Shown piece by piece: positions 1 to 64,000 of a stretch of 64,000 bases of DNA. Below the pieces are notes generated by a model. The model had not been told where the DNA came from. It searched no databases and worked only from the letters and a program-made list of their open reading frames with translations. The position numbers and the translations under genes are program-made. How positions within the stretch are numbered: position 1 is the first letter of the stretch; each line of letters starts with the position of its first letter. Source of the stretch: Astropecten irregularis (taxonomy: Eukaryota; Echinodermata; Asteroidea; Paxillosida; Astropectinidae); the NCBI GenBank assembly GCA_963971285.1, contig OZ020253.1, positions 1,240,001 to 1,304,000 of the forward strand, read 5' to 3'.

Positions 1-199
1 CAACATTCAGCTAAACATGATTCATTTTCTTTTCAGTAAAACCCTCCTAGTCTACATGAGTGCTCCTCAATTCTTCCTATTTTCTGCTCTAAGAGGAGAA
101 AAGCGCGCTTCACAGACCTTCAGGACTGATCACATCATAATATCCATCCACGATCCTCACAATACGCCACTCATTACAAAAAGCAGACGACCAACATCA
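1..199. other. Left-edge spacer, nothing recognised
   Basis: AT-rich sequence with no convincing coding potential or repeat that I recognise. It leads into the CpG-rich block that starts near 200. Confidence 0.4.
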
Positions 200-556
200 C
201 AGCAAAACTTCATCAGCCAATGAGAGAGCGACACACCTCCCTACGTCACCAAACCACTACACACTACACATGCGCAGATGAGATCCTGCATCACCCTCTA
301 AACGAAGCGCGGACTCCACCGCGGCGGTGGATAACAGAGACGAACGTTTGACGCTCGTGGACAGTTGATTCTAAGCAACACCAGGAACGGCACGACTGAC
401 AAGCCAGCTATACAGCTAGACGCTTTTCCCTGACTGTGTATTATTGCTCATCGATCTTTGGACTACTCATCAAGGCAAGAGACAGCAATCACTCGATCGA
501 GACAAAAGTCAAGAGACGTGGTCGTCCAACTCAGCCTGCCTGTACACTAAGCAGAG
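200..556 (+). promoter_or_regulatory. Candidate promoter and non-coding first exon with strong splice donor
   Basis: This block is richer in CpG than its AT-rich surroundings. It holds a CCAAT motif near 219, a 15-base perfect palindrome CCACCGCGGCGGTGG at about 317-331, and ends in GCAGAG followed by GTGAGTAC, a near-consensus 5' splice site with GT at 557-558. The last 150 bases before the donor contain no ATG, as expected for a 5' UTR exon. The gene it would serve is unknown, and the next exon is not visible. It could belong to the neuropeptide gene 35 kb downstream on the same strand, or to another gene. It could also be a chance donor in a CpG-rich patch. Confidence 0.4.
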
Positions 557-627
557 GTGAGTACATACCATTACCACGCTGTGCATTTATAATCGCTGTT
601 TCCGTACACAATTCCGTATAAAAATCA

Positions 628-897
628 TGTACATTCGAGGATTGGTAACACACCCAAACAGAAATGTTCACAGATTTACGTATAACTTTCAGGGTATGAA
701 GATGGTGATGGTAGAAACATACCGCTAAAATTGTTCTGTCTGAAATGCTGTAATTATCCAGAAAAGAGTAAAACCAGTGCCCAAAAGTATTTTCTCTGTT
801 TTCTCAAAACAGATGACTGTTACTGTATCTTCCTTGATATTTTTGCCCATGAATCTGTTTTTCTTTGACAAAAACCAAAGTATGATATTACATTTCA
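628..897. repeat. Family C inverted-repeat element (MITE-like)
   Basis: The copy runs from GATTGGTAACACACCC through a conserved block (CACAGATTTACG, then GGTAGAAACATACCG) to TATGATATTACATTT. The same blocks recur in the same order at more than ten other places in this window. No coding sequence is seen. Non-autonomous DNA transposon is the best guess. Confidence 0.7.
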
Positions 898-1015
898 ATC
901 TTGACACGAATCAGTATCTGATTTTTGTTTTGCTTCTTTGTGATCCTCCTAATTAGTTTACGATTTTTATCGTAAGATAGGATTCATTGTTGGGAATTCT
1001 AGGTTCACATTTCCA

Positions 1016-1350
1016 AAAGTTTCATTGTCGTTTTACTTTTTGCAATGTCCAAAAAACTGCCTTAAAACAAAATGTAACGAAAGAGTTTCGTATTATTCTA
1101 CCGCATTCAGAAGTAAGCAAGTGAACAAAATCAACACGCGTTCAAGTAAAGTATTGATCATCATTTTATTGTTTGAAAACTAGTGTCATTTTTCCAACAA
1201 CTTTCCTTGTCATATTTTCTTCTTGCAATATAAGAAAACTTCCTTGCTACGAAATGAACCGAAAGAGTTGTGTATTTACATCGAATTTAGAAAGAAGTAA
1301 GTGTAGAAAAAAATCAACACGCGTTTTCAGTCAGTCAAAATATTCAATTA
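1016..1350. repeat. Imperfect local tandem duplication
   Basis: Two diverged copies (about 1016-1152 and 1188-1350) share the same order of blocks: CTTCCTTG or ACTGCCTT, then ACGAAAGAGTT, an AGAAGTAAG block, and AAATCAACACGCGTT. Divergence suggests an old duplication. The rest of 898-1667 shows nothing I can name. Confidence 0.5.
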
Positions 1351-1667
1351 AATATTATTTCCGTGAACTTGTCATTCAAATTCTTCTATGGACCGAGCGA
1401 GCGCAAATTTAATTTCTTTTCCTGCCGTTTGTCAAACACTTGGTAAATATTGGTTGAGGAATGCGGTAAAAAAAATCCCAAGACAGCTTGAAATAATAAA
1501 GGAATATTCTTAAGTAGGCTGTATGGGAGATGGCGTTTTAACGTTGCTCTGTTTTTGTTTCTGTAATGAATGAAAGCCGTAACTTAGAAGATTTGGTGAT
1601 ACTGACAACTCATCTTAAGATGTTCAATCTAAGTGTGCTTGGTGAAATCCAGCTCAGATAATTTATT

Positions 1668-2026
1668 GAAGGTATAATACATGATTGGTAAAGGCCACAG
1701 AACACCAGTCGCACTTTGTCTGATCAAACAATGTACATAAAACAATACACCTGTGAAAATGTAAGCTCAATCGGACATCTGAACACGAGAAAATAGCGAA
1801 AAACTCGACTATTTTTCTTATAAAACATAAAGAATGGTTTTGATCTTACCCTGAGATCCAAACTTTTTTAGGTCTTTGTTTGACTAATTTCTGGATAAAT
1901 ACTCCATTTCAGGCGGAAATATTTTAACGGTTTGTTTCTATCAGCACCATCTTCATACCCTGAAAGTTATACGTAAATCTGTAAAATTATTGTTTTGGTA
2001 TTTACCAATCCTGTACTGTACCTTTA
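1668..2026. repeat. Family C element, opposite orientation
   Basis: It starts AAGGTATAATACATGATTGG and ends CCAATCCTGTACTGTACCTTT. It contains the family's CATCTTCATACCCTG and TTATACGTAAATCTG blocks in reverse orientation relative to the copy at 628. Both ends carry the inverted terminal pattern of the family. Confidence 0.75.
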
Positions 2027-3159
2027 AATGTCTTTTTATTTTTTGTGATTTTTAATTTAATATTCGTGAGATGCACTTCAACAAAACTGTTCACAAATTC
2101 TCTATAATTTGTAAAAAAAAAAATTGGAAAAGGAAGAAAAAACATTTATCACACCAGTAACAAATTCCCTGGTCGCCTTGAATGTAAAGTTCTTTTTTAC
2201 GCTAAATATTATGACAGATCGTGAAATTGTCAGCATTTCTGTACTTATACCAAATATATTTAGGCCTACGCAGCAAAAACATGTCAAGGCGCTTAAATTG
2301 AGTCAAACTCAATTCCATAACTTCTCAAGGACTCTACTTTTTTCCCGCCTATCAGCGAAACAAATATCCAATTTAATCGCTGGCTCCATTGTAAACGACT
2401 ACCGGATTCCGGTAGCCGGATATTTGTCCTCAGCGATTCATATCACAAATACGTACTGCTAATATTGCGCCTAATGGCTGCGCGGGATTAGAGTAATCAC
2501 GGTAACTAAATTTCCGTAAAAAAAGAAGAAGTAAATTTGACTAAAAAAGAACGAATTGCATAAATTACTTTCCCCGGATGCGAGGAGGCTTCAACACGAA
2601 CGGGGAATAAGAATGAAATTCATTAGTGAAAGGAACGAATTTATTTAATGAACCGACACGACTCCATTTTCATTTGTGGGAATTTGTAACTCTTGCGCCA
2701 GTCTAACGAGAAACCTTGCTCGTGGGATCGAGAAAAAAAAGTAGATTTGGCGACCGAGCGCCACTGCAGTTTCCTCGGCGAGAAAATACAGCTCCAATTT
2801 GCAACAATTTAAGCACCACTGCGCTGGAATTGCTCAAAGATTGTCACTTATACTCGTTCTTGACTTTATAATGTAATACCATGGAGGTTTAAATTGAGGT
2901 GGAATGCGTTAGGATTTGATGCACAGACTGTCTGGAAAAGAAATCCTGAAGGAAATTTGAACAGATCAAATAATGTTCCGTTTGCATGCACGTCATGATA
3001 CTGATGGAGTAATGGTATAATACTGCTACACGCGCCTTTTTTAAAACTTAAACGTCTGGTCACAAATAACCTATAATCCTAATACGAACTGGCATGGTTA
3101 ACAGAAATAAGTGGAAAGTCGCCAATTTTATCAAACCGCCCTTTCACAATCCGCAGGAA
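2027..3159. other. Spacer without recognised gene
   Basis: AT-rich sequence. Near 2360-2440 an inverted pair (CAAATATCC and GGATATTTG) brackets the palindrome ACCGGATTCCGGT. The open frame at 2124-2462 has a low-complexity, biased composition and no recognisable domain. Nothing else is supported. Confidence 0.4.
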
Positions 3160-3454
3160 ATATATTTATTATCATTCCATTATTATTTATTTCTGGTAAT
3201 GAAACCAAGGATTCCTCAAAAGCGCCTAGGCACTGTAGCTGGAAAGCCTGATGAAACCTTTTAATGGAAAGATAATGAGAAGAAGATACAGTTTTAGAGG
3301 TGGGAGGAAAACCCCAGAGTAGTATTCTGGGTAAAACCCACAGAATCAGGTAGGGACTGAAAACCCAATCCACTTGTGGACCGCGCCGGACTTGAACCCG
3401 GTCCGCCAGAGGTGAAAGGCGAGGAAAGAACCGCTACGCCAACCTGACTCCCCC
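3160..3454 (-). repeat. tRNA-headed SINE, near complete
   Basis: On the minus strand the element begins with a tRNA-like head containing an A-box-like GTTGGCGTAGCGG and a B box GGTTCAAGTCC. The body reads GGGTTTTCAGTCCCTACC and a proline-rich-looking CTGGGGTTTTCCTCCC, and it ends in an AT-rich, ATT-type tail near 3160-3190. Related bodies occur at 4005, 50430 and 61330. Head, body and tail together make a tRNA-derived SINE likely. Confidence 0.75.
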
Positions 3455-4004
3455 TAAATAATAATTGTCCCATCATTTTAATATTCTCCTGAATTGTCCC
3501 CCTTTAGATGCAAATTTTCGCTTATAGCCGCTTTCGTTGATTAGTTTGTTTTGTGGGGGATTGTCCCTAATATCAGAATCGGCAAAAACTTGACAATTCA
3601 ACGAAGACGGTTGCTGCGTTGCAGGACCGCTTGCATTCACGTTCTTGCTCTGGATAAACACAGTTCTATTTCGCAGCAACAATGGAACAAAAAAGGCCAA
3701 GCGGTTGATTATTATTTTCTTGGCGATGAAGCCAGATTTTCATCAAAGGTATCCATAGCAACATATAGACAGGGATGATATGCCTCAGATTAAAATCTTA
3801 TTTCAATTTTTTAATTTTTTTTTTGGATTTCATATTTCTTTTCCCTCACAGGCTGTGTACAAAAGTAAAGGAGATTTTCAGATATGACACTTGTTATGCC
3901 CCCTATCAGCTGTTTTCAGACATTTTTATCATTGGTCAATCTCATCCCTGTAAAAATATCTGACAATACCAAACCTTATATAGGGGAACATCCATTATTT
4001 TGAT

Positions 4005-4105
4005 GAAAGTGGGAAAACAAATCGGGTAGGAACTGAAAATCTAATTTTAAACTGGTTCAAGATAGGTTTCGAACCCGAGCCCGAAATACGTCACTGCCTA
4101 AATTG
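4005..4105 (-). repeat. SINE fragment related to 3160-3454
   Basis: It carries GGGTAGGAACTGAAAATC and a B-box-like TTTCGAACCCG (minus-strand sense CGGGTTCGAAA), matching the head-body junction of the SINE at 3160-3454. The tail region is missing or too diverged. Confidence 0.55.
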
Positions 4106-5816
4106 TTATGCTTAATACGTGTAGTGCTTTATACGTGAAATCTATTTCATGAAATTAAGCAAGATTTCGGCGCTAAATCCGTTAGCGAAGAATTTCTAGG
4201 CTAACCTTAATTTGTTTCTGCTAACGCACTGTCATAATATGAATTATGCACAAAATCCTTGCTTACTGTTACCAAAAAGAAAACTCCGGTAAAATACGCA
4301 AACCGTATAAGCAAAAAAAAATCTGCTATACCGTAAGCGAAGAATTTTTGCTTACGGGAACGGATTCCATGAAATTGGGCTCTCATTGCCAGTGACAAGA
4401 CACGAGAGAAATTCAAGTTGGGAATTCAAGTAACTCATTAATTTTGAATTAATGAAATACGGCTTTACTATCTCAACACATTTCTGCCGTGCAAGATCGT
4501 TTCTGCGTGCCATACGTTTCATCTCTTTGTTCTCTTGAAAAAAGTGATTAATTTCGCTGATCATCAATAATGAAAACGCTCAAGACAGCTTTTTGAGGCA
4601 ATTCATCAAATGGATGCTGCATTACACTCAATCTAAGTGGCAATATTGCCAATTCTCAATCAAAAACCAACCCAAGTTTTGATCCAGGATCCTGATAAGA
4701 GTTTCTGACAAAATTGCGTGCGTTCTTCTCGTTATACTTAAGAGAGTATCAATAAACATCGTAAATTGACGTCTCTGAAAGTCGTGTTAGCAGTTTGCAT
4801 GCGCATCGATATACTTTCTTTGAATTAGGGTCATTGGCCATTTTGAGGTAGCACTAAATGGCCATTCGGCAAATTGCCCCGAGAATTCGCGAGAATTAAC
4901 GCGAAGTAGGCAGCATGCATGTACCACAGCGAAACCGTTGCAGAGATTTGCCAGATTAGCTAAGTACCGACTGCGAAATGAGTTGGCTTTTATTTGGAAG
5001 TTAGAAAATACCATCTACGACCATAAATGAAAGCAAACTTTGAGTTGCTAAATTTAAAACCTCTTAAATCTTAATGATTGTGTATTGTAAAGACCATCAG
5101 TAAAATACAGCATATAAAAGTTATTATGAGAATAAATTGTGGGTGATTGTAATTTATGGGCGTCGTGCTTTATACCAACAGAAATCCTTCAATTTGTGTC
5201 CTGAAGCTATCTCTTCAAACATGATCGGTATAGCCTTCAGTAAAATCGAGGGAGAAAATATCACCAAGGGTTATTGCTGTTCATGCTGGATACGATTCTG
5301 CAATTTTTTATCGAGAACTGGAAAATTACCCCGCTGTTCTGAACAAATTGCACTTCGTAACTTTGTCAACGCACGGGCCTATGTCCTCGATTGACTGTGT
5401 AGGACACGCAATAATTCGATTCGTAATTTTACAAGCACGGGGAATTTCAAACATACTTATTTGATTGAGACATCTTAATGTTTGCCAATAAAAGACTCGA
5501 ATGGATTTTCGAGTTCGTGTTTAAGTACACTGTCCACATGGTTAGAAATATTATGCAATTGAATTGTCTATTAAAACGCACGGAGAAACGTAATACATGA
5601 ATTATGCTTAAACAAAGTGTATTTTGGCGTCATGGCAACGAGTAAGGATGCGGTTGGTTTCCATGTCAACCAGTCAGGAACTAAATACAAAAATCATACC
5701 GAAATTGGCTCTTTTTTTCTCCCAAGGAAATTATCAAATTAATGTTTTATTCAAATGTGATTTAGGAGGAAGTAATGTTTAAAATGATTTGGAATAAGAC
5801 AATTTTGTTATCCATG
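4106..5816. other. Spacer without recognised gene
   Basis: AT-rich sequence. Two copies of a GCGAAGAATTT motif (about 4187 and 4338) with nearby GCTTACG repeats hint at an old inverted element near 4150-4370, too weak to delimit. No exon with paired splice signals was found. Confidence 0.35.
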
Positions 5817-6332
5817 CCTATGATGGGGCCTCCCTATAGTTATTTATCTTTGCTCAGGGTGCCAGCCAAAAGCCATATAACCCATTAAATGCCATACCAG
5901 TGCTCTACCATCTGAGCTATCCAGTCCTATGATGGGGCCTCCCTATAGTCAACTATCTTAGCTCAGGGTGCCAGTCAGAAGCCATACAACCCATTAACTG
6001 CCATGCAGTGCTCTACCATCTGAGCTATCCAGCCCTATGATCGGGCCTCCCTATAGTCAACTATCTTTGCTCAGGGTGCCAGCCAGAAGCCATATAACCC
6101 ATAAACTGCCATACCAGTGCTCTACCATCTGAGCTATCCAGCCCTATGATGGGGCCTCCCTCCAGTCAACTATCTTTGTTCAGGGTGCCAGTCAGAAGCC
6201 ATATAACCCATTAACTGCCATACCAGTGGTCTACCATCTGAGCTATCCAGCCCAATGATGGGGCCTCCCTATAGTCAACTATCATTGCTCAGGGTGCCAG
6301 TCAGAAGCCGTGTAACCCATTAACTGCCATAA
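5817..6332 (-). repeat. Five-unit tandem array of a tRNA-repeat 5' part
   Basis: Units begin at 5817, 5926, 6034, 6143 and 6252, giving a period of 108-109 bp; the last unit is partial. Each full unit has GGGCCTCCCTATAGT, a TTGCTCAGGGTGCCAG block and the minus-strand tRNA 5' half GCTATCCAG / ATCTGAGC / CTCTACCA. The tRNA B-box half is absent from every unit. The sequence is related to the tRNA-headed repeat found at 7062, 10076, 41698 and 62864, so the array looks like local amplification of the leader plus A-box half of that repeat. Confidence 0.85.
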
Positions 6333-6368
6333 GAGTGGACAAATTAAGGAAGAGGATTTTATCAAATG

Positions 6369-6426
6369 CTTGGAGTTACGAAGGCCTGACGTTTCGATCC
6401 TATAGCAGGATCCTTCTCAAAGACTA
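6369..6426 (-). repeat. Family D hairpin module
   Basis: The minus-strand sense reads GATCCTGCTATAGGATC, a self-complementary hairpin, followed directly by GAAACGTCAGGCC and then an AACTCCAAGC block. The same hairpin-plus-GAAACGTC module recurs at 7322, 12240, 31786, 34108, 48224 and 52057. It resembles modules known from Penelope-like retroelements. Confidence 0.6.
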
Positions 6427-7061
6427 AATGACAAGAGGACAAGAACATGCAATTAAAGATACACATAAATGGATGAGAGGATTAGAACTAATGGGGATTT
6501 GAGATAGTCTTCCACGCATGCATTAAAGCGGTGCAAATGAGACCAAATTACAAACGATCTATTGGAATCAACTTCGAAAAACTTCGATTCTTGCTTGTTC
6601 TCTATCGGAGTTCTTGGTAACTAGCACTCGGCCCGAGGAAATGGCGCTTTGGTCGGGGTAACAGATATTGCATTGAATGGTGTGGAAGAGTCGTTGGCGA
6701 CACGGCACTTCTGTTATATCCCTAATCAGACGCAAGCTGATACCAGACTTACACTCAAAGAACTAAGGATTTCCCGTCCAGCAGCAAAGAGTAGACCGAG
6801 TCGCCACTAGGCATTACACAGAACAACTGTTCAAACCACGAGGCTAGTATTCTGGCATCGAAATCGCCTGTACTGTCTCAGGTTTCAACAGACAGAGGAA
6901 GATAGCGGTCTAAGTGTCGGATACGCACCGTCGGTAAGCCCCTATTCCCAGCTCATTTTAAGAGGCGGTGAAATTTCACGTTCTGACCCCGAGCAACTTT
7001 TTGGCACGCATACTTTGGTGTTATATCGCAGCATTTTCTTATCTATCTAGTTTCAAAGTTA
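6427..7061. other. Spacer without recognised gene
   Basis: Moderate-GC stretch with no open frame of note. CAGACAGAGGAAGATAGCG near 6889 recurs at about 18478, so part of this spacer belongs to a dispersed repeat that I cannot delimit. Confidence 0.35.
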
Positions 7062-7318
7062 CTGAAAAGTGAACAAAGAAAAATTGACCGGGGCGGGATT
7101 CGAACCGACGACCACCTGAAAACCGTACAGGCGCTCTACCAACTGAGCCATCCAGCCCTACGTTGGCGGTGTCCCAAATAGTCAATTATCTTTGTTCGTT
7201 TAGCAGTCAGAAGCAACGAAACCACACACACACACACACCGCCATACCCCAAGGAACATTTCTTCGATACACGCAGCAATGCTGCAACCTAGGAACGGTA
7301 CATGGGGGATCACTCATA
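7062..7318 (-). repeat. tRNA-headed repeat (Thr-like head), long copy
   Basis: The minus-strand tRNA-like segment lies at about 7084-7157, with D arm GCTCAGTTGGTAGAGC, an anticodon stem CCTG/CAGG and T loop GGTTCGAATCC. The flanks are conserved between copies: AGTGAACAAAGAAAAATTG on one side and GTCAATTATCTTTGTTCG plus GCAGTCAGAAGC on the other. A short (AC)n run sits at 7224-7240. The copy number and shared flanks mark it as a repeat, not a working tRNA gene. Confidence 0.75.
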
Positions 7319-7321
7319 TTG

Positions 7322-7500
7322 TCAGCTTTTGAAAAAAATCCTGCTTGTATCGAAACGCGTCAGGCCCTCCTAACTCCAAGCATTTTGGCTGCCGAGCAAT
7401 TTCCAGCACGCTTTTACTTGTAGTTTCCAAGTTGCTTAATTGGAGTTCAGAAGGCCTGACGTTTCGATCCTGTAGCAGGATCATTCTCAAACGCTAAACT
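7322..7500. repeat. Family D modules in inverted pair
   Basis: A plus-strand copy (AATCCTGC, ATCGAAACG, GTCAGGCCCTCC) at 7322-7390 is followed by a minus-strand copy (GGCCTGACGTTTCGATCC, GTAGCAGGATC) at 7441-7500. Head-to-tail or inverted partial copies are typical of Penelope-like elements. The pair could also be two independent insertions. Confidence 0.55.
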
Positions 7501-7522
7501 TTCCAAGTTGATTGCGTGACCA

Positions 7523-7664
7523 GGGATCGATTTTACGAAGCCCTACGATCGATCGATCGTAACTCGAGTTACGAAGGATAACCCATCGTATCCAACATAA
7601 GGCTGCAATGCATCATAAGTCCTACGATTTGTAGTAAGTTACGAAGAGTTTGGTGAAATCGACC
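7523..7664. repeat. Family A palindromic element, near complete
   Basis: Ends are GGGATCGATTTTACG and GGTGAAATCGACC, an inverted pair. The interior is itself made of nested palindromes around CTACGATCGATCG, GGATAACCCATCG and GTCCTACGAT. About ten copies or fragments occur in the window. No coding capacity is seen. Confidence 0.8.
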
Positions 7665-8652
7665 GCTCGTTAAAGTTTAACAAGTTGCTAGTAATGAATA
7701 TGAATGTATTTGGTATTATTGATAGACACCATGTAACAGCGACATCATCATCATGTTAAGGACGGGCCAACTATCAACCTTGCCATTTGTCTATGGGGAA
7801 AATACTAGACTAAGTAGGCGCTAATTAGTCACGGAAACAAAGAAAATCAACAATTTAATTGGTCTGGGGAAAGTCTATCAAATTTTATAATTGCTGATTA
7901 TTTTGATGACTTTGGTTAATTGCTCCGGATGCAGACAGACCCACGAGACCAATTAAGTTATAATTAATTCCCAAAGCTTCAGCTATTTTGTCTTCTGCAA
8001 ACAGCTTACTAATTGGAAATGATCTGGGAAAAATAGATCAATTTGAAAAGCAAAGAAGACAGTGGGTGTGTCATTGTCTGCCAGAATTTTTCTTAAAGGC
8101 TAATTGCCTCGAAAACAGAAGCAAACATCAGGAAAGTGGATGGCATAATAGAGAACCATAGACGAATATGAGTAATTGCTTAAACAGGTGGATTGGTATT
8201 ACGTGGTATATAAATCATATGGGATTTGTGTATTCAGGACTTCAGCTCTTTGACTATAGTCTCCATTGGATAGCAATTTTGCTCATATTTAAATCTTTCC
8301 GTGCATTGTGTGATATCAAATCGCCCTTCCAGGGGCGGATCTAGCTTTCATGAAAAGAGGGTGGTGAAAATCGAAATGTTGCATTTTGATATGGCATCTA
8401 GTCTTTCAAATTTGTCATAGAGTGGAGGTGTGAAAAATGGTATGAAAATACACTGGAATTTTTTATTTGGTTAAAGAGTGGCAATTTGGTTTCTACATTT
8501 TACTGATATAAATAATAAGATTGGTCTGCGGCTGAACCGGGGGCTCAACCCCCCCCCCCCCAAACCCCACCCACCCCCCCCCCCCAAAAAAAAACTACCC
8601 TCCAAATCCGCATGCTCTCAATTATTTCACAGTATAGCCAACCAGCTAGTCT
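7665..8652. other. Spacer with cytosine tract
   Basis: AT-rich sequence with a long poly-C and CCCACCC tract followed by adenines at about 8550-8595. Nothing else is recognised. Confidence 0.4.
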
Positions 8653-8786
8653 GGGATCGATTTCACGAAGCCCTACGATAGATCATAACTCAAGTTACGA
8701 AGGATAACCCATCATATCCTACATAGGGCTGCAATGCATCTTAAGTCCTACGATTGATCGTAAGTTACGATGAGCTTAGTCACAAA
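8653..8786. repeat. Family A element, right end diverged
   Basis: It begins GGGATCGATTTCACGAAGCC and follows the family through GTAAGTTACGATGAG, where the right terminal repeat becomes unrecognisable. Confidence 0.7.
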
Positions 8787-9249
8787 CCCTGGTCACAAAA
8801 CTATAATTCATTTTTCACATCTATAATTAATTTTTTCTCGCGAAATGAAAAGCACTGCCTCTCAAGATTGAGCCTTTTTAATTGCGGTTATGAAAATTAC
8901 TGATCAAGCATGCAGACGATGTAGTCTATGTGTTATGCTATAGCATTCCCAACAGTGTAATATTCGCACTGGTGACAAACCAAAGTGTCAAGTTAAATCC
9001 GTGATCGAGTGAATATTAAATAATGGTACTGTGTTCTTCCCATGTTAACTATCAATGTTGTATATACCTAGTAATCTTTTTCGTGGTTTTACTTTAACCG
9101 CTCGTGTGTGAACATGGCAACGTGTTCTGCATTGGATTCTTGGACTGCGTAGATACTGTTAATGTTCGTGTCTTGGTTATCAACTCATCAAAACATGGAG
9201 TGTTGATGAGCAATAGGGCTTGGTAGCTAGGAACCCATAGAGGTATTAT
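8787..9249. other. Spacer, nothing recognised
   Basis: AT-rich sequence between two repeat elements. No exon, repeat or RNA gene could be supported. Confidence 0.35.
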
Positions 9250-9613
9250 TAAAAGTAGTATCATACCTTGGTAGCACACCGAAACAGAAATCTTCACATA
9301 TTGACCTATAACTTACAGGGTATAAAGAAGGTGATGGTAGAAACATACCATTAAAATGTTTCTGCCAGAAATGGTGTATTTATCCAGAAAAGAATAAGAC
9401 CAATGACCACAAACAATTTTGAAGATAAAAAATAACGATGAAAAGGTTTTTGAAATACTGTGTGCGTTTTTCACTGCTTTCTCAAATATTGGGCACCGTA
9501 TGGGACTGGGAATTTCACTAATGACTGTTAATGCATCTTTTCTTGATATTTATACCCATGAATCTGCATTTCTTGGACAAAAACAAACAAACAAAGTATG
9601 ATATTACCTTTAA
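9250..9613. repeat. Family C element
   Basis: Starts AAAAGTAGTATCATACC and ends GTATGATATTACCTTTAA, an inverted terminal pair. It contains the shared CTTCACATATTGACC and GGTAGAAACATACCA blocks. A short AAAC run lies near the right end. Confidence 0.8.
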
Positions 9614-9689
9614 GGAAATATAGAAACTGTACATCACCCAGGATTGGTTGAGAGATGTTGAAATATAAAAGCAGCTCAGTCCACAATGC

Positions 9690-9829
9690 ACCAATCCATA
9701 AGCCGCGCCCCCATTTTATTTCCGACCAATCACAGCCGTGATTTATGTCTGACGCGCGTTCGTGACGTAAAAATGAAGCGCGCGACTGGAATCATTCATT
9801 GGCTAAACAGGCGTGCAGTGGGCGGGGCT
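9690..9829. promoter_or_regulatory. CCAAT and GC-box rich block
   Basis: In about 140 bases there are CCAATCC, ACCAATCACAG, an inverted CCAAT (CATTGGCT), TGACGTAA (CRE-like), several CGCG motifs and GGGCGGGGC (GC box). This density is typical of animal promoters and contrasts with the AT-rich flanks. It lies directly before a protein-like open stretch on the plus strand. No TATA or clear initiator is visible. Confidence 0.35.
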
Positions 9830-10042
9830 TGAATACCCAAATCGGTCTTTCCGTGCCCGTATTCGAGTCAAATAATGGTAGCTTTGAGTTCGCCCAAAAG
9901 CCAGACGACTTCAAAAGGAAACCCGTTACTTTTTTCCCCGCGCAAACTGGATTCGAGAGTTTTCAAAAATGGATAGCGTTTCTTGAAAAATGCTCTCGCG
10001 AACCGAACTCCGCTTTATCGGTTTTGACTTTGGTCAGGCAAA
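9830..10042 (+). other. Protein-like open stretch of unknown identity
   Basis: This frame encodes a balanced, non-repetitive peptide that includes VPVFESNNGSFEF, KPDDFKRKPVTFF and FQKWIAFLEKC before running into an AAAC repeat and a tRNA-headed repeat. The frame stays open upstream into the CCAAT-rich block, but there is no ATG in frame and no good splice acceptor or donor. I do not recognise the family. It may be a real exon, a decayed gene piece, or chance. The residue mix (aromatic and charged residues well spread) looks more protein-like than other open frames nearby. Confidence 0.25.
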
Positions 10043-10075
10043 AACAAACAAACAAACAAACACTTGTTTTTGAAT

Positions 10076-10233
10076 TCATTGAAAAGTGAACAAAGAAAAA
10101 TTGACTGGAGCAAGATTCGAACCGGCGACATCCGGAATTCTGTACTGGCGCTCTACCAACTGAACCATCCAGCCCTACGTTGGTGGTGACCCCAATAGTC
10201 AATTATCTTTGTTCGTTTGGCAGTCAGAAGCCA
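10076..10233 (-). repeat. tRNA-headed repeat (Thr-like head)
   Basis: Shares AAAGTGAACAAAGAAAAATTG, the T-loop complement GATTCGAACC, the D-arm complement CTCTACCAACTGA and the distal GTCAATTATC / GCAGTCAGAAGC flank with the copy at 7062. Confidence 0.75.
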
Positions 10234-11839
10234 AGAATGACTTTAAATTCAGTCAATATCCCTTGTGGTTATTTAATGATTAAACAATTTTATCAACAGT
10301 TTTATAAATTGTCAAATTACTTGTCATCTAATAGCTACATAAGCCCATTTATTTAATTTCACGGTTTCATTTAAACACTTCTTAGCAAATTCCCAATGCT
10401 CCATTTCGTGAAACAGAGGTAAATCTTCTCAAATAAGGACCATGTTACATCACGTTGAGATGTGAAATTCCATTAGAGAAATCTTACCCATTCCGCAAGT
10501 CCCCATTGGGTTTTGAACTGAACACCATAAAAAACGGGTAAAAAAGATATCTCTATGATTCTGTTATCAATCTGCTCTCGTGTGGGAATTTGTAGCGAGA
10601 CCGTGTGACTACCTCCGGGCTATGAGAGCGCAGCACTTAAGCGACGGGCGCATCAAAGATCATCATCAAATATCACAGGGAAAAAGATGCGTGACGATAG
10701 CAACGCGTAATGAGTTGATTCCATCAATTGACACTCGCTCAGACTCAATGCATAACATAATACGGAACAGCAATGCAAGATTCATGTACTCTTGTGTGCT
10801 TAGTTACCGGTGCTGGATGTATAGTGCTATTGGTAGGTCTACATTCGTTAAAAGAAGTAAAATGACTTGTCTATACCAAAAGTACCAGTACAATTACCAA
10901 GCTGGCCATCAATTTAACAACAGACAACAAAGACCCACAATTTTTTTTGTTCCTTTTCCAATTCATCACAGACATTCCTCTGATGTTTTATTGAATTTAC
11001 AAGAAATACAAATGTTCTGGTCTTCCGATGTCACTTTGTTCGCAATGGAAATGATTCGTTTACTGCATAGTGCACTGTGTGAACGGAATTAACTATAAGG
11101 TTCAACGTGAAAAAGCTTTTTTATCAAACAATTAAGGGAACCATTTTATGGAGACATTGGGACCGCGTCATGCAATTTTGTAAACATTTTATGTTGGCTT
11201 TTTCCGATTCAGATGAAGTTACGATAAAATATTTTTTTATATTTGGTAGTTCCCTGTCAGAAGCTTTGTATGTAATTTCCGTACAAGAGAAAAGAAAGAA
11301 GTACATGTACTAATTTCATCATTTGCACTTCTTGTGCGTCGCTGAAAAAACGCGCGTTAATTTTGTCAAATTCTGAGCTGTGTAGTTACAAGCAGACGAT
11401 AATACAATGTTAAACAAAATTGGCGGGAATTTACTTCAAAGCGAACGTCTGGCCTACTCAACGGAAAAGAACGCGAGAGCCGACTCGTCCGCGAACGAGA
11501 ACCAACTCGTCCGTGACTAGATACTTCTCTCTGGTGAAAAGAAAAACAAATTCACAAACTAGAGGTTGAAAAGCTGGGTGAAGCTTTAACTCTCAACGAG
11601 TTCCGATCGGTCACGTTTCACAGCAATTGTGTCAAAGTGAGGTGTCCCTAAGGGGCCTGCGTACGCGACCAAAATAAAGCTCGATACTTCCAGAATAACA
11701 AGGGTGGGAAATATCACTAAACAGATCATGAATAATGATGATTTCATTTTCACGCTTTCTGTATGCGTGTTGTGGAATGAAAAAAAGTATTTTGGCAAAG
11801 ACGTCTGATAGAAGATCATAAAATAGTAATGACGCAGCA
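10234..11839. other. Spacer without recognised gene
   Basis: Contains open frames at 10580-11092 (+) and 11586-11840 (-) whose translations show no known domain and lack flanking splice signals. I do not support either as a gene. No further repeats were recognised. Confidence 0.35.
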
Positions 11840-11928
11840 ATGATCGTAACGCGGGTTACGAAGGATAACCCATCGTATTCTACGTAGTCTTACAACTGGG
11901 TTACGATGAGTTTGGTGAAATCGGACCC
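11840..11928. repeat. Family A fragment
   Basis: Carries TGATCGTAAC, GGATAACCCATCGTA, and the family right end ACGATGAGTTTGGTGAAATC, with the middle shortened. Confidence 0.65.
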
Positions 11929-12239
11929 TGAAGCCTTTTAAACATCTTAGAAAGAATTAGGCTTTTTGTGGCTTGTGAAACAAAATTGTATGTAAGGATT
12001 GTTAGGAGAATCAACAATTATTTGATTCATGTTTCGGATTAGGCAATGGTGGTGTAATTTACACAAGATGGTCGGTGGGATTCTAACCCCCGACCAGGCA
12101 AACAATGGTCATAGCAAAAAATCAGAACTTAAATCTTATCTTGTGTTTTGTTAAATTACCAAAATACTTACTTAAACTCAGAACTTAGTGCTTTGTCAGT
12201 TTCAAATGTATTTTAAAAGAAATACAGATGAATGTTTGA

Positions 12240-12360
12240 AGTTAGGAAGGCCTGTCAAAGACTAGACTAGGATCGAAACGTCAGGCCCTCCTAACTCCCA
12301 ACCTTTTATATATTCCAGGTCAATATTTTGGTTCATGAACAGTTTGAGGCAGTTTATAAT
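12240..12360 (+). repeat. Family D module with downstream conserved block
   Basis: Contains a partial inverted GGAAGGCCTGTC start, then ACTAGGATCGAAACGTCAGG, CCTCCTAACTCC, and the downstream block CAGGTCAATATTTTGG that also follows the copy at 52057. Confidence 0.5.
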
Positions 12361-13530
12361 TAAAGATATTTTTGAAGACATTTTTTTCAGAATGTTAACG
12401 TAATGCTCGAATTACATGAAGAAAGCTCCGTCAGGAAAAATCCTTTTTGACATGCAGCTAAAAAAAAACTTAACGGAAAAACGTCAGACATGTTATTGTC
12501 CTTTGCAAAATGTGAGTTCATAATCCTAGCCGACCTGTTTCTCGCTTTCCCCGTCCATTACAAAATTGAAAAACTGGAGGAGGACAAAAATGATGGACAT
12601 CTTTTCGATGGAACGGGATCATGTTCTGTGTTAGGCGCGCTTTACATTTGGCTCGCTCGAGCCGAATTTGTATACGGTTCGCAGAAAAAAAAGGTTTAGC
12701 ATATTAAGGCGGTCATATACGGCCACTAGCCATCCGTGAAAGTGACCCCGAAGCTGTGCACGGTCAATTTGCGGCGGTCTCTTGGAAAGGTAAGGCGCAG
12801 AAATAGATAAAGCGGTCACTGAAATGGAAGGAAATATGAACTGTTGATAGCTAAGAGGAGAAAAATTGTGGGTATGGAAGCTTCGATTTGGACCGAGGAA
12901 GGTACCGTGTTTGCTAGGGGGATGCTGGCCGTTAAAATTGACGTCGCAACGGTCAATAATTAGCGTTGTTCGGTATCGGTTGGCATAGTTTCCACGGAAA
13001 ACTGCGACTCTGATATTTTAGGCAACTACTTGCCCGCTCAATAATTTCGTTCAAGTAGTCTGGCTAGACGCTTCAGGGTTCCACACGAACCCAACCGCGG
13101 GTCAAGCAAAGCTTGGGGCTCATTGGGCTTTTTTTCTTTTAGAAGTGAAAATGTGAAAGTGTATATCGCACAACTCGTTTTGACTAGCGGGGAAATTAAT
13201 GCCAGTTTTAAATAGCAGAGGCACAAACCTACAAGAATTGGGTCACAAATGCATAGTCTCACTATGGGGGACCTTACAGACACGCCGATGGCACTTTAAG
13301 GAGAAGGTAACGGAACAGAACCGAAAAGGTGAATAGAATTATAGTTTCATATGATAGCCACGTTCGATTAGTTCACTCGGAACTTAAGTTGCATGCAAAT
13401 TGATCTATATGCAACAGCATGCTCATATTGCCAACTACTTTAAAGTGGAAAGTATAGATTATAGTACCCACACCTTACAATGAAACATAATTATACAAGA
13501 CTGATGGGGGTCTTCTTTGAATGGGCCTAG
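12361..13530. other. Spacer without recognised gene
   Basis: Mixed-composition sequence, with small open frames at 12490-12699 and 13038-13283 that show no domain or splice support. No repeat recognised. Confidence 0.35.
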
Positions 13531-13768
13531 GGGCGTTTACGTTACGGAGGCCCAGGCTCTGTCTCAGGCTCCGGCTCCATATCGTGATTCCATTCTGAAA
13601 TAACGGGTATCAAAATAGAGGCTTTTGGCTGCGGTTCGGAATTATATTCTTTGCTTTGAAAATGAAAACAAAACTTCAGCTTCAATGAAAATCCACAACC
13701 TGTATTTTCAGCATGGATGTCAGAGCTGGAGCCCGAGCCCGAGCCTGAGCCGCAGTTTCGTAAACCGC
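13531..13768. repeat. Family F element with hexamer-built ends
   Basis: The left end GGCGTTTACG leads into GGCCCAGGCTC and CTCAGGCTCCGGCTCC. The right end is GAGCCCGAGCCTGAGCC followed by GTTTCGTAAACCGC, so the ends are inverted copies. The core (GGCTTTTGGCTGCGGTTCGG, AACTTCAGCTTCAATGAA) is shared with 18574 and 42500. Confidence 0.7.
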
Positions 13769-13930
13769 TTATGTATGGCCGTGTCACAAATCTCTGGCTG
13801 TGGCTGTATATTACACACACACCTAGGGCAGCCACTATATAGCCAGTGACTGCAGCCGTTTCCATAGACTTGTGCGAGATTTGGGACTATTATCAATTTA
13901 TTTTCCGTGTAATGTTAATTGCTTAAAGGT

Positions 13931-14005
13931 TTTGACTGGCAAGTTGATTTTGTTTAGCCTGGCTTTTGTGCTTAAGCAGATTGTAGTGCTTAAGCAGGGA
14001 ATTTG
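13931..14005. repeat. Family B fragment
   Basis: Carries the family's TTTTGTGCTTAAGCAG pair of blocks and TGACTGGCAAG, without recognisable outer ends. Confidence 0.5.
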
Positions 14006-14399
14006 CACATGAGTTGAGAAAAGGAAATAGAGCAAAGTACCTTGCTTAAGAACACAAAAAGTGAGAACTCAAATACAGGTATAACCAGCATCATGCGCAG
14101 TTAATATCATGCCACTCATGGACTCAACCCAAAGCCTTATCTTCACAACGAAGTAATTTTCATTTTCCATTCATCGTTAATCAGACCAATTTTCATAAAA
14201 TTCCTCCTTTCAGCAAATTCCTCCGCCTCTCATTAGCAAACATTGGCACCCTGGGGCCAAGACGTATAATCCTCTTGTCCTTATACGAGACTCAGGACTT
14301 CCGTACCTCACCCCACGGACCTAATGTTATTTTACATCACCGTGAGGCGTGATGGATTTACCCCGTGCTCGTCTTGATGGGTTTGTAACCGTGATAAGT

Positions 14400-14876
14400 T
14401 TGGCCGTTCCACGCCAGAACAGCTGCCGTTCCCCGCGGGAACGCTGAAACGTACTGCGTTCCAGGCAGGAACGAAACTTTTGAGACGCGTTCATGTGGTG
14501 CTTCAGTTTAATCAAGAGAAGATCAGATTGTACCGTCCGAAACGTTGATATCAAACAATATACACGTACTCTGCTCACAAATCCACAAATCATGATTCTT
14601 TTCCTTCCCGATGATTCTACTAACTAGTCTATATCAAATGACAAAAACTGCACCACTTATACCATTATAGACTTATAGGTTTGAGACGTTAATATGGTGC
14701 TTCAGTATAATGAAGAGAAGATCAGATCGTACCGTCCGAAACGTTGATACCAAACAAACTACACGTACTGCTCACGAATCCAATTTTGGATACCATTATA
14801 GGCTTATAGTCTACAAATCCTGACTCTAGTAAGTAATTAGCCCATATCAAATAACCGAAACTGCGGTACCTGGGGC
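14400..14876. repeat. Palindromic GTTCC cluster and 200-bp tandem duplication
   Basis: Copies at about 14479-14680 and 14681-14876 share GTGGTGCTTCAG or ATGGTGCTTCAG, GAAGAGAAGATCAGAT, GTACCGTCCGAAACGTTGAT and CATATCAAAT blocks. Just upstream, 14404-14475 holds several CGTTCC / GGAACG inverted pairs, including the palindrome CGTTCCCCGCGGGAACG with its CCGCGG centre. Confidence 0.6.
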
Positions 14877-15019
14877 CGATTTCATAAAGCTCTGCGACGC
14901 GTCGTAACTTGATTTGCGACGCGTCCTAGCTGCGACGCGTCGCATCTATGCGGTGAGTCCATAGAGAAAGGATGCGTCTTAACTCTACGACGCGTCGTAA
15001 GTTTTATTAAATCGGCCCC
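14872..15019. repeat. Inverted-repeat element with GCGACGCGTCGC interior
   Basis: Ends are GGGGCCGATTTCATAAAG and TTATTAAATCGGCCCC. The interior repeats GCGACGCGTCG on both sides of a short centre. The architecture parallels family A, with a GACGCGTC core in place of the CGATCG core, so it is probably a sister family. Confidence 0.75.
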
Positions 15020-15657
15020 ATCACATTACAAGGATATACACTGATCCAGAGGACTACAGACAATCCCTTAAAAGAATTGTTTTCCCATTAGGGTTGAGAC
15101 CTTTCCTTGACATGACATGTAGTCTCCTACCTTTTAATCAGTAATGTTATAGATGTGTTTTTTTCGTTCCTGAATGTTATACCGTAAGTCATATCTCGTA
15201 TTAAAAGCACAGCCATGCAGGAACATGATACCACATCGTCACCCTACCGTCTGATGCGGGTTTGCCTCCTTGCTCCTCTGGGGATGACCGAGCATCATAC
15301 TGATTTGAAGTCTGCCATGAAATCTTGGGACAAGGATCGCACGAGCCGATAAATCACCCCGTGCATTCGTCAGTGGTTCTCCTTTATGAGCCCCCGGGGG
15401 TCCGGGCTCTTGAAGAGAGTCGAGGGGCAGGGGAAGGGGGGGACGTGAAGGAAAAATCTTGAGAAATCAATGGACAGGCAGTCATGATTATTGTTCTTAG
15501 GGGGGACTATAAGACCGCCAGGAAGCCTGGAGGAATCTTCATTGAGAATACTCAGGGCAATATTTTCATAGCTTCCCCCGCTGACGCCGAGTGAATCTCG
15601 AAGCTGTTCGATTAAGAGCGTGCTGGGCGTGTACCGTGCCGGGCGCATTCGTCATTT
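15020..15657. other. Spacer with GC-rich minus-strand open frame
   Basis: Between 15500 and 15648 the minus strand reads a short frame from a true ATG (15646-15648) with a protein-like start (RPARYTPSTLLIEQL, then SYENIALSILNEDSS). No clear donor follows and family C abuts the ATG side. It is not supported as a gene but noted. Confidence 0.25.
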
Positions 15658-16010
15658 AAAGGTAGTATCATACTTATCAGAGAAATACAGATTCATGGGC
15701 AAAAATCCCAAGACAGATACAGTAAAAGTCATCTGTGAAAATTTCAGTCCCGTACAGTGCCTACTTTTTGAGAAAACAGTGAAAAACAGTATTTCTTAAG
15801 TCTTTTCTCTTTAATTTTTGATCTTTTAAAAGATCAAAAAGATTGTCGGTCGTTGTTTTACTAATTTCTGGATAAATATACCATTTCAGGTGGACACATT
15901 TTAACGGTATGTTTCTACCACCACCATCTTCATACCCTGTGAGTTATACGTAAATCTGTGAAAATTTCTGTTTTGGTTTCTCACGAAAAACTATGATACT
16001 ACATTTAAAG
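15658..16010. repeat. Family C element, complete
   Basis: Starts AAAGGTAGTATCATAC and ends CTATGATACTACATTTAAA. The centre contains the perfect palindrome TTGATCTTTTAAAAGATCAA, seen also at 27690 and 58735. Confidence 0.85.
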
Positions 16011-16368
16011 CGCGGTTATCTGTACATTCCATGCAAGCTCATCCCTAACCCAAACCCATTACGACTGTAATTATATATTTTCGATTTCATTTAAGTATTT
16101 TTGTCGTGGCGGTTTAGGACCATCGTATAAGAGGAAAAATTACTCGAAAAATAGTGAGGTGTGTTTTCACACCAATGTTGTTATCACATTGGTGATGTTG
16201 CGATGTATGCAGTATTGGGAAGCGGGTGTGCCGAGGTTCAATTAGATCACTACATCATCTTCCGATCATTTCCAGGGCAATTTATCTCACGAATGATATG
16301 TACTGATATTTGTTTCATAGACTTTATGACCACATTATGGATGGGAGTCATGACCTTTTGCATGCGCG
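16011..16368. other. Spacer, nothing recognised
   Basis: AT-rich sequence between a family C element and a SINE. No feature supported. Confidence 0.35.
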
Positions 16369-16656
16369 CTGTGGTGCTGTTGCCTAGTGGTCTGGTGTGT
16401 CGTACTCAAGATCTTATGGTCAATCTACAGATTGTTGGTTCGAATCCAGCCATGGGCTAGTGGTGCAAGACGCTTTGTCTCACATTGCTCCTCTTCACCC
16501 AGGTGTAAATGGGTACATGTGATGGTAGAGATGGCTTTGTGGTTTGATTAGCCTTTGTGTGCTTATATAACCATGGCTGTATACTCCCCAGGGAGTTGAG
16601 ATGGTTTCAGGATAGTAAATGTAGCCCAATGACCAGGGATGATAGCAATACGTCCA
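16369..16656 (+). repeat. tRNA-headed SINE, second type
   Basis: The head has an A-box-like CCTAGTGGTCTGG and a B box GGTTCGAATCC at about 16437-16447. The body runs CTTCACCCAGGTGTAAATGG, GAGATGGCTTTGTGG, CCCCAGGGAGTTGAGATGG and CCCAATGACCAGGGATGAT. The body differs from the SINE at 3160. A body of this kind is widespread among marine invertebrates in my memory, but I cannot confirm the family name here. Confidence 0.75.
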
Positions 16657-17218
16657 TAGACACATCATTGATTGTGATATGCGGAATATTAATACTAAAA
16701 TTAGCTCGACATTTAGAAACCTACCCTTCAAAAAACAGCAAGTGCTCGTAAAATAAAGATCAGAAAACGTGGACTTAATCACTTAATAATTGCATCACTT
16801 GATGAACACTGCTGTTCTTTTTGCAGAGGGCTCTCAGTAAAATTAGGCAGGTTAATGTCGCCATATTCAGGCCCAGAAAAAAAGGTCGAGAATCAGTTTT
16901 ACTTACAACCTCATACACTGTTTAGTTTGTCGTGGAAGAGTTCTGCGTATTAAGATGCAGAGTCATGGTTCGAGGTTGTTTCGCTGCATACAGATCACAG
17001 TCGATAATGCATAACGATGTTTTTACTGGGAGGCCTCGAACTCTAGGAGGCGCATGGGGATTGATCACGTATTGACCTCGTTCCCATAAAATGATGATGG
17101 TGTTTTTATTCCATATACCCCCGGTCAGGCGTGATTTGATTGGTTGAGACAAAGCAAAAGCGCCATCTACGACAGGTTTTTGAGATCGTTTTAGCAAACG
17201 CTGACCACGGTGCCATGT
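16657..17218. other. Spacer, nothing recognised
   Basis: Contains an open minus-strand frame at 16922-17197 with no domain or splice support. No repeat recognised. Confidence 0.3.
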
Positions 17219-17574
17219 TAAAGATAGTACAGAATTGGTAACATACCCAAACAGAAATGTTTACAGATTTACGTATAACTTACAGGGTATGAAGATGGTG
17301 CTGGTAGAAACATATCATTAGAATATTTCTCCCTAAAATGGTGTATTTATCCAGAAATTAGTAAAACAAGGACCGAAAACAGTATTGATATAGGGGTAAG
17401 ATCAAAACCATTTTTTATCATAAGAAAATTAAACCGGGTTTTCGCTATTTTCTCGTGACTCAGATGTCCGATTGAGCTCCAATGTTCAAATGTGTTGTTT
17501 TATGTTCGTGTTGGATGAGACAAAGTGTGAGTGCTGTTCTGTGACCTTTACCAATCATGTATTTTACCTTTAAA
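17219..17574. repeat. Family C element, complete
   Basis: Starts AAAGATAGTACAGAATTGG and ends CCAATCATGTATTTTACC, TTTAAA. It carries all internal blocks of the subfamily seen at 1668, 19637 and 21974. Confidence 0.85.
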
Positions 17575-18573
17575 CACTCGTATAGGGTACACAGAGCCTC
17601 TGTGCTCAGTGTTATTAAACACATTGATGTAGTAGGAACAGTTGCTTGAAATTCGATAAGGGCAGGCTCTTTAATTTGAGCTGAGATATTTCCTGTGAAT
17701 TATTGACCGGTTAAAGCAATGGTGTTACGATAACTATTTAGGTTATCTAGCGGCAGAGTGCATAATAAGGAATGACCAATTACCGATTAAAAGACCAATG
17801 CAGCATCATCTTTCAAAAATAGCTTCAAAATAGCTCCGGGATACTTCGTTCTTCTCTCTGACATCTGAAACAAGACCATCATGGAACTGGATACCTCGGT
17901 TAGCATGACAACCGACTCCAATCAATAAAAGATTCGATGATTTGTGGTCAAGGCAAGTGGCACTATGAGAGTCCGTCACGGAAGGCCTGAAGAGGTTAGA
18001 GGTGATATGGTCTGATCAGATTCCACCTGTGCCGAGGTCTCGGCAGTAGAGTCTGGTGGACGCGCTCAGGAAATGCTAGACGTCGTGGCCAAGCTAACCC
18101 CTTATAAGAGAGCTAAATATTTCTCGACTCTTCTAGGACAGAGCTGATTGGGCAAAGTGGGAAGACTTGGAGAGTTACCTCTCAGAGGAAGGTCAGTTGA
18201 ATAGATGTCGTACCACTGTTTCTCAGACCATTACGTCAAGGGGGTTATAGTTCTCGAGTGAAATTACTATTCAACATTCATGACCCAATCTCAAATGATG
18301 TCACTTTATCAGGATTTATGGACTTTACAGAGCTTTATCATCATTTTAATTACCTAAATCAAATCCCAAAGATTTGGGAGGGTTATTTTTTTCAGAGCAT
18401 GAGTCACCAGCCTAGCTAGATAACTGCAATTTTCCCCAGTTTCAATCTCCACTACTTATAGGGATATCAAGTTTCAACAGACAGAGGAAGATAGCGCCCA
18501 AAGTGTCACATACCGCTGGCATGCTCTTTCATTCAGCTCGAACCAGGGGTACATGATTAATACAGTAGTCATA
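17575..18573. other. Spacer with a possible retroelement remnant
   Basis: Around 18130-18250 a short plus-strand frame reads ADWAKWEDLESYLSEEGQ, reminiscent of the linker before reverse transcriptase in some LINEs. The open stretch is too short for a firm call. CAGACAGAGGAAGATAGCG near 18478 matches 6889. Confidence 0.25.
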
Positions 18574-18810
18574 GGGCCCGTTCGAAACGGCTGCTTAGGC
18601 TCAGGCTCAAGCTCCGTCATCCATATGCTGAAAATAATAGGTTGTGGTTTTTTATTGAAGCTAAAAATCTGTTTTTCCTTTTCAAACCAGAGAATCTACT
18701 TCCGAAACGCAGCCAAAAGCCTCTATTTTGATACCAGTTATATTAGAATGGATTCATGACATGGTGCCTGAGCCTGAGCCTGAGCCCGAGCATGAGCCTG
18801 AGCCTGAGCA

Positions 18811-18842
<32 letters not shown>

Positions 18843-18916
18843 TGCCCGAGCCTGCTGCCTGAACCTGGGCTTGAGCCCGAGCCCGAGCCTGAGCCTCCAT
18901 TTCGAAAAGGTCCCCT
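18574..18916. repeat. Family F element with expanded GAGCCT array
   Basis: The left end GGGCCCGTTCGAAACGG leads into GGCTCAGGCTCAAGCTCC. The right side is an array of GAGCCT hexamers from about 18764 to 18895, then CCATTTCGAAAAGGTCCCC. The two ends form an inverted pair that includes the hexamers. The core matches 13531 and 42500. Confidence 0.8.
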
Positions 18917-19636
18917 AAACTCTTAACCGAATTTTAGCGCCAAACCTCAAAAGCACTCAAAATGGCCTCGCCACAAAATAATAGGTTAGATACATATTTG
19001 CTGTTCGAGCTAAAAATGGTAAACGCTGGATTCTGATCGGAAACGACTCTGATTTTTTGGGCACAAAAGAAACACCACGCGTCAGTGCCGCACAATACTG
19101 TTTTCCAGTATTGATTTGGCAAGAACCACCGTAGCCAAACCCCGATCGAAGCTGTGACCATTTTTATTTATATTTTCCATCGCGTCTAACCATTTTCATC
19201 TCCCCTCTTACAGCCGTGTGTGTACCAAAACAGAAACCCGTGTTTCTCTAATGGACGGGCAAACATCTACAACCCATTGTGTCAATTATTTTGCTCGTGC
19301 CTAGAATTTTTTCCCCAGCAAATGGAGTGTTAGATTAATTCAAGCCACGATATAAACTGGTTATTGCCAGGTCAGTTGGATTGGCACAGATTTTGAAGAG
19401 AAACATCTCGACGAACTGATATATTGGGCGACTCATGTCATTTTGATGAATTTTTTAGTAAGTCTTGCTCTATATTTCACAGACGTGACGGAACCATAAT
19501 TGTGCACACATTGCATAAATATTACTTATAAATATTATTGCAATTTTGAGGTTCTATTTCCTCCGTGAATCTGGCAAAATATCATTCATATGTGGAATTC
19601 CCACATAATTTGGTTTATAGGTAGGTGGGTTTTAAA
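18917..19636. other. Spacer, nothing recognised
   Basis: Contains a minus-strand open frame at 18934-19161 without splice support. No gene or repeat supported. Confidence 0.3.
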
Positions 19637-19955
19637 TATACAGTACAGGATTGGTAACAGACCTTAACGGAAATGTTCACAGATTTACGTATAACTAAAT
19701 ACGTTTCTGCTTGAAATGCTGTATTTATCCAGAAATGAATAAAACAGAGACCGAAAACAGTTTTGATCTTGGCAAGATTAAAAATCCTTCTTCATGTTTT
19801 ATACGAAACATTGAGTCAGGTTTTGAGTCATTTTCTCGTGACTCAGATGTCCGATTGAACTCATTTTCACAGGCTTATAATTTCATGTACATACTGGATC
19901 AGACAAAGTGTGAGTGCTGTTCTGTGACCTATACCAATCATGTGTTATACATTTA
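19637..19955. repeat. Family C element, internally shortened
   Basis: Starts TACAGTACAGGATTGGTAAC and ends CCAATCATGTGTTATACATTT. The CATCTTCATACCC block present in other copies is missing near the left end. Confidence 0.75.
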
Positions 19956-20937
19956 ACATCTATAAAAAAAATGCACGCGACCAACTTCAACCAATTCAAC
20001 CAAGCAATAGGACCAACCAAAAATGGCGGGAAAATGACTGTATGAAAGTTGCTTGAAATCATGTCTGACTAAATCATGCCGATTATTTCCGCCTACAATC
20101 CGCACTCTGTTTAGTGCCAAAAGCCAGCGAAGTACATTTAGTAAGACTCCAATAGATATAGCACAATGAAAACAATATTTCCCCTAACAAAAACATTTCC
20201 TTTTATAGAATAGGAAGCAAGTCATACTGCATTCTAAATGAATATGTAATTGGGACATGCCATGGGCAAAATTCTATATTTGTGAAAATCTTCCTGCATC
20301 GTCTATATCTGCCCTAATTTTCACACGGATCTAACTTATCAATACGTGCTTTGGGGTTTTAGCTTCACGTCACTTAAGCAAAAAGCACCGACAAAAGTAA
20401 AGCATTGTTAAGCCCTAATCATTTTAATTTTACGCCGCATTAAAATGACATTAGCCCACGTCCTTTGGAAATTTGACAAAAATTAGAACTTCAACAAAGA
20501 GGACTCTATACATTGCTATAAAAAACTCTGAATTTTTTGTACCAGAATGGAAAAATTGAGGTTTGGCGAGACACAGAAGTTGTTAAAATGACCGACATTC
20601 CGGAGTTTGAATCAAATAACCTTGCATTTCCAACTGTAAAAGTGCACTACATTCAATTCACAACATGAATAATACAATTATTGCTCAATGCAAATGACTA
20701 ATTTCAACATTTCGCGTCCATTAGCCAAACAGTCTTCCTTTGTGTTGTGGATTTAAAGACTCCAAATATATATTTGAAAGACATTTTACTTCCTGTGTTT
20801 TGAGGGTAAAAGCGCCTCAAATAAACTGGTAATTTGCACAAGCTCCCCCAATTTCGAGTTTTCGAACGCCTTTTGAAAAATCTTTTCTGGGGATGTTAAT
20901 GGAACAAAGCGTCAACAGTGGCTGTTTTTTACTTTTT
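19956..20937. other. Spacer, nothing recognised
   Basis: AT-rich sequence with no exon-like or repeat structure that I can support. Confidence 0.35.
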
Positions 20938-21065
20938 TTTCTCAAAAAGTGGGCACCGTATGAGACTGGAATTTTCACAGATGACTGTTAATGTATCTTC
21001 CTTGATATTTGTGCTCATGAATCTGCATTTCTTTGACAAAAAAACAAAGTAGGAAATTACCTTTA
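20938..21065. repeat. Family C right-end fragment
   Basis: Contains AAAAGTGGGCACCGTATG, CACAGATGACTGTTAATG and the right end GAAATTACCTTTAAAG; the left two thirds are absent. Confidence 0.7.
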
Positions 21066-21659
21066 AAGACTACACTAGTAATTGGTCAAAGGATTGACCA
21101 AAAACCTCATAAGGGCGTCCATGAACTGACCAGTATGGTGTCCAAATATCCAATATTGTCCACTCCATCTTTACAGCTCGATGGTCTTCATCCAAGCCAC
21201 TGCGTTTATCGAAAAAACTAAAGCCCTGGCATTTTCTGAAGCGTGCATGGATCATGTGGAAGAAATAACACACCGAAGTATATAATTATTACCGTGTAGA
21301 TCTGTGTAAACATAACGGTGTTGAAACGAACCGCGAGAGGCGGCGCTCAGACAGAGCTAAGACATCGATACATGACGTTCCCAGGAACCAGACTATATCT
21401 ACTCGGTGTGTTTGATTAAGCATTTTCTTAACGGATGAGATGACACATACACATACAGAGATATCCCCACATGCAATACAACATGCCATCGGCATACGGG
21501 CGCCAGTTGCAACAAGTAAATACGCCGTTAATATAGACTCATCATTCCACAATATAAATATACCTTTTTGAATTGAGATCACCCACTTGTAATGATCCAC
21601 ATAAACATTCTACTTCGATTATTAAGTGGCCAAAATGCTCAAATTGAAAAGCTAAAGAG
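21066..21659. other. Spacer, nothing recognised
   Basis: Holds a minus-strand open frame at 21289-21600 that lacks an ATG at its start and shows no domain. Not supported as a gene. Confidence 0.3.
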
Positions 21660-21895
21660 CAGAGGTGTGCTTAAGCACCAACATTTTGCCTATTCCAAAA
21701 ACCTTGGTAAATAAAAATCAGTATGCCAGTCAAAACTCCTTGTGAATGTTATGCTCAGCAAACAATAGCCGAATACAAGTCAAAAACAGTAAACATCACA
21801 TGGAAATTTGGTTGGTAATCCTGTTTGATCAAGGAAGACTTTTCAAGCTAACGTGTGTGCTTATTGCAAGCAGCTCTTTGAAATTTGCTCCTAAT
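21660..21895. repeat. Family B element, ends diverged
   Basis: Carries GTGCTTAAGCACC, AACTCCTTGTGAATGTTATG, CTCAGCAAACAATAGCCG and GCAGCTCTTTGAAATTTG in the family's order. The GGGGCC termini are degraded. Confidence 0.7.
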
Positions 21896-21973
21896 CGTAC
21901 TGAAGAATCGATCCCAACTTGGGTTAAGAGATACAGAATATGGACTTTCAAAAAGTTGAACAAAAATATCCTT

Positions 21974-22332
21974 AAAGGTATAATACATGATTGGTAAAGA
22001 TCACAAAACAGCACTCACACTTTATCTGATCAAACATGTACATAAAACAATACACCTGTGAAAATTTGAGCTCAATCGGACAACCGAGTCACGAAAAAAA
22101 TAGCAAAACCCGACTCAAGGCTTATAAAACATAAAGAATGGTTTTGATCTTACCCCGAGATCAAAACTGTTTTCGGTCTTTGTTTTAATAATTTCTGGAT
22201 AAATACACCATTTCAGGTGGAAATATCTTAACGGTATGCTTCTACCAGCACCATCTTCATACCCTGAAAGTTATACGTAAATCTGTGAATATTTCAGTTT
22301 GGGTATGTTACCAATCCTGTACTGTACCTTTA
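21974..22332. repeat. Family C element, complete, reverse orientation
   Basis: Starts AAAGGTATAATACATG and ends CCAATCCTGTACTGTACCTTT. It is closely similar to the copy at 1668. Confidence 0.85.
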
Positions 22333-23242
22333 GGATACAGGTAAAAAAAAATAGAATAATATAAAAAATAGACAAAAACCTATGAGTTTTACCTAGCAAC
22401 ATACTAAACTAGCCCCAAATGACAATTGGTAAGCCAAAAGGGAAAGTGAAATTTAACCACGTTGGTTATGTGGCCAGCAAACGTGCACAACTCACATCTC
22501 AACTCATATTCATGGATCTCTCTTATACACGTGTAGAAATCGATTTCTATTTTCAGTTGTGTTTCGTCCGTGTTCAACCAGGCACAAATTGGCACAGTAT
22601 ACAAAAATAGGTTCAAGGGCATTATTAATTTTTGTCAGAATCGTGTTGGGTTGTTTACTGGTTACATAGCAACGAACACAAAACAAATAAACAGAAAAAA
22701 TTGGTAATTTAACGACATAAATAATTACTGAATGAAAGTGACTCGAATGAGCAGCGTGTGTTAACATAGAGGAAATTGAACAATGGGACCGGAAAATGTG
22801 TGGATGTGATGCGTGAATATCATGCTCTACCGGTCTAACTTTCAAACGGTGCTTAGGCCTTTAGATCAACATGCTCATGTGATCTTGAAGGAAAATTTGA
22901 AACAGCGCGTCTAAGCGATGTGTGTTGACTTGGGCTCGGAAAGTTTGTTTAATTATCATGCCGAATTTCATTCCATTTTAGAGACTTGACAAGTAATTCA
23001 CGCCGAAACCAGTGAACCAAAAAATACAAGTTCCTTTTAGAAAGTTAGTGGGCTGGTTTTCCACCTAATTAACCCTAGTTTTTCCCGGTGTTACAATGAT
23101 GGCAAACGGAGTTTATGAAGCAGAAAAATCAGCAAAGCTGAACTTAATTATAAACGTTCTTTAACATAAACTTTACAAACTGATCAAAAGTTACTGAGGT
23201 CTGACATACTTCAACGTGAGTGTTAAGAGTTGCTATCCTTAC
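22333..23242. other. Spacer, nothing recognised
   Basis: Open frames on both strands at 22404-22845 overlap each other and show no domain or splice signals. No repeat recognised. Confidence 0.3.
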
Positions 23243-23596
23243 AGGGCAAAACATTGGTAACAAACCAAAAACAGAAACGTTCACAGATTAACCTACAGGG
23301 TATAAAGACGGTAATGGTAGAAACATATTGTAAACATGTTTCAGCCTGAAATGCTGTCTTTATCCAGAAAAAGAGTAGAATCAAACACCAAAACATTTTT
23401 GATCTTGGAAAGATCAAAGTTAGTCCCATACAATTTTGCGTACAACAATTGCAACGGTTTTTCACTGTTTTCTAGTGTTTCCAATGATCAATTGAGCTGG
23501 CAATTTCACAGGTTTGTTTTTATTCCATGACAAATCAAATTATGAGCAGCATGCAGCCGCTCTGTCACCTTTACCAATGTTGTACATTCCCTTTAA
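23243..23596. repeat. Family C element, old copy
   Basis: Retains CATTGGTAACAAACC, GGTAGAAACATATTG, GAAATGCTGTCTTTATCC and CCAATGTTGTACATTCCC but with many differences from the other copies, so it is probably an early insertion. Confidence 0.7.
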
Positions 23597-25199
23597 GGAT
23601 TTATTTGAAACAATATTAACCATAATGCAATATATACCATTAGTCAACTATGCCTAATGCATGATGTGCCATTGTAAGGAATAAAATACTGAATGGGTCC
23701 ATTTAATGGAAGATTTCTCAAAAAGGTTTTAGTGTTCGCTCGCCTTCACAAGAGAAAGTACAATTATGTAATCATAGAAAATCATATTATGGTATAAAAT
23801 AACGATAAGGCAGAACAACTTTAAGTGCAGCACGTAATGATGTGATGTAATTTTACAGAACAATGACTAAAATGGACTATTATGTCTTCCGTAAAATTTG
23901 TCGCATTTTTTCGTCGAAATAATACATAACGCGCGCACGCTCACAATTGCGCGCGCATGGTTTGCGCGTGCGCTGTTGACTTGAAGACCGGTTCATCCAA
24001 AATCTCCCATTGTTCATTGCTTTCCTCAAGATCGAAGTAATTCTTTTATAATGTCAGTGCAAATGTACAAAATAAAACTATTTTCTTTTATTCGTACTCA
24101 TAAAAGATTCAGACAGAAATCTTAAGGCGTTAGGAAAAGTCTCTGCGAGAATTTCATTATCACTGCTTCAGAAGTTTTAATGAATCAAGCAATTCATTGA
24201 CGTGTCAAAGAGTATCATATACTTTCTTTGTTAGCAAACAAATTGTTACATTTGCTTTGTTATATGTTATGTTTCAAACGGTTTCTAGGCAACAAACAAA
24301 GCGAAACGTCAAACCGAGGTTTTTTGTGATGGCCGCAGAGGCGATCCTTTTCAAAACGAGACACGCCAAGTATCGATTTTTGAGGAAGGAAACGAATACA
24401 ATTCACAGCCGTCCTCGCTCACAGCAATTCAGTCAAAATCGGAAATCACACGAGACGAAGGAAATAAAATCAAAAACAAATCATTGTTTCTTTTCACACT
24501 TGTCTTGACAAAGCACCACTTCAGACATTTGAAAAATGAAAAAAACACCTGCCACAGGAAAAACGCTAGCGGGCGCTTGTGGATACATGAATATGTCTAT
24601 GATTGTACATACTATGTTGTTTGGGGGCTTTTTTGTATGAAACGTATTAAGGATGGAAGTAGGATGGATAACACATTATTGAGACGTCAATAAGGATTGT
24701 GTGAGGTTGAGGGGATTGTGTATGTACACAGGTGTCAATGCACCTGTTTGGTTCTCAAAGAAGAAAATCTCATTTTTATGAAGGACTTCTTTCTTTTAAG
24801 CCATTGATTCTTAAAAGTTGGCCAGACGGTTTTCTGTCTAAACGCGCTGTGCAAACCAGTTGCGAAAACGTTAGTGTAACTGATATTGCGCGCGCGTACG
24901 GAGTGTGTCATTTTTGCTCCAATTTGTGTCAACTGTGTCGCACCTTATGAAAGGTTTCCGATGAGATTGACCAAAAACATCTGGTCATAACTAAACGATT
25001 CGTAGGAATTAGTCGTAATGCTGAGAATTCGTTCACGAATTCGTTCAGCTAATGAAAAATTTATCAAAATCTGTTAGATCACAGATTTCCGTTGCTATCG
25101 AAGTTGAAATAATGAAATCCTAATAAGTATCAGACAATTATTAAAATGATTCATTCAGTTTTCCGAAGGTAAAACCGCATATTTCACTGGAAAGACAAA
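23597..25199. other. Spacer without recognised gene
   Basis: AT-rich with a CG-alternating patch near 23930-23970 (ACGCGCGCACGC and GCGCGCGCATGG). Open frames at 24197-24950 have no domain. Nothing is supported as a gene. Confidence 0.35.
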
Positions 25200-25362
25200 T
25201 TAATCATAAAATAACCACGAGGGGAAATAATTAACTATTAGAGACACCACCAACATGGCTGGATAGCTCAATTTGTAGAACACCTGTACGGTATTCAGGC
25301 GGTCGCTGATTCGAATCCCGCTCCACTCAATTTGTCTTAGTTGACTTTTCAATGAAAAAAAT
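25200..25362 (+). repeat. tRNA-headed repeat (Thr-like head), plus strand
   Basis: The tRNA-like segment begins GGCTGGATAGCTCAATTTG at about 25258, with an anticodon-arm block CCTGTACGGTATTCAGG and B box GATTCGAATCCC. The upstream TTAACTATTAGAGACACC and downstream GACTTTTCAATGA flanks match the other copies. Confidence 0.75.
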
Positions 25363-26637
25363 ATATGAGAAAACTGAAAAATCATTGATAGCTCATCAAA
25401 ACGATGAAATCCAAACATAATTTGGCCTATTAGATAATAAATGGAAAAAACTTCGTGAAACTTTTGTCTTATACAATTTCAGTTCATCATTCAGAAGTAC
25501 AAATACAGTTCAAATGCAGCTTTAATCCCCTTTTTGTCATACTCAATCTTGTCTCCCGCGAGCGCGTTTTGCAATTAAGGTAAATTTGGCGCGAAAAGAG
25601 GCAGCACCGTTAGAGGAAATTGAAACGGAAGCCCCTGATGGCCATGGGCCTAATGCAGATTGTTCCCATCTATAAAAAAAAAAAAAAAAATTCATCCTTT
25701 CTGGCGTTCAACAATGGCACACTAATGCATTCTGTATTCCCTGCTTCTGGGCCTTGGCTATCACCATTTTTTTTCTTCGTTTTTTTTTTTTTTGGGGGGG
25801 GGGGGGGCATAGGCCTATCATAGAATTACTAGAGATTATTAATGTGTTTGTTTTTTATGTCCGGGGCGGCGTAAATTTCTCATCTTTCACTCGGCATAGC
25901 GAGGACTTGTCAAAGAAAATAAGCTTCGAGCGCCTGTGAAAATATTGTCCCGGTAGAGTAATCCTGAGCAGTAGCTAGCCGTAATGACTACCTAGGGCAG
26001 TACTAAGTAGATCGCTATCTGCTAAAAATGACAGGATGATGTATGCCCGTACACAGAACGCCAATAGTTTACACAATGGAATTGATGTATTTCAACCTTT
26101 TCCAGACAAAAAAATGCATTAGTGTTTTCTACAAAACAGAAATAATGTCCCTGGATGGGTTTAGTTATTGAAATGTTTCAAGTTTATTGATGACCTATTA
26201 TTTATAATGATAGATAGGCCCTATTCAAATGCGCTATTTGAAGACCATCATTTGTCATCTGTTTGTTTATTTCGTTTACATCACATTAAGTGAATGTTAT
26301 TATTACTCTTCTTGTCGACAAACTAAAAGCAAAAAACAGATATTTTTCGCACGGAGAGGGTAATGTGAAAACGTCTGCCAAATTTGCAATCGTCGAAAGG
26401 AAACAATCAATGAGCTAAATGTAACTTGAAAAGGACTAAAAAGCTGTCTCATGAAAATGATGTTTTCTTTTTTGACGAACGCTTGACAGAATTAAGCAAC
26501 GTTCGTCGAACTCCCTGACGGCATGTTACCATCTTTACACACTATAAGAGTTTCACCATCATGGGTACCAGACTATACTCGTGTACACTCATTCAATCTC
26601 GTCCTAAAAACAACAGACTCGCCCAAAAAAAGTGTCC
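25363..26637. other. Spacer with homopolymer tracts
   Basis: Poly-A at about 25673-25690 and a poly-T tract followed by poly-G at about 25767-25808. No gene supported. Confidence 0.4.
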
Positions 26638-26766
26638 AGGGGTCGATTTCACGAAGCCCTACGATCGATCGTAACTCGAGTTATGAGGGATAACCCATCG
26701 TATCCTACGTAGGGCTGTAATGTATCATAAGTCCTACGATTGACAGTAAGTTACGATGCGTTTGTA
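26638..26766. repeat. Family A element, right end lost
   Basis: Starts GGGGTCGATTTCACGAAGCC and continues through AGTAAGTTACGATGCG, where it breaks off from the consensus. Confidence 0.75.
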
Positions 26767-27526
26767 TATAGAAAAAGGAGGTATTTCAGACCCATTATTT
26801 AGCACCCGACTTTTCGCGACGAAGAACCTTGCTACGTCACATGCAGAACACCACCCAATATACTGTGGTGCAAGCCTATACTAGTTCTGTATGTGACGTC
26901 ACACGCTATTGTTGCGTGGATCGGTTCCAAGGGGGCCTTTTTTTTTTGGGGGGGGGGCCATGCTCTGATTTTTGTAACTTTTTAGTCAAAATTAAGCACT
27001 TGCATAGAATATTAATTTATATAGTCATTAATTATGTATTTAATTATGTAATTAAGCAATGATTTTAAAGCACTTTCACCCCTTTCCCAAATTTGATTAC
27101 AGTAAACCTTTAAACTGCGTTAAGCTAATTTGCCTGTAGTTAAAGTTATAGCGATTGAATAAAACCCTGTAACGATCCTGAATATCAGAATGAGAAAGAG
27201 TAGAAGATGTTCATCAATAATGTAGCCCCATTCCAATATGCGTTATCTGTAAGCAATCCTTATCCGCTGTGATTCAAGCGTCGGTAAGATTACCGGAGGT
27301 GGATTGCGTGCGACACTCGTGGCGTGATTTACCGGGTCAGTGACGCCTAAAGAGCACGGCTCTTCACCCGAGCGCGCGGCGCGGTCGTCCCTGCTACAAC
27401 GACGGAAGCCGGACTTACAAAACCACTCATCGATCGCTCGCTGTGGCTCCACTTCTGTCGTCGAGCACCCGAGAGTGAGCGGAATAAAAGTGGAATTAGA
27501 TCTATCTTTGACACCTCGGTGGTGTT
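26767..27526. other. Spacer with CpG-rich patch
   Basis: A T-tract plus G-tract sits at about 26938-26958. From 27250 to 27500 the sequence becomes CpG-rich (GCGCGCGGCGCGGTCG, ATCGATCGCTCGC), the composition of an animal promoter or unmethylated patch. No TATA box, donor or credible ORF could be tied to it. Confidence 0.3.
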
Positions 27527-27887
27527 AAAGGTACTATCATACTTTGGTAAGAAACCAAAACAGAAATGTTCACAGATTTACGAATAACTTACAGGTATGA
27601 AGATAGTGTGGTAGAAACATACCGTTAACATTTTTTTCCGCCTGAAATTGTGTATTTATCCAGAAATTAGCAAAACAACGACCGCAAATCTTTTTGATCT
27701 TTTAAAAGATCAAATATAAAAGAGAAAAGACTTTAAGAAATACTGTGGCTGTTTTTCACTGTTTTCTCAAAACGTGGGCACCGTATATGGGACTGAAATT
27801 TCCACAGATGACTGTACCTGTATCTGTCTTGATATGTTTGCCCATGATTCTGTATTTCTTTAATAAAAAGTATGATATTACCTTTAA
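27527..27887. repeat. Family C element, complete
   Basis: Starts AAAGGTACTATCATACTTTG and ends GTATGATATTACCTTT, a clean inverted pair. The centre has the TTTTAAAAGATC palindrome. Confidence 0.85.
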
Positions 27888-28006
27888 CGCGTGTAATCGT
27901 GAAGGATATTGGAATTGGGTAGTCTCATTTATTTCATAGTTACAGCTCAAGCTTCTGCAACACACATGGTTCGAAACTATAGACAGTTAGGTAGGATTTC
28001 TCACTC

Positions 28007-28130
28007 CTGAGGACGACTAGAGCACACTGGTCGAAACGTCGAGAATCAACTCCTTTTCAGGACCACACATCTTCCAAAAAGAGTATTATACATGGTGTCA
28101 CCGCGAGTCTTACTCATTATAGAGAGTTAT
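28007..28130 (+). ncRNA. Family E hammerhead-like hairpin module
   Basis: CTGAGGA at 28007-28013 is followed by one C, then a 6-bp hairpin GACTAG / CTGGTC with loop AGCACA (28015-28032), then GAAACGTC (28033-28040). The order CTGANGA, hairpin, GAAA, GTC is the hammerhead ribozyme core order known from Penelope-like retroelements. The extra C before the stem is not canonical. A conserved tail, ACATGGTGTCACCGC, follows near 28090. I infer a retroelement-borne ribozyme or its remnant. Confidence 0.45.
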
Positions 28131-28640
28131 CACATATAACGAGATGGAATACCATATTGAAGGGACGGGTATGCCACTTGATTTATGTTACACACGAAGA
28201 TATGAAAGACCAAATGTAAGTAAAGGACACGACCGTCAGTGTTACTGTGGCTGACGGCCCGGAAGTAGATGGACCCAGAGGTGTAACTAAATTTCCCCTG
28301 GAGGGACATTTACCACAACAGACGGGGGATAGCACGCCGTGTAGATTGCTCTGAACACGGCATCAGACCTCGGACCAAAGTGACGATCAATAACCCTAGC
28401 CATCGATTTGCGACAAAGCCCTTCGGCTGGCGATATCAAAGCTGACACTCTGTCATCTCCTTGGGGGCCTTTTTTTGCTCTATTTTTTCTTTTACGAATG
28501 CCACATCAGTAATTAAACTGAAGGTAGGGGAAATGTTTCCGCAGGGTTAGGCAGCAACAAGCTGCAGGGTCACGCTAAGTAGCAGACTTCACACCAGCCC
28601 ATCGCCTTTCTTAGAAAGAACAACTTATATATTAACGCTG

Positions 28641-28880
28641 ACAGGATACCAGTATGGTACTGTGTTTCCAGTGACTGGTAACCATTTTCCGTGGCGATAA
28701 CCACCAAAGAAGACAGGGTACCATCATGGTACTGTGTTAATTACCAATAACTGGTAACCTTTTCCCATGGCGCAAAACCCTAATACTGACAGGATACCAG
28801 TATGGTACTGTGTTACCAATGACTGGTAACCTTTTCCCATGGTACATAACCCTAATGCCGACAGGATACCAGTATACTGT
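28641..28880. repeat. 72-bp tandem repeat, about 3.3 copies
   Basis: Units begin at 28641, 28713, 28789 and 28861. Each has ACAGGATACCAGTATGG or a variant, then TACTGTGTT and ACTGGTAACC, with short inverted pairs (CCAGT/ACTGG, TACCA/TGGTA) inside each unit. Confidence 0.75.
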
Positions 28881-30550
28881 TTTTACCCAAAATATTGCAC
28901 ATTTCAACTGAAATCCATAAAAAGTAGGGAATAATTTCATCCAAACTCGGTCATGGTAAACCATTTTTAACGTTAACCAATTTAAGTTCCTACGAAATCT
29001 TATTTGTACAAAGTTTATTGGGTCGTGTTCTTAAATATTTACTCGTATAACACCAAGCAGTGTAGTCTGAGTGTGAAGTTTGTAATATTATGTGATGGCT
29101 GGTTCGAACCAGTTGCATATTATGTTTATTTGAGCCTCCCCTGTGGCTGTTTTCACCTGACAGGGCGCCTACGTTTCATTAAAGGGCGCACCATTACCGT
29201 CGAGCAAAGAGCAGTGCCGCAATCTAAGTTAAACATGACGATATTGACAGGCTCTGTCACGTCTATGATGTCTTGCCCCGAATCCTTAGTTAAACGCCCG
29301 TGCACCGGTAAAGTACTCGCAGGGCTCACTAAATCAAGCCCGTGCTGCCTTTATTTTCGATTTGGTGAGGTCATTACGTTTCCCTCGGCCAATAACCTAA
29401 ATTCAGCGGAGAGTAGCGCAGTCGTTGACCGGTGGGGAACCGTGCAACTTTTCTGCCAGCCACGCTGCCTGTTACCGGCGTGTTCTAGTAAAATGATAGC
29501 TATGGTGGGGCGGAATTCGACCCACAAGACGAAGGGTTTTGACTGTTTTACTTGCCTATTTATTTAGTTATTACGCTGAAGGCATATTACCGGTAATTTT
29601 CAATTTCAATACATAGCATTTCAATTCAACATGCGCACAACTCTTCACGGTCGTTTTCTACATTTTATTGACAAACAAAATTCTTTTGGGGCAAATTTGA
29701 TTCGTTTGACAAAAAAATGATAATTCGTCATTTCATCAACGGAAATGAAGACTTATGAGTATTAAAGGTAATTTCCTTATTTAAAGGAATTTCTTGGATG
29801 TTAATGTCAGTTATCAAATGTTTTTAGTGTGACATTACAACTTAAGTAAATCCATCTTTTTAGTTTAACTGATTAAAAAGGCTCACGTCTTTTAAGTTCC
29901 GGAGAAATTATCCTTAAAATCCACCTTTCAGCCTGAAATTCGGACTGGATGTTAGGGTGGGGGAAGAAAAAAGAAAGAAACTTTTTCAGTTTAAACTTAC
30001 CCAACTTGCAACGCTGTTTACTGCAGCTATGGTAGACCCTTAGGCAACTGTAAGTTTGATCCACTTCCTGTCACGACGTTCAAGAAAAACAAAAAACCAT
30101 TATGGGTTAGTGTGTCAGATTGGAGATTAGACTACGTAATGCCTGGACCCTTTTTTACTGATTGCTTTCGGCAAGTCAGACAGGATTGCCGACAGGAAAT
30201 CAGACAGTGCCTCCGAAAAAAAAGCAATTTTCGTGAAAGCAGATTTTTGGGAAAAATACTTTGAAATGTCATTTGCTGTTTTTGTCAGTCGAGGCAAGAT
30301 TGTACAAGGAGAAGGTCAAATGCAACTCAAAATTATCTGAATCCGGATTGGCTGTTTGATGGGACTTTCAACCAATGACCGAAGCTGAAAATGACTGACG
30401 CAAATTTTCTTTGTAAAAAGGGGCGTGTCTTAGCCCACAGCAATTAGGCGATGTATGCCACGCCCATATTTTCTTTTAAAATGTAGTGACATTGTAAAAT
30501 GCTGTGAATGTCTTTTCATTCGTTTACTTGACTAGCGAAATAATCGTACA
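28881..30550. other. Spacer with one long unexplained open frame
   Basis: A plus-strand frame is open from 29004 to 29567. Its first in-frame ATG lies well inside, the composition is cysteine and serine rich, and I see no domain. It is longer than chance frames nearby but lacks splice or initiation support. At 30345-30480 there are CCAAT, inverted CCAAT and GGGGCGTG / CCACGCCC motifs of unknown meaning. Confidence 0.3.
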
Positions 30551-30777
30551 GGGGCCAAATTCATGGAGCTGCTTAGCACACAACTATTTGCTTAGCACAA
30601 AATGTCAGGCTGAATAAAACAAACCACCATTAAGAATTCCATTTGATATTCATGGTCAGCGAACAACAGCCAAAGAACAATCACAAGTGATACACAACAC
30701 ATGGACATTCGGTTGTAAATCATGTTTTTATGAAGACAGATATTTTATGGTTAGCATTTTTTTTGTGCTAAGCAGGG
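30551..30777. repeat. Family B element
   Basis: Starts GGGGCCAAATTCATGGAGC, carries the TGATATTCATGGTCAGC and CACAAGTGATACACAACAC blocks and ends GTGCTAAGCAGG without the full right terminus. Confidence 0.75.
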
Positions 30778-31785
30778 ATGTGAAATAAGACCCTGCTCTG
30801 AGTGGGTGTTCTGTCTGCTGTTCTTGTAAAGTGCATTTTTGAGGAGGAAGATTGAAATTTATCAGACCGTCTTGCAACACCCGAATCACTTTCAACTCGC
30901 CTAAGACTAAACATAGCACTAGACAGTCCCTGTTATATAAACACTCTATATAATCAATTATTCAATTCGATTACTCATCATGAATTTCAGGCCTGTATAA
31001 TAATCCAACGCCGTGGCTGTTGCCACGTGCTGAATTTTTACCAAGTTCCGACTTAAACAAACGCGGTTTTCAAAAGGAAATGACAAACAATTAAATAAAA
31101 AGAAATCATTTATCTAAAAATATCTCTAAATTCCTTCCCGTTGATATAAGTGTAAATTTGTCCGGCGCGGCTGAGCCGTAAATTTCAGAGTTAAGAGGTA
31201 TAATTCATTGCAATTTGGTGTGTCTCATCCTATTTGTTGCTATGGTTACAATCTTTCCCCTTAGCCAGACTTTGCGTAAGCAATATTTCCGCACAATGGC
31301 ATGATGTAATAACTGTGCTCCTTTGTTTGGAGGCAAATCAGATTATAATTTTTTGGCGACGATGTATGAGCATTCACACAACACAATATACAATGTGAAG
31401 TATATTCTTCCACTGCACTCTCGCTCCTTGATATAACACACGCGCAAACGGAAAATCGACACAAATGTAATTTGTAACATCTAGCATACAAAAGGGACTT
31501 CCGTACTGAAAATAATTGAGCTCATTTTCAATATTTTTCAACTCGGGCGAAAATGAATGACATGTAATAAAACAAAAGTCAGGCATGTTTCAAAATGCTT
31601 CATTTTGCTCCCACAAAGACAACAAAAAGGCAATGCAATGGGGGAAAACTACGGAATTTAATAAAAAATATTCTCGTCTTTTATTGAAATTGATAATTTC
31701 ACACGCGACAATTCTACGTGTCAGCTCTCCCCGTATTGTGTGTACATTCTCGTTTTTATTTCTTTGTTTTCTTTTGTTTGCTTGA
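30778..31785. other. Spacer, nothing recognised
   Basis: AT-rich sequence. Short open frames at 31261-31586 (-) and 31585-31785 (+) lack domains. No gene supported. Confidence 0.3.
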
Positions 31786-31870
31786 AGAGAGAGATCCTGC
31801 TAGGATCGAAACGTCAGGCCTTCCTTACTCCAAGCATTTGTATATATTTCAGATCATATATTTTGGTTAT
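31786..31870 (+). repeat. Family D hairpin module
   Basis: GATCCTGCTAGGATC, a 5-bp-stem hairpin, is followed directly by GAAACGTCAGGCC, then CTTACTCCAAGCATTTG. This is the clearest single copy of the module in the window. Confidence 0.65.
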
Positions 31871-32041
31871 ATTTTTGGTTTTCATTTCTGATATTGATTT
31901 GTTTTTGTTTTGTTGTTTTTGTTTGTTTGTTTACATCATATGTCAATAAAATACCGTGGCTTTCCCAGCTCCGCAGACCTTTTTATTCTCTGAAGAATAA
32001 CAGTATATCAGGATTTGTAATATCCCAAGTACATAACCACA

Positions 32042-32291
32042 GGGCCAATTTCATACATCTGCTTAAGCACAAAATTTGCTTAAGCAAGAAAAGTCTTCTT
32101 TGATCAAACAGGATTATCAACCAAATTAATGTTCATGTGATGTTTACTGCTTTTGACTTGTATTCGGTCATTGTTTGCTGAGCATAACATTCACAAGGCG
32201 TTTTGGCTGGCATTATACTGATTTTATTTACCAAGGTTTTTGGTGCTTAAGCAAATTTTGGTGCTTAAGCAGCTCTATGAAATTTGTCCCT
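32042..32291. repeat. Family B element, complete
   Basis: Starts GGGCCAATTTCATACATC and ends GCAGCTCTATGAAATTTGTC, an inverted pair, with the GCATAACATTCACAAGG interior in reverse orientation to 59360. Confidence 0.8.
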
Positions 32292-32768
32292 GATCGATAT
32301 CAGCGCGTAATTCCATTGCTTCTCTTCGCCTTATTGGTCTCTCAGATGACTGTCTAGAATAACAATAACATGCATTGTATTATTTTTACTAAACAATGAC
32401 AATACAGCATTGTTAGCTTCCGTCAGTTTCAATTTTATGGCCCTTAAGAATATCTTTGCATAAGCCACTGGCCACATTGGGCTTCAGCCGTTTTGATAGC
32501 CAGTCCTGTATGTGCTATGTCAAACTGCCTGTCAGACGATATGATGATTTGACATGAATCAAATTATAATTTCTGTATACGCGCTGATCACATTATTGAG
32601 TCTAGCTGGCTTTGAATGCGATATCCACATCTCGACTTTCCAATGATTAAAATGAACGGCATGAATTATTGGGAATTTACATTGACGGTGCGGTAAATCG
32701 CCCCAACTATATCCTATTTGGTGCACATCAACATCTACATTTATGGCAATACACACCAAAGCCTGTGT
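32292..32768. other. Spacer, nothing recognised
   Basis: AT-rich sequence between a family B and a family C element. No feature supported. Confidence 0.3.
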
Positions 32769-33226
32769 TAAAGGTAGTATCATACTTTGGTAGCATACCA
32801 CAACAGAAATCTTCACAGATTTACCTATAACTTACAGGGTATAAATACGGTGATGGTAAAAACATACCGTTAACATTTTCTGCCTGAAATGGTGTATTTA
32901 TCCAGAAAATAATACAACCAAAGACACAAAAAACAGTTCTGATCTCGGGGTGAGATCAAAACACCTGAGAATAGATTTGAAAATCCTGAAAGCATTTTTC
33001 TCAAAAGGTGGGCACCGTATGGAACAGATCTAAGAATTTCACAGATGACTGTTACTGTATCTTTCTTGATATTTGTGCCCATGAATCTGCATTTCTTCGG
33101 CAAAAACATTAAACATCGTAGCTCTTATAAACACATCGTAGGGGGCCTATCCCACGTATAGGACTTCAATGTATCAAAAGTCCTACGATTGATAGTAAGT
33201 TACGATGAGTTTGGTGAAATCGACCC
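32769..33226. repeat. Family C element joined to a family A fragment
   Basis: Family C runs from AAAGGTAGTATCATAC at 32769 to about 33108, where its right terminus is missing. A family A right half (CACATCGTAGGGGGCC, GTCCTACGATTGATAG, TTGGTGAAATCGACCC) then runs to 33226. The join suggests A inserted near the C end and the outer parts were lost. Confidence 0.7.
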
Positions 33227-33879
33227 AAGAATCTGAAGACCAACTTCATAGAGCCCTGTTAAAGAGGATGTTCAACACTCAACAAATCTCGCTTTATTTG
33301 ATAGAACTATAATCCTTAAAGAACTTGACATGAGAACAAAACCTTATCTCACACTGAACACAAGAAGAGAGTCTTTTTTGATGATTTTTCTCTCAGCCCG
33401 CAAGCTCCTAAAATTCATCAATGGGGACAGCAGACAGATCTGTGTGATTTCTTGACGTCATTTATCACGAAATCGCACTTAAAATGGTAAAATCCAAACT
33501 CTATCAGAAAGACAGGCAAAGATGGAGGAGGGGTGGGCGTGGTCCATTTCGTCCCGCCCCCAGCAATCCTACAGCAAGCTTCCAGTGCTTGCATGATTGT
33601 ACATGAGTAATACGATGATGTGATGGGACTCATCATGAGTCCTTAGCGGTGTAATTGACCGCATCAGTCACTGTCATCAGATGCTGCTTCCTCCTAGCTC
33701 TGGTGATGTCCATGACTCCCCTCTTCAATATCCGGGCACTTAGCGACTAAATGAAGCGAAATTACCTCCGACTTGATTTCAGGAAAGATGCGTAATGCGT
33801 TCAAGCACAGCTGTTCAACACCCCCCCCCCCCACCTGCTCCAACCCTTTAAATGAAAAACAACTCATAAATTGCTGCAA
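33227..33879. other. Spacer with poly-C tract and weak exon-like stretch
   Basis: On the minus strand, within 33694-33810, the frame reads LCLNALRIFPEIKSEVISLH and continues to a stop; a weak CAG precedes it. A poly-C tract at about 33819-33832 interrupts the region. Evidence is too thin for a gene call. Confidence 0.25.
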
Positions 33880-34165
33880 ACTGCTTATCAGCCAAAATAA
33901 TGACCTTAAATTCGATCCTGGCCCGATCGTTCTCCAAGGCTAAAGATCGCAAAGAAAGATCCTGCTAACTAACCGTAAGGCCCTCCTAACTTCTAAACAT
34001 TTCAATCCTATAGCAGGATCTTTCTCAAAGACTTAAGACTTATAAAAGTAATAAACTGCTGCAAACTTCTCGTCAGCCAAAATAATAACCTGGAATTTAT
34101 CAAATGCTTGGAGTTAGGAGGACCTGACGCGTTTCGACCCTAGCAGGATCTTTGTCAAAGGCGAT
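33880..34165. repeat. Cluster of family D fragments, both orientations
   Basis: Contains AAAGATCCTGCTAAC (+), AATCCTATAGCAGGATC (-) and a minus copy with GGAGTTAGGAGG, CCTGACGCGTTTCGACC and AGCAGGATC. Two copies of the flank block CAGCCAAAATAAT sit at about 33891 and 34076. Confidence 0.55.
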
Positions 34166-34831
34166 AGACATTTTCGATTGGTTTTTCACAGATAATGTCG
34201 ACTGTTTTTATGATGACCACGATGAAAAATACATGACTTAATCCCCATCACTCCATGAGGAACATTTAAAACGACCGAAACCATTTTAATCTCCTAATTG
34301 TTGAATGATGAAACTGTAATGAAGCAGTTTTACGACCAGCAATTTAGGGAAATTGAGTTGGCACGGCGTGGCTTCAAATCATGAAAATTTTCAACAAGAA
34401 AATTAATGCGAGTCTTAGGGATGATATTCAAAGATGAATATTTAACAACCAGCATTGACACAATCTACCGGCGCCACGCGCTAGACATTAATGTCTGTGT
34501 ATACTGCTTCTTCCATTACTGTTTTTTATGTCAATTTGCAAGTTCATTTGGGTTCTAATGGACCGTATTAAGGTGACGACGAAAGCAAAACATTGACTTG
34601 TCACGGAATATTATCTACTCGTTAATGGACCATTAAAACGACCGCGATGTAATATTCATTTGAATTGATGGTTTACCAACGAGCAATTAAAGACGACTAG
34701 GCCTTCTGCCACCTCATTTGGTTCGCTTCCATCGCTCTTGTGTATTGTCACATCCTGCCAAGGACACGCTTACGACTCAGACTTTGAATTTATCGGAGTA
34801 AGTCGGCGATCTCTAGGGTGTTGGTTTATGC
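34166..34831. other. Upstream flank of the neuropeptide gene
   Basis: Free of the dispersed repeats that crowd the window and rich in ATTA, TAAT and AATTA motifs (homeodomain-type sites), such as GACATTAATGTC near 34484. Repeat-free DNA next to a gene can mark regulatory sequence. A donor-like GGA/GTAAGT occurs at 34798. Inference only. Confidence 0.3.
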
Positions 34832-34848
34832 TGACGTCAAACTATAAG
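34832..34848 (+). promoter_or_regulatory. Perfect CRE with adjacent TATA-like box
   Basis: TGACGTCA, the full palindromic cAMP response element, at 34832-34839 is followed by CTATAAGG (TATA-like, 34842-34849). CRE plus TATA is a common arrangement in animal neuropeptide promoters. Transcription would start near 34875 on the plus strand, giving a 5' UTR exon that could end at a GAG/GTAGAA donor (exon end 34979). That exon would contain an upstream ATG at 34952. The arrangement is inferred, not shown. Confidence 0.35.
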
Positions 34849-35101
34849 GTCTTTGCGGACCAGAATGAGATTATCTCACTAGTTCTTTCTTTGTGAAAGA
34901 TCGGTCACGTTAATTTCGTCCCAAGTTAGGAGGGAAGTTTTTTTGGAGTTGATGGCTGATGATAGCTTAGAGAAGCGAGGTAGAAGGTCAAAGATGCCTC
35001 AGACGTGCTCAATCAAAGTCTTCCATCCAAACAGAGACATGGTTGTGTCTGAATGTTGGAACGAATTTTCACAGACACAGGAATACGGGTGATTCACAAT
35101 T

Positions 35102-35356
35102 GCGCCTCCAAGAGTTTGCAAAGCGCTGGCCAATCACAACGCTGGGAATTTGCCCACCCAGTGCACATCTAGGGCATGTTTGTTTAACGCACAGGATCCA
35201 AGATTTGCGGATCCACGTCCTATGCAGGGTATGCTAAAACGGGATCCGGATCAGTAGAATCCGTGATCATGTGCATTAAACAAACAGTCCCATATAGGAT
35301 CGACCGATTACGTGCATTGTGATTGGCCAACGTATTACAAACTCATGGTGGCGCGC
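35102..35356. repeat. Fold-back element just upstream of the neuropeptide coding exon
   Basis: Left arm: GCGCCTCCAAGAGTTTG, TGGCCAATCACAACGC, then ATGTTTGTTTAACGCACA. The right arm reads the inverted order: TGTGCATTAAACAAACAG, GCATTGTGATTGGCC, then CAAACTCATGGTGGCGC. The arms match over most of about 100 bases each. It lies about 100 bp before the splice acceptor, so it would be in the last 5' UTR intron or the proximal promoter. No second copy is seen in the window. Confidence 0.8.
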
Positions 35357-35439
35357 TATAGGTAATTGCTGCCTTGTTTTGTTAACCTATAGTTTAGGTT
35401 TTGAATACACAAGTTAAATGTTGTGCAATTTTTTGTTTT

Positions 35440-35459
35440 TGTCTTCTTGATTTTGACAG
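35440..35459 (+). promoter_or_regulatory. 3' splice site before the neuropeptide start codon
   Basis: A T-rich run followed by CTTGATTTTGACAG ends at 35459, a good acceptor. It leaves 12 bases of 5' UTR before the ATG at 35472. This implies at least one upstream non-coding exon. Confidence 0.65.
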
Positions 35460-35471
35460 AGTGTTTTCAAG

Positions 35472-36326
35472 ATGGCGCGTAAGGATCTGATGCTACTCCT
35501 GGTATCGCTGCTGGTGGCTGCGGCGGTACTTCAGTGCCGCGCCGATGAAGACGCTGACGACAACGACGGGGAGGCCCAGGAAGTCCAAGAGGCAGCCGGA
35601 GAGGGAGAGGATCCTGAAGAGCAGAAACGGGGCAACCACTTCGCTAGCTCCCGGACCCGCGGGAGGAACTTCAGGCGCATCACCAAATCTGACGGGGACG
35701 CCGAAGACTTCCAGGACGAAGAGGAGAAGCGGGGCAACTTCTACGCCAACGGAGGGCGCCGTCGTGGAGCCATGAGGCGCGTCACCAAGGCCGACCCAGG
35801 AGAAGAAGAGGGACCGGAGGAATTTGAGGGAGGAGAAGGTGACGAAGAGGAAGACGGAGAAGGCGCCGAGAAGCGCGGCAACCGTTTCAGGACCGTCTCC
35901 CGGGTTACACATGGCATGAGGCGCATCACCAAGTCCGACCCCGAGCTGGAAGACTCCCTGACTGACGAGGAGAAGCGCGGCAACCGCTTCAGGACCGTCT
36001 CCGGGAGGCGACCTGGCATGAGGCGCATCACCAAGTCCGACCCCGAGCTGGAAGACTCCCTGACTGACGAGGAGAAGCGCGGCAACCGTTTCAGGACCGT
36101 CTCCGGGAGGCGACCTGGCATGAGGCGCATCACCAAGTCCGACCCCGAGCTGGAAGACTCCCTGACTGACGAGGAGAAGCGCGGCAACCGCTTCAGGACC
36201 GTCCCTGGGAGGCGACCTGGCATGAGGCGCATCACCAAGTCCGACCCAGAAGCCGAGGAGATGGAGGAAGACAAGCGAAACTACTACGCCCGCAACAGGT
36301 CGCGGGGTGGTGCGCGCCGATTTTAA
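35472..36326 (+). CDS. Secreted neuropeptide precursor with seven basic peptides
   Basis: A 284-residue secreted precursor. Residues 1-24 form a signal peptide (hydrophobic LMLLLVSLLVAAAVL, likely cut after CRA). Six cassettes start at residues 54, 88, 136, 170, 204 and 238, each preceded by KR and opening with GN. They share the 19-residue form GNRFRTVSGRRPGMRRITK; the first two are GNHFASS and GNFYANG variants. A seventh peptide, NYYARNRSRGGARRF, ends the protein. Acidic spacers such as SDPELEDSLTDEEKR separate them. KR sites fit prohormone convertase cleavage. The start has a strong Kozak context (AAGATGG). No cysteine follows the signal peptide, so no disulfides are expected. The layout recalls the echinoderm AN-peptide type of precursor, but that assignment is from memory and untested. 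Coding GC is far higher than the flanks. Confidence 0.92.
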   Translation: MARKDLMLLLVSLLVAAAVLQCRADEDADDNDGEAQEVQEAAGEGEDPEEQKRGNHFASSRTRGRNFRRITKSDGDAEDFQDEEEKRGNFYANGGRRRGAMRRVTKADPGEEEGPEEFEGGEGDEEEDGEGAEKRGNRFRTVSRVTHGMRRITKSDPELEDSLTDEEKRGNRFRTVSGRRPGMRRITKSDPELEDSLTDEEKRGNRFRTVSGRRPGMRRITKSDPELEDSLTDEEKRGNRFRTVPGRRPGMRRITKSDPEAEEMEEDKRNYYARNRSRGGARRF

Positions 36327-36433
36327 GCCTCTCAAAGGCACCGACTTATCCTCGGATAATGTCGTCCACGGAATTTGGCTAAAGAGCTTTAATCAATTAC
36401 GAAAACATTTGGGTTCAACTTAAAAACAAAACT

Positions 36434-36448
36434 AATAAATAAAATAAA
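36434..36448 (+). terminator. Clustered polyadenylation signals
   Basis: AATAAA occurs at 36434-36439, 36438-36443 and 36443-36448, about 110 bp after the stop codon. Another AATAAA at 37850-37855 would allow a longer 3' UTR of about 1.5 kb. Confidence 0.55.
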
Positions 36449-38030
36449 ATACGCGTCAAGATTTAAGTTTCACCGATACCAATGTTTCAGTCCAAATGTC
36501 GTTGTATTCAGAGTTTCTTAACCAGTTAGCCCAAGCACAGCTCTCAACTAAGTTGACACGCCGTTCCTTAACACACACACACATTCACACACACCATGTA
36601 TCCAAAACGCTTTAAAAACATGCATTCCATTTCTAGTCGACCTGCTACCTAATCATTTCCTGCCGTATTGCATGAGCAAGCAGGCTTCACTTAAAAATAC
36701 CATGAACATTACTTCTCATTACTAAGTCAACCTCATCTTCCGGAACGATTTTATAGGTAAAAAAAACGTTAAAACGATTAATACCGACACCCTATGGAGT
36801 GTCATCAAAGTAGTTTAAATCATTCAATGGATTCTTGCAGAGAATGTCCCAAATAATTTTCTGATCGAACTATACTTTCATTCAAAAACTGTGTTTATTG
36901 CTCTCTTATCAGCAATTATTTTATTGGGAATATTTTCACGAAAGTTCAAATGAGTACTTCAGGCGTATTGCCTAATTGGGACACCACTGTACCAACACCC
37001 ATCCTACACAAGCCGAAATCCCATGCCTAACACAATGCATCCAATCCGAACCTTAGCCTAAAATTCGGCAAAATTGTGGACAGAATTTGGAAACCAACTC
37101 CGTTACCCGTTATTTTCAAAAACGACAGCGAAAAAATTATTAAGGTACAAACAAAAACACACATACAACGTTTCAAACCACACAAGAGAATTGTCTTTCG
37201 TATTAAAAAAAAATGTAAATAATTGTTGAATATTCTTAATGTGTCTTTCGGGCGACTTTTCAATCATTTTAATTTCACAAAAACAAAACACGAGGCGAAA
37301 ATGTATTAAAAAAACCTATACGCGAAAAGATATCAACAGATGATTATATTATTGTAAAAGTTTATGATAAAAGAAAATTTAAGTCATGTTTATTCTCTAT
37401 CTATTATAATAGTGGTATTTATTTAAATATGCTATTTCTTAAATTTGCATGTAAATATATACGAGCTGCTTGAATACCTTTAGAATAATTATTTTCTCCA
37501 TGCACTAAGTCAATTGAAAGATTCTGTCGTTATAACCAATATTACAAACAAAGGGATCAATTGTCATTCAAAGAACAATACCTTTAGACTGCACCTGGTA
37601 ACTAAAACATAAACAAAATAATATCTTTGTCCTTTGTTCTCGTGATCTCGTTATATTCTAGTATTTCGCACTCTTGTATAGCACCCACGCTATAAACGAT
37701 ACATTCGTTCATTGTATACCCGATTCGTTTCCACAAGTAACAAGTCCTCCTTTCACCTAGCTCACCATTATTTGAATAATATTATTGTAGCAAGGACAAA
37801 ATAATTGTTTGACATTTGTCATTTTTTGGGAAGTAGAATTCACAGGATGAATAAAGTGTCAGGCAGAAAAAAAGACCGTTTGATCGTGTTTTTGTTCAGG
37901 TTTTCTTAGTTTTTCGTCGTGGTATTGTTTTGTTGATGTTCTTGTTGGTAATTGGTGTTGTTTTAATGTAGTCATTTTTGTTTGTCTTTTTTATATGGGC
38001 ATTTGCACCGTTTTGGAACATTTTGTAACG
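36449..38030. other. Downstream flank of the neuropeptide gene
   Basis: Strongly AT-rich and free of the dispersed families, with a short (AC)n run near 36571-36592. It may be 3' UTR up to the AATAAA at 37850, or intergenic. No exon seen. Confidence 0.4.
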
Positions 38031-38450
38031 TAAGTTACCTCTTTTTGCATGTTTTCATGCCTTTCAAGGAAACATAAGTGGTATACATCTGATTCCCAGA
38101 CATATTTTTAAATTGGAGACTTTCAAGAATGATTGATCAAGGAATACGTCAAAGTCACTTAACAGGTAACTTACGTCACTATGGAATTGCCCATAAAGCA
38201 GCGCTTTGCAGCGAAATCTACGAGTATGTGGAACTTTTACAAGTATGTGGAACCATACGTATGTGGAGCGTATCAGAACTTGGGATAGCTTGGAACGTTC
38301 CAAGGCTCGAACCGATTGCCGTTTTAACCAGAATATGTGGCGTTCTGTATGGGAATGGCTGAAATCTTCACTTGGAACGTTGCACGCTAAACTACACTTG
38401 GAACGTTCCAAGGCTGGGAACCGATTGCCGTTCTAACCAAAATATTGAAC
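38031..38450. repeat. Palindrome-bearing duplicated segment
   Basis: The perfect 14-base palindrome TTGGAACGTTCCAA occurs at 38290-38303 and 38398-38411, each followed by GGCT and CGAACCGATTGCCGTT or GAACCGATTGCCGTT. A half site TTGGAACGTT lies at 38372. ACGTAAGTTAC motifs and several GTATGTGGA repeats lie around them. Function unknown. Confidence 0.6.
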
Positions 38451-38562
38451 TCGCAAATGTGGCTTATTAGAAAACTCTTTTTCCAGCTCATTCCATGGAA
38501 CCCAACCCACACCTCGAATGCGGCTTCTATCTCTTGACGTTTCGACTATCATGAGTCACATA

Positions 38563-38787
38563 GGGCCTTTAAGAAACCTGGCTTGAGGCTAGGCTTGGTA
38601 CTTATTTCGCTACCGCCATTATAGGCCCACAAAACTAAACGAAGGGATTGGGCCACAGATGAAGCCGAAAAAAGCTCCAGCTTCGCCACGTATCATTATC
38701 TCAAGCTGTTCATTTCATTTAGGACACAAAATGGCGGCAGCATAATAAATCCCAAGCCTAGCCTCGAGCCCCTTTTCGTAAAGGTCC
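38563..38787. repeat. Family G inverted-repeat element
   Basis: Starts GGGCCTTTAAGAAACCTGG and ends CCCTTTTCGTAAAGGTCC. The inner arms TGAGGCTAGGCTTGG and CCAAGCCTAGCCTCGAG are also inverted. ATA lies immediately outside both ends and may be a 3-bp target duplication. A second copy is at 57731. Confidence 0.8.
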
Positions 38788-39679
38788 ATAGTTTAAGAGA
38801 ACAACTCAAAGACACAGTCGCAACATTAAACAGTCGTAGAAACGGAGGATATGGCCACGGCAGTGAGGGGAGACAGGGTACCAGTCTTCGTGTCGAGTGA
38901 TTGACCGATCGAGCATAGTATAAACGGTGACACCGACTACGAACACACATGAATCATGTACGACCGGGTCCAGCGCATGGATCATACAGATCGCCGTTGG
39001 TGGACAGTTAAAATGTGCAGCGGAAACAGACCTGACTGCTTGTCAAACCCAGACCCGGTGATTCTGACAGAGGAATGAACGTAGATCGACATACCGCGCT
39101 CATACATGATTTAATAACACGCATCACCGTGACACGCGACTTCCCTCGCTATACAATATTGATTTCCAGTACAAACGGCGTACGCGTATACGTACGTACA
39201 CGGCGCGTTCGTCGTGAATACGCAACTTGTTTTTGCATAAGACTTAAAGGAGGAACGCATTCCATTTATACAGTCCGACACTCGACTTCAATTTCAGAGG
39301 ACGGGAAATTGGGAAAGTAAAAGACAAGTTCCAATCAAATAGGATGCTTTCCAATTATCTACTGGGCTTACTTAATACAGAGGAGCTTGCCATGGGGTCA
39401 TGACTGGTTAAGTGCGTGCATCCCCGCGTAGAGAGCAAAGGATCGCTCCACAGTGTCTACAATTGACCTGTACGGAAAGCAATACGGCATCGTCAAAGCT
39501 GGATCATCAACGTACGTTCGCTGCAACAGTCTTAAGACCGTTGCAATGCCACTATGATACATTTCGTTTTTGCCGGCTCCGTATCCAACATTACTTTTAA
39601 GAGGGATGACATGAATTAAACTTGTTATGCGACACGGAGAATTTCACAGCATGACGAATTCATGCAACAAAAATACTTA
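38788..39679. other. Spacer with CpG-rich patch
   Basis: From about 38940 to 39250 the sequence is unusually rich in CG and TACGTA steps (GGCGTACGCGTATACGTACG, CGGCGCGTTCGTCG). No TATA, exon or repeat could be assigned to it. Confidence 0.3.
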
Positions 39680-40208
39680 TCACAAAGAACAAGTGCCTTT
39701 TGTTTCACTTGCGTGATACAACAGAAAATGCTAAGCAAAGAACAATTGGCCTTGTTCTACCTGCGAGACGGCGAGACGCAAACAGAGATTTTGAGCAAAG
39801 AACAATGGGCCTTTTGTTCTATCTGCGAGACGCAAACAGAGATTCTAAGCAAAGAACAAACGGGGCCTTTTGTTCTATCTGCGAGACGCAAATAGAGATT
39901 TTAAGCAAAGAACAAGGAGACTTTTGCTCTACCTGCGAGATACAACAGCAATGCTAAGCAAATACCAATTAGCCACTTTTCCCACGTGCGAGACGCAACA
40001 GAGGTACTAAGCAAAGAACAATTAGCCTTTTGTTCTACCTGCGAAGATTCAACAGAGATTCTAAGCAAAGAACAATGAGCCTTTTGTTCTATCTGTGAGA
40101 CGCAAACAGATTTTAAGCAAAGAACGAGGGGCCTTTTGTTATATCTGTGAGACGCAAACAGATTTTAAGCAAAGAACAAGGGGCCTTTTGTTCTATCTGC
40201 GAGATGCA
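39680..40208. repeat. Minisatellite of about ten 52-60 bp hairpin-forming units
   Basis: Ten units open with AAGCAAAGAACAA or a variant, followed by GGGCCTTTTGTTCT and CTGCGAGACGCAAACAG. Each unit carries AGAACAA and its complement TTGTTCT about ten bases apart, so every unit can fold into a short hairpin. The in-frame translations here are by-products of the repeat. Confidence 0.85.
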
Positions 40209-41104
40209 CCAAGTACTTACTGCAAAGACCATCAAATATACCTTTACTACTCATCATTTGATGACGCTTGGAAAACCCAAACGTTCAGAGATTCTAATAA
40301 CTACCAATTTCTAATTGAAATCTATTTTAACAACAGCGACGTTACTTCTGAAAGCAACCTTAACGTGACAACCTCCGAAGATGGCATCAAGACATCGTCC
40401 ATCAATTCAATTTCTCTAGGGTTCTAAAATCAAGAAAGGCACTTTCACCAAGGACGTCCATTGTCAACCACATGGCCTCGCTGTCCCCCTTTTGGCAAAA
40501 AAAATTTTGGCGCGCGAGGATATTTTCGATTTTTTTCTAATGGAGGTGACATTAAAGTTAGTGGAGAGTTGATGGCCTCGCCTAGCCCATTCACAAACGA
40601 GTCGTCTAGACGTGATGCTAGAGAGCACGATGATAGACGAAACTGTCAAAATATTCAGCGGTGTTCCTCTCACCACAAGAACCCATCATAATGACAAACG
40701 GTCGGTCATTCGCTCGCAAACGTCATGTAAATTCATAACACACAATTTAGCTGCAGCACTATGGCTAGTATTCAAAACATGTTTTTCGCTCTCAGTACGA
40801 AGCTGATGAAATCAACACCAGAGAATGAGTTGAATTTTAAACTGTTACAACATTAACATAACACTAGGAACGGAGGTTATCAACACCATTTTTGTACATT
40901 CAAAACAAGCTGTTTGAGTGTCCATTATGAATAGATTGTCTCTCCTTTGGGAGAAAATAATCGTAGCTGAACCCTCTCGAAAAAAATAAGTGCGATTAAA
41001 AATCAGCAGCTCAAATAATGAACAATGGAAGATAAAAGCTTTTACAATTTAGTATTTAATCAAATTGACAACGAGTAGAGGATATTTGATGCTGACTTGG
41101 AATT
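40209..41104. other. Spacer without recognised gene
   Basis: A frame around 40571-40690 reads ASPSPFTNESSRRDAREHDD but closes quickly and lacks splice support. Two ATGGCCTCGC motifs sit 100 bp apart (about 40472 and 40572). Nothing firm. Confidence 0.3.
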
Positions 41105-41530
41105 GACCCGGAGGTGACACGGAGATAACACGGAGGAGACACGCAGTTCACACGGAGTAGACACGGAAAGGACACTGAGTTAACACGGAGTAGACACGGA
41201 AAGGACACAGAGTTAACACGGAGTAGACACGGAAAGGACACGGAGTTAACACGGAGTAGACACGGAAAGGACACTGAGTTAGCACCCAGCAAACATGGAA
41301 AATACACGCAGTTCACACGGAAAAGATACTGAGAATAGCACGGAGGTGACATGGAGTTAACACGGAAAGAACACGGAGTTAACACGAAAAAGACACGGAA
41401 AAGACACGTAGTTAAAACCCAGTAAACACGGGAAAGACACGCAGTTGACACGGAGAAAACACGGAGTAGACACGAAATTAACGCGGAGTAGATATACGGA
41501 GAAGACACGGAGTTAACACGGCGTCGACAC
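41105..41530. repeat. ACACGGA-type minisatellite
   Basis: An 11-base theme (ACACGGAGTTA, ACACGGAGTAG, ACACGGAAAGG) is repeated about forty times, often as a higher-order unit of three (33 bases). The long minus-strand open frame across it only reflects the period being a multiple of three. Confidence 0.85.
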
Positions 41531-41697
41531 AAAGATGAAATAAAATATCACACGAGACTAAAACAGGAGTGCCCATATAATAATTTACAGGGCTACAGCT
41601 GCCGTCGATTTTGATATAGGAGTTTTATTACATGTAATTATAATTTTCAAAATAAAAAATAACCACAAGGGAAACTGTCAGCATAGATAATTTCAAG

Positions 41698-41930
41698 TCA
41701 TTGAAAAGTGAGCAGAGAAAAATTGACTGGAGCAGGATTCGAACCAGCGATCTCCGGAATACCGTGCAGGCACTCTACCAAATGAGCTATCCAGACCTAT
41801 TTTGGTGGTGTCCCTAATAGTTACCTTTCTTCGTTTGGCAGTCAGAAGCCATGAAACCACGCACACACCGCCATACCCCAAGGATCATATAAGATACGAA
41901 CAGCATTATCAATGCTACAACCTTAGATAA
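41698..41930 (-). repeat. tRNA-headed repeat (Thr-like head), long copy
   Basis: Carries the tRNA-like block (GATTCGAACC, CTCTACCAAATGAGCTATCC), the GGTGGTGTCCCTAATAG leader and the distal CCGCCATACCCCAAGGATC and CAATGCTACAACC blocks. Confidence 0.8.
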
Positions 41931-42499
41931 TAACATTCTTTTGATACGAAAAAAAATGTTCTGAAGACCTACCCAGATCACTGTTTCCATCTTATCGGTC
42001 AATCCCGTACAATGCCATCTCGGAAGGGTTGTTCTGAAACAAAATCACAATGAAATTGCACGTCAAATATATGGATTGGACAACTAATCAAATTCACCTA
42101 GATTCATCAGACCCAGGGGTATTAGGCTTCTGACGTTGTGACATGATCAAGACTGTCTTACTCTATCCCCAAGGGGATCGTAGTCCAAATTAGAAAAACA
42201 AATTATGATAATCAAAGTGCGGTATAGGGATTGAAGTTGGCATCATGCCCGGCTAGCTGTCTCATTTCTAGCGGGGCTGGCAAGCCGTTGTGATTGATGG
42301 GTTGACTTTTGTCCGGGTAACATTTCCAGCTTGAGGCTCTGAACTTTACCAAAGAATCATCCCAAAATGTCAGGCGTATTTTTCTTTTGGAATGGATAAT
42401 GATTCCTAGCTTTGTAATGAATTAGGTACATTTAATCTCACTGCAGAGTTCACGGATGAAAATGTTGGTATTTGTAAATGCTAAGCGATAAGAGCTATA
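41931..42499. other. Spacer, nothing recognised
   Basis: AT-rich sequence with no supported feature. Confidence 0.3.
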
Positions 42500-42532
42500 G
42501 GCGTTTATACGAAATAGAGGCTCAGGCTCAGA

Positions 42533-42568
<36 letters not shown>

Positions 42569-42790
42569 TTCAGGCTCAGGCTCAGCCTCAGCCTCAGCCT
42601 CAGGCCCAGGCTTCATCTCTGTCATCCCTATTCTGAAAATATATGTTGTGTTTTTTCATTGAAGCTGAAGCTCTGTTTTCCTTTTCAAACCAGAGAATCT
42701 ACTTCCGAACCGCAGCCAAAAGCCTCTATTTTGCTACCCAATATTTTAGAATGGATTCCCGAAATGGAGCCGGAGCCTGAGCTGCCATAG
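42500..42790. repeat. Family F element with GGCTCA array
   Basis: The left end GGCGTTTATACGAAATAG runs into an array of CAGGCTCAGGCT from about 42519 to 42610. The core (TTCATTGAAGCTGAAGC, CAAACCAGAGAATCTACTTC) matches 18574. The right end is short, GGAGCCGGAGCCTGAGC. Only the left array is expanded here, the reverse of the copy at 18574. Confidence 0.8.
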
Positions 42791-43350
42791 TCAAGTTCAC
42801 GCGTTCATTTCAAATATGATAAGGGCACATGCAATGTCTAGGGGGGAAATAACCAATAAATCACGTACAAAATGACCTCAACTATATATCATGTAATGAT
42901 ACCGTTCACCTTTATTTTTCTGCGAATCCTACTAAAGATAGATTGCCCGCGTTTGGACATCAAATCAGGGGCTGAAAAAATGTCAACTTTCTCGAGTGGC
43001 CAAATTTATTTAGAAAGGTTACGTGTCAGGAAAACGAATGGGGGTGGCTTGCCAATCCTATCTATTTGCTTATAGCCATAAAATGGAAATTTCTGTTTAG
43101 ATGACAAAATCATTGAAACTAATACAAACCTATGAAATTACAAAAACTCCTAAAAACGTCTGGGTTCTGTCAACAAAATTTTGCATCTTAAGAATATCAA
43201 ACTCTATATATTCAGTGATGAAACTTATAGACTGTTATGTAACAATCACTGTAACGCAATACAAATGTAAAGGCATTTGCTTAAATTATGCACAAATACA
43301 AACTTAAAACTGGCTTCGGGGCACTATCTTCATTATAGTCCTTGAGAACC
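42791..43350. other. Spacer, nothing recognised
   Basis: AT-rich sequence with open frames at 42872-43307 that show no domain. Confidence 0.3.
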
Positions 43351-43633
43351 AAGAAGCCCTACGATCGATCGTAACTCGAGTTGAAGGATAACCCATCTTA
43401 TCCTACGTAGGGCCGCAATGCATCATACGTCCTATGATTGATAGTAAGTTACGATGACAAGTTTGATGAAATCGTTCCCAGGAAGGGGTCGATTTCACAA
43501 AACTAATCGTAACTTACGATCAGTCGTAGGACTTATGATGCATTGCAACCCTACGTAGCCTAGTGTGATACGATGGGTTATCCATCATATACCTCGAATT
43601 ACGATAGATCGTAGGGTTTCGTGAAATCGACCC
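43351..43633. repeat. Two family A elements side by side in opposite orientation
   Basis: The first runs 43351-43479 (AAGAAGCCCTACGATCG to GATGAAATCG). The second runs 43485-43633 (GGGGTCGATTTCACAAAAC to TTTCGTGAAATCGACCC) in reverse orientation. Only five bases part them, so together they form a large inverted repeat. Confidence 0.85.
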
Positions 43634-44029
43634 TGGAAGATTTCTCAATACTCCGATGTGCGAGTTAATTGTACAATGAATTGGCGTTAATCTGTGAAGT
43701 CACTGACAAGTAAAGGGGGCCTATACTTAAGCTAATTATGCAATTAATATGATCTTAAATTGTATTTTATTTTTACTACACTACAAAGTAACTTATCATT
43801 CAAATAACAACAATTTTCCAAAACATGACTCCAATACTGTGTGCTATTGGTGGCTGTATCTGCACTGGCAAAACGTTTTCTGCTGCGAGGAAAATTAAAA
43901 ATTCATGACCCAATTCCACTGATGGTGCGACTGTGATGAGTAATTAGACATGACACTACTGTATAGTGCAGCAGTAATGCGGCTTATACAAAATATCCAG
44001 AGTGACTGATGAAACTACATGTACTACAT
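43634..44029. other. Spacer, nothing recognised
   Basis: AT-rich sequence with no supported feature. Confidence 0.3.
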
Positions 44030-44350
44030 TAAAGGTAGTATCATACTTTAGTAAGAAACCAATCATTTAGTTCTTGTTGTCCTATCATTGTTATGAGGAC
44101 CCGTGCAAGTCCTCATACTGCTTCAAGGCGATGCACTATGCGGACATCCCTTCTATTATGAGGACCTCGTGGTGTAAAGTTGACACGCAGTGCTTTATTT
44201 TATCAGTGAGTTGCTGTTATTCTATTTTGTTGTGTGGACACGTACACAGTCCTCACAATGCTTCAAGGCGGTGTACTGCGCGGACGTCCCTTACTGTTAT
44301 GAGGACTTTGTGGTATAAGCTTGGCACACAGTGCTTGATTCTATCCCAGC
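44030..44350. repeat. Family C end fragment and a 150-bp tandem duplication
   Basis: AAAGGTAGTATCATACTTTA with AGTAAGAAACCAATC at 44030-44066 is a lone family C left end. It is followed by two copies (about 44092-44205 and 44240-44345) of a unit with GTTATGAGGAC, CTGCTTCAAGGCG or ATGCTTCAAGGCG, GCGGACATCCC or GCGGACGTCCC and ACGCAGTGCTT or ACACAGTGCTT. Confidence 0.6.
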
Positions 44351-44643
44351 GTGTTGGACATTGAATAATTGCTTGGTTCACTGACACAACATTCAGGTGT
44401 GCTATATGTATCACTAAAACACATATAAGTGTAGTTCTCGTATGAAGCTATAGACGAATCATAAATTGGATGAAAAATCGCGCAAATCCCCAAAATGTGA
44501 CAACATCATCACTAATGTATGAAGGAAAATGCCTTTCCAACAGATAAAATACGACATTGGGGTGCTGTCCTCATCTGTTTGTTGAAACCTGACAACATTG
44601 TGGCCATATTTTTAATGGTATGAGACAAGTATACTAGCTCCCT

Positions 44644-45020
44644 TTAAAAGGATGGTACAGAACTGGTTTTTGCGACAAAACCGTTCGGCTGACAGTGAAA
44701 GCACATTATGTAATCCATCATATACCTTAACTGACAAACCTGTAGAAGTTTGAGGTCAATCAGCCATCTGGGTCACGAGAAAATAGGGAAAACCCGTGTA
44801 CAGAGAACTGTACACATTTCAACGAATGAATAAAACGCTTCGAAGCGATTTATTCCAATCGGAAAATAGTTTCATTTATTTCTCAACGAATATGGCATTT
44901 CAGACAAAAACATTTCATGGGATGTTTTCTCCTATCATCACCATTATACTGTGTAAGTTTGATGTGAATCTGTGATCATGAAGTGTATTTTGTCTTACCA
45001 ATTCTGTACCATCCCTTTAA
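44644..45020. repeat. Element related to family C (AAAGGATGGTACAGAA ends)
   Basis: Starts AAAAGGATGGTACAGAACTGG and ends CCAATTCTGTACCATCCCTTT, a good inverted terminal pair. The interior layout (CACGAGAAAATAGGG, TATTTCTCAACG) parallels family C, so it is probably a sister subfamily. Confidence 0.8.
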
Positions 45021-45277
45021 ATTGTGTAGACAGGCTAATGACACATTGGGAATTTCCAGTTCATTTTGCATAAATAAATGGTACAATACACAGAAAGGCT
45101 ATTTACAGAGCCTTAATATATAAAGACGCGTTAATTGTACCAGCAACAGCCAACCAGGCTGTGGAATGGAACCCATGCATCCGTACATAACCTGTTACCC
45201 AACTGCCGCCAGCTTAGCTATTTGGGTATAAAAATTCGACCGAGGCTTTTGTTCCTAGACGATTGCAACATGACCAG
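45021..45277. other. Spacer, nothing recognised
   Basis: No gene or repeat supported. Confidence 0.3.
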
Positions 45278-45463
45278 TGGTCGATTTCACCATAGAGGAA
45301 GGTGTTTCCTTCCACTATGATTTCACGAAGCTCTACGATCGATCGTAACTCATAACCCATCGTAAGGATAACCCATCGTAGGGGGCCTATCCAACGTAGG
45401 ACTGCAATGTATCACAAGTCCTACGATTGATAGTAAGTTACGATGAGTTTGGTGAAATCGACT
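45278..45463. repeat. Family A element with a small hairpin near its left end
   Basis: GTGGTCGATTTCAC is followed by a 30-base inverted pair (CATAGAGGAAGG and CCTTCCACTATG) and then a second GATTTCACGAAGC. The rest of the element to GGTGAAATCGACTC is normal. GATTTCAC flanks the hairpin on both sides, as if duplicated when it entered. Confidence 0.7.
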
Positions 45464-45810
45464 CAGTCCTTCCTGCAATGTGTCACTGCATCGTCATATC
45501 ATAAACGCTCAATTTCTATTGTAGGTTAACTGCGCGCTTCCGTCATTGTGTCTGTTCGCGATATTTCTTTTCAACGTACACTGTATTGTTCTTCAAGGTG
45601 CCAATTATTACTACCATGGGCAGCTTCATATACCGTTCTGACTGGAAGCCAATTAAAAAACGTATAATAATCTGTCAAGTGATGCGTTATTTGTTCATGG
45701 GGCCATTTTGTGGTCAGGCGAACGTGATAACCTTGAATGAATCTGCTCTAATTAAAAAAGGTCTCATCAAAATAACCACATGGGAAACTGACTGAATTTA
45801 GTTAGGTTAG
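45464..45810. other. Spacer, nothing recognised
   Basis: Small plus-strand open frame at 45586-45795 without splice or domain support. Confidence 0.3.
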
Positions 45811-45925
45811 GCATGGCTTTGGGCTTGGGGTTGGGCATGGCTTTGGGGTTAATGTTGGGCACGGTTTGGGCTTGGGGTTGGGCTTTGGGTTGCGTTTGGG
45901 CTGGGACTCGGGCTCGGGCTTCGAA
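45811..45925. repeat. GGCTTTGGG / GGTTGGGC degenerate tandem repeat
   Basis: Imperfect repetition of GGCATGGCTTTGGGG and GGTTGGGC units, ending in ACTCGGGCTCGGGCTTCG. The TTCG tail recalls the hexamer-bearing end of family F, but no matching partner end is seen. Confidence 0.55.
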
Positions 45926-46078
45926 CCTTAATTGCACCCATACCGATATTTATCGCATGTATAAGATAAGCATTAATATTAGTAATGCAATAATGGAACT
46001 TATACCGACTCATCCAAAATTCAGTTCGAAGGGGGAACTTCATTCTAATAATATTATTACAAGTACGGAACAACAAAA

Positions 46079-46165
46079 TAGAAGTGCGAAATAGTTTAGC
46101 GAAAGTACGAACGATTCTTAAATGGTGTTTCCGCAAACCGATCCACATTATTGTTATAATGCTAC
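46079..46165 (+). repeat. Family E tail fragment
   Basis: Contains AGAAGTGCGAAATAG, GAAAGTACGAACGATTC, ATGGTGTTTCCGCAAACCG and ATCCACAT, matching the tails at 51908 and 58060. The hairpin module itself is missing. Confidence 0.65.
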
Positions 46166-47114
46166 CAATCACACGGTAAAACAAATAGACCTAATCGTGA
46201 AAATATTCTTTGATCATGGTTACATGACAATTGGTAACATATTTTAATGGTTAAAGTATTTGTTTAATTACAAACATAGACGGTTGTGATATGGGTCTAG
46301 AAATCTTAAACAGGAATGGCAAATTTACAAATACTGTTGAGTGACATTGTCCTAACGATAGCTCCCCTTAATTTTTATGCCCTTTCCAAAATATAAAAAT
46401 GGGTACAGAACACAAAAAACCATAGATGCACACGCTTTGCATAGCTATAGTGCTGTGGAGGTGCAAACACACGTAGGCATACCTTACCATCACTATAATG
46501 GGGTTCGTTATAATTATGTATACCATACGTGTGTTTAAATAATACACCCAATTAAAAATGCAATTTACGGGTGGTCACTGGAGTGTGTAATGTATGCTAG
46601 AGTGATAATAGCACACAAAGTATAATCAGTATTTCATATACTATATACACAAGGTGAAGTGCGATACTCCATGACCGAAGGACACAAATTAGACAGTGAT
46701 AGTATACCTACATGTATGCTCCATATGATTGAACGTTTCACAAACTTGCCCAGTAAATAGGCCTACCCACTCTTTCGTATATGAAATTATGAACTGAACT
46801 TTCATACACGCTTATGCGAAATATAAGGGTCCCTCGCACTAAATTATCTTGAACTTGTACTTTGATAGATGAGATACGGTTTCATGACTGTGTACGAGCA
46901 CCATTTATTATTCATCGTGGTCATCAGTCAAATTTTTCTCTGAGCGTGGGTAGTGCTTTATAAAAATTCAAGACAATGAACAAGAAATTAGACTGGTCAT
47001 CAGATGATAAATAGCCAAACGCGTCCTAAAGGTCAGAATTTGTCAAGGAACACGTTCTAGTTCTAACTATCTTCACACGTCTCAATGACGTCATCCTTGT
47101 GATTAACAAGCACT
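46166..47114. other. Spacer, nothing recognised
   Basis: AT-rich single-copy sequence. No exon, repeat or RNA gene supported. Confidence 0.35.
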
Positions 47115-47336
47115 GGGTCAATTTTATAGAGCTGCTTAGCACAGAAATTCGCTAAGCATGACATTTCTGTCTTATAGTAAAAACAGGACTAACAACCAAA
47201 TTTCCGTGTGTTGTGTATCACTTGCAATTGTTCTTTGGCTGTTGTTCGCTGACCATGAATATCAAATGCAGTTTTATTGTGCAAGCTTTTTCTGTGCTAA
47301 GCAATTTTTTATGCTAAGCAGCTTTATAAAATTGGA
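47115..47336. repeat. Family B element, complete
   Basis: Starts GGGTCAATTTTATAGAGC and ends GCAGCTTTATAAAATTGG, an inverted pair. The inner block CACTTGCAATTGTTCTTTGG is shared with 49454 and 50645. Confidence 0.8.
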
Positions 47337-47447
47337 TGATGGTCGCGCTTGGAAGCCAAAAACTCATAACAGTTTTTCCAGGAAAGTATTACTGTACAAG
47401 CAAGATCACTTTAACAACCTATGACATCCTTATAAACGGCTGTGAAA

Positions 47448-47808
47448 CCTGTTACCGAGATGTTGCTGTGACATGTGTATACCAAACTCGTTTTGCTTTG
47501 TGTACACTGACAACATTTTCAGCAACAAAAAGTACCTGGGCAACATGTTACCGAGATTGCTACCGAAAATGTTGACAGTGTACACTCTGCTTTAGTGCAA
47601 TTACACACGTATACATGGGCAACACGACTTTTGGCCCTGTGTACACTAGCACATTTGGCCAACATGTTACCGAGATGCGGCTGCGACATGTTTATACCCA
47701 ACTCGTTTTGCTCTGTGTACACTGACAACATTTTCAGCAACAAGGTACCTGGGCAACATGTTACCGAGATTGTTACTGAAAATGTTGACAGTGTACACTC
47801 TGCTTTAG
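47448..47808. repeat. Duplicated fold-back segment
   Basis: Two similar segments (about 47448-47585 and 47670-47808) each contain GTGTACACTGACAACATTTT and, about 45 bases on, its complement AAAATGTTGACAGTGTACAC. The arms match in 20 of 21 positions. Between and inside them ACATGTTACCGAGAT recurs four times in slightly varied form. Confidence 0.75.
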
Positions 47809-48048
47809 GCTTCAAAAGGAAGAAGGAAAGCTGGTTGCCCTAAGACAATTTGGAGGCGGACAGTGGAAAAAGCAAGGAAGAAACTAGATTGGAGGTCATG
47901 AAACGAAGCCAAATAGCCACTAGGTGGAGACAGGGATAGATTCAAGAGGAGACATGCGGACTTATGGGCCACAGGGCCTCAAAAGGATAAATGAGACACC
48001 TTGAGAAAAAAAACAACATCAAAGTAGCTTCAAAAGGAGCGAAAGTTT

Positions 48049-48485
48049 AAAGGTAATATCATACTTTGGTTTCTGTCAAAGAAATACAGATTCATGGGCA
48101 ACAATATCAAGGAAGATACAGTAACAGTCATCTGTGAAATTCCAGTCGCATATACGGTGCCCACTTGTTAAGAAAACAGTGAAAAGCGGCCACAGTATTT
48201 CTTAAGTCTTTTCTCTTTTATTTTGCTTGGAGTTAGGAGGGCCTGACGCGTTTCGATCCTAGCAGGATCTTCATCGAAGGCTCTGACAAGATCAAACAAG
48301 ATCAACAATAATGAATTATTTTGGTCACTGGTTTTACTCTTTTCTGGATAAATACAGCACACTAAGGAAGAACAATAATATTAACGGTATGTTTCTACCA
48401 TCATCATCTTTATACCCTGTAAGTTACAGGTACATCTGTGAAGATTTCTGTTTCGGTATGCTACCACCGTATGATAGTATCTTTA
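48049..48485. repeat. Family C element with an inserted family D fragment
   Basis: Outer ends are AAAGGTAATATCATACTTTG and CCGTATGATAGTATCTTTAA. At about 48224-48300 the family C sequence is broken by a minus-strand family D module (GGAGTTAGGAGG, CCTGACGCGTTTCGATCC, AGCAGGATC). Family D therefore moved after this C copy was in place. Confidence 0.8.
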
Positions 48486-49171
48486 ATTCTCGCCGAAATG
48501 ACTGATCGTCTTCGACATATTGCATACACACACGGGTGTTTTAAAATAACGAGAATGTTAAACATGATTTTTCATGTCTGCGCCCGAAGGGTCGCTGCGC
48601 CAATGCATGTATTATCAACCCAAATACATAGCCATCCATTTATCATCTTTGAACGTCCCCGTAGGAAACAGGGATAAAAACCTGTTTTTTCAAAAGCTTT
48701 GCGAGATTTTCCTTGCGGTTATAGTAACGGCACTGGATATGGAATGTTTGTCCTGCGATGTATATATTTGGTTGTGTTTTTGAGGGGCCGACATCGGAGC
48801 CAAGCAAACTTGATGGGAGGATTTGGAGTTTCCGGCTTCAGGTTGGCCAATTAGTGGACGAATTTGAGGAAATTTCAAGGACGACCAAGCTTCATTTCCC
48901 TTAAGCCGTTATTTTTCCGAATTCCTGAAAGAAATATTTCGCAGCTCAATAAAGGGAGTAAAGGGTTGTTTGAGTACTTAAGTGAACCCCTTGAAATGTC
49001 ATGTAGCCACGCCCACAAAAATACCACATTCTAATTTGTGCGCGTTTTCATTCATGCTTAAAATTGTGTCGAGTGTTAAATTATAATATGAGGATAGGTA
49101 CTATCAACACCCTAACAATATCATTTCTTTTTGCCATAGAACCCTGATAAGATTCTTATAATACTTCCGAC
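48486..49171. other. Spacer, nothing recognised
   Basis: No gene, repeat or RNA gene supported. Confidence 0.3.
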
Positions 49172-49322
49172 GGCCAAACGAACTAAGATAATTGACTATC
49201 AGGGACACCACCAAAACATGACTGGATAGCTCAGTTGGTATAAGAGTGCCGGTACGGTATTCAGGAGGTCGCTGGTTCGAATCCCGCTGCAGTCAATTTG
49301 TCTTTGTTCACTTTTCAATGAC
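49172..49322 (+). repeat. tRNA-headed repeat (Thr-like head), plus strand
   Basis: GACTGGATAGCTCAGTTGG at about 49218 is followed by GTACGGTATTCAGG and GGTTCGAATCCCGC. The TAATTGACTATCAGGGACACC leader and CACTTTTCAATGACT flank match the other copies. The D arm holds an extra base or two compared with a normal tRNA. Confidence 0.75.
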
Positions 49323-49453
49323 TATAATATTTTGCTTTATACAGTCAAACTGTAATGCTTCGAGAAGTGTAATGTGAACATACGGTATGCAATGGGATTG
49401 CATCTTGAACTATCATCATGTTGACGCGCGAGTCATGAGATCCTTTTCCATCT

Positions 49454-49697
49454 GGGCCAATTTCATAGAGCTGCTTAGCACAAAAGAAATCGCTATGCAT
49501 GACATTTCTGTCTTAATAAAAACAGGATTAACAACCACATTTCCATGTGTTGTGTATCACTTGCAATTGTTCTTTGGCTGGTGTTCACTGACCATGAATA
49601 TCAAATCGAATTTTCAATGGTAGTTTGTTTTATTGGGCAAGCCATTTTTCTGCTAAGCAATTTTTGTGTGCTAAGCAGCTCTGTGAAATTGGCCCCA
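49454..49697. repeat. Family B element, complete
   Basis: Starts GGGCCAATTTCATAGAGC and ends GCAGCTCTGTGAAATTGGCC, a near-perfect inverted pair. Closely similar to the copy 1.2 kb away at 50645. Confidence 0.85.
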
Positions 49698-50429
49698 GTT
49701 TATAGGTGGATTCCGTAGCAGCTATGAACATCGCCAAATCATAACCAGAGATCATTATCTCTCTGGACCCTTTGTGGAGACGGAACCTCGCCTGCGTCCA
49801 AAATTCCTACTCAAATTATTCACGCAATCGGCACGAATCGGAGCGTGTGACATACCCAAATTGATGACCGCGTGATGGAGCTACGGGTAACGCTAAATGA
49901 CAGAAACCCCCGTTACCCGTTCAAGCAAGCACAAATTAGCATAATTGCTCAAATAAACTGGAATTCAGGTTTGTGCACTTCAAGTGGAGACGAATATGAT
50001 GCAAGGCAGTTAGCTAGGAGCTGTATAGGACATCATCAAAGGAAATAATTATAATGCGACCTGTATAATTTATGCAGACCAAAATTCAAGGACCCGACCC
50101 TTAAAATTTGAAGTGAAACCTGAAGGTAGATATACCTTCATCTTTTATGTATTCTTTCTGGTTTCGAGGAAAATGCTTTTACCAATATGACCGTCAACAC
50201 TTGAGCGTCGTTTTTGATCAGCGGCGCTTGCCCGGCCTCCCCATACCGTGCCGTCTCGCCTTGGGTAGTCAGCAATTTGCGGTCGGAGGGTGCAGGTTCT
50301 CGGGGAACTTGACAAAATCAATAAACTGGCACACAATGGTGCACTTACTAAATTTCACAATTTTGTTGTCCCCGGCCATAGATATGGCATTGAGTGGCCA
50401 CCGTATATGAGCAATCGCAGTTATTGTGT
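49698..50429. other. Spacer with an unexplained GC-rich patch
   Basis: CGGGTAACG and CGTTACCCG form an inverted pair at about 49884 and 49912. From 50190 to 50310 the sequence is GC-rich (GGCGCTTGCCCGGCC) with overlapping open frames on both strands and no domain. No gene call is made. Confidence 0.3.
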
Positions 50430-50642
50430 GTCCATAAGCAAGGCACTTTACAGGGAACAAAGAAGTGGAGTTTCTCGCGGTGTTTTCACACCGTAATCAA
50501 TTCAAGCGCCTGCGGGGTTGTGGGAGGTATAACCCTTCAGAAAATGACGGGAAATGATCTCGGAGACAAGCGATGAAGTAGGGACTGACAAGCCAGATCT
50601 AGTCGGTGAGATTCGAACCGTGGACCGCAGGGGAGTGTGAAC
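50430..50642 (-). repeat. SINE with tRNA-like head
   Basis: Minus-strand sense: head with CACGGTTCGAATCTC (B box), then TTGTCAGTCCCTACTTC matching the body at 3160, and a tail that reads AAAGTGCCTTGCTTATG near 50430. It differs from the 3160 copy in the middle. Confidence 0.6.
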
Positions 50643-50644
50643 CT

Positions 50645-50884
50645 GGGGCCAATTTCATAGAGCTGTAGCACAAAAAAATCGCTAAGCATGACATTTCTGT
50701 TTTAGTTTAAGCAGGATTGACTACCAAATTCCGTGTGTTGTGTATCACTTACAATTGGTCTTTGGCTGTTGTTTGCTGACCATGAATATCAAGTGGAATT
50801 TTCAATGGTGGTTTGTTTTATTGGGCAAGCTATTTTTGTGCTAAGCATTTTTTTGTGCTAAGCAGCTCTACGGAAATTGGCCCC
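50645..50884. repeat. Family B element, complete
   Basis: Starts GGGGCCAATTTCATAGAGC and ends GCTCTACGGAAATTGGCCCC. It abuts the SINE at 50430-50642. Confidence 0.85.
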
Positions 50885-51907
50885 TGATCGCTAATAAAAT
50901 AGATCAATAAAGAAAATATCGCCGTCATTCCTTCACATTACATCCGAAAGCTCGCAAAAACACGTGAATTCTCGATGGATCCGAGACCCATCAGCTCGCT
51001 CAGCGATTAATAAATGGGCGCCGTGTACTTTATTATCAAGTAATGACTGGCACGGGGATCCGTACCGTGAACTTGATCAAATAGCAAAGGGCGCCACCAA
51101 CGACCCCAACCTTGAAAAAGCACACACCGCACAGTGCAGGCACGGCAGCAAACAAAAGATCGTTGTCATTCATTATTGACAATAGAAACCCGTCACATCT
51201 TGCCGCCTGTCAGAGCGCTGCGACATCAGTCATAAAGATAAATTCACGTCAAATGAAGTGTCTTCTTGACAACATCAACGAACAATAGACCGCAAGAGTG
51301 CAGGAGACCGCGGTTTCACGCCAAATTAGATAGAAATAGTGCGAATTGAATAATAATTTCCATGAAAGACACCAAACAGACATCATTACAATGGCAGTCG
51401 AATTGGCAGGTCTAGAAAGGTTCCGGATCGGTAGCCACATCAACTCGGCGCCCTGGCCTCAACACCCCGACCAAACAAAAAAATGCCCTCTGTATATAAA
51501 TTTCAATGGCCCTTTAAATTTACACTTATGAAATGATTAATTTATACGATTGCCTGGTATGAATAGGCAGGTCGGCCCTTAGAAAGTAATTCGATAATGG
51601 GTATCATCATTAACAAGTCAGGAACGGAAAGACAGTATATGAGGCATAATAAAGAAGGAAAGACATTTTTTAATTTATTCAACATCCTGGCGCCAAAATA
51701 GATAAAGAAAGAATTGATCATGACAAAATATGGCACGTTCGGTGATGGGAAATGGCTATTTTCGAGCTCATTGTAGTCGAGTTGATTGTCTCAACGTTTT
51801 AGCGACTCTACAAGCAAATGTGGTACAATGTACTATAATTCATGTATACAGTGTATATACATTACTCATATAATAAGCTTGTGAAGACAATTTTTTTCAA
51901 GGCAATA
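50885..51907. other. Spacer, repeat-free, nothing recognised
   Basis: Free of the dispersed families. A short plus-strand frame from an ATG near 51391 (AVELAGLERFRIGSH) closes soon and has no splice support. It might be regulatory, but nothing in the sequence shows this. Confidence 0.3.
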
Positions 51908-52050
51908 AGTCTCATGATGATGATTAGAGCTAGTCGAAACGTAGAGACCTTATATTACGAGAAGTGCATGCGAACGAAACAGAAACGTGTGCAAATTTAA
52001 AAGTACGAACGATTTTTATACACGGTTTTCCCGTAAACCGAAATGCTTGT
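51908..52050 (+). repeat. Family E module with hairpin and tail
   Basis: GATTAG (51922-51927) and CTAGTC (51930-51935) are followed by GAAACGT, with a shorter loop than in other copies. The tail GACCTTATATTACGAGAAG, AAGTACGAACGATTTTTA and CCCGTAAACCG matches 58060. Confidence 0.55.
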
Positions 52051-52056
52051 AGTTTA

Positions 52057-52215
52057 ATAGGAGGTCATGACGTTTCGAACCTATTGCAGGCTCTTTCTCA
52101 TTTAGCCTTTGAGAAAGATCCTGCTAGGATCTAAACGTCAGACCGTCCTTACTCCAAGCATTTTTTTTTTTTCAGGTCATTATTTTGGCTGATAAACAGT
52201 TTGCAGCCTTTTATA
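52057..52215. repeat. Family D modules in inverted pair with tail
   Basis: A minus-strand copy (GGTCATGACGTTTCGAACC, TTGCAGG) is followed by a plus-strand copy (GATCCTGCTAGGATC, then TAAACGTCAG) and the downstream blocks CTTACTCCAAGC, a poly-T run and CATTATTTTGGCTGATAAAC. Confidence 0.6.
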
Positions 52216-52804
52216 CACTTGCGTTGAAAAACAACTATGGTGTATCTTTAATATTTTTCTCGAATGATATATTTCTGGGCTTTTCTTGGACAGAATTAGA
52301 ATTAGATCTAATTGCCATATTTACCCACATACAAAGTGTTATCCTAAAGCAATACGTGTCATAATTCATAAAATCAAAATAGCGAACCTTTCCTACAAGC
52401 GAATGAATGCGTGGTTCGTATTATATCGAACCATTAGATCGTCGGAGCGAACGTGTAGGAGTGAAAAATCGCCTCCCCGTTCTTTTCCAATCTCGTTCTT
52501 CTCCCCCAAGTAGGCTGTGACATATAGCAGTCTAGTGAAGTGGATTAGCCTAGAATAGAATGGTCGGCATGTATGCCTACCTTGACAGGGAGTATACGTG
52601 GGTTAGACGGATTGTACATCCGGACATCTTAGGTTTCCACTGAGTTAACCTAAATGTGCCGAGCCTTTTAAAGGTGAACATTGTGAGTGGGTCTATATCT
52701 ATAGTTTATGGACCAATTTACATGATTGAAGTTTGGGGCCTGCAATGTCGTGTCATGGTTGAAGATGTTGATTGTGCTATTTCATAATTAGCCTAAATGT
52801 CACT
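52216..52804. other. Spacer, nothing recognised
   Basis: No gene or repeat supported. Confidence 0.3.
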
Positions 52805-52807
52805 CTC

Positions 52808-52930
52808 CTGAGGACGAACAGAGCACACTGTTCGGAACGTCGAGATAATACCAACGGTTCTTCTCATAACCACACACTCTCACAGAAGAGATTACATGGT
52901 GTCACCGCAAACATACCTTCTTTTAGTACT
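52808..52930 (+). ncRNA. Family E hammerhead-like hairpin module
   Basis: CTGAGGA (52808-52814), one C, then the hairpin GAACAG / CTGTTC with loop AGCACA (52816-52833), then GGAACGTC. Relative to 28007, stem pair three changes from C-G to A-T and pair four from T-G to C-G. Both arms changed together while the loop stayed the same. The tail ACATGGTGTCACCGC follows. Confidence 0.5.
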
Positions 52931-53599
52931 TCCACCACAGCTTCAAGTCTTATTTAGCCTATAAATGGAGTATGGAGTGACAGGTTAGCGTCTGAAATTG
53001 AACATTTGGGAGACATCAGGAATTAGGGAGACATTTGGAACTTCGAAGTCTCCTCAAGGTATCAGCTACCTTTCAAAGATATATTTTGCTGTCCATATTT
53101 TAATAGAGGACAAAGAACATGTGTCAATTTCAATTTCATTGGTTTGGAGGATGTTTGGAAATAGGTAAGTTAAGTTTTGTGCACGACCCTATGGGAATGT
53201 CTCATTAAGTACTCATCTAAGGTAATTATTTTAATAAAAATCACTGGTGTTATACAATAGGCCTCCTCAAAATATTCAATCTGAAAATGCAACAATTTAA
53301 ACCACTAACCACATGTAAGTAAAATATAATGCACGGTAAATCGTATTACCATAGACCATCCTTGATCTATGGTCTCACACAGTAAGCCTATAGTGAACAA
53401 GTCTACAGTCTAGTACAGTGGTAGTCTGTTGCCCAATGTAGGCCTACATGTAGTAGGCCTATGTGCCACTTTTGGCACATTCATTATTTAACTTCCTAAT
53501 TAAATAGACTTGTAAAAAGTGCACAGTCCGAAGTTAACTTAAAACAAGATTGACAAATTTGTGGTGTGTTAAACTTATCAAAGGTAAGCTTGTTGAATT
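52931..53599. other. Spacer, nothing recognised
   Basis: AT-rich sequence; several TAGGCCTA motifs near 53440-53460. No gene supported. Confidence 0.3.
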
Positions 53600-53815
53600 G
53601 GTACATTGATTACGTATATTTATGCCACGCCCACTATTATGGGTGCCACGCCCACTACTACGGGTGCCACGCCCACTATTATGGGTGCCCCGCCCACCAT
53701 AGGTATAGACTTTTCTTTTGTTTACAAACTTATCAAAGGTGAGCTTGTTGAATTGGTACATAATTATTATGCAACCCCCACTATTATAGGTGCCCCGCCC
53801 ACCTTAGGTAGGCCT
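53600..53815. repeat. 20-bp tandem repeat inside a larger duplication
   Basis: GCCACGCCCACTATTATGGG and close variants repeat four times at 53621-53705, and twice more in diverged form at 53770-53805. The flank GAGCTTGTTGAATTGGTACA occurs before both blocks, so the whole unit was duplicated. Confidence 0.75.
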
Positions 53816-54310
53816 CAGTCATAGACTTGTATTTGTTTACAAACATTCGCTGGTGGTTGGCATGGGCGGACAAATGTTGCAAATCATTTCGTCTTCTCAA
53901 CAGACGGCGTGACCAGCTTCAAAATGTGTGCAAACTTTCCAATTTCCATAGCTACTAGCTGTACAAAATACACACCATCAATCATTGCTTGTACTGTTTC
54001 CATACATTCAGCAATATCTTTAATTATTTATGAAACGTTGCATACAAATTGTGGTTATGTTTAAGCCTGGCTTCAATGGCTCTCCATAGTTTCTGCCATG
54101 GTTGACAAAAACTCGGGCTGTGACGTTGCAAAAGAAAGGTCTAACGTTATAAGTTGTAGAAGGCCTACCACAAATCATAAATTGTCCGTCATTATTATTA
54201 ACGTTAGGCCTATTGAGCACATTGTTGAACAAGACTTCGGACAACTAAATTTCAAGTTCTTTTGACTTTAGTTCAGACTCCCACGGTTTAAAAAGAGACA
54301 GACAACTTAC
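53816..54310. other. Probable first intron of the minus-strand candidate gene
   Basis: It lies downstream, in minus-strand sense, of the donor at 54310. No second exon with a good acceptor was found in it. Confidence 0.3.
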
Positions 54311-54439
54311 CTCTTCATAGTGCAGAGGACCTTTGCTCCCATTCCACTCCTTCGTAATGATGAAAAGACGAGACAAATCTTGAATATTCCTTGATTTCTT
54401 GTCATTTCCGCGTAACCATGCCCTGAAAATGGGCGCCAT
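54311..54439 (-). CDS. Candidate first coding exon of unknown minus-strand gene
   Basis: The minus strand starts with ATG at 54437-54439 in good context (A at -3, G at +4). It encodes 43 residues that begin MAPIFRAWLRGNDKK, continue NIQDLSRLFIITKEW and end GPLHYEE. The frame then meets GAAGAG followed by GTAAGT, a consensus donor, in phase 0. The composition is protein-like, with mixed charged and hydrophobic residues and no low complexity. There is no obvious signal peptide, and the basic N-terminus could suit a mitochondrial or nuclear protein. The next exon would lie at lower coordinates and was not found. I do not recognise the family. A chance ORF with a chance donor is the main alternative. 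Confidence 0.4.
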
Positions 54440-55611
54440 ATTGTTTGAATGGTTTAATCTAGAGAGGGCGCTATAAGTCGGGCCATTTTTGGAATGGTGT
54501 AATTCATTTTGTAATGGACTTGTTACCTAAAATCGGTTTTAGCTCAGACTTGAGCGCTGTCTCGATGGATATTTAATGAAAAGCTGCAAGAATATGTTGT
54601 TGACTCTTCGTTGAAGCTTGTTTGTCAAAACGGAGTATCTGCTTTCAAACTGTAGCCAACATTTTAGTAATTATTTTTATGGATGTACGGCACAAAATGG
54701 CGTTACATTGACCCATTTTCTTAAGTTCAAGTACATGCACAATAGTCCATATCAAGTTGAACAAAGCTGACCCAAGTCTTTTAGTTTTCAACATGAAATA
54801 ATAATTACCATAAAAGGCTATCTCCCCGAGATGATTTTATTATTCATTTGATTATTACATATTTTAAGAGAAAATTATGACCACCATCAAGACCATTTGA
54901 ACCGGTAAATAAAACATGCACAAAAGTGCAACACAGTGCAAATAAGCAATCATTTATAACAATTGAAATAAGCTAAAAGTTTGTTACTTTCAGTGTTGGC
55001 CTTATATAAGTATATTGCTGTTGATTGGATAGACTAAATTGCTTTGTCAGATTACTAGAAGTCAATTACTAGAAGTCACGGCCTACACGGTCGTGTGGTC
55101 ACCGGAGTACGGTCAGTAACCTGAGAAACAAACCAAGGCAGATAAATAAATCATAACTGACCCACACGATTGACCAGTGGATGGACACTTCGGCCTTCAA
55201 CCCTCTTATGCATTCGCCAGAAACAAGTCTGAAAGCCACTCTAGGTAAGAGGCTAGAGAAGACAAGAAGAAGAATACAAATTTAACAAACTCAGCGGTGC
55301 TGAAGAGAGGAAATTAAATTGACGTTTCTTCTTAATTTCTTAGAGCAGTGGTTGGGTTGTAGGATTGAGTGGAAACCACGAAGCACTCATCACAAGTCAT
55401 CGATAGAGCAATCAGGCATCTCATACGGTGGAGAGTAATTTGGAGGGGAAAAAATCCGTCACAGCATCGTGATGATAGTATTGTACATCGTTGGAAATCA
55501 ACTTCATATTATATTGATTGATTAAAACAATACTAAGGGGAAATATGCATAACGGCAGTCAGCCGTGAGTATTGCAAACAGCTTTCAAGGCGACCAAAGG
55601 TGGTGAAATTA
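54440..55611. other. Spacer upstream of the minus-strand candidate exon
   Basis: No TATA box stands out upstream (in minus-strand sense) of 54439. AGAGGGCGCTATAAG near 54461 is the only notable motif. The rest is AT-rich without recognised features. Confidence 0.3.
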
Positions 55612-55837
55612 GGTGCTGCTGCTGTTGTATCTTGCTGTTGCTGTTACTGTTGGTGTTGGTGTTGGTGTTGGTGTTGATGTTGATGTTGCTAGTGCTAATG
55701 TAGTTGTTGCTGTTACTGTTACTGTTTGTGTTGCTGTTGTTGTTGCTGTTGCTAGTGCTAGGGTAGTTGTTGCTGTTGCATCTTGCTGTTGTTGCTACTG
55801 TTACTGTTGATGTAGCTGCTGCTGTTGCTTGTGCTAA

Positions 55838-55868
<31 letters not shown>

Positions 55869-56215
55869 GCATCTTGTTGCTGTTGCTGTTGTTGTTGCTG
55901 CTGTTGCTAGTGCTAATGTTGTTGTTGCTATTGCATCTTGCTGTTGCTGCTGTTGCTAGTGCTAATGTTGTTATTGCTGTTGCTGTTAGTGTTGCTGTTG
56001 CTGCCGTTGCTAATGCTAATGCTGTTGTTGCTGTTGCATCTTGATGTTGCATCTTGCTGTTGCTGTCGCTGTTGCTCTTCCGTGATGTTGTTGATGCTGT
56101 TTAAGTTGTTGCATCTTGCTGTTTCTGATGTTGCTGTTGCTCTTCCGTAATGTTGTTGATATTGTTGTTGTTAACGTTGTTTTGTTGCTGTTGCAGCTGC
56201 TGCTGTTTTACTGTA
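55612..56215. repeat. Long imperfect GTT/GCT trinucleotide array
   Basis: About 600 bp of TTGCTGTTG and GTTGTTGTT variants, with scattered TAGTGCTAATG and TTGCATCTTG interruptions that themselves recur. The minus strand would read CAA/CAG/AAC, hence the apparent Gln- and Asn-rich frames, which I regard as by-products. Confidence 0.9.
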
Positions 56216-56622
56216 TTTACTGCTTTTGTTTTTGTCGTTGTTGACGTGTATGTGAGTCTTCCTTCCTGCAATTGGCATTGATTTCTTCATCATTATTAAA
56301 CTGATGACTTCTTCCTTTTTGCCGAAATGTCCAGAGCTTATTTCGTCTTGAATAATTCATCCCAGTCGTTTGTTTCGTCCAATTTGCGACGCCACATTTC
56401 TCAGAGATGTTCAAGTGTTATCGTTTCATTGCGACGAGCGGACAACCTAAAGGTGTATGTGAAGAGAATTTCACATCTGCAACAACAAATTGCGCCCAGT
56501 GTGAAGTGTTTGTATTGTCGAGGAGTTGAGAGGTACTGCGTGGTTTTTAGAATTTCATCACCGACAAGTTTGGGTTTTTTGCCAATTGTATTTATACGAT
56601 GGCGGCAAACAGCTGATGTGTA
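56216..56622. other. Spacer with short open frames
   Basis: A plus-strand frame from ATG at 56327 runs into the next element. No domain or splice support is visible, so it is not called as a gene. Confidence 0.3.
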
Positions 56623-57064
56623 TACAGGATGTCCCGGAGAAAACGCAACACTGTGTCGGGACCCATTTTGTTAAAATTAAACTGTTAATCACTTCAAGAT
56701 TCAGATATGTGATACAGCCATGTCTTGGCTATCACCATGTAGAATTTAAGCATTATTGGGGCTGAAATTTGCGAAAATATGACCAATTGAAAGAGTACTT
56801 CTTAAAAACAAATTTGTTTTTAACACGCATAGTGGTCGATACACACATAATGTGTATGAAAGAAAGATGGAAAAATCGGATTTTGAGGTTGGGTGATTCA
56901 GTCTTAGTTTTTTCACTCAATTTTAGTCCAATTTTGCTCAAATTCTACATGGTGATAGCCAAGACATGGCTGTATCACATATCTGAATCTTGAAGTGATA
57001 AACAGTTTAATTTTCATATAATAGTTCTCGACACAAGTGTTGCGGTTTTTGGGGACACCCTGTA
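56623..57064. repeat. Inverted-repeat element with 120-bp arms
   Basis: Left end TACAGGATGTCCCGG and right end GGGGACACCCTGTA. The arms extend inward through CACTTCAAGATTCAGATATG and TGTCTTGGCTATCACCATG on the left, with their complements on the right, for about 120 bases each. The unpaired centre is about 180 bases. The flanking TA suggests a TA target. Tc1/mariner-like or another TA-using superfamily is possible. Confidence 0.85.
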
Positions 57065-57730
57065 CAGTGTTAGAGACTTTGAAATCTAGAAAATAGTCCA
57101 AAAATGTAATAATTTCATTACAGTAATCAAATACAATGAGCAAGTTAGTTCAGCGACTATTTTGTCAACCACTGGTCGATTATGCCTGGTACCCGTGGAA
57201 TATTTAGTGTACAGGTTACCAGGCAAAAACCACCAGCAGTTGACAGATAGTCGCTGGTCAAACTTTCTCAATGTAATGTCAGTGTTGTCATAACAAGATA
57301 TTAAAATATGATGAAGAGAACTAAACAGGTGTCCATCGAGAAAATAACAATAATTCATGACGAGGGAAAAATTAAGGATCTTGCTTGTTTAAAGGGCAAT
57401 TAATAATTAAAGCGCCCTCTAGAGGAAGGTTTTTTAGTCATACATGATGTATGAAGTTGAAATATTAAGTCAATTGCATAAATTGAAATAGGACACGTTT
57501 ACAATAATAATTGACCTTGTGTATAGAAGATAGCAATAATGAAAATAGTCGATGATTTATGGTGACCAAGGTGTTTTAAAACATGTCTTACTTTGGCCGA
57601 CTGAGGGCAGTATTAACATATTTCACATTGGATTGTTTTAAAGCGATGGGCCGCGAATACCAATAAGATTGCAGTGTTACGATTTGAAAATACAGTACAA
57701 TTTTTGAATCATGCATACAAAGCAATAAAA
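57065..57730. other. Spacer, nothing recognised
   Basis: Contains an inverted pair TCAGCGACTATT and the nearby AGTCGCTGGTC around 57150-57255. Otherwise nothing supported. Confidence 0.3.
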
Positions 57731-57957
57731 GGGCCTTTACGAAACCAGGCTTGAGGCTAGGCTTGGGATTTATTTCGCTACCGTCATTTGAGGCCCACTA
57801 AAACGAAACGAAATGATTGGGCCATATGACGAAAACGAAGAAAGTCTCCAGCTTCGCCATGTATCTCAAGCCCTTCATTTCATTCAGGACACAAAATGGC
57901 GGCAGCAAAATAAATCCCAAACTTCGCATCAACCCACAAGCCTCATTTCGTAAAGGC
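57731..57957. repeat. Family G inverted-repeat element
   Basis: Starts GGGCCTTTACGAAACCAGGC and ends AGCCTCATTTCGTAAAGGC. The inner block CACAAAATGGCGGCAGCA is shared with 38563. Confidence 0.8.
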
Positions 57958-58061
57958 TAGGCCAATACACTCTCTTTGTAAACGGCATTGAGTACACGGT
58001 GAAAAATGTTACAAGATTTCCCCCAAAATGCATACTCGTTCCACTTACATTAAAACATTGT

Positions 58062-58215
58062 ATTACAATGAGGACTAGAGCAGACTAGTCGAAACGTTGA
58101 GACCTAATTGCGAGAAGTGCGAACGATATAGAAGTGCGAAAGTACGAACGACAATTACATGGTGTTTCCGGAAACCGATCCACATACCAATTGTCACCAT
58201 GCAAAGCCTCAAATC
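58062..58215 (+). ncRNA. Family E hammerhead-like hairpin module with tail
   Basis: ATGAG precedes a perfect 6-bp hairpin GACTAG / CTAGTC with loop AGCAGA (58073-58090), directly followed by GAAACGTT. The conserved tail runs TGAGACCTAATTGCGAGAAG, GAAAGTACGAACGAC and ATGGTGTTTCCGGAAACCG. Confidence 0.5.
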
Positions 58216-58566
58216 TTTCTTATTGTATTACATACTTATACTCTTTTGAACTGACGAAACAATACATAAAAATAAAAATGGAATAACATACTACAAGTTG
58301 AAATTATTATTTTTTGAAACCCGACACACATTTTTATGTTCGAGGCCTAATGTAAGAAGACTTTTGAAACTTGTCAGCGATTCTCAAAGAAAAAGAAACA
58401 ACTCCCCTTCAGTTTTGTAAACTAAAACCCAGTCGAGGTTTTCATGCATAAGAAATTGCACACTTTATCGAGTGTGCATAGATAATGTTGTAGCAAAGCC
58501 AAGCACTTGATTATGTGCTACTTGGTAATTCTATCTTACCAAACTGAAGATACGTCATGAATACTT
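58216..58566. other. Spacer, nothing recognised
   Basis: AT-rich sequence with no supported feature. Confidence 0.3.
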
Positions 58567-58922
58567 AAAGGTAAGTACAGGATTTGTAACATACCCAAAC
58601 AGAAATGTTCACAGATTTACGTATAACTTTCAGGATATGAAGATGGTGATGGTAGAAACATACCATTAAAATATTTCCGCCTGAAATGGTGCATTTATCC
58701 AGAAATTAGTATAACAACGACCGAAAATCTTTTTGATCTTTCTTTTAAAAGATCAAAAATAAAAGAGAAAAGACTTCAGAAATACTGTGGCTGTTTTTCA
58801 CTGTTTTCTCAAAAAGTGGGCACCGCATGGGACTGAAATTTTCACAGATGACTGTTACTGTATATTTTTGCCCATGAATCTGTATTTCTTTGATAGAAAC
58901 CAAAGTATGATATTACCTTTAA
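58567..58922. repeat. Family C element, complete
   Basis: Starts AAAGGTAAGTACAGGATTTG and ends GTATGATATTACCTTT. It joins the left end of one subfamily with the right end of the other, as if recombinant, and carries the TTTTAAAAGATC palindrome. Confidence 0.85.
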
Positions 58923-59359
58923 CAAGGATTTCTTATAACAAGGTAATTTTTGTTCGTCCAACTCGTCCTATTACGACCACTAATACGATAACAAGGTTAG
59001 AAATGTCAATTTCAGAATACACAAACACAGCACAAAGAATAAAACGTCAGTGAATGTTATTAGATTAGCATAAGTACTATCATTTAGTCTTGTGCTGAAC
59101 GTGTCAAGTATACATGTATGATACTAGACTTGCCACTAGTCGACTCTGACAAGTGTAGTGGTGTTTCTGGTAAGACTTCCAAGTTCTAGACGGGGTTTGG
59201 GAATCCGTTCCCATCTCCAAGTTACTTCACCATTCAGTCGCGATTAACAACACAAATGAAAATGACTGAAAATCAAGATTCGGTTTTTCTTTTTATTATT
59301 ATTATTTTGTATCAAAATATTGAAGATTCTTCCAGAGGCACTTACAGATAACTCTACAA
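58923..59359. other. Spacer, nothing recognised
   Basis: No gene or repeat supported; an ATT microsatellite lies near 59292-59309. Confidence 0.3.
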
Positions 59360-59612
59360 GGGGCCAATATCGTAGAGTTGCTTAAGCACCAAAATTTGCT
59401 AAGCAATAAAAACCTCGGTAAATATAATCACTATGCCAGCCAAAACTCCTTGTGAATGTTATGCTCAGCAAACAACGGCCGAATACAAGTCAAAAGCATT
59501 AAACATCACATGAAAATTTGGTTGGTAAATGGTAATCCTGTTTTTGATCAAGGAAGACTATTCATGCTTTCAAGCAAATTTTGTGCTTAAGCAGCTCTAT
59601 GAAATTGACCCC
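59360..59612. repeat. Family B element, complete
   Basis: Starts GGGGCCAATATCGTAGAG and ends GCAGCTCTATGAAATTGACC, with GTGCTTAAGC blocks on both sides. Confidence 0.8.
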
Positions 59613-59762
59613 AGATAGAGCGTGGTTGGGATAAACTACAATTCAGACGTTTAAATAAGTTAATACAATCTCTACTTTACCTAAATAACTCTGGGCTAAG
59701 TAACAGACTTCCATTTGGCTTACCAAAATGATAAGCCAACAGCTACATATAAATACATACAT

Positions 59763-59958
59763 GGGGCTGTTACAGAAACCGGCTTAGGCTTAGGCTTAGG
59801 CTAAGTTTTAGGCTCCGGCTAGGTCACCTTAACAGCGTCCAATACTAGCTGTGGTAGAGTATGCACAAAGGCCATAGCCTAAGACCTCTATTTCCATACC
59901 ATTACTTTTAAAATGGATGTACAAAAATGGATCTTAATCAGAGATTTTGAAAAGTGTC
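59763..59958. repeat. Possible family F relative
   Basis: GGGGCTGTTACAGAAACCGG leads into three GGCTTA hexamers, and AAGACCTCTATTTCCATACC resembles the family F core. The right end TTTTGAAAAGTG is weak. Confidence 0.4.
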
Positions 59959-61329
59959 ACAGAACTTGAAAATAGCGCCCTCTAACAGCCTATACCAAAC
60001 GGGTGAAGCAGCATTATGAATACATATAAATTCTAATAGTAAATAAGAATACAATAGTTATTACGAGTATAAATAGTAAATCTGAATACTGTACATGTAC
60101 AGAATAGCGCCATGATGGTCGTAACGGTTAACATACACTACCCATACTTAGCGGATTAGATACATGATCATGTTCAAATCTTCGACAAAAAATTAGGGTA
60201 TGAATTCAAAACACTTCTGTGGCGGGGTTCGAACCTCCGTCCAGCATAATACCAGCGTTGAGTGCCAATCTAGCTTCTGACCAGTACACGGATAAAGGTG
60301 GTTTATCAGTCGAACTGATAAAATGAAATTATTGGACTCGGTAAACCTAAGAAATTATGGTAGGTTTTCATAATTGTTGGGCACGCAAGCCCCACGTCAA
60401 ACATTAGGCCTACTATGTCCATTCAAATACATTGCTGGCAATACGTGAGATAGGTCAAGCCTTACATTAACTCTCACATCACCTTCGTTTTAAAAGCATT
60501 AATATAACCGCAAGAAAATTAACAAGGCATGATAATTTCAAAAGCTATTCTTTCTCCGATTATGTTGAAAACCGACAAAGGGTATACAGAATGTTTAACC
60601 CGTCCTTGGAACGTGTTCCGTGAGCTTAACAATAGCTTTAGTAGTTGTCTTTGAACAACACAACTCAATCAACGGCCAGCTTTGAGACGGCCGATGTAGG
60701 TATTTGACATGAGTTTAAGAGCTGTAAATTATGTTATGGAAGACCAAACGGGTCCAATTTAACCGCTACGTTGTCACGCTCTGTACAAATTTCACTGGTT
60801 AATTAAATCAGACCGTACGTGCTAGGGTTTTGTAGGGTGGGAAAGCTTTGTAAGGATACGTCGCAGACAAAAATGAAATCACAATGAGTACGTGGTATAA
60901 GCTGGGATTAAAGTCAAGTTTGGTTATTTTAAAGAAGCGGTTTTCCTTTTTAAATCGTTTGTATTTATTTGTTTGATTTTTGTATCATTATCATCGGAGC
61001 TGTATACTACATTAGCAGTACAAGGGCTGTGGGCTGAGAACACTTTTAGCAGCTACTTCTTTTAGTAGAAAATGAAATGAAATTTCAAGGTCATATTTCT
61101 GTTTAAATATAAACCAGAGTAATATGTTTTGTTCTTGTGACCACTTTATGTCAGGAGTCAGGACGTAGAGGGCGTCGTCCTACACACTCATGCTGCCATT
61201 GGTTAATTATTTCATTATTTTTAGCATTTATTGCAGGGATAATAAAGTTTGAAAAATATCAAGGTTTGAAAATCTCTAGACTTATTTCCAGCAGGGAAAT
61301 AAGAAGACAAGGATGGAATTAAATTTCAA
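59959..61329. other. Spacer with one tRNA-like stretch
   Basis: At about 60222-60290 the minus strand has a B-box-like GGAGGTTCGAACCCCGCC and an acceptor-like region, but the A box is poor. It is probably a decayed tRNA-derived repeat. The rest shows nothing. Confidence 0.3.
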
Positions 61330-61480
61330 TTTCAGAATCGAAGGGGGAAATCTGGGTAATGATTCTGGGGAAAACCCGGACATGACATGAGGTAGGGACT
61401 GAAAGTCTAATCCACATAGTACCCTGCCTTGGTGGGATTCGAACCCAGGGTCGGATTTGCTCTTAAGCCCCTCCCACGTG
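61330..61480 (-). repeat. SINE fragment related to 3160-3454
   Basis: Contains TGATTCTGGGGAAAACCC, GAGGTAGGGACTGAAAGTC, and the B-box complement GGATTCGAACCC, in the same order as the head and body of the SINE at 3160. The tail is missing. Confidence 0.65.
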
Positions 61481-61593
61481 TGTGTTTACATACAGCATGC
61501 ATTGTGACTGAGTTTGACCGAGGGTTTCGCGGTCACCTGATTAAAAGGCGTCATCCAAGTGGTCAATGCGCACAGTTTGATCGACAGGCCGGA

Positions 61594-61738
61594 AGGGTCC
61601 ATTTCATGAAGCCCTATGATCAATCACAACTCAAGTTACAAAGGATAGCCCATTGTATCCTAAATACATGTAGGGCTGCAATGCATCATACATCCTACAA
61701 TTGATAGTAAGTTACAATGGGTTTGGTGAAATTGACTA
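61594..61738. repeat. Family A element, complete but diverged
   Basis: Starts AGGGTCCATTTCATGAAGCC and ends GGTTTGGTGAAATTGAC. Many CpG sites of the consensus have become TG or CA, consistent with methylation decay and greater age. Confidence 0.75.
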
Positions 61739-61752
61739 CAGACCCAAACTGA

Positions 61753-61937
61753 TTAAAGGTGCTATTATTCTTTTGCACCATACCGAAAGAGAAATCTTCA
61801 CAGATTCACCTATAACTTACATAATATAAAGATGGGACTGAAAATTTCACAGATGACTGTTACTGTATCTTCCTTGATATTTTTGCCCATGAATCTGCAT
61901 TTCTTTGACAAAAACCAAAGCATGATATCACCTTTAT
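61753..61937. repeat. Family C element with internal deletion
   Basis: Ends AAAGGTGCTATTATTC and CATGATATCACCTTT are present, but the centre jumps from ATATAAAGATGG straight to GGACTGAAAATTTCAC, dropping about 170 bases. Confidence 0.8.
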
Positions 61938-62863
61938 TAAAGGTGAATACAATGGTTCTCTCATTTTGTGAAGATTCCTGCAAAAATTCTTCATACAAGA
62001 ATACACAGCGACCAAAGTTATACAGCATAGTTATAAAGGTTGGCAATTCTGCTGTATGTACACTTTTTACAAAATTCAATACCTAAACTCAATTTACTAA
62101 TACTGAGATATTCATCAAGTCTCTATGGAGCTAGAAATATCGCGGATAAAACAGCCGACATTAACTACAAATCCTTCTTTGGCGCTCACTTTACGTTTCT
62201 CAAGACTACACTAAATTAACAACACAACGATAATATACAAACATAACTGCCCTAATAAAATCATGCCAGGCGCTCTCCGAAATTCACGTCTTCTGTAAAA
62301 CTGGGGTCCTTTTACGAAGGGATTCGCCTTTTAACGTGCAAGCGATGTTGACCGAGACGAAACGTGGCATTTATAATAAGTTAAACGTACCACAATACAA
62401 ACAAAATGGGAGAAAACCACTCGTGCGAGTTCTGTTGGCGCAGGACATTATCATTATTGACATAATCGAGAGAAAAATCAACATTTTCTACCCTGCATTC
62501 TGTCAGGAATGAGTACCTGAGTCTAGAGATAGAATTAAGTTAGGATGAGTTTGTGTGTGTGGATTATATGTCATGTGCAGTGCAGAATGGCAGGTGTGTG
62601 TGTTTCACTACACCATCGGGTAGTCAATGCCCCTGGTCAAAGGTGTGGCAAGTTCGATGGATTTAAATGGATTGTAACATATTTGAGCCAAAGTTCACCT
62701 TCCATGGAGACCATGAACAAAAAAACTGGCTCGTAAAAATCTTCCACAGCTAGAAAAATGAATTTTTTAAGCATGTACATGTACAAGGTATGACAGGCTA
62801 ATAACTGAGGTTGCTAGCTAATATGTTATGCGATGTTTTTCACTTTATCAAAATGATAAACGT
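61938..62863. other. Spacer, nothing recognised
   Basis: No gene, repeat or RNA gene supported. Confidence 0.35.
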
Positions 62864-63128
62864 CATTGGAAAGTGCACAAAGAAAAATTGGCTGGAGTGG
62901 GAATTGAACCAGCGACCTCCGGAATACCGTACAGGCACTCTTACCAACTGTGCTACCTTGCCCTATGTTGTTGGTGGTGTCCCTAATAGTCAATTATCTT
63001 TGTTCATTTGGCAGTCAGAAGCCATGAAACCACTCACATACCACTATATCCCAAGGATCATTTAAGATACACGTACCATTAGCAATGCTGCAACCTGAGA
63101 AACGGTGCGTGGGGGATCACTCAAAGAG
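62864..63128 (-). repeat. tRNA-headed repeat (Thr-like head), long copy
   Basis: Carries AAGTGCACAAAGAAAAATTG, the T-arm complement GGAATTGAACCAGCGACC, the GTGTCCCTAATAGTCAATTA leader and the distal CCCAAGGATCATTTAAGATAC and CAATGCTGCAACC blocks. This and 7062 are the longest copies. Confidence 0.8.
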
Positions 63129-63418
63129 GACAAGACAAGTAAGCCAGTCAGTTTTCCTTGTGGTTATTTGATGATTAAAATGAAAAACGCTTAATAGCAC
63201 GGATCTGCTTATACTGACTTCGTAAACACTTTTAGTAAACAGTAAGCAGCTTCGTAAAAACATGGGCCATTAAGATTAACACAATTGCTAGAATGTGCGA
63301 ATATTGGGTCTGACTGGTATAAAGAGTAGTTAATTAGGATTTGTTATTAAATACACAGTAATACTATTGGTTTGTTTTTTCCACATAATTACTTGCTTAC
63401 AGCACTCCGTGGAAGTCA
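63129..63418. other. Spacer, possible 3' UTR of the minus-strand candidate gene
   Basis: Lies just downstream, in minus-strand sense, of the stop codon at 63419. No AATAAA was found on the minus strand in this stretch. Confidence 0.3.
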
Positions 63419-63549
63419 TCATTCCGCGGACTGCTTGGTCAGGAGCTGGAAGGCCTCGGTCAATGCACCGGCTGCTGCTGGGTCAGTAGAGGGCGCTGTA
63501 ACAGGCACGTCAATGTCAAACTCAATATGGCTTCCTTCGCTCCCTTCAC
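63419..63549 (-). CDS. Candidate terminal coding exon of unknown minus-strand gene
   Basis: On the minus strand GTGTCATTTTTCTGACAG is a strong acceptor ending at 63550. The exon then reads 42 residues, including SEGSHIEFDIDVPVTAP, TDPAAAGALTEAF and QLLTKQSAE, and a TGA stop at 63419-63421. The reading begins two bases into the exon, so one base of the first codon comes from the previous exon. Acidic, aliphatic alternation (IEFDIDVPV) suggests a beta-strand, perhaps in an extracellular or soluble domain. The family is not recognised. The upstream exons would lie beyond 64000. The other frames of the exon close early. A GTAAGC motif after the stop leaves alternative splicing possible. Confidence 0.45.
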
Positions 63550-64000
63550 CTGTCAGAAAAATGACACAGGAACCGGATCTCGTCAAAAAATGGTCGCAAT
63601 TTGACTGAGGAAGGATTCGAGACATCCGACATGGCAGATCAAAGGATAGGTTTTACTTCAAATTGATTGAGGTTGGTCCGAGACCTATAGAGAGTGGGAT
63701 GATATTTGAGAGGTCACGAATACCAATATGTGAATGGATACGTCACGATATGTCATCACTAAATGCGGTCAATGTGACGTGTAACCGTTGAACACAAATT
63801 TGCAAAGTCCTTTGCAACGGATATCTACCGCCATTCACGTTAATGCAAACAAAACGGATATCGGTTTTGCAGATTTCGTAGTGGATAACTGGATTTAAAT
63901 TTTTTAAGTCAGCAATTTTCCACCATGTGATTGTCATCGGTGGATGTTGTGTGGAATTTGTAATCAGGGAAGAGAGGAATGGACTGAAAATTAGAAGACA
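63550..64000. other. Probable intron of the minus-strand candidate gene
   Basis: Follows from the acceptor at 63550. No second exon was recognised before the window ends. Confidence 0.3.

Follow-up and report, generated by a model that had tools for sequence, protein, structure and literature searches.

The forward-strand reading frame at 35472..36326 of the window (the whole 64,000-nucleotide stretch of Astropecten irregularis DNA analysed here, G000:C17:1240001-1304000 in the assembly) is best read, with reasonable but limited confidence, as encoding a secreted starfish multi-peptide precursor, most probably the counterpart of the echinoderm AN-peptide precursors with GN in place of AN. That the gene is a neuropeptide-type precursor appears highly likely, since the ORF, the KR sites, the acidic spacers and the signal-like start all support this assignment; that it is specifically the AN-type counterpart is a closer call, towards which we lean slightly. 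According to this reading, which is drawn from sequence, the N-terminal signal would take the precursor into the secretory pathway and a prohormone convertase would cut after each of the visible KR sites, releasing the six cationic GN peptides together with the final NYY peptide, each set apart from the next by an acidic spacer. The peptides would then serve as transmitters or hormones, and their receptor, to judge from the general kind of molecule, is probably G-protein-coupled.

Reading frame and layout of the precursor

The frame runs uninterrupted from an ATG at 35472, which has an A (a purine) at -3 and a G at +4, to a TAA at 36324-36326, and specifies 284 residues plus the stop (G000:C17:1275472-1276323). 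In-frame stops are found upstream of the ATG at 35415, 35448 and 35454, and a pyrimidine-rich tract followed by CAG, read from the sequence, marks a putative 3' splice acceptor at 35458..35459 on the same strand. Because the acceptor and the stops lie just 5' of the ATG, an upstream 5' untranslated exon is implied, and the coding sequence may occupy only one exon. Three overlapping AATAAA polyadenylation-like signals (starts at 36434, 36438 and 36443) occupy 36434..36448, also on the forward strand.

The length of the ORF is by itself weak evidence, because, of 500 random sequences drawn with the local composition, 12 contained stop-free runs of at least 289 codons (0 of 40 with the whole-window composition) and because the opposite strand holds a 299-codon open frame at 35493-36392. 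The motif content was compared with 20,000 shuffles of the post-signal residues: KRGN occurs six times in the precursor and at most twice in the shuffles. The precursor has a single Pfam match, which at E 0.035 does not reach the cut-off of the family, and a single PDB sequence match (E 0.039); both were taken as chance.

All parts of the precursor are on the forward strand. A hydrophobic, signal-peptide-like N-terminus of 24 residues, MARKDLMLLLVSLLVAAAVLQCRA (35472..35543; cut after A, placed by eye), is followed by an acidic leader of 29 residues with a charge of -12 that ends in KR (35544..35630). Then come cassette 1, GNHFASSRTRGRNFRRITK (35631..35687), cassette 2, GNFYANGGRRRGAMRRVTK (35733..35789), cassette 3, GNRFRTVSRVTHGMRRITK (35877..35933), cassette 4, GNRFRTVSGRRPGMRRITK (35979..36035), cassette 5 (36081..36137), the peptide of which is identical to that of cassette 4 with one silent difference in the DNA, and cassette 6, GNRFRTVPGRRPGMRRITK (36183..36239). 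The last peptide, NYYARNRSRGGARRF (36279..36323), runs to the stop codon. KR stands directly before all seven peptide segments. Thus, the preliminary description of this region, which had proposed a signal-like start, KR-led cassettes and six units of the form GN..RR(I/V)TK, is borne out by an intact 284-residue ORF in which each of the six units measures exactly 19 residues.

The charges of the precursor alternate. The cassettes carry +6 or +7 each and the seven peptides together range from +5 to +7 in 15-19 residues, while the stretches between cassettes, with KR counted in, carry -5 to -13 over 13 to 29 residues. Six of the seven peptides start with GN and one with NY; none starts with AN. 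All six cassettes share G1, N2, R15, R16, T18 and K19. Either F or Y stands at position 4 and either I or V at position 17, and the variable positions are 3 and 5-14. In a MAFFT alignment the RRF of the last peptide falls over the RRI/RRV of the cassettes, as had been claimed, together with its end at the stop, before this analysis.

Cassettes 3-6 with their spacers form a tandem DNA repeat of a 102-bp unit (35868..36247, + strand; 3.7 copies, 96% matches), and therefore the independent cassette types number only about three. The 102-base units of cassettes 3 and 4 are distinguished by 8 bases, 7 of them in one 11-base patch that reads SRVTH in cassette 3 and SGRRP in cassette 4. When cassettes 1, 2 and 4 are compared with one another, at most one non-synonymous change falls in the last five codons and one or two differences, at residues 3 and 4, in the first four; in the middle, 7 to 9 of 10 codons differ non-synonymously. 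Since the codon differences cluster in the middle in these three cassettes, the cassette ends appear to be conserved and the middle free.

Ends of the mature peptides

The cassettes have no dibasic site at positions 19-20, RR being present only internally. As the best single guess for the mature form, we give roughly an even chance to a long form, GN...RR(I/V)T, of 18 residues after Lys removal, with a last peptide ending in RRF. This form is favoured because the cassettes are of a constant 19 residues, RR(I/V)TK is found in all six, the last peptide ends in RRF and the last five codons are conserved. In addition, the R-x-x-K that precedes Ser or Ala-Asp in the cassettes could, we assume, act as a monobasic site. 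Against the long form, cleavage at a single Lys is the less common case and, if the gene is of the AN type, the peptides of its relatives include ends at Gly or one residue short. It had been suggested earlier that the mature peptide stops at the hydrophobic residue, after trimming at the following TK, or at the K itself. The fixed length, the shared tail and the RRF end agree with such a long product; however, ordinary carboxypeptidase trimming takes off Lys alone, and consequently the long form would end at Thr rather than at Ile or Val.

Less probable is a short product ending at Gly-RR, for example GNRFRTVS-NH2. The GGRR and SGRR cassettes from which this possibility had been drawn were read correctly, and cassette 6 adds PGRR, so that Gly stands before RR in four of the six cassettes (2, 4, 5 and 6), which favours the short form; cassettes 1 and 3 and the last peptide, however, have no Gly-RR. 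Convertase sites with Ile, Val or Pro next are in poor context, and RR is followed by Pro in cassettes 4-6, which also argues against the short form. The published sea cucumber data point both ways for the proposed amide: ANRYNALR, found by mass spectrometry, is in line with processing of this kind, but as described it has neither Gly nor amide (PMC6586643). The probability that is left is shared by 14-residue products and by whole units cut solely at KR.

The candidate forms differ in their computed [M+H]+ values, which are 935.52 for GNRFRTVS-NH2 and 936.50 for its free acid in the short form, 2117.17 for GNRFRTVSGRRPGMRRIT and 2016.13 for GNRFRTVSGRRPGMRRI in the long form, and 1590.84 for GNRFRTVSGRRPGM in the 14-residue form. 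For the last peptide, RR uncut would give NYYARNRSRGGARRF at 1843.95, in contrast to NYYARNRSRGGA at 1384.68 for RR cut.

Genome searches and other loci in the assembly

The genome scanned comprises 475.7 Mb, and the sole strong match of the precursor in it is the precursor itself. The second match, on C12 (E 1.8e-4), is a short-period repetitive frame, and the five weak matches on C8 (E 0.0017 to 1.09) lie in a stretch where no frame of more than 30 residues has a [KR][KR][AG]N motif. No second frame of at least 40 residues with two [KR]R[AG]N motifs was found in the window or in the 120 kb around it. An exact-codon scan for KR-GN-x-aromatic with an AAGCG start returned 56 sites (716 in the backwards control), among which the precursor, with 5 sites, is the only cluster within 1 kb.

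Three codon scans for KR-AN, which required an aromatic fourth residue and certain codons, gave 28, 86 and 72 sites. Because the corresponding backwards controls gave like counts (79, 65 and 72), these numbers lie close to background. One recurrent string, with Ser instead of Arg after Lys, makes up most of the 86 sites. By eye, no precursor-like KR-AN cluster is present among the 28, 86 and 72 listed sites; 11 of the 28 were read with their surroundings, and none of these has more than one motif or resembles a precursor. The sole KR-AN pair within 1 kb seen by eye among these sites, two KRANFF motifs 884 bp apart on C17, belongs to a duplicated non-precursor frame. A broader KR-AN scan counted 1,232 sites, with positions for the first ones listed.

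An array of KRGNRY motifs at G000:C17:17524960-17534243 was rejected as a precursor and is an EGF-like exon repeat. It comprises seven identical codon sites spaced at about 1,545 bp; the six copies that were read all carry one identical frame of 80 residues, in which an EGF-like motif was recognised by eye, as in a recent exon amplification.

Exons of an NGFFYamide-type precursor are present at G000:C18:5923556-5933798, and a second neurophysin-family exon lies within about 250 kb of them (C18:6175726-6175941). A frame with two NGFFYGKR copies stands about 2 kb upstream of one C18 neurophysin-family exon, on the same strand, and the 10 kb read upstream of the other showed no vasopressin-type motif. 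NGFFYamide is described as the NG peptide of A. rubens (PMC6156427), NGFFFamide as that of the sea urchin, and NGIWYamide, without neurophysin, as that of the sea cucumber (PMC3432112). An exact-codon search of the genome for FNSALMFGK, presumably the Asterias S1 peptide, returned 0 matches; this peptide is thus absent, and the starfish is probably not an Asterias.

Contig C168 (16,335 bases) can be read as mitochondrial DNA with genetic code 9. By eye, its ND1 and ND2 run on the other strand from COX1, which we take to be the starfish arrangement. Together with the two NGFFYGKR copies before a neurophysin-type exon, this mitochondrion marks the genome as very probably that of a starfish. Two further COX1 sequences were seen. 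One, at G000:C131:32162-33484, lies in a 552-residue open frame without TGA codons; bacterial records are closest among the matches listed, at 69% at best, with Margulisbacteria, KSB1 and Spirochaetes near the top. Judged from these matches, C131 is a bacterial contig in the assembly, from a symbiont or a contaminant. The other, at G000:C25:9951047-9952018, is a partial copy with 7 TGA codons and is probably a nuclear copy of mitochondrial DNA.

In the window, a dispersed SINE-like repeat lies at 13545-13886 on the minus strand. A first look through the genome gave 5,574 candidates for it; 40 of these were scored, and the 39 other places match over about 200-330 bases at 80-90%. Frames related to it (by eye) are found near 18424-18759 of the window and in the C18 NGFFYamide-type exon region. 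From stop to stop, the window has 21 ORFs that reach 110 residues or more, and ten of them (114-193 aa) match no Pfam family at E 0.01.

Relation to the AN-peptide precursors and alternative readings

ArANPP of Asterias rubens is described as a protein of 274 residues with a 24-residue signal; dibasic sites bound its six AN peptides, and three of these peptides have a C-terminal Gly (PMC4772807). Compared by description, this precursor (KT601733), likewise from a starfish, is close to ours in length (274 versus 284 residues), in its 24-residue signal and in its six motif peptides, and in both a Gly precedes a dibasic site in some peptides (here the Gly-RR of cassettes 2, 4, 5 and 6). The two differ in that the ArANPP peptides start with AN, whereas those of Astropecten start with GN and are joined by a seventh, NYY peptide. 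The AN precursor of the crinoid Anneissia japonica (AnjapPCNP1) is described as having 16 AN and 2 GN peptides (PMC9793003), and so the GN start occurs within the AN family; our precursor resembles it in being multi-copy and including GN peptides, but has no AN. The AN precursor of the sea cucumber Apostichopus japonicus (AjANPP) is longer (555 versus 284 residues) and its peptides are given as ANRYNALRG (3 copies), ANRRFSVG and ANRYNALREE (PMC6586643).

The AN-type assignment is supported by the ArANPP-like architecture, by the crinoid GN peptides and by the lack of a KR-AN cluster among the listed sites. Residue by residue, GNRFRTVSG of Astropecten and ANRYNALRG of AjANPP agree in register at N, at R, at an aromatic position and at the G with which both end. 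Their score of 20 is the best similarity found; when all pairs are considered it was reached by 4,005 of 50,000 permutations, and for GNRFRTVSG alone by 2,957 of 50,000. By this test, in which two of the three published sea cucumber AN peptides were used, the residue similarity is not significant. A genome search with an artificial query pieced together from the sea cucumber peptides gave no match, and such a query is uninformative. The comparison with AN-type precursors that had been recommended at the outset fits by architecture; the peptide starts differ, and the residues do not decide the matter. By strict name the precursor is not an AN member, because none of its seven peptides begins with AN.

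These same observations lend some weight to the view that this is indeed a neuropeptide precursor, but one that belongs to a GN-type family of its own, the true AN precursor lying elsewhere in the genome and having been missed. The absence of an AN start in all seven peptides and the non-significant similarity to the sea cucumber peptides are in its favour, as is the design of the scans: they were tied to an aromatic fourth residue and certain codons, so that a peptide such as the sea cucumber ANRRFSVG, which lacks that aromatic, would escape, and of the 1,232 sites of the broad scan only the first ones are listed. Nevertheless, the closeness to ArANPP in length, signal length and peptide number, the GN peptides of the crinoid AN precursor and the lack of a precursor-like KR-AN cluster among the 28, 86 and 72 listed sites make this view the less likely one, and we regard it as possible but doubtful.

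The cassettes are not GN-19 of Apostichopus japonicus. That peptide is GGRLPNYAGPPRMPWLIHN, described as one copy in an 82-residue precursor (PMC3432112), and its likeness to the cassettes is confined to the label and the length of 19. For five of the precursor peptide strings no match was found in literature text, outside which figures and supplements fall; one sea cucumber string matched the sea cucumber paper.

A cationic antimicrobial or polyanion-binding peptide precursor, in which acidic spacers neutralise the peptides until release, is improbable. It would account for peptides of +5 to +7 in 15-19 residues and spacers of -5 to -13, but only 5 of the 19 residues of the common cassette are hydrophobic (F, V, M, I, P), which is low for a membrane-active peptide, and the KR cassette layout is that of echinoderm neuropeptide precursors. 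Still more improbable is that the frame yields no peptides, and either specifies a repetitive secreted protein that works uncut or is open by chance or as an antisense ORF: the open 299-codon frame on the minus strand and the equally long stop-free runs in local-composition draws would allow it, but the signal-like start, the seven KR-bounded segments, a KRGN count equalled in none of the 20,000 shuffles and a plus frame with fixed ends and variable middles argue against it.

For the favoured reading, an AN-precursor counterpart, a neuronal role is a fair inference, since AN precursor genes are described as active in larval neurons of the sea urchin (PMC6224346, PMC6209648) and antibodies against a sea urchin AN peptide are described as labelling ciliary-band neurons in A. 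rubens larvae (PMC8427176). The descriptions of ArANPP (PMC4772807) and AjANPP (PMC6586643) name no receptor for AN peptides. We suggest, as a tentative and rather unlikely proposal, that this starfish lineage may have an AN system in which all copies have switched to GN, the long cationic RR(I/V)TK tail is constrained, the active peptide has 17-19 residues and receptor recognition has shifted away from the short AN form, or else a GN-peptide family that is new and has a receptor of its own. The all-GN start and the two fixed ends around a free middle would serve as a guide to the residues to be kept in test peptides, and the starfish GN version may offer a natural contrast that helps in tracing the receptor and in establishing the true mature form.
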